A stretch of DNA of 20,888 bases from a virus: positions 1-20,888 of the IMG/VR virus record IMGVR_UViG_3300025112_000236; one strand, given 5' to 3'. This document shows positions 1 to 20,888 of the stretch, in pieces (positions within the stretch are counted from its first letter, which is position 1; every line of letters begins with the position of its first letter). Position numbers and translations under genes: made by a program. The notes under the pieces were generated by a model. That model searched no databases. It was not told where the DNA came from and saw only the letters and a program-made list of their open reading frames with translations.

Positions 1-385
1 AAGATACAGTTCTACCGACGTTAGCCTGTGTTACTGCTGCAGAAGTTGATCCCATGAAAAGTTGGAAAGGGTTATCTATTACAAATGCTGTAATATCTTC
101 ACTGTTAGCCGGAGTAATAGGTTGGTTGTACCAGTTCGCCCACGTCGGCTTCAAAGTTGTCGCCGCATTGTAGAAGATACCGTTTAACACACCTATAGTT
201 GCGAATGTCGCTGTACTTGACGCTTCAACAATGTATCCATCCTTCATTCGAACAGAACATCCTTGAAACAAGTCATCAGTATCACCGGCATCGATATAGT
301 ATTTGCCTTGACCTTGAGTAGCTGGTGTAGAACCAACTGTACCCACTGCGATCAAACCAAATCCTTTAGTGTTACTATTTGCCAT
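1..385 (-). CDS. structural protein next to the capsid genes, N-terminal part
   Basis: This gene runs off the left edge, so only the first 128 or so residues are visible. It starts with ATG at 385 behind an AAGGAG Shine-Dalgarno sequence. The protein begins MANSNTKGFGL and is rich in Gly, Thr, Ala and Asn, with beta-type segments such as GVLNGIFYNAATTLKPTW. It has no membrane segment and no catalytic motif. I know similar proteins ('FNGVFY...KPTF' style) from uncultured marine phages, encoded next to the major capsid protein, where they are usually left as hypothetical. Its place just after the scaffold and 152-aa genes supports a capsid or decoration role. A major capsid protein is the main alternative. 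The structural assignment is likely; the exact role is not known. Confidence 0.6.
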   Translation of the reverse strand, partial: MANSNTKGFGLIAVGTVGSTPATQGQGKYYIDAGDTDDLFQGCSVRMKDGYIVEASSTATFATIGVLNGIFYNAATTLKPTWANWYNQPITPANSEDITAFVIDNPFQLFMGSTSAAVTQANVGRTVS

Positions 386-401
386 AGTTATTACTCCTTA
401 T

Positions 402-432
402 GTGCCTGCCTTCCGAAGAAAGCCTCCAGCAC
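402..432 (-). other. intergenic hairpin with a UUCG tetraloop
   Basis: On the minus strand the gap before the 385 start contains GCTTTC-TTCG-GAAGGC, a six-pair stem (one G-T pair) closed by C(UUCG)G, an exceptionally stable RNA tetraloop. GTGC and GCAC flank it as outer arms at 402-405 and 429-432. There is no T-run after it, so it is not a standard intrinsic terminator. It could protect the 5' end of the capsid-region message or mark an RNA processing site. Confidence 0.5.
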
Positions 433-462
433 GGTTAATTTATTCCGATAGTTTTAGAAATA

Positions 463-921
463 TTATTTCTTAGTACCACCGAAGGTTACACGAGATTGCC
501 TTTCGATATCGATAGGCATACTCTTATGTTGTTCCCTAAGCAAGTCGGATTCAACTGCTTCGTCTTGACCTTCAGTAAGTTTTTTCTGATAATCAACACG
601 AGACTTCGCGAGTTCTTCGGGTATCCTAGCCAACAATAGGCCTCCTACTCCAATGACTCCAGCGTATTTTCCGTCGGCAACTACAGGATAATCAGAACTT
701 TTGTATTCATCAGCTCTCACTAATTCATACCCTTCTCTAAGTCTTCCATAAATATTTTTACTATCTATAAAACCTACAGATTCTGCTCTTATCCATCGGT
801 GCCTAAAACCGTTAGGCGCTGGTGGTGCATCCAGAGAGGATGGTGGCTTATACTCTTTTGGCCTTTCAGTGTTTGACCGAGTGTCTGCCGCACGAGAAGT
901 TATTTTGTCGTCTTTTTTCAT
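463..921 (-). CDS. conserved phage protein of the head cluster, unknown function
   Basis: This 152-aa protein starts with ATG at 921 behind AAGGAG with good spacing. The N-terminal 35 residues are polar and Pro-rich, probably disordered. The core contains FRHRWIRAESVGFIDSKNI and GRLREGYELVRADEY, followed by a small Gly-rich hydrophobic turn (GVIGVGGLLLARIP). The C-terminal third is charged and helical. No enzyme motif is visible. I have seen this core in marine phage head modules, always between the scaffold-like gene and the capsid-type gene. A head assembly or minor capsid role is an inference from position. Confidence 0.65.
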   Translation of the reverse strand: MKKDDKITSRAADTRSNTERPKEYKPPSSLDAPPAPNGFRHRWIRAESVGFIDSKNIYGRLREGYELVRADEYKSSDYPVVADGKYAGVIGVGGLLLARIPEELAKSRVDYQKKLTEGQDEAVESDLLREQHKSMPIDIERQSRVTFGGTKK

Positions 922-922
922 G

Positions 923-1894
923 TTATGCTCCTTCCTTCGTGAGTTTTAATTGTTTTGCATACTCTTCGAGTGGCACATTCAATTTTTTAGCTATTGCTAC
1001 TTGAGATGATGTGAGTCTCATTGTTTTGCGACCAGTTTTTGCACTTCTATTCGCAGAAGCCACCGACTGAACGGGTCTAGTCGTTTGTATATCTCCAGTA
1101 TTATCAAATTTACTAGGAAAGTCAACTCTTATCCTTTTGTCGATTTCTGTGTAATACTCATTTGATTTTGGATCATACCCTTCTTTCTCCACTAGATCTT
1201 TGTGAATTTCAAACGCAGTAAACGTCATAGCTCGGTTAGTACCGAACCATCTGTTTCTCTCCGCCCAATCTTCAGCCATAGGATCAGCTTGAGGTAATGA
1301 TCGTGGAGCTTCTTTTGGTAATTGTCCACCGTCAGAAAGCTGGACAGGTTTCTCAGCCTGTTCAGTTTTTCTTTGTTTTAATTTAGCATTATCAAACGCA
1401 AGCTCTGCTATACGTTTGTTTGCTTCAACTTGAGCAGGTGCGTCCCCGGCTTCAATGGCTGTAGCTAATTGCTTTTGAGCCATCTCCATTCCAGTTTTAA
1501 CACTTTCCTCAAATTTTTGATTATAATCAGAATCAATTTTAGTAAATCTATCCTGATCAGCTTTTCTTTGTTTTTCTAAAGATGAAGCGTATTCGACAGC
1601 AGCAGCTTCTCTACGTTCTGCTTCTCTCATCTTACGCGTAAGTTTAGCAATTCTAGATTGCACTCCCTTACTGTAGTCTTCTAGTTTTTCATCTTCTACT
1701 TTTTGTTCCTTTTTTATTTCTTTTACTGTTTCTTCTTTTACTGGTTCTCTTGGTACCTCTCTTACTGTTTCCTCTTTCTCAGGTGCAGCTGTAGTTTCTT
1801 CAATTACAGCTTCATCTTTTTTTTCTTCAACAGTTACATCTACTTCAGGTCCTGAAGTATCTAGATCAACTGTTTTTTTATCGTCTATTGGCAT
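923..1894 (-). CDS. scaffold-like capsid assembly protein
   Basis: This 323-aa protein starts at 1894 behind a strong GGAGG. Residues 1-75 are almost all acidic or Lys residues (runs of EE, KEE, VKEE). Residues about 75-180 are a long predicted coiled coil rich in Lys, Glu, Arg, Ala and Gln. The C-terminus is basic and ends in a compact helical segment (SSQVAIAKKLNVPLEEYAKQ). This architecture (acidic disordered head, central coiled coil, small basic C-terminal helix pair that would contact coat protein) is typical of phage scaffolding proteins. The position between portal and capsid-type genes fits. No protease motif is present. The call rests on architecture and synteny, not on a diagnostic residue pattern. 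Confidence 0.7.
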   Translation of the reverse strand: MPIDDKKTVDLDTSGPEVDVTVEEKKDEAVIEETTAAPEKEETVREVPREPVKEETVKEIKKEQKVEDEKLEDYSKGVQSRIAKLTRKMREAERREAAAVEYASSLEKQRKADQDRFTKIDSDYNQKFEESVKTGMEMAQKQLATAIEAGDAPAQVEANKRIAELAFDNAKLKQRKTEQAEKPVQLSDGGQLPKEAPRSLPQADPMAEDWAERNRWFGTNRAMTFTAFEIHKDLVEKEGYDPKSNEYYTEIDKRIRVDFPSKFDNTGDIQTTRPVQSVASANRSAKTGRKTMRLTSSQVAIAKKLNVPLEEYAKQLKLTKEGA

Positions 1895-1911
1895 AGTTTC
1901 CTCCGTCTATG

Positions 1912-2364
1912 TTAGTATTTATGCAAGAGATCCTCTGGATCCTTGACCGTTGCTAGTATTTCGTCCTCATTTAAAAGACGAACTTCTCCACCTTCAATAT
2001 TGATTCGTGATCCTGCATAACGAGCAAAGACCACCCAGTCACCAACCTTGCACCATGGACCTGTTGGATATCTCTCTTTATCCTTATAACATTCTGATCC
2101 CATCGCTAATACGTTTCCGCATTGTGATGCAACTTGTTGACGTTCTAATGTTGATTCATTTATAATAACTCCACCTTTAGTTTTTTCATTCATCTTGAAT
2201 GGTAAAACTAAAAGTCTCCAACCAGTTGGTTGAGGTAATTTTTCTTTTTCGTTTGTAACTTCTTTTGGGGGTTCGGATTTTTTTACTCCGACTAATTCTT
2301 TATTTGGTGTGATTATCTTTGGGCTTGCTGCCGTTGATGTTAATGACTGTCCCTTTATTTTCAT
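1912..2364 (-). CDS. GroES-like (Cpn10) co-chaperonin
   Basis: This 150-aa protein starts at 2364 behind AAGGAG, five bases from the ATG. Residues 1-45 are a charged, probably disordered extension. The Cpn10 fold follows: PTGWRLLVLPFK (46-57), a mobile-loop equivalent KMNEKTKGGVIINES (57-71), a conserved GNVLAMGSE (83-91), KVGDWVVFARYAGSRI (106-121), and a C-terminal LNEDEILATV (131-140). In GroES the mobile loop binds the chaperonin ring, so the phage protein probably works with host GroEL to fold capsid proteins, as T4 gp31 does. No GroEL gene is in the window. It lies directly upstream of the scaffold-like gene. Its first 22 codons overlap the preceding gene in another frame. Host-like GroES proteins are about 95 aa, so the N-terminal extension is unusual. 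Confidence 0.85.
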   Translation of the reverse strand: MKIKGQSLTSTAASPKIITPNKELVGVKKSEPPKEVTNEKEKLPQPTGWRLLVLPFKMNEKTKGGVIINESTLERQQVASQCGNVLAMGSECYKDKERYPTGPWCKVGDWVVFARYAGSRINIEGGEVRLLNEDEILATVKDPEDLLHKY

Positions 2365-2554
2365 GTTGCTCCTTATCGTCTAGCAGGTTAGAGAGTTCCT
2401 GTTTAGTTGCCTCTAGGGCGTTTATTTGTCCGATAATATACTTATATGTTTCCATATTGTCAACCCCTCCGGACGTTACAGAGATTGCTAATTGTTTAAT
2501 TCTATTATCTAAAGCTCTTCTTAATTTATAGATTACGTTTTCTAAATCGACCAT
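2300..2554 (-). CDS. small helical phage protein
   Basis: I chose the ATG at 2554, one base past the TAA of the upstream gene (TAATATG), over the TTG fifteen bases earlier, giving 84 aa. The protein opens MVDLENVIYKLRRALDNRI and contains SVTSGGVDNMETYKYIIGQ and a helix QINALEATKQELSNLLDDKE, so it is mostly amphipathic helix. The tail after residue 65 is polar. I recall this family from marine phage head modules without a known function. Its 3' end overlaps the GroES-like gene by 65 bases in a different frame, so both proteins are encoded there. Confidence 0.7.
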   Translation of the reverse strand: MVDLENVIYKLRRALDNRIKQLAISVTSGGVDNMETYKYIIGQINALEATKQELSNLLDDKEQHENKGTVININGSKPKDNHTK

Positions 2555-2555
2555 A

Positions 2556-2729
2556 TTATATAACCCCAACTGCTCTTAAGCAGTCTGGGCAATTCTTTCT
2601 AAATCTTATATGAGACAAACAGTGTTGTACTGTGGACTCTTTTACAGGAGCTTTTTCTTCCAAAACTACTGGTTCTTCTTTTTTCCTTCCAAATACTAGA
2701 AAGTCTATTAATTTCTTTAAAAAATTCAT
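2556..2729 (-). CDS. 57-aa protein with a CxxH/CxxC zinc-binding-like tail
   Basis: The start is ATG at 2729, which overlaps the TAA of the upstream gene as TAATG. A GTG five codons earlier is possible but poorly spaced from any ribosome binding site. The first 14 residues (MNFLKKLIDFLVFG) are hydrophobic and could attach to a membrane or form an amphipathic helix. A charged linker follows, and the end reads HCLSHIRFRKNCPDCLRAVG, with Cys/His spaced as C-x2-H-x6-C-x2-C. That spacing could bind one zinc ion. The family is unknown to me beyond similar small proteins in marine phages. Confidence 0.6.
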   Translation of the reverse strand: MNFLKKLIDFLVFGRKKEEPVVLEEKAPVKESTVQHCLSHIRFRKNCPDCLRAVGVI

Positions 2730-3016
2730 TACTTGATTTGACACCCTACTTTTTTACCTTTAAGGACTTTACCACCAGATTTATAACCTCTGTTTAATTC
2801 TCCAATAACTCTTTTTTTCTCAGCTCTATCTGCTGCATCAGGGTGTCTTCTAGCATCGATTCTACCCATTTCTTCTAATAAGTTTGCTCTTCCACCTATG
2901 TTGTATTTTTTACGAGATCCTTTCTTATTTGCTTTTTTAAATGCTTTAGAGCTTGCCCAATTTCGCAAATGTGTTCCAGGTGATGTTATAGTTTTAATTG
3001 CTTTTTTTGTAGACAT
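2729..3016 (-). CDS. very basic 95-aa structural-cluster protein
   Basis: The start at 3016 follows AGAGGATAATT, where the ribosome binding site contains the stop of the previous gene. Lys and Arg make up roughly a third of the protein. It contains NIGGRANLLEEMGRIDARRH in the middle and ends with YKSGGKVLKGKKVGCQIK, both carrying the xGGR/xGGK motif seen in several other proteins of this operon. A small DNA-binding or head-internal protein is plausible. No known fold is recognised. Its stop overlaps the next start (TAATG). Confidence 0.6.
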   Translation of the reverse strand: MSTKKAIKTITSPGTHLRNWASSKAFKKANKKGSRKKYNIGGRANLLEEMGRIDARRHPDAADRAEKKRVIGELNRGYKSGGKVLKGKKVGCQIK

Positions 3017-3018
3017 AA

Positions 3019-3285
3019 TTATCCTCTTTTCTTAGCCATCTTCTTAAACGTCTTTGCTAATGCTTTTGCTCGTCCAGTGCAACCTTTTTTTGTAATAGGT
3101 GTACACTTTCCTTTAGTTCCACGTTTTTTTATTGAAGCAGTAGCTTTTTGAATCCAGTTCTTGTCAGCTTTGCCACCTTTTTTAAATCCAACTCTATCTC
3201 CACCATTTGTATAGCCCCATTTATTGTGACCTGCTGGTGGATTGAATCCTGATACATGCATTAAATCAAAAGCTGTTTTTCCCAT
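3019..3285 (-). CDS. very basic 88-aa protein with a Cys pair
   Basis: The start overlaps the upstream stop as TAATG at 3285. The N-terminal half reads FDLMHVSGFNPPAGHNKWGY and then NGGDRVGFKKGGKADKNWIQ. The C-terminal half is Lys-rich (KGKCTPITKKGCTGRAKALA, then KTFKKMAKKRG), with two Cys eight residues apart. The phrase GFKKG recurs in the 723-aa protein of the same operon. I have seen this NWIQKA...ALAKTFKK style in marine phages with no assigned role. A DNA- or capsid-binding structural protein is an inference from charge and position. Confidence 0.6.
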   Translation of the reverse strand: MGKTAFDLMHVSGFNPPAGHNKWGYTNGGDRVGFKKGGKADKNWIQKATASIKKRGTKGKCTPITKKGCTGRAKALAKTFKKMAKKRG

Positions 3286-3740
3286 TAGTCTCGGCCCCCG
3301 CCTCTTCCAGCTTTTCTTGGTTTTAATCCTAGTTTACCATCTTTAATAGTAATATCGGATTCCATAACTTTTTTATATTTTGGAAATTTCTTTTTAGCAG
3401 CTACATGTCCACCAACTGTTCCAGCAATTGCGGCACTGGCACCACCAAAAACTTTTCTTTTAAGTTTTCTGTTTCTTGATTTTTGTTTAGAAACTAATTC
3501 ATCCCATTTATAAGAAATGTCTTTCATACTCTTAGAAGCTTCTCTTTTAGTTTTAGACATACTCTGTTTAAGTCTGTCTGAAGGTTTTTTGCCTCCTAAA
3601 CCTTTTCTAGTACCTTCATCAACAGCTGCTACTGCTTTATCTTGTATAGCTCTCTTTGTTGATACATTCTGTGCAGGTTTAACAGATCTAATTGCTCCAG
3701 CAACTTTCTTGCCTTTTGTTAATGCAGATAACCAACCCAT
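3285..3740 (-). CDS. basic 151-aa protein with a Gly/Ala-rich hydrophobic segment
   Basis: The start at 3740 follows AGGAATT, where the Shine-Dalgarno overlaps the stop of the previous gene. Residues 1-95 are rich in Lys, Ser and Ala and look disordered or helical. Residues about 98-113 (VFGGASAAIAGTVGGHVA) form a short Gly/Ala hydrophobic stretch with GxxxG-like spacing, long enough to insert partly in a membrane. The tail ends KPRKAGRGGGRD. Such a segment in a basic head-operon protein could belong to an ejected protein or a membrane-active lysis factor, but nothing diagnostic is present. Confidence 0.6.
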   Translation of the reverse strand: MGWLSALTKGKKVAGAIRSVKPAQNVSTKRAIQDKAVAAVDEGTRKGLGGKKPSDRLKQSMSKTKREASKSMKDISYKWDELVSKQKSRNRKLKRKVFGGASAAIAGTVGGHVAAKKKFPKYKKVMESDITIKDGKLGLKPRKAGRGGGRD

Positions 3741-3745
3741 AATTC

Positions 3746-3967
3746 CTACTTATTAATTTTACCAGATTTTCTTTTGCCCCATTTTCCATAAGACTCATCT
3801 CTACGATCTTTCATAGATTGTTTCTTAGTGGATTCTTTTCCAGTTCTCATACCTAGAGATTCATCTTCTCTATCTTTGTAGCCTTGTTTCTTTTTCTTAG
3901 AAACACCTTTGCCACCTTTGTATGGGAATCTTGGTGGAGAGTATCTCGTTCCAAAATCATTTCTCAT
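3746..3967 (-). CDS. 73-aa Lys/Arg-rich protein with an internal repeat
   Basis: The start at 3967 follows AAGGAGCAAAT. The protein contains two copies of one unit, 22 residues apart: KKQGYKDREDESLG at 26-39 and KKQSMKDRRDESYG at 48-61. Each is followed by a Gly/Lys/Arg stretch. An N-terminal aromatic/Pro segment (RYSPPRFPYKGGKG) carries another GGK motif. The alternation of KDR and DES gives regularly spaced positive and negative patches. The function is unknown. The context (between membrane protein and other basic proteins of the late operon) suggests a virion component. Confidence 0.6.
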   Translation of the reverse strand: MRNDFGTRYSPPRFPYKGGKGVSKKKKQGYKDREDESLGMRTGKESTKKQSMKDRRDESYGKWGKRKSGKINK

Positions 3968-3976
3968 ATTTGCTCC

Positions 3977-4360
3977 TTATTTTTTTCCATTACGGAAAAT
4001 TTGTGTTCCCTTTATACCATAAATCGACGCAACTACAAGTATCCATAAATTAGTGAACCAACTTGGAAGTGCCGAAAAATGCTCAAAGAAAATTTTTATC
4101 TTGTCCATAGCTGCCGGATCGTCAGCCCAGACCCCGTATGAAATCACCAAAATTGGCAAACTTAATATGACCAAAACTGCCTCGTCTTTCCAGTCTGACT
4201 GCCTAGCTTCTAAAAGTTTACCTTGGTAAGCTTCCTGGCCTTCGGCCATTTTTGTAGCATGCATAAGCTGTGCCTCTGACATTGCCATTTTTGTCTTCTG
4301 CTTGTTAGCATAAATCTTACTTCCAGCAGAGACGGCTAATTTAATTGCCGATAACCACAT
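3977..4360 (-). CDS. small membrane protein, candidate holin
   Basis: I start it at ATG 4360, one base after the TAA of the upstream gene (TAATATG), giving 127 aa. An alternative GTG at 4414 would overlap that gene by 53 bases and lacks a ribosome binding site. Residues 1-55 are an amphipathic, Lys/Ala-rich helix region. Two membrane segments follow at about 61-78 (AVLVILSLPILVISYGVW) and 102-117 (FTNLWILVVASIYGIK), with a short loop containing IKIFFEHFSALPSW. The layout resembles the three-helix holins of gene transfer agents and related marine phage proteins (GTA holin 3TM type). A holin would time lysis by permeabilising the inner membrane. No endolysin is visible nearby, so this remains a candidate. 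Confidence 0.6.
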   Translation of the reverse strand: MWLSAIKLAVSAGSKIYANKQKTKMAMSEAQLMHATKMAEGQEAYQGKLLEARQSDWKDEAVLVILSLPILVISYGVWADDPAAMDKIKIFFEHFSALPSWFTNLWILVVASIYGIKGTQIFRNGKK

Positions 4361-4361
4361 A

Positions 4362-4598
4362 TTAGAACCAAGTTGCTGTCTGTTTTCTAGCTTTAGTAGA
4401 CGAACCTTTGCCACCTGTACTTCTAACAGTTACTTTATCACCAGTTGCAATTCGAGCACTAGATCCTCTAATGCTATTTTTTGCTCTTGGATCTCTTATT
4501 AAATTCTGTGGTGGAATAGAAATTTCATTCCCACCTTTAAGATATCCATCTTTATTGGTGAACATTGACTGGTTGTATCCTTTACCTTCTTTTGCCAT
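4362..4598 (-). CDS. 78-aa protein after the portal gene
   Basis: The start at 4598 follows a good AGGAG. The protein is polar and has no long helix or membrane segment. It includes YLKGGNEISIPPQNLIRDP and a basic tail KVTVRSTGGKGSSTKARKQT. Short proteins with a similar 'KVTVR.TG....TKA' end are common directly after portal genes in marine phage contigs as I recall them, without a known role. A portal-associated or head-completion role is a guess from position. Confidence 0.55.
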   Translation of the reverse strand: MAKEGKGYNQSMFTNKDGYLKGGNEISIPPQNLIRDPRAKNSIRGSSARIATGDKVTVRSTGGKGSSTKARKQTATWF

Positions 4599-4623
4599 AT
4601 TTTTCTCCTAGGGTTTGTATATA

Positions 4624-7110
4624 CTAAGATTTAGGACCTTTCAAGGTCTTAACGTCTTTAGCCTTCATTCTATCTGAAGTCAGTTTAACATCAGCCGATA
4701 TCAACGATTTTTCAATTGCTGTATCTGCTCTTAAATTAGCTAAGTCTTCGTTCTGTTCCAGTTTATCATCTGTGATCTCTCTGTTTTGAACCATCTTAGC
4801 TTTGTCTAAATTAATTCTAGCGTCTACTTCTTGTTGTTTTCTTTCCGTCTCCATTGCTTTTAAATCAATTTCTCTTTGTTTTAATTTAAGTAATGGGTCA
4901 TGATCGAATTGAGAAGTAATTTGTTTTTCTTCCTTCATAAACTCTTCAGTCATATCTGCAATCAATACAGCTTTTCTAGCTTCTATCTTTTGTGATATTT
5001 GCTGTAACTGTTGCTGAACTTGTGGGTTCTGAACTGCCATTTGTTGCATTTGTGGTAACATTTGAAACTCTTGTGCAAATTCTATTTGAACCTGTTCTTG
5101 TGCCATCAATGATATATGCTCCATAATATTTTTTTCTAATGCTGCAGTAATGCTTGGATTGTTTCTAACAAAATTACTAGCCATAAAATTTAAGTGAGCT
5201 GTAACGTGAGCTCTATGATCTTGACCTGGAAACGCTTGAAAAGGTTTCATAGCCATTGCATCAATGTGTTCGATCGCCGGATCTTTAGGTTGATTCGGTG
5301 GAGGAGGAGGTAATATTCTATCTATATCTTTAACTCCCAATGCTTCGTACATTTTTCTGTAACACATATATAAATTATGCATTTGTGGATTAGACATTGC
5401 TAATTGTAATTCAGATTGTGCTAATGAAATTCTTTGTGACATTGAAAATATATTTGGATCTGCAACAGGTAGAATATCTACTCTATCATCAAAATCGGTA
5501 AGTTTAATATTTCTTTGTCCACCTACTACATCATAAGGATATTCTGGTGGCAAATATGTTTTAAAAACATTCGCCAGTAATTTAAATTCATTTTTAAGTG
5601 AAACATACAGTCTTTTATGGATTGCTGACATTACCCGTGAGCCGCGCTCTAATAGGGCTACAGTCGTACCAACAGCTGCTGATTGGTTCCCGTCACCGAC
5701 TTGCATGTCAGCAATCGACGCGAATCTTTGTCCCGCTTGAACGACAATTCCCATCAATTGCAATAAAGTCTGAGAAGGCTCTTTGTATGGTAAAAATACA
5801 AAAGCATCTTTTAAATTTCCACCCGGTGTATCTACATCTTTAAATTCACCTGGTTGTATGTTTGCAGCGTCATCTTTTACTCTGACACCCCGTTGTTTAA
5901 AACCCGCCGGTAGGTTTGATAAAGTTCCCGCGTCTAATAATTGACGGAGAGCCGCAGTTGCAGTACGGCTCAATCCGCCAATCATGTGAATGAGTCCAAG
6001 GCCATAAAATCCAAGTCCTGGCAGAAATTTGAAGTGGACGAAATATTGGATCTTATTTTTCAATGGATCATTGGGCGCGAAGTTTCGTCTAATAGACAAA
6101 ACCTTCCGACTACCTTGCTCGATTGTAACGATGTAAGGTAATTTTATTCCTGTTGGTTCCCCATCTGGGCCAACATCTTCGAAACCTTCTAAATCAAGGT
6201 CTACGTGGAATTCTAGTATTGTGTATAAAGGTTCAACTCTTTGTGATTTAGTTAGACCTTCTAATTCTAATTCTTTTTTCTTTACTTCATTTGTAGTTAC
6301 GTCTTGAGGTTTATGTAATTCTATATCAGAATAAAAACCATTTACTTGTTGTTTACGTAAATCATTTTCTGAAATTTTAATTACATGACAAACAGATGTA
6401 GCATCTTCTAAAGAAGTTGCTGTGTAAGGAACGATTAAATCGTCCGCTGGTATAAATTTAGAAACAGCTCTACCTAATAGATCATCATAATAAACTTTTT
6501 TAAATGTAGATCCTGCTAATGGTAAATAAAATAACATCTGATCAAATTCAGGTTCGTATTCTTTCATCTTATCCATTAATTGATAATTCATGAAATCTTT
6601 AACACGTTGAGACTGTTGTTCTTTTTGTGGATTAGTCATTCCCATAATTTGAGTTCTAACGGGTCCATCAGCTGGTAATAATTCTTTATAAGCTAAAGCT
6701 TGAAACTGTGTAACAGCTTCTGCTAATACTGGGTGAGTTGCACCACTTGCTCCTTGGAAAGGTTCTGTTCTATTTTCATATTTAAATCCTAAAAGATCTA
6801 AACCAACTGTATAAGCTCTTTCCCAATCTGCACGAGAAGCTTTATATTCTCTATAATCTCCTTCTAATCTATTAGCGATAGGATCGGTAATATCATTGGG
6901 TAATAAATCATTTAAATTTGCAAAGTGATCGCCTTCTTCTGGTAAAGGCATTGCGCCCGGATCAAAATCAATTGTTGCGCCTGACTCGTCTTCAGTAACT
7001 TCTACTGGTCCTTTTGATGTTTGTTCAATCTCCATGACGTCAACTTCGCCTTGTGCAACTTCTTCTTCAGGTCGTTTAACGTTTGGGAGAGACTTATCTA
7101 TTTCTGCCAT
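4624..7110 (-). CDS. portal protein (P22-like)
   Basis: At 828 aa this is the length expected for a podovirus P22-type portal. It starts at 7110 behind AGGAG. Residues 1-70 are acidic and likely flexible. The conserved entry region follows (YKASRADWERAYTVGLDLLG at 89-108, then EPFQGASGATHPVLAEAV at 116-133 and LLPADGPVRTQIMG at 144-157). The central part has the wing and stem-like segments. From about residue 660 to 800 there is a long Gln/Lys/Glu-rich coiled coil, the probable crown or barrel that projects into the capsid. The portal dodecamer is the DNA entry channel and docking site for the terminase, encoded upstream in the same operon. The assignment rests on length, order after terL and these family-like blocks. 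Confidence 0.85.
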   Translation of the reverse strand: MAEIDKSLPNVKRPEEEVAQGEVDVMEIEQTSKGPVEVTEDESGATIDFDPGAMPLPEEGDHFANLNDLLPNDITDPIANRLEGDYREYKASRADWERAYTVGLDLLGFKYENRTEPFQGASGATHPVLAEAVTQFQALAYKELLPADGPVRTQIMGMTNPQKEQQSQRVKDFMNYQLMDKMKEYEPEFDQMLFYLPLAGSTFKKVYYDDLLGRAVSKFIPADDLIVPYTATSLEDATSVCHVIKISENDLRKQQVNGFYSDIELHKPQDVTTNEVKKKELELEGLTKSQRVEPLYTILEFHVDLDLEGFEDVGPDGEPTGIKLPYIVTIEQGSRKVLSIRRNFAPNDPLKNKIQYFVHFKFLPGLGFYGLGLIHMIGGLSRTATAALRQLLDAGTLSNLPAGFKQRGVRVKDDAANIQPGEFKDVDTPGGNLKDAFVFLPYKEPSQTLLQLMGIVVQAGQRFASIADMQVGDGNQSAAVGTTVALLERGSRVMSAIHKRLYVSLKNEFKLLANVFKTYLPPEYPYDVVGGQRNIKLTDFDDRVDILPVADPNIFSMSQRISLAQSELQLAMSNPQMHNLYMCYRKMYEALGVKDIDRILPPPPPNQPKDPAIEHIDAMAMKPFQAFPGQDHRAHVTAHLNFMASNFVRNNPSITAALEKNIMEHISLMAQEQVQIEFAQEFQMLPQMQQMAVQNPQVQQQLQQISQKIEARKAVLIADMTEEFMKEEKQITSQFDHDPLLKLKQREIDLKAMETERKQQEVDARINLDKAKMVQNREITDDKLEQNEDLANLRADTAIEKSLISADVKLTSDRMKAKDVKTLKGPKS

Positions 7111-7247
7111 TTTAAATTCTCCTGCTTCTTCTTATCCTTTTTTACTACTTTAATCAACCCTTGTGGATTAGGCCCTTTTAAAGGAGGTATTTGATCCCAT
7201 TTAACATGCTTCATATTTTTAATAAGTGTTGGATTATTTTTTAACAT
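7098..7247 (-). CDS. 49-aa protein between the 723-aa and portal genes
   Basis: This short ORF fills what would otherwise be a gap. It starts with ATG at 7247, inside the last codons of the preceding gene, and ends with TAG at 7098-7100, inside the first codons of the portal gene, so both ends overlap by 13-14 bases. The protein includes KHVKWDQIPPLKGPNPQG and a Lys-rich tail (KVVKKDKKKQEN). Similar 'W..IPP..GP..QG' peptides precede portal genes in marine phages as I recall. The ribosome binding site is weak (GAG, six bases from the ATG), so translation may be coupled. Confidence 0.6.
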   Translation of the reverse strand: MLKNNPTLIKNMKHVKWDQIPPLKGPNPQGLIKVVKKDKKKQENLKWQK

Positions 7248-9405
7248 TTAAACTCGCTATACCACCTTCTGCATAAGGACTTTGTCCTCCATAATTTCTT
7301 CCTTTATCTATATCCAGATACCAATCGTCAGCAGCAAGCCAACCTTGAGATATTCTATCTTGTTTTGTAGCTGCATCGTCTCGTGCTATTTTAGCATGAG
7401 CATCCATTGTTTGTTGTGTGGCTATATCCATTAAACCTTGGTCATAAAATCTTCCTTGTTCTGTGTGAGGAGTTGTTCTTATAAATGGTTGCATGTTTAA
7501 AATATATTCATCTAGAGTACTATCATAAACATTTTGTGCAGATCTTTCTCTTCGTGTTTTATCCATTCCTATTCTTCCTTGAGGGTTAACTGTTCGATTT
7601 TCCAAAAAATCTAATTTTTTCCCCAAGTCCAAAACATTTTGTCTTTGTACAGCTGCTGATCCTTTAGGAAGCGCTGCTTCAAATTCTTCTTGTTCTGATT
7701 GACCAAAGATAGGACCCAAACCATAATCAGTTGCATTACCTAAAATTCTTTTCCAAGATTTTCCAGCTGCATAATCTCCAATTGCAAATGGAACCATAAA
7801 ACCTGCTTCAGCTAAAAGACCCCAACCAGTTACAGCTGCAGGACCTTTAAGTCCACGTATTTTTTTTGAAAAATTAGCTAATTTAGATATTGCTTGTTTA
7901 CTTCCTTTTCCATCAGCTGCTTCTTTAACAAGTTTATTGTATCCTTTTTGATAGTCCATAATTGAATCACACTGACCACCAACACCTTTGTTACATGGAA
8001 TACCCGCACTAACTAAAGCTTCTTTTAAACCTTTAAATTTTGTTTCATCAAAACCTTTTAAACCTTTTTCAACGAAACCTTCTACTTCTTTAAAAGAACC
8101 AAAACCTTTTCCCCCATATCGTGCTCCATCTACATCTAAAGTAATTCCTAATTTTTTTAATCGTTCATCTACATCTATTCTATCAAATACTTTTGATTGA
8201 ATTTCATTTCTTATTTTATTTGCTTTTTGATTAGCAATACGTGTTACTAATTGAAGATCTTTTGTAGGAGAATGTTTAACTCCTCTTACATGGTGTTTTT
8301 CTAAAGCTGATCTAGTTACATCAACACCTTTTTCATCAATTAAATAATTTAATAAATGATTTAATTGTAATTTACTATCTACAGGCACTCCACCTTTAGT
8401 AAGAATATCTTGAATAGCTTGATTAGGAAGAGTTCTAGTTTTATTAGTTATATCCACTAATTTTTTAGTTTCTTTATAATCAGGATGAGAAGTTGCAACT
8501 TGTAGTCCTTTATATTTGTCAGCCCATTTTTTAGCTCCATAATATTTATTTCCATCTGGATCTATGTGACCAATAATTTTTTTGTTGCCTTTTATAGTTT
8601 CGTAAATTGGTTCATAACCAGCTCGATCCATTTGTGAAAGTAACCATCCATCAGCAGCACCTAAATTATAAGCATATTTCCATTCAGAAGGAGTACCTGC
8701 AAATCTTCTTATCTGTTCATATAAAGCTTTAGATTCTCCTCTTCCTCCAGCTGCAATTCCGTATTTTCCTTTTTTATAAGTTCCATCTGCATTTTTACTA
8801 AAATCAATATCTACATCATGAAAATGTTCTTTAATTGCTATTTGGGCTTCTTCGGTAAGATCACCAAATTGTTTACCCCCTAATTTTCCTGCTTCTTGTT
8901 TTGTTAAAGCAGTAAAATCTTTTCCTTTTTCTAAATATTTGTGAATATTTTTATGAATAAAACCTTCGTCCATTAATTCCATAACAGTAGGGGCTCTGCC
9001 ATTATTATCTAATTTAAATTTTTTTACAAAATCTTTTATTTTTTTAGAAGTTTTTTTTGTTAATTTTTTAATTTTATCTTTAGCTGTAAATTTTTCTTTT
9101 CTTTCTGCGGCAGTCATTGTTTCGGTAAAAATTTTTCTTGGTCTAAATGATTTAGTTTTTTTATCCCAAGTCATGCCTTCTTGTTTTGGAAGTAATCTTC
9201 TTTCTTTAAGAGCTTCTATCTGATCTTCAGTCATCATTCTTCCGGAATACATTCTACGCTCTCCTTCGGCTCTCTTACCTTTTTTAAACCCGATCCGTCC
9301 ACCTTCAGCAAGTTCCGTGCTCCGTGGTCCTTGGACCTGGGATTGTGGTCTAGTTAACCAACGCATCATTTGTGAATATTTTTCTATACTATCTACACCG
9401 CTCAT
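7234..9405 (-). CDS. large virion-operon protein with HTH-like and HNH-like segments
   Basis: This 723-aa protein starts at 9405, where TAATG joins it to the upstream gene and AGGAG precedes it. Residues 32-43 read LAEGGRIGFKKG and the C-terminus is YAEGGIASLNVKK, both carrying the GG motif of this operon. Residues about 112-160 are Lys-rich and include NNGRAPTVMELMDEGF, which resembles the helix-turn-helix entry of winged-helix proteins. Residues 368-397 (LEKHHVRGVKHS, then TKDLQLVTRIANQKANK) resemble an HNH nuclease core with HH and a downstream N-x3-N. Residues about 519-547 are hydrophobic (GPAAVTGWGLLAEAGFMVPF). Its place between terL and portal suggests a virion or ejected protein. A free-standing nuclease is the alternative. 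No family is confirmed. Confidence 0.6.
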   Translation of the reverse strand: MSGVDSIEKYSQMMRWLTRPQSQVQGPRSTELAEGGRIGFKKGKRAEGERRMYSGRMMTEDQIEALKERRLLPKQEGMTWDKKTKSFRPRKIFTETMTAAERKEKFTAKDKIKKLTKKTSKKIKDFVKKFKLDNNGRAPTVMELMDEGFIHKNIHKYLEKGKDFTALTKQEAGKLGGKQFGDLTEEAQIAIKEHFHDVDIDFSKNADGTYKKGKYGIAAGGRGESKALYEQIRRFAGTPSEWKYAYNLGAADGWLLSQMDRAGYEPIYETIKGNKKIIGHIDPDGNKYYGAKKWADKYKGLQVATSHPDYKETKKLVDITNKTRTLPNQAIQDILTKGGVPVDSKLQLNHLLNYLIDEKGVDVTRSALEKHHVRGVKHSPTKDLQLVTRIANQKANKIRNEIQSKVFDRIDVDERLKKLGITLDVDGARYGGKGFGSFKEVEGFVEKGLKGFDETKFKGLKEALVSAGIPCNKGVGGQCDSIMDYQKGYNKLVKEAADGKGSKQAISKLANFSKKIRGLKGPAAVTGWGLLAEAGFMVPFAIGDYAAGKSWKRILGNATDYGLGPIFGQSEQEEFEAALPKGSAAVQRQNVLDLGKKLDFLENRTVNPQGRIGMDKTRRERSAQNVYDSTLDEYILNMQPFIRTTPHTEQGRFYDQGLMDIATQQTMDAHAKIARDDAATKQDRISQGWLAADDWYLDIDKGRNYGGQSPYAEGGIASLNVKK

Positions 9406-10898
9406 TATTCTCCTAACAACTTAGCCAAACCACCGGATGCCATTAGTTGAGGTTTAATTTTTGGTTTAGGTACTAAATTTCCTTCTTCATCAATATCATA
9501 TTTCCAATGAGGTTCAGCTTTTGGTTTAAGTTTTGGTTTTCTTTTCAATTCTCCTGTTTCAGGATCAATATAATAATTCTCATATCTTGCATCTTTACCC
9601 TCGCTTAACGGAACACGGCCACCGGATGCAAAGTCATCTGGTTCTGGATAGTTTGAAAAATGATCAGCAAGATCTTCACTTTGTTTTTGTAAACTTGATT
9701 TGCTACCTACTTGACCTTTAATTGTATTTTTTCCAATTGCAAATTCTTCTACTTCTCTAAAATCAGATTCATGTTGACCGAATTTATTAATAGATGATTC
9801 TTCAAACTTAACGTTTTCTGGATGCCCTCCAGTAAATTCTGCTTCTTCAACATTAAACTCTTCTGGCATTTCTCCACCTTTTTTTCTTATTTTTCCTGCA
9901 TCGTCCATATCAGGTTCAATAAGTTCTTTTGCTTTATATTCTAATCTAACCGGTTGACCAAATTTACCATCTGCAAAACCATGTTTTTCCATTCCAATAT
10001 CAACTCTTACATCTCCAGTAGTTAAATCCTGTTCAACTATAATGTCTGTTTTAGATTTTGGTAATTGCGCTTTATGTCGAATAACTCTTTCGGCTCCTGA
10101 TTCAACTTCTTCTCCCTCTTTTATAATTCTATTAACTAAAGGCTGAAACCACGCTGGCATGCCATCGGCTCCTGTTTTAATTGGAACTTGTGTTATTTCT
10201 TTTGCAACAGTTGCTCCTTCTTTACCAAAAAGTTTTAATGCTCCTGTTTTAAGTGCACCAATACCTGCAGCCCCTGCTCCCATTAATTTTAAAAATGCAC
10301 GACGGCCCATTTTAAATGGCACTCTCTCATTTGTATCTTCTGCAAGTAAATAATTTAAACCGGTTCTACCGCCGTCTGCCATGTCTTCTGGATCAGGTTT
10401 AACATTTCTTTCAAAGATATGATCCATAACGCCTTCATCATTTACAATTTTTTCCCGGTCTACTTGTGATAAACGTTTATATCGACCTTCCCCTTTTAAA
10501 ACTTTATTAGCTTCTTTCATTGACTCCATGGGTTCCATTGTTTTTATTTTTATAATTGTTTCACTTACATCATCGGTAATACCACCACCAAAATCTCCTT
10601 TAATAACTTCACCTCGTTTACCAAGTAACATTTCTGTAATACCTTTTCCTTCAGGAGAATCAGCCGGAATAGCTCTGATAGGTTTAGGTTTGTTAAGTTG
10701 AAGCATATATTTTATTTCTTGTTCAGACAGCTTATCAAGATCTACACCTTGTCTTTTTGCACTGTCCACATATTTAGAATATTTGTTCATGGTAGTCTTT
10801 CGAATGTCTGGACCAATAGACATAATACCTGATGCTTTACCCGAACCTTTAGCTGTCTCTTTTAATAATAATTTATAAAGAAATGTTAATCCTGACAT
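9405..10898 (-). CDS. large uncharacterised protein downstream of terL
   Basis: This 497-aa protein is coupled to terL by TAATG at 10898 and to the next gene by TAATG at 9405. The N-terminus has a short hydrophobic amphipathic stretch (MSGLTFLYKLLLKE). At 173-184 MADGGRTGLNYL appears, followed at 198-222 by GRRAFLKLMGAGAAGIGALK and more hydrophobic residues, a segment that looks like a twin-arginine signal core but lies internally. The rest (about 260-485) is acidic and polar, with FASGGRVPLSEGK at 423-435, a Pro/Lys repeat (KRKPKLKPKAEP, then VPKPKIKPQ), and the end MASGGLAKLLGE. Three GG motifs in one protein are notable. It may be a virion-internal or ejected protein. No enzyme signature is seen. 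Confidence 0.6.
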   Translation of the reverse strand: MSGLTFLYKLLLKETAKGSGKASGIMSIGPDIRKTTMNKYSKYVDSAKRQGVDLDKLSEQEIKYMLQLNKPKPIRAIPADSPEGKGITEMLLGKRGEVIKGDFGGGITDDVSETIIKIKTMEPMESMKEANKVLKGEGRYKRLSQVDREKIVNDEGVMDHIFERNVKPDPEDMADGGRTGLNYLLAEDTNERVPFKMGRRAFLKLMGAGAAGIGALKTGALKLFGKEGATVAKEITQVPIKTGADGMPAWFQPLVNRIIKEGEEVESGAERVIRHKAQLPKSKTDIIVEQDLTTGDVRVDIGMEKHGFADGKFGQPVRLEYKAKELIEPDMDDAGKIRKKGGEMPEEFNVEEAEFTGGHPENVKFEESSINKFGQHESDFREVEEFAIGKNTIKGQVGSKSSLQKQSEDLADHFSNYPEPDDFASGGRVPLSEGKDARYENYYIDPETGELKRKPKLKPKAEPHWKYDIDEEGNLVPKPKIKPQLMASGGLAKLLGE

Positions 10899-12403
10899 TA
10901 ATAATATTCCATCTTCCTAGGCGCTCGTTTTTCTAATACGTAGTCTTCAGGGTGTTGTATAAAACCACCTTGTCTGAATCGCATGATAGCTTGAGTAGTT
11001 GAGTCTACTAAGTCGTCATGATCACCGTGTGGGAATGCTGCACATTCCTCTATGACTTCCTCCGCGAATTTCTGGTCTGGCGCCCATATTATACCAGATT
11101 CAAACAACGGAGCGCATGTATTTACTCTGACATGTTTATCATTTCCTTTGCTCGGTGTAAAGTTTTGAACTGGGATATCCATTTGACGAAGTTCATAGGT
11201 CAAAGGCAGTCCGGCAGCTTTTGCTTCGATGATAACTGACTCCGGTTTCCAATATTTATACTGATCGAGAGCAACACGCCTTAATTCTGGAAATTCATAT
11301 CGCCCTTTTATGGAATCAATCAAAATTAAATTGGCAGGAGAGTCCTCATTTGGGTAAAAAACGCCCCAAGTGGTAATTGCACTAAAATCGGCCGTTTCTT
11401 TTTTCAAATATGCGGTATCATATGACTGAATTACATAATGTAGGTCTGGAAGCCAGTCTTCTTCCCATTTTCGCCACCATTCTCGCTTAATTAGCGCCCC
11501 TTCTTCAGAAGTTGGACGTTGCATCCATTGTGCATTCCATTTTCCCACTGGAAGTGTTGCTTTTACTTTTTGTAATTCATCTAATTTCCAATATTCAGGC
11601 CAAACTGCTTGAGGTTCAGCTCCGTGGTCCAAGATTGCCGGAAATTCGACCACTTCCCATTGATCAGCTTTTACTTCTTTTTGATTTTTTAACAAAATTC
11701 CAGTCAAATCCTTTTTTGACCATCTAGTCATTACTAAAATTATTTTTCCACCTGGTTGAAGACGTTGACGTGGACCTGAAGTGTACCATTCATAAGCATT
11801 TTCCATGGCAGTCGCTGACATTGCGTCTTGCTCAGAGTGAGGGTCATCAATAATTAATAAATCCGCACCACGACCCGTTATTGCTCCACCAACACCAGCT
11901 GCAAAGTACTCGCCGCCTTGGGCAGTTTCCCAACGACCGGCTGCTTGTGAATCTTCTTGGAGTCTAGTTTCAAAAATTTTATGATATTCTGGACTATCAA
12001 TTAAGTTTTTTGCTTTACGACCAAAACGAATTGCAAGTTCTCCAGTGTGAGTTGCTTGAATTATCTTTAATTTTGGATTTCTACCTACCATCCATGCAGG
12101 CAAAAGGTAAGAAGCAAATTCTGATTTAGTATGCCTAGGTGGCATATTCACAATTAGACGTGTAAGTTTACCTGTTGCAAGGTCATTAAACTTTTGTGCG
12201 ATATGTCTATGATGAGCACCTTCAATAAACTCAGGCCAAACACATTTAACAAAAGATAAAAAGTCTTCTTTAGCTTTATTTTGAATTTTTTTCTCGGCAT
12301 GCAGCACTTGCAATTGAAGAAATTTTTTACGAACGTCTGAGGGGAGCTTACTAATGTCTATATTATCCAAATTCATACAAAATTTTTTTAAAATTTTTCG
12401 CAT
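10898..12403 (-). CDS. terL: terminase large subunit
   Basis: This 501-aa protein is the packaging motor. The ATPase domain shows a Walker A-like NMPPRHTKSEF (86-96), a TerL adenine/coupling region QATHTGELA (116-124), Walker B LLIIDDPHS (182-190) and the coupling motif VMTRWSKKD (224-232). The C-terminal RNase H-like nuclease carries acidic residues in QSYDTAY (326-332), IIEAKAAG (391-398) and HDDLVDS (462-468). The length is normal for the family. The start at 12403 has AAGGG directly against the ATG, and a second ATG ten codons in is possible. It heads the leftward late operon. Its small subunit is encoded about 5 kb away on the other strand. Confidence 0.95.
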   Translation of the reverse strand: MRKILKKFCMNLDNIDISKLPSDVRKKFLQLQVLHAEKKIQNKAKEDFLSFVKCVWPEFIEGAHHRHIAQKFNDLATGKLTRLIVNMPPRHTKSEFASYLLPAWMVGRNPKLKIIQATHTGELAIRFGRKAKNLIDSPEYHKIFETRLQEDSQAAGRWETAQGGEYFAAGVGGAITGRGADLLIIDDPHSEQDAMSATAMENAYEWYTSGPRQRLQPGGKIILVMTRWSKKDLTGILLKNQKEVKADQWEVVEFPAILDHGAEPQAVWPEYWKLDELQKVKATLPVGKWNAQWMQRPTSEEGALIKREWWRKWEEDWLPDLHYVIQSYDTAYLKKETADFSAITTWGVFYPNEDSPANLILIDSIKGRYEFPELRRVALDQYKYWKPESVIIEAKAAGLPLTYELRQMDIPVQNFTPSKGNDKHVRVNTCAPLFESGIIWAPDQKFAEEVIEECAAFPHGDHDDLVDSTTQAIMRFRQGGFIQHPEDYVLEKRAPRKMEYY

Positions 12404-12642
12404 CCCTTGTAGGATGTTTAATAAGTTTTTACCACCATTGACTCTCTAAATCAAGCAATTCAACCTGAAGTAGTGGGACCCCTTTTTATTCAATCTGGGG
12501 TAGGGGTCGATGTTTTAAACGTGATTGGATTTGGGTTTGGTACCTCTATTGAATGGGAGCGGGAGCGAAGCGACCGCGGCGCGCGGGCGCGCGCCACAAC
12601 CTGTGGTTGATGCATAAACTGCATACATACTATACTAGAATA
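12404..12642. other. non-coding region upstream of terL
   Basis: No gene is supported in these 239 bases. They contain GACCCC at 12477-12482 and GGGGTC at 12503-12508, which can pair across a T/A-rich loop, and the GC island at 12551-12609 described separately. I could not find a convincing promoter for the late operon here. A TTGATT...TAAAAA pair in front of terL on the minus strand is too weak to call. Confidence 0.5.
12551..12609. repeat. GC island with strong inverted repeats
   Basis: In an AT-rich genome this stretch is nearly all G and C. It starts with two direct copies of GGGAGC (12555-12566). The core at 12578-12595 is GGCGCGC-GGGC-GCGCGCC, a seven-pair all-GC hairpin. A second hairpin CAACC-TGT-GGTTG follows at 12597-12609. 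No T-run follows in either direction. Candidates are a packaging (pac or cos) recognition site, since terL is adjacent, or a transcriptional boundary. Confidence 0.55.
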
Positions 12643-12882
12643 TTAATCTAATAATACCATATATGCTTTTGCATTGTTCTTACGAAACCAATTCAAGTGC
12701 TTACGCATTGTCTCCCAATGCTTGCTCGCACCTGTGCCTAATGTCTTGTCCTCTAACGTTGCCATGATTTCACACAAGAATAGTTCATCATGTATTCTTG
12801 CCTCTTGTTTTGTTAGCATTACAGATTCTCCATTAAATCTGTTCTTTCGTTCATGTGTTTTATTATCTATATTTGTTTTCAT
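12643..12882 (-). CDS. 79-aa protein, unknown function
   Basis: It starts with ATG at 12882 and has AGGATAAC just upstream, which could be a ribosome binding site. That same sequence also overlaps the proposed -10 box, so the transcript may be nearly leaderless. The N-terminal 20 residues are polar and charged. The rest looks like a compact helical domain (LTKQEARIHDELFLCEIMAT, and after a short loop HWETMRKHLNWFRKNNAKAY). No family is recognised. It is the last of the leftward small-gene cluster that probably acts early. Confidence 0.55.
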   Translation of the reverse strand: MKTNIDNKTHERKNRFNGESVMLTKQEARIHDELFLCEIMATLEDKTLGTGASKHWETMRKHLNWFRKNNAKAYMVLLD

Positions 12883-12889
12883 AATAGTT

Positions 12890-12918
12890 ATCCTATACTA
12901 TCCCTTAAACATTGTCAA
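12890..12918 (-). promoter_or_regulatory. sigma70-type promoter for the 79-aa gene
   Basis: On the minus strand TTGACA (12918-12913) is followed after exactly 17 bases by TAGGAT (12895-12890), and the ATG comes seven bases later. The -35 box lies in the last codons of the preceding gene. TAGGATA also appears in three other regulatory sites here, so the -10 may double as part of an operator. Confidence 0.45.
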
Positions 12919-13273
12919 CCCCTTTAATCGTGGTCCTTGTTGCTTGATATGGTACTCGTGTAGTATCTCCATTCTTCCACTCATATCTATAACTTTCGTA
13001 TTTCTCTTTTTCAATCTTGATTGGAGTTTCCTGAGCCTCGCGCCTTGGCTCTAGTTCTGTAATTCGTGTTATATGTTTATCTATAAAATCCATTAAACAT
13101 CTTTGATTACAAAAATAATCCCAAACACTCGGTCTTGTATCTCCGGAATAATTATATCTGCCAAACTTAATTCTAATCGTTCTCAATACTTTATTATCTC
13201 CTGAACCACGAACCCTTGATTGAGTTTCAATAGTATGGCAGTTCGGTCCATGACACCAATTATAATTACTCAT
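12905..13273 (-). CDS. 122-aa protein with paired Cys motifs
   Basis: It starts with ATG at 13273 in an ATGA overlap with the small gene upstream, and GGGAG precedes the ATG. The N-terminus has WCHGPNCHTIETQ (Cys at 7 and 12), and residues about 50-67 read VWDYFCNQRCLMDFIDKH. Four Cys in two pairs suggest a zinc ribbon or treble-clef type site. The middle is basic (TIRIKFGRYNYSG). The C-terminal third is polar. The family is unknown to me. A nucleic-acid-binding early protein is plausible. Confidence 0.6.
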   Translation of the reverse strand: MSNYNWCHGPNCHTIETQSRVRGSGDNKVLRTIRIKFGRYNYSGDTRPSVWDYFCNQRCLMDFIDKHITRITELEPRREAQETPIKIEKEKYESYRYEWKNGDTTRVPYQATRTTIKGVDNV

Positions 13274-13413
13274 TTTAAACTCCCAACAATGTTTTCCAAA
13301 GACGTAACAACGTCTTTGGACATATGTTCTGTGTCGCTATCATAATGATAGTCTTTTAATATTTCCCTTAACTCGTTTCTAATTGATTCTTTTAAAGCTT
13401 GTAAATCTGTCAT
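13270..13413 (-). CDS. 47-aa protein in an overlapping gene chain
   Basis: It starts with ATG at 13413 in an ATGA overlap with the stop of the 71-aa gene, and its own TGA overlaps the ATG of the 122-aa gene. GAGGAAAGC precedes the start, a good ribosome binding site. The protein is MTDLQALKESIRNELREILK followed by a His/Asp/Glu-rich stretch and VVTSLENIVGSLK, largely amphipathic helix. The perfect ATGA junction at both ends makes it a real gene despite its size. The function is unknown. Confidence 0.7.
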   Translation of the reverse strand: MTDLQALKESIRNELREILKDYHYDSDTEHMSKDVVTSLENIVGSLK

Positions 13414-13625
13414 GCTTTCCTCACAGAATAATTAACTGCAGTTCTTGGGTGTTCACTATCAATATCCCAAAAGTTATAACATGGATAACCTTTAAGGTCT
13501 GTCCATTGTCTTGATTTAAATGTTTTAAATTTGCCTGACCATTCATCATAGTACTCATGTTCATCAAGTCCACGACACGTTGCAAACTTGTTTCTAGATT
13601 TCATAAACCAACTAAAGTATTTCAT
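13410..13625 (-). CDS. 71-aa aromatic-rich protein
   Basis: It starts with ATG at 13625 behind AAAGGAGAATAAAAT, with a leader from the promoter at 13663-13691. Trp, Tyr and Phe are unusually frequent (KYFSWFMKSRNKF; EYYDEWSGKFKTFKSRQW; YPCYNFWDIDSEH). It has two Cys and no membrane segment. No family is recognised. It is the first gene of an ATGA-linked trio after the palindromic operator, so it is probably expressed early and regulated. Confidence 0.6.
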   Translation of the reverse strand: MKYFSWFMKSRNKFATCRGLDEHEYYDEWSGKFKTFKSRQWTDLKGYPCYNFWDIDSEHPRTAVNYSVRKA

Positions 13626-13658
13626 ATTTTATTCTCCTTTTTTTCTTTCTAATTAATG

Positions 13659-13691
13659 ACCTATCCTATCATTGATAGGATAGGTTGTCAA
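13659..13691 (-). promoter_or_regulatory. promoter with a 27-bp palindromic operator
   Basis: The minus strand carries TTGACA (13691-13686), a 17-base spacer, and TAGGAT (13668-13663). Positions 13659-13685 form a perfect inverted repeat: arms ACCTATCCTATCA and TGATAGGATAGGT around a single central base. The palindrome covers the spacer and the -10 box, the classic place for a repressor site. It drives the 13625-12905 gene chain. Confidence 0.65.
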
Positions 13692-13695
13692 TAGT

Positions 13696-14670
13696 CTAAT
13701 TTACACTTTCTTCTCCTTTTATATAAGCCATTCTTTCGGCTATTTTTTGCTCTCTTGTTTTCTCTTTGTTTTTCATGCTCTTAATCCTTGCAACAAGATT
13801 TTCAGGATTATAACAAGTTAGACCAGTAGAGTTAGTTCTAATTATTTCTGCGTCAGTTATTTCAAGACCAAGACCATTACAAACTTCAATCGCCTCGTCC
13901 ATATATTTATAACTTTTTAGACCTTGCTTAATTTCTTTCATTTGGTCTAATACAGATTTAATCCATTTATGATGTGCCATAACAAATTGACCTTTTTGGG
14001 CTTTCCATTGTTTTAACATCATAAATTGTTCTTCATTACAAGCAATAGACCTATCTCTACAATATTCTCTACCAATTAAATCTAATTGATATTTCTCGTT
14101 CCATTGTTTGCCATAGCCACTATCATCACGACCAAGATACTTGTCATTGTTATCAACATATTTTGTTTTGTGTGGGTTTTGGTCTTTGCCCTCTTGTTCA
14201 ATCAAAATATCAGGATTACAATTTTCTTGGGCTTTGAGTTCATCACGATACAAAGCATATCCATAAGCACTATCGCTTGAATATGATGTACTATCATTAT
14301 GTTCAAAGTCTCCACCTAAACGAAAGTCAAAATGTTCTTCAATATTTTTTTCTTTCATTATAGGTTTATTATCATAGTCTCTATCTTCTACCTCTCCAAG
14401 ATAATGAAAATGAAAACAACTATCCTTTGCGATTGTTGAAACATTTTCAAACTTGTTTTGTAGATGATATGCCATTCTAACATCTTCATCTGTATAATGT
14501 TTTCTGACAATAGTTTCGGCTAAATCCCATGCCTTGTCATTCAACTCAATTTGGTCGGCTTTGAGTTCATCATACTTTGTTTTTTCTTGGGTTGGTTCTT
14601 GTTCCAAGTGTACTCGCAAACGATTTGCGATTTTATTTCTGTACTCTTGGTTTAACCTTATTCTACTCAT
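13696..14670 (-). CDS. 324-aa early protein, unknown function
   Basis: The start is ATG at 14670, with AGAGGAAAACA upstream and an eight-base overlap with the preceding gene (ATGAGTAG). An upstream ATG at 14715 would overlap that gene by 53 bases and lacks a ribosome binding site. The protein opens MSRIRLNQEYRNKIANRLRV and is highly charged, with Asp/Asn/Tyr-rich segments (EVEDRDYDNKPIMKEKN; STSYSSDSAYGYALYRDEL). The C-terminal half is helical (MLKQWKAQKGQFVMAHHKWI). Scattered Cys and His are present but no known zinc-finger spacing. I recognise no family. Confidence 0.65.
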   Translation of the reverse strand: MSRIRLNQEYRNKIANRLRVHLEQEPTQEKTKYDELKADQIELNDKAWDLAETIVRKHYTDEDVRMAYHLQNKFENVSTIAKDSCFHFHYLGEVEDRDYDNKPIMKEKNIEEHFDFRLGGDFEHNDSTSYSSDSAYGYALYRDELKAQENCNPDILIEQEGKDQNPHKTKYVDNNDKYLGRDDSGYGKQWNEKYQLDLIGREYCRDRSIACNEEQFMMLKQWKAQKGQFVMAHHKWIKSVLDQMKEIKQGLKSYKYMDEAIEVCNGLGLEITDAEIIRTNSTGLTCYNPENLVARIKSMKNKEKTREQKIAERMAYIKGEESVN

Positions 14671-14863
14671 TGTTTTCCTCTTTCTTGTATGCAAAAATCG
14701 GAGTGTATTTAACAATCTGATATTTCACAGTTTCGTCTTGATTAATTAACTCATAACCTTGCAACATATCATTTGCTTTATCTTCGCTATCAGTTAAGTC
14801 TTGAATATCATAAGAATTTTCTATACCCTTATAATATTTCTCTTTCATTATTAAGTATAACAT
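14663..14863 (-). CDS. 66-aa protein, first gene of the leftward early operon
   Basis: It starts with ATG at 14863 behind AAGGAG, eight bases away, downstream of the leftward promoter of the divergent pair. The protein is acidic and Tyr-rich (MKEKYYKGIENSYDIQDLTD; GYELINQDETVKYQIVKYTP). It has no membrane segment and no recognisable family. Its stop overlaps the start of the 324-aa gene. Confidence 0.6.
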   Translation of the reverse strand: MLYLIMKEKYYKGIENSYDIQDLTDSEDKANDMLQGYELINQDETVKYQIVKYTPIFAYKKEENNE

Positions 14864-14899
14864 TTTTATTTCTCCTTTTTGGTTGTTATAATTATTTTA

Positions 14900-14938
14900 A
14901 TAATATCACTTGACAATAGGATTGTCAAGTATTATATT
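14900..14938. promoter_or_regulatory. mirror-symmetric divergent promoters over a palindrome
   Basis: Rightward: TTGACA at 14910-14915, 17-base spacer, TATATT at 14933-14938. Leftward: TTGACA at 14928-14923, 17-base spacer, TATTAT at 14905-14900. Both -35 boxes lie in one palindrome (14908-14930) with ten-base arms ACTTGACAAT and ATTGTCAAGT around AGG, and the two promoters are exactly symmetric about 14919. Only one polymerase could bind at a time, and a dimeric regulator could block both. Confidence 0.7.
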
Positions 14939-14944
14939 GGAGAC

Positions 14945-15151
14945 ATGAAATATAAAGGAGACATAAAAACACATTTTGACATTAACAATCAGGGTACACT
15001 TGTTTTATTTGTTCCAAAAACTCATTGGGCAAAAGATTTTTGGGAAGAAAAGGTTGACCCAAATTGCCAGACTTTTGGAGATGGATATTGTGTAGAGCAT
15101 AGATATGCTCAAGATATAATGGACGGAATTCAAGATGAATTAGAAACCTAG
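14945..15151 (+). CDS. 68-aa protein on the rightward early transcript
   Basis: I chose the ATG at 14945. Longer in-frame versions would run back through the promoter. The -10 box ends six bases before this ATG, so the message is leaderless or nearly so, although GGAG lies two bases upstream. The protein is MKYKGDIKTHFDINNQG, then a hydrophobic strand TLVLFVPK, HWAKDFWEEKVDPNCQTFGD and an acidic helical end (EHRYAQDIMDGIQDELET). It is small and globular, with two Cys and no known family. It precedes the structured region. Confidence 0.55.
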   Translation: MKYKGDIKTHFDINNQGTLVLFVPKTHWAKDFWEEKVDPNCQTFGDGYCVEHRYAQDIMDGIQDELET

Positions 15152-15231
15152 TTCATACGATTGGGACAACTTCTGGTTGTATTGCACGTCACACCGACAT
15201 ATGTCCGTCTTCGTGCAAGGAACAGGCAGAA

Positions 15232-15297
15232 CTGATCCCTGATCCGATGGTATGTGCCAGATAATCTCCGTACGGGAGCCATCGGATCTGGGATCAG
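15232..15297. repeat. long hairpin A, first copy of the duplicated stem
   Basis: The arms at 15232-15250 and 15279-15297 (19 bases each) pair throughout except for one T-T mismatch at 15240/15289: CTGATCCC with GGGATCAG, then GATCCGATGG with CCATCGGATC. The 28-base loop contains a small CTCC/GGAG stem. No T-run follows, so it does not look like an intrinsic terminator. Confidence 0.75.
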
Positions 15298-15399
15298 ATG
15301 TTGTAACTGCCGGATTTAAACGGCTATAGTACAGGTCGCGTCGGATATATCTAAAGCTGATATTGGCCCGCGACTCAGTTGACCTGCACAGGACAACAA

Positions 15400-15477
15400 C
15401 TGATCCCTGATCCATATTATTAGTGGCCAGTGGATTCTAGATAAGCCCGGCTGTGAAGAGTATGGATCTGGGATCAG
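15400..15477. repeat. long hairpin B, second copy of the duplicated stem
   Basis: The arms at 15400-15416 and 15461-15477 pair with the same T-T mismatch in the same place (15408/15469): CTGATCCC with GGGATCAG, then GATCCATA with TATGGATC. The lower stem is identical to hairpin A and the upper stem differs on both sides while keeping pairing, so base pairing seems to be conserved. The 44-base loop shares a GTG(G)CCAG stretch with hairpin A. Confidence 0.75.
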
Positions 15478-15587
15478 GGACAGAACCCCGCGCGCCGGAG
15501 TAGTGGGCGGTCCTTGGTCATGAAGTTTACAGAATGAGAAAAAATCAGCGCTCTGCGCTCGAGCTATACATTGCGCCAGGTTTTGCT

Positions 15588-15615
15588 CATATGCATTCTT
15601 AAGTAAATGCATATG
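15588..15615. repeat. perfect 10-bp inverted repeat
   Basis: CATATGCATT (15588-15597) and AATGCATATG (15606-15615) flank the eight-base loop CTTAAGTA. It lies just before the purine-rich tract and the heptamer array. Confidence 0.7.
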
Positions 15616-15622
15616 GGTTAAT

Positions 15623-15736
15623 ATGAAAAAAGAAAAAGAAAGGGAAAAGCTTCAAGCAACAAGCTCCAAGCAGCAAGCCGCAAGCTTCAAGCTTGACATC
15701 CCAGGGATCTGGGACTATAAAGGATTTAGAAAGTAG
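15623..15736 (+). CDS. possible 37-aa leader peptide spanning the heptamer array
   Basis: An ORF starts with ATG at 15623 and stops with TAG at 15734-15736, seven bases before the Gp88-like start. It reads MKKEKEREKLQATSSKQQAA and then SFKLDIPGIWDYKGFRK. The heptamer array encodes the QATSSKQ/QAASFKL part, in the same frame relation as in the 59-aa ORF at 16345. No clear ribosome binding site precedes it, and the promoter at 15693-15721 lies inside it. It may be an upstream remnant or a leader rather than a working gene. Confidence 0.3.
   Translation: MKKEKEREKLQATSSKQQAASFKLDIPGIWDYKGFRK
15646..15694. repeat. heptanucleotide array 1 (CAAGCNN x7)
   Basis: Seven units of seven bases: AAAGCTT, CAAGCAA, CAAGCTC, CAAGCAG, CAAGCCG, CAAGCTT, CAAGCTT. 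The first five positions are constant apart from the first unit and the last two vary. The array runs straight into the -35 box of the promoter, whose TT comes from the last unit. Iterated short repeats next to inverted repeats resemble origin iterons. Confidence 0.8.
15693..15721 (+). promoter_or_regulatory. strong sigma70-type promoter with an operator-like spacer
   Basis: TTGACA at 15693-15698, 17-base spacer, TATAAA at 15716-15721. The spacer holds an inverted repeat, TCCCAG-GGAT-CTGGGA (15699-15714). It includes the ten-mer GGATCTGGGA also found in the 3' arms of hairpins A and B. Transcription would start about 15 bases before the ATG at 15743, leaving room for its AGGA ribosome binding site. 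Confidence 0.7.
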
Positions 15737-15742
15737 GAAATT

Positions 15743-16345
15743 ATGAAAACAGATGAAGCATTAAAAATTATAGGCGGCAGCCTGAGCAAGCCGTCGAAAA
15801 TGCCTGGTTGGTCAATTGGCCTCCCTGCCAAAGAATGCAAAACCGGCTCCAAGCTCCGGGCTGTGAAGGGCTCAACATGCTATGACTGTTACGCTCTTAA
15901 AGGTTGTTACGTATTTAAAGTTGTGCAAGATGCACAGTACAGGAGACTGGCAGCTGTGAAGGATGCCAGCTGGGTCCAGGCTATGGCTCACCTGATCAAC
16001 AGCAAGAAGCCGGACGTCTTCAGGTGGCATGACTCTGGAGATGTACAGGACCTTGAGCACTTAAACAAAATTTATGAAGTCTGCAGGCTGTCACCTTCTA
16101 AGCGTCACTGGTTACCGACCCGTGAAGCGTGGATCAAGGACCATCTCCACAGGGCCCCAGACAACCTCGTTATAAGATTCTCCATGCCGATGGTGGACCA
16201 GCCTGCTTCTGGCAGCTGGTCACACACCAGCACCGTGGTGACAGCCGGCGCGACGTGCCCCAGCGCTCTTCAGGGCAATGAATGCAGAGACTGTAGAAAT
16301 TGCTGGAATAAAGATATAAAAAATATATCATATGGACAGCACTGA
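15743..16345 (+). CDS. Gp88-like Cys-rich phage protein
   Basis: This 200-aa protein starts at 15743 behind AGGA. It matches the style of the 'gene product 88' family first named in mycobacteriophages: SKMPGWSIGLPAKECKTG (18-35), CYDCYALKGCY (46-56), FRWHDSGDVQDLEHL (93-107) and HWLPTREAW (122-130). Cys at 32, 46, 49 and 55 and a C-terminal group at 172, 181, 184 and 187 (TCPSALQGNECRDCRNCWNK) could hold a metal or iron-sulfur cluster. The family's reaction is not established as far as I know. The gene is visibly richer in G+C than its neighbours, as is the region upstream, suggesting separate ancestry. Its TGA overlaps the next ATG (TGATG). Family assignment is from memory of the motif pattern. 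Confidence 0.75.
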   Translation: MKTDEALKIIGGSLSKPSKMPGWSIGLPAKECKTGSKLRAVKGSTCYDCYALKGCYVFKVVQDAQYRRLAAVKDASWVQAMAHLINSKKPDVFRWHDSGDVQDLEHLNKIYEVCRLSPSKRHWLPTREAWIKDHLHRAPDNLVIRFSMPMVDQPASGSWSHTSTVVTAGATCPSALQGNECRDCRNCWNKDIKNISYGQH

Positions 16346-16524
16346 TGACCTGGTATCACCCGAAATACTACGCAGCCCTCCGGGCCGAAGCGAGAAGAAA
16401 GAGAAGAGAAGAAGCTCAAAGCTTCAAGCACCAAGCCACAAGCGATACTAAACCAGAACCTAGTTCAGGTTCTGAAGCCTCAAGCAGCAAGCACCAAGCT
16501 CCAAGCGGCAAGCATCAAGCTTAG
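16345..16524 (+). CDS. 59-aa basic protein with heptapeptide repeats
   Basis: The start ATG at 16345 overlaps the stop of the Gp88-like gene as TGATG, so translation is probably coupled. The protein begins MTWYHPKYYAALRAEARRKR and continues REEAQ, then becomes a repetitive tail: SFKHQATSD, EASSSKH, QAPSGKH, QA. The tail is the translation of the CAAGCNN heptamers, since three heptamers equal seven codons. The last 65 bases overlap the nuclease gene on the other strand. The N-terminal part looks like a real small protein. Whether the repeat tail matters is unknown. Confidence 0.55.
   Translation: MTWYHPKYYAALRAEARRKRREEAQSFKHQATSDTKPEPSSGSEASSSKHQAPSGKHQA
16411..16445. repeat. heptanucleotide array 2
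   Basis: Five consecutive seven-base units: GAAGCTC, AAAGCTT, CAAGCAC, CAAGCCA, CAAGCGA. They follow the CAAGCNN pattern of array 1, with the first two units degenerate at position one or two. The array is inside the 59-aa ORF. Confidence 0.7.
16454..16474. repeat. 8-bp inverted repeat between heptamer arrays
   Basis: CAGAACCT (16454-16461) and AGGTTCTG (16467-16474) flank a five-base loop AGTTC. It sits at the 3' end of the leftward nuclease gene and inside the rightward 59-aa ORF. No T-run follows in either direction, so it is at most a weak or factor-dependent terminator for the convergent transcripts. Confidence 0.55.
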
Positions 16525-16837
16525 ACAATCCACAAGCAACAAGCTCCGAGATTCTTGAACCAGGGATCAAGTAAAAAAGTTTCGAGGACCTTTGACCAAG
16601 GGCCTCGACTAGGATGAATGTATTGTTTGGATGTGATTTATGGAAGGCAATTTGATGAGGTGAGAACCTAACTTTGTTCCCTTTGGTCACCTTTAATTCT
16701 AGAGTGAAAAAGTGCCCAGAATTATTATAGCCCAATAGATCAGGAGTGCCCAGAGAGCTAAGGTTTTCAATCCGAATCCACGAAATTTCTTTGCATACTC
16801 GACGCAATTTTTTATATAATTTAGCTTCTGGACCCAT
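16460..16837 (-). CDS. VRR-NUC-type PD-(D/E)XK nuclease
   Basis: This 125-aa protein shows the VRR-NUC pattern: E4 in the first helix, WIRIENLSSLGTPDLLGY (20-37) with D33, FFTLELKVTKGNK (43-55) with E47 and K49, then SPHQIAFH (59-66) with Q62. These are the metal-binding and catalytic residues of the fold. Phage stand-alone VRR-NUC proteins may act on branched or replicating DNA, but the substrate here is not known. The ATG at 16837 has no ribosome binding site and lies 30 bases after the preceding stop, so reinitiation is likely. The C-terminal 27 residues (LVACGLSKLDAC, then RLELGACCLRLQNLN) are the antisense translation of heptamer array 3, an odd repeat-made tail outside the nuclease core. 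Confidence 0.8.
   Translation of the reverse strand: MGPEAKLYKKLRRVCKEISWIRIENLSSLGTPDLLGYNNSGHFFTLELKVTKGNKVRFSPHQIAFHKSHPNNTFILVEALGQRSSKLFYLIPGSRISELVACGLSKLDACRLELGACCLRLQNLN
16474..16546. repeat. heptanucleotide array 3
   Basis: Seven in-phase units run from 16474 to 16522: GAAGCCT, CAAGCAG, CAAGCAC, CAAGCTC, CAAGCGG, CAAGCAT, CAAGCTT. After a ten-base break two more follow at 16533-16546: CAAGCAA, CAAGCTC. The array is coding on both strands, forming the tail of the 59-aa ORF and the C-terminus of the nuclease. Confidence 0.8.
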
Positions 16838-16866
16838 GAAGTTTTTGGGGTAACATCGTCATCCAT

Positions 16867-17106
16867 TTAATAATCTTTTTTAAGTCTATCAGGTAAAATT
16901 ATTTTGGATGGTTCCATAGTTTTTAAGACAAGTCTATGCGCGGTATGACCTGTGAAACCAATAATGGGAGATTGATTCTCATGCACTTCCATTCTTTTAA
17001 TGTCATATAAAGTTCCATTAACTTCAGCAAAGATAACTGCATTCTTCACTGCGTCTGATCCTTCAGTAAAGGAAGAAAGAAACTGCTGCATATCTTGTAC
17101 ACGCAT
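16867..17106 (-). CDS. 79-aa protein, unknown function
   Basis: It starts with ATG at 17106 in a TAATG overlap with the coiled-coil gene, with AAGG upstream. The protein is a small alpha/beta design: an N-terminal helix (VQDMQQFLSSFTEGSDAVKN), a beta hairpin (AVIFAEVNGTLYDIKRMEVH), then PIIGFTGHTAHRLVLKTM and a Lys-rich tail. I have seen this type of short protein in marine phages next to nuclease genes but know no function. Confidence 0.6.
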   Translation of the reverse strand: MRVQDMQQFLSSFTEGSDAVKNAVIFAEVNGTLYDIKRMEVHENQSPIIGFTGHTAHRLVLKTMEPSKIILPDRLKKDY

Positions 17107-17441
17107 TACAGTCCAGCCTTTCTTAATATCTCCTTATAGGTTTCAACTTGTTCAGCTAAATATCTATTATCTTTTTGAAGCCTACCATTTGTCTCTTGAT
17201 GAGAAGAATCTATAGTTCGAATGTTATTATTCTCTTCTGCTAATCTGTCAATCTCTTTTTTTAAATCAACGATTTTAGTAGAGAGTTCTTCTACAATTCT
17301 CTTTGTACCATCAAGTTGGTTCTTAGTTTTAATCCACTCCATTTCTTTCTCTTTGAACTCCCAAATGTCTTTTCGGTGTTGCTCAATTAAATAAGTTAAG
17401 TCGAGAGGGCCCCTGTCTTCTTTATTTTTAGTGTCTTTCAT
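17106..17441 (-). CDS. 111-aa coiled-coil protein
   Basis: The ATG at 17441 lies eight bases after the leftward -10 box and has no ribosome binding site, so the message seems leaderless. Residues about 25-108 are a nearly continuous predicted coiled coil (FKEKEMEWIKTKNQLDGTKR; IVEELSTKIVDLKKEIDRLA; then NRYLAEQVETYKEILRKAG). It contains no catalytic motif. It is the first gene of the leftward group ending in the nuclease. An oligomeric accessory or regulatory protein is a guess from shape. Confidence 0.6.
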   Translation of the reverse strand: MKDTKNKEDRGPLDLTYLIEQHRKDIWEFKEKEMEWIKTKNQLDGTKRIVEELSTKIVDLKKEIDRLAEENNNIRTIDSSHQETNGRLQKDNRYLAEQVETYKEILRKAGL

Positions 17442-17481
17442 ATATTGACAATATAGGATAGTTACCTTAAATTGTCAATAT
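17442..17481. promoter_or_regulatory. divergent promoters between 11-bp inverted repeats
   Basis: Arms ATATTGACAAT (17442-17452) and ATTGTCAATAT (17471-17481) flank 18 bases. Rightward: TTGACA 17445-17450, 17-base spacer, TAAATT 17468-17473, then ATG of terS six bases later. Leftward: TTGACA 17478-17473, 17-base spacer, TATATT 17455-17450, then the ATG at 17441. TATAGGATA lies inside at 17452-17460. Both messages would begin at or almost at their start codons. Confidence 0.6.
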
Positions 17482-18025
17482 GGGATTACCTAAAAGATTA
17501 ACAGATATGCAAAAAAGATTCGCTGAATTTATAGTATTTGGCGGACCAGATGGCCCACTCACTCAGACCGAAGCGGCAAAGCTAGCTGGCTATTCTGAAA
17601 CTAGAGCTAGGCAAGAAGGATCAGAATTAATGAACCCGAGAGTATCACCATTAGTGGCAGGATATATCGGCAAACTAAAAGAGGAGAGACTTAAGAAATT
17701 TGAAGTCAATTATGACGGACATGTGGCAGAACTCGCACGTATTAAAGAGCTTGCTTTAAAGAAAGGTTCTTTCTCTTCTGCAGTAAACGCAGAAACAAAT
17801 CGTGGAAAGGCAGCAGGATTGTACATAGACAGAAAAATAATAAAAACAGGTAAATTAGAAGACATGTCAGAAGAGGAGCTACAATTAAAAATGAAACAAA
17901 TACTAGCCGATTACGAACCTCTGTTAAATGCAAAGACAATTGAAGGCGAGACAATTGAGTTACCTAAATCTTCTGAATCTTCTTCACCCAATCACGAGGA
18001 ATCATCGTCCGATCCCCAAAAGTAA
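17480..18025 (+). CDS. terS: terminase small subunit
   Basis: This 181-aa protein fits the Terminase_2 type: LTDMQKRFAEFIVFGGPDGP (7-26), TQTEAAKLAGYSETRARQEG (28-47) with the helix-turn-helix, and ELMNPRVSPLVAGYIGKLKE (49-68). A central oligomerisation helix follows, and the tail from 160 is Ser/Glu-rich. TerS recognises phage DNA and delivers it to TerL. No Shine-Dalgarno precedes the ATG, and the promoter -10 lies six bases away. The gene is on the opposite strand from terL and about 5 kb distant. Its last 62 bases overlap the convergent 96-aa gene. Confidence 0.85.
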   Translation: MGLPKRLTDMQKRFAEFIVFGGPDGPLTQTEAAKLAGYSETRARQEGSELMNPRVSPLVAGYIGKLKEERLKKFEVNYDGHVAELARIKELALKKGSFSSAVNAETNRGKAAGLYIDRKIIKTGKLEDMSEEELQLKMKQILADYEPLLNAKTIEGETIELPKSSESSSPNHEESSSDPQK

Positions 18026-18254
18026 AACTACCATCGTCTTCTTTATCGTAAGAGGCAAAAAGTTTAACTGATTTATTATCTTTAGAATAGAGCCAACCTT
18101 CATTAACTGGATAAGCTAATTTCATCTTATTAAATTCTTTTTCATTGGCCCAGCCTGAGTCACTCATGGCGTCGACCCACTCCACTCTGACTTTAGGAAA
18201 AGGTATATCAGGAGTTATTTGAGTTATGATTCTTTTTCTTCTTTTCTTAGGCAT
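17964..18254 (-). CDS. 96-aa conserved phage protein ('DSGW' type)
   Basis: It starts with ATG at 18254, with no clear ribosome binding site but a weak promoter directly upstream. After a basic leader (MPKKRRKRIITQI) comes VRVEWVDAMSDSGWANEKEF, then YPVNEGWLYSKDNKSVKLFA and FGDRTMIPRDWVKKIQKI at the end. The 'W.DA..DSGW ... G.L......V.L..S.D......... IP...I..I' pattern is shared by many short phage proteins as I recall. It looks like a small beta-barrel, and the function is unknown. Its 3' end overlaps terS on the opposite strand. Confidence 0.7.
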   Translation of the reverse strand: MPKKRRKRIITQITPDIPFPKVRVEWVDAMSDSGWANEKEFNKMKLAYPVNEGWLYSKDNKSVKLFASYDKEDDGSFTFGDRTMIPRDWVKKIQKI

Positions 18255-18260
18255 ATAAGA

Positions 18261-18289
18261 GTTCTACCAGATAAATCACTTAATGTTAA
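18261..18289 (-). promoter_or_regulatory. weak promoter-like site before the 96-aa gene
   Basis: TTAACA (18289-18284), 17-base spacer, TAGAAC (18266-18261), then the ATG after six more bases. Each box deviates from consensus. The spacing copies the other leaderless-type promoters here, which is the main reason to note it. Confidence 0.25.
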
Positions 18290-18295
18290 GCAGCC

Positions 18296-18514
18296 TTACG
18301 CGCGCGCGGAGGCACTACTACTTTGGACATTATATAATGTCCAGTTGTATAAAAAATGTCCACTAAAATGTCCACTAAAATCGATTAGAAATGTTGGTAT
18401 TATTGTCTTTTTTTCTTCTTGGACATAAAGACACTTTTTTTTCATGTTTTTTTTAAGTGATACTAATTTATCTCCAGAATCTCTTATGTAAATGTCCGGT
18501 CTAATTTGTACCAT
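18296..18514 (-). CDS. 72-aa basic protein, uncertain C-terminus
   Basis: The ATG at 18514 has GAGG seven bases upstream and overlaps the stop of the preceding gene, so the start looks real. The first half (MVQIRPDIYIRDSGDKLVSL, then KKNMKKKCLYVQEEKK) resembles a small beta-rich basic protein. The second half is translated through the operator repeats (DFSGHFSGHFLYNWTLYNVQ) and an alternating CG run (SSSASARA), so this tail may not be under protein-level selection. No family is recognised. Confidence 0.5.
   Translation of the reverse strand: MVQIRPDIYIRDSGDKLVSLKKNMKKKCLYVQEEKKTIIPTFLIDFSGHFSGHFLYNWTLYNVQSSSASARA
18324..18498. promoter_or_regulatory. cluster of TGGACATT/AATGTCCA half-sites
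   Basis: A perfect 20-bp palindrome TGGACATTATATAATGTCCA lies at 18324-18343. AATGTCCA follows at 18355-18362 and 18367-18374, inside two tandem copies of the 12-mer AAAATGTCCACT (18353-18376). TGGACAT is at 18420-18426 and AATGTCCG at 18491-18498. The palindrome centre is TATATA, promoter-like. A dimeric DNA-binding regulator is the simplest explanation. Confidence 0.55.
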
Positions 18515-18710
18515 AATATTGCCTCAAAGTGGCCATATTCTCTTTGGCATCCGCAACTTTGTGTAACAATTTGTCAATTTCGCCCGTGATGTCTGTATGC
18601 TCTACAATCACCGCATGGGGATTGGTCATCAACAGATCTATTTTAAGTAGTGCGTCTTCCATCTGGTGCTGGTAACGTACCATCAGAGCTTTGTATATTT
18701 GTTCTCTCAT
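18501..18710 (-). CDS. 69-aa helical phage protein
   Basis: It starts with ATG at 18710 behind a near-perfect AAGGAGGACAA, in an ATGA overlap with the glycosyltransferase-like gene. The sequence is helical: REQIYKALMVRYQHQMEDAL, LKIDLLMTNPHAVIVEHTDI, then TGEIDKLLHKVADAKENMAT. It resembles short helical-hairpin proteins common in marine phages. The strong ribosome binding site implies abundant synthesis. The function is unknown. Confidence 0.65.
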   Translation of the reverse strand: MREQIYKALMVRYQHQMEDALLKIDLLMTNPHAVIVEHTDITGEIDKLLHKVADAKENMATLRQYYGTN

Positions 18711-19441
18711 TTGTCCTCCTTCTTCTTTAATGAATCACCAAAGGTGCCTCTAAAGCCCCATGATCCGTGGTGCGTGGTCCATGAGTCCAGATTCCCGTAA
18801 ATACTTATCTCGGCGTCTGCTACGAGGTCACAGAACGATAAATCTTCACCTTTCCACTCCCCACTATCTAACCCAAACGACGTATCCCAGAAATTATACA
18901 TATATTTCTCGGTAGCTCCTTTCGATCCAATTTCTATATCCATTTTATCTTGGTGGTCTTTATCAAATTTAATTTTATATTTAGGATTTAATTCTATTAG
19001 TTTTTCAAATACCTTTCTCTTAATTAACATCAATCCAGCAGGAGCTGACTTCAACTCAACCAAATCAAACGGTAGAATCTTAATCTTCTCAGGGTCTGGG
19101 AACTCTACAGGATATTTAACTTTAAGAGGATTCTCTTTTAATCTATATGGGGTAACAACTATATCTTTCTCAGGGACTAACATTCTAAGGACCGTCTCAT
19201 GTGAGAACTCTACGTCCGCATCAACAAACAACATATACTCATAGCCTGAAGCTAGGAATCCTGCAGTTAATAAATTTCTAGCATGAGTCACGAGGGATGA
19301 TTTAACAGATTTAAATACACATTCGATTCCAGACTTAGCTAACACTGCGTAAGTATTTAAGATAGACACACACGTCTCTACCTTCATAGTATCATAACAG
19401 GGCATAGCGATGTAGACTCTTGGTTTCTTAGTCTCCGTCAT
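18707..19441 (-). CDS. GT2-type glycosyltransferase-like protein
   Basis: This 244-aa protein starts with ATG at 19441 in an ATGA overlap with the preceding oxygenase-like gene. The fold signals are PRVYIAMPCYDTMKV (7-21) for the nucleotide-sugar pocket, SSLVTHARNLLTAGFL (48-63), and MLFVDADVEF (70-79) with a DxD metal site at D74-D76. A later stretch SAPAGLMLIKRKVFEKL (131-147 or so) and the GEDLSFC segment (near 217) are typical of the acceptor side of GT-A enzymes. It would transfer a sugar, to DNA, a virion protein or host glycan; the target is not visible. Its neighbours, two oxygenase-like proteins, suggest a modification pathway. Confidence 0.75.
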   Translation of the reverse strand: MTETKKPRVYIAMPCYDTMKVETCVSILNTYAVLAKSGIECVFKSVKSSLVTHARNLLTAGFLASGYEYMLFVDADVEFSHETVLRMLVPEKDIVVTPYRLKENPLKVKYPVEFPDPEKIKILPFDLVELKSAPAGLMLIKRKVFEKLIELNPKYKIKFDKDHQDKMDIEIGSKGATEKYMYNFWDTSFGLDSGEWKGEDLSFCDLVADAEISIYGNLDSWTTHHGSWGFRGTFGDSLKKKEDK

Positions 19442-20163
19442 TTAGATATATCCTTCATAGGTGTAATTAGTTTAGCTGTTCCATCTTCAGTTTTTTCAAA
19501 AATATTATCATCAGTTATTTTAAAATTAGCAGCAATTGAAGTCCTTGTAACATTAGAATAAAACGTACTTACAGAATGAGTTAGGTTCCATGGAAAAATA
19601 AAAAAGTCTCCAACTTCTGGCTTAAAATCAAATGAATTTGTGTGAAAATTTTGGGGGTTACCCATAAAGAAGCTTAAAGCCGCCGGGCCGTTGCCGGTCC
19701 CTTTCCAGTTCTTCTGTTCTTTAATAATAGGTTTAGGAATATCTACAAAAATAACTGAAGACAAGTGACAGTCATGATGGATGTGTGGGGGATTACCTTC
19801 TCCCTTCTTCATAAAGTTTACCCATGCTGCAGTAACGTCAACACCTTTAAGAACAAGACCATACCAAGTTTTGTAAGCATCTTGATAAGCTCTGAAATAA
19901 GGTCTTACAATATCAATGTATTTCTTTTTATCGAGTAGCCGTTCATCTTTAATGATGCCAGCTAAATTTTCAGACCAGTTCTGTGTTGCTTGATTACATA
20001 TCTTACGTAAAGCTTTAAGGTCTGTCTCATTAATTTTAGTTTTAAATAGTAAAGGGCCCCAGTGATAGATTTTATATTCTATCTCCTTCAAACCCATGCT
20101 ATCTTCTCCACCGACTGTAGCTACTCTGGCTAAGTTTCGTTTGAAGTTTACTGGTTTTTTCAT
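19438..20163 (-). CDS. 2OG-Fe(II) oxygenase-like protein (2OG-FeII_Oxy_5 type)
   Basis: I start it at ATG 20163, one base after the upstream stop and behind AGAGGATAAT, giving 241 aa. An in-frame ATG at 20193 lacks a ribosome binding site. Numbered from the longer form, AAWVNFMKKGEGNPPHIHHD (122-141) supplies the HxD-type ligands (H139 and D141 are the likely pair), with LSSVIFVDIP (144-153) after it. GDFFIFPWNLTHSVS (195-209) gives the distal His 206, and TRTSIAANF (216-224) carries the 2-oxoglutarate-binding Arg 217. This is the double-stranded beta-helix layout of the TIGR02466-like family. The substrate is unknown; such phage enzymes are often listed as hydroxylases. It is coupled to the glycosyltransferase-like gene by ATGA. 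Confidence 0.8.
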   Translation of the reverse strand: MKKPVNFKRNLARVATVGGEDSMGLKEIEYKIYHWGPLLFKTKINETDLKALRKICNQATQNWSENLAGIIKDERLLDKKKYIDIVRPYFRAYQDAYKTWYGLVLKGVDVTAAWVNFMKKGEGNPPHIHHDCHLSSVIFVDIPKPIIKEQKNWKGTGNGPAALSFFMGNPQNFHTNSFDFKPEVGDFFIFPWNLTHSVSTFYSNVTRTSIAANFKITDDNIFEKTEDGTAKLITPMKDISK

Positions 20164-20164
20164 A

Positions 20165-20812
20165 TTATCCTCTCTTGTTGCATTCTGCGACATGATTCTT
20201 TAAGACCGTGCCGTCTTTTGTTTGTATACTTTGAAAAAAAGTTACTAATGTAACTCTTTCTCCTCCAAAATTATCTGCTTGATGATACTCATGACAATCA
20301 AATAGTAAAGCTCTATTAGGTTTAAATACTACTTTAGTCTTTAAATCAAACTGGCTATTGTGTTTGTTAACCACATCTTTAAATTTTTTAGTTTTCATTT
20401 TAGCAGGATTCTTAAATGCATCCCACTTCAGGGGGACGTACCCATCTCTGTTATAAGGATAAGTCTTGGGTTCATGAAGACTGGTCCCTCCAGAGTTTTT
20501 ACCGGATATAAAAATAATAGAAGAGATTTCGTCATCATCTTGATGAATAAATCCAGTCCCTTGGAAAGGTATTTTTTGAAACTGCATCCTAGCAGTAAAT
20601 TTAAGATCTTCATAGTTCATAGGATAGAGAGCTTCTATCATTTTAGCACAAGTCATCTCAAAGAAAGGATAATTAACTTCATGTAAAAGTTTTGATCGAA
20701 GACCAGGCCAGTTACCATCTTCAGGAGGAAAGTATTCTACTTCTTCTGAAAATTTTTTAACAGCTTCAAAGTTATTAAAAAAATTATCTATGATTACTGT
20801 TGGCCATTTCAT
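20165..20812 (-). CDS. 2OG-Fe(II) oxygenase-like jelly-roll protein
   Basis: This 215-aa protein starts with ATG at 20812 in an ATGA overlap with the upstream gene. The N-terminal part is helical (PTVIIDNFFNNFEAVKKFSE). The jelly roll carries FQGTGFIHQDDDEISSIIFI (83-102) with the HxD pair H90 and D92, a GGTSLHEP strand (108-115), and FKPNRALLFDCHEYHQADNF (163-182) with H174 or H177 as distal ligand. ERVTLVTFF (185-193) has R186 in the co-substrate position. It resembles the DUF6445 or prolyl-hydroxylase-like proteins of marine phages and is clearly different in sequence from the next oxygenase. Substrate unknown. The N-terminal half has no recognised domain. Confidence 0.7.
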   Translation of the reverse strand: MKWPTVIIDNFFNNFEAVKKFSEEVEYFPPEDGNWPGLRSKLLHEVNYPFFEMTCAKMIEALYPMNYEDLKFTARMQFQKIPFQGTGFIHQDDDEISSIIFISGKNSGGTSLHEPKTYPYNRDGYVPLKWDAFKNPAKMKTKKFKDVVNKHNSQFDLKTKVVFKPNRALLFDCHEYHQADNFGGERVTLVTFFQSIQTKDGTVLKNHVAECNKRG

Positions 20813-20888
20813 TTAGTCATTTCTTTCAACAAATCTTTCAGGTCTCCTTGTTTAATTACATTTTCTTTCTCATCAAACTTTAACTCAT
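20809..20888 (-). CDS. C-terminal end of a gene entering from the right
   Basis: The minus strand is open from the window edge to TGA at 20809-20811, which overlaps the next ATG (ATGA). The visible end reads ELKFDEKENVIKQGDLKDLL followed by KEMTK, a charged helix. Too little is present to identify it. The junction type shows it belongs to the same operon as the oxygenases. Confidence 0.6.
   Translation of the reverse strand, partial: ELKFDEKENVIKQGDLKDLLKEMTK

Follow-up and report, generated by a model that had tools for sequence, protein, structure and literature searches.

Genes and repeats of the locus

The window, by which we mean the whole stretch of DNA analysed here, is a 20.9-kb virus record (20,888 nucleotides), probably a fragment, from a marine phage related to the pelagiphages, which are among the most abundant viruses. 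Its relatives include Pelagibacter phage HTVC027P (terL 71% identical, gp88 54.5%), and the SAR11 bacterium HTCC1062 is host to one cultured relative. The locus is built around gp88 (15743–16345, + strand), which codes for 200 amino acids. A sequence-only reading of this DNA had described a Gp88-like gene bracketed by repeat arrays, and the encoded protein does match the GP88 family (PF17338) with 87.7 bits at a Pfam cut-off of 24.4. ORF2 (MxxxHPKYY..., 16345–16524, + strand) overlaps the gp88 stop codon in the string TGATG. A convergent gene follows on the − strand (16460–16837). It had been taken for a VRR-NUC gene: its nuclease-like character is supported by PHROG matches of the Holliday-resolvase and endonuclease type (phrog_2165, 6.5e-12; Holliday junction resolvase, 1.8e-4), and the VRR-NUC label itself is not, since a Pfam scan returned no match, VRR-NUC included.

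The predicted model of Gp88 has a compact fold (pLDDT 94) with conserved cysteines. The highest-ranking PDB matches of the model are for the most part radical-SAM enzymes (spore photoproduct lyase, QueE and viperin) with middling scores (Z ≤6.5), and neither a sequence search of the PDB nor Foldseek gave a significant match. On the basis of the model, Gp88 is possibly a small radical-SAM-like enzyme.

The repeat word at this locus is CAAGC followed by two free bases, in short runs with a period of seven (CAAGCNN). Array 1 (15646–15692, + strand) consists of seven in-phase heptads, the first of which reads AAAGC. Array 2 (16411–16443, + strand) has five heptads, starting with GAAGC and AAAGC, and array 3 (16474–16520, + strand) has seven, starting with GAAGC. 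A 3-base phase break separates array 3 from two extra heptads (CAAGCAACAAGC, 16533–16544, + strand), which are therefore out of phase by 3. The strict period claimed earlier for all three arrays thus holds for arrays 1 and 2, but not for the stretch 16474–16546 with its break before the last two units. With up to two mismatches, CAAGCNNCAAGCNNCAAGC matches the + strand of the window 15 times, as compared to a mean of 0.04 in shuffled sequences, none of which reached 15. A single 5-mer recurs in phase for at most 6 units in a row, compared to 2–3 in simulated sequences. The arrays are real and chance is excluded. They sit in a G+C island (15151–16600, 47–50% compared to 36% window-wide), and strong inverted repeats lie beside them as had been noted: leader hairpin 1 (15232–15297, + strand, z −5.1) pairs CTGATCCCTGATCC...GGATCTGGGATCAG with a T.T mismatch, and leader hairpin 2 (15400–15477, + strand, z −4.0) belongs to the same family. 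Another hairpin, CAGAACCTAGTTCAGGTTCTG, falls between arrays 2 and 3 (16454–16474, + strand) and is near-identical in HTVC027P.

Array 1 is spanned by a mini-ORF of 37 codons (15623–15736, + strand) without a match in a PHROG search, arrays 2 and 3 encode the C-terminal tail of ORF2, and the called 3' end of the nuclease-like gene overlaps array 3. The peptide period noted earlier ([QE]AxSxxKH-like) is real. It is also trivial: because 7 equals 1 modulo 3, a CAAGCNN array reads as the same stop-free cyclic peptide, (QAxSxKx)n, in all three forward frames. The shared frame in two ORFs, which had been pointed out as a feature of the repeats, is therefore no evidence for translation, and the mini-ORF is probably a mere consequence of the stop-free array.

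Arrays in related phages

A four-unit CAAGCNN scan of viral contigs gave at least 119 stretches. We assessed conservation on loci that were retrieved with the Gp88 protein alone, so that the presence of arrays was not a criterion. Among such loci with both flanks, arrays occur on both sides of the gene in 45 of 52, and none of the 52 lacks an array. Their position next to the GP88-family gene and the nuclease-like gene, which the earlier reading had proposed to test, is conserved. The array strand in the Gp88-retrieved loci is gene-sense in 196 cases and antisense in none. Arrays are conserved across hundreds of marine phage contigs; these counts, like the others from collections, are among the matches listed, with ORF families called automatically, and they overstate independence because all sites and loci are related by descent. 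The synteny is nearly fixed, with gp35/terL on the − strand (terL, 89 of 89), arrays and gp88 on the + strand, the nuclease-like gene on the − strand (261 of 261) and terS on the + strand (241 of 242). In all 261 loci that have both genes, the nuclease-like gene lies just downstream of gp88 on the opposite strand.

The association with gp88 has exceptions in both directions. That related genomes might carry the same genes without arrays had been named as a possible refutation; this situation is found in one distant clade of the HTVC033P type (arrays in 0 of 24 gp88 loci). Gp88 itself thus needs no arrays. In the 023Pt_psg01 clade, 12 of 45 loci are without CAAGC arrays, with partial replacement by GAGC-rich repeats, and there are none in HTVC023P and DSL-LC04, two related phages with complete genomes. 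Conversely, arrays also occur in loci lacking gp88, and wherever such a locus contains the nuclease gene (25 of 25), they are convergent with it. The idea that the arrays are tied to gp88 alone was rejected on these grounds. In part of the 023Pt_psg01 clade (11 loci), GAGC/CGAGC-rich repeats and G-rich stretches (GGGGGGAGGGTGGGCCC) stand at the array places. Gp88 also differs from its surroundings in composition: its GC3 is 0.56, as opposed to 0.22–0.29 in the structural and terminase genes of the window phage, and it stands more than 5 points above the surroundings in 50 of 51 long related loci. As a side observation, clades that bear arrays have a high GC3 in gp88, and the HTVC033P clade, which has no arrays, a low one (0.25). 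Among the papers searched, none dealt with CAAGC arrays in pelagiphages; as a sequence tag, the arrays can be used for finding the accessory locus in metagenomes.

What is conserved within the units was determined on 947 interior units downstream of gp88, with one core mismatch allowed in each. Positions 1–5 are CAAGC in 98–100% of cases, and positions 6 and 7 are nearly free (1.97 and 1.95 of 2 bits). This fixation of the core holds in every codon position (1, 2 and 3), synonymous sites included, and the combination of a fixed core and free bases indicates a constraint on nucleic acid instead of peptide. Adjacent phage units share both free bases in 3.2% of pairs, as compared to 7.5% under independence and to 92% in bacterial CAAGC arrays of the slippage type. 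Selection acts on a nucleic-acid site; slippage does not account for the pattern, nor does, in the main, a peptide.

Promoter junctions and a proposed regulator

A feature absent from the sequence-only reading is the junction of the upstream arrays with promoters. These arrays run directly into a sigma-70 promoter of the form CAAGC/TTGACA-N17-TATAAT. In the window, the last CAAGC of array 1 is flush with a −35 box (TTGACA, 15693–15698, + strand), which is followed after a 17-bp spacer by a −10 box (TATAAA, 15716–15721, + strand). Among 223 distinct upstream arrays, TTGAC comes immediately after 121 and within 10 nucleotides of 161, in contrast to 2 of 329 downstream arrays. Gathered irrespective of the gene behind them, array-TTGAC sites number 326 among the matches listed, and the gap is zero in 246. 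Next to the −35 box stand two to nine in-phase units (four or more in 235 of 326), and the array lies entirely upstream of this box in 299 and extends into the spacer in 27. A TATAAT-like box at exactly 17 bp is present at 250 of the 326 sites (77%) compared to 868 of 3333 (26%) for the remaining TTGAC sites of these loci. The 326 sites precede at most 46 clusters of predicted ORFs (138 sites precede gp88, 69 a gp34-like coiled coil, and many clusters are small), of which 23 are singletons, some perhaps no genes, and 23 have two or more members; a zero-gap site is present in 36 of the 46. Where small genes intervene between promoter and gp88, the array keeps to the promoter. At the promoter copies, the evidence favors DNA over RNA or peptide as the functional form.

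We consider it somewhat probable that the CAAGCNN arrays are cis-acting arrays of heptad binding sites for a cooperatively binding regulator of a variable accessory cluster. A putative protein, from phage or host, would contact the 5-bp core once every 7 bp and bind cooperatively along the array. The occupied upstream array would cover about −36 to −85, directly adjoining a strong sigma-70 promoter at its −35 box, and would determine when the corresponding transcription unit in the accessory cluster is active. As to the sign of control, the near-consensus promoter favors repression or timing, and the mostly upstream placement favors contact with sigma or RNA polymerase.

Tandem short operators without spacers are also known from the met boxes of MetJ, to which ribbon-helix-helix (RHH) dimers bind cooperatively; the MetJ units are 8-bp palindromes, unlike the phage heptads, and the phage has no MetJ. 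The closest working analogue is the omega repressor of pSM19035, whose operators (parS in this ParB/RHH system) are unspaced 7-bp repeats, seven to ten in a row, that overlap promoters and bind one dimer per heptad cooperatively, each heptad (WATCACW) combining five core bases with two looser ones (PMC9499535). The phage arrays are likewise unspaced 7-bp repeats, with at least four contiguous units at 235 of the 326 array promoters, and they too abut promoters. They differ in their core (CAAGC), in running in one orientation where omega heptads occur in both, in lying mostly upstream of the −35 box, and in belonging to a phage instead of a plasmid. Because the core differs and Pfam detected no RHH protein among the 20 HTVC027P proteins scanned, we do not claim membership in the omega family. 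The operators of Streptomyces SARP regulators are direct heptamer repeats that usually overlap the −35 box, and the heptamer of PimR, SanG and PolR (CGGCAAG) has CAAG in common with the phage core (PMC3367932). SARP sites come in two or three copies with 4-bp spacers and an 11-bp period, in contrast to the spacer-free period of seven in the phage, and no SARP-like protein was seen in the phage.

Independent data on expression come from HTVC027P. In this phage, CAAGC doublets are confined to the array locus save for one isolated pair, and the only genes with array promoters are gp33, the Gp88 homologue, and gp34. Infection RNA-seq placed precisely gp33 and gp34 in a separate temporal cluster that is high at 6–9 h, and gives no cis-element for this expression class (PMC12753301). 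The ORF2 homologue gp32, which follows immediately after gp33, is absent from the genes named for this cluster (PMC12753301). The arrays offer a concrete cis-element for exactly these two genes and make the question of their timing testable in lytic types such as HTVC027P. Since gp33 and gp34 are neighbors and another cause could apply, the agreement is supportive, not decisive. Pfam scans of 20 HTVC027P proteins found no clear regulator family, the one candidate being a weak zinc-ribbon match in a protein of 61 amino acids. No array-promoter unit was detected in 385 alphaproteobacterial genomes, a sample possibly without SAR11, and this result favors a phage-encoded origin for the predicted array-binding protein.

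The main gap in the heptad-operator reading is the downstream arrays, which are equally conserved, lie in a translated ORF or at a convergent gene end, and have no promoter. The same factor would bind there too, as a second loop anchor or as a cluster boundary. A more elaborate version is possible, if rather doubtful: in a phage-specific system, a single protein would recognize the heptads, in the form of a nucleoprotein array, at the accessory-locus promoters and once more at the 3' end of the locus, the stop-free 7-base repeat would allow an array within a coding sequence that is neither broken nor locked in frame by it, and the hypervariable leader hairpins would be a further part.

The main rival explanation, which we regard as unlikely, is an RNA element: a CAAGC array near the 3' end of every cluster transcript would recruit an RNA-binding protein with control over termination, processing or stability, with the next promoter starting right behind. 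One rule, by which each transcription unit has an array at its 3' end, would then cover upstream and downstream arrays together. Such a role agrees with the exclusive use of the sense strand, with the placement of arrays behind small ORFs and of the last ones where the cluster converges on the nuclease gene, and with structured hairpins and, in HTVC027P, an Rfam sRNA (RF02976) just upstream. Yet it leaves unexplained both the exact zero gap to the −35 box across 36 gene families and why the genes behind arrays form an expression class of their own, and the fold of the array RNA itself is not significant (z −0.9). A Rho rut site is also poorly matched by an invariant G and a free seventh base.

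We see little chance that the selected product is a peptide, namely a frame-independent, disordered (QAxSxKx)n tail. None of the three sense frames of an array contains a stop, and the free bases in ORF2 differ by codon phase (chi-square p 2e-26, inflated by shared descent), which gives Ser/Pro-rich tails. Against this, CAAGC is fixed even at synonymous third positions (CAA, NCA, AGC, AAG) while the free bases alter amino acids, and the promoter-side arrays do not require translation. Very improbable in our estimate are origin iterons, which the layout had first brought to mind, or a site for packaging between terL and terS: short repeats in tandem, next to hairpins and in a locus of fixed synteny between these two genes, would suit either, but the arrays accompany individual promoters of many genes, occur without gp88, are missing from the complete HTVC023P and DSL-LC04 genomes, and have no adjacent initiator gene by Pfam or PHROG. 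Junctions for the shuffling of accessory cassettes are even less probable. The many different genes behind direct repeats of one orientation, and the poor correlation in divergence between gp88 and its neighbors (rho 0.04–0.48), would be expected from such shuffling, but homology breakpoints show no enrichment at arrays (0.11 compared to 0.09 at random; 0.16 compared to 0.19) and none of 15 clean insertions has an array junction; with both tests negative, this reading was rejected. Neutral slippage, raised earlier as a potential refutation and suggested by the many slippage-like CAAGCNN arrays in bacterial genomes, is refuted for the phage arrays by the sharing of free bases between neighbors given above, besides the invariant core and the fixed place and strand, and has next to no probability.

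The bacterial CAAGCTN arrays, in Pseudomonas and others, have the CAAGC core and 7-base period of the phage arrays and differ in that their units are nearly identical and lie on both strands, in Pseudomonas often as inverted pairs that form long intergenic hairpins. Pseudomonas putida HAI-2 has 137 four-unit CAAGCNN matches genome-wide, compared to 0 for the reversed control, often in inverted pairs 40–100 bp apart. In view of these inverted hairpins, and of a weak 3'-sense bias in mixed bacteria, bacterial arrays were rejected as relatives of the phage arrays.

Hairpins, palindromes and other side elements

The leader hairpins of the window belong to a family with 120 distinct copies in related loci, of the form TGATCCCTG[AG]TCC, a hypervariable loop, and GGA[CT]CTGGGATCA. 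The stem of about 17 bp shows compensatory changes and G.U pairs, and the T.T mismatch is kept in 71 of 72. The family always lies on the array strand and precedes all arrays of its locus in 137 of 138 copies, and is a candidate for a structured RNA or a single-strand DNA site. On the window, an Rfam search gave only a sub-threshold match to mir-351, which we take as chance, and none in 20 other loci. In HTVC027P, the Flavobacterium-1 sRNA (RF02976) was matched with 90 bits at a cut-off of 59 (17753–17873, minus strand; 3477–3597 of the extracted locus). This element is directly upstream of the first array, at the place of the leader hairpins in relatives.

Perfect palindromes (TTAGAATGATTCTAA, GCGACAAATTGTCGC and ACAACCTGAGGTTGT) recur by arrays and TTGACA boxes in five loci and are perhaps operators of other regulators. 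Five loci also share a TTGACA-driven stretch behind the ORF2 array that contains no obvious long ORF and in some copies includes GGGC[AG]TTCTAGTGCACG; this stretch is possibly a small RNA.
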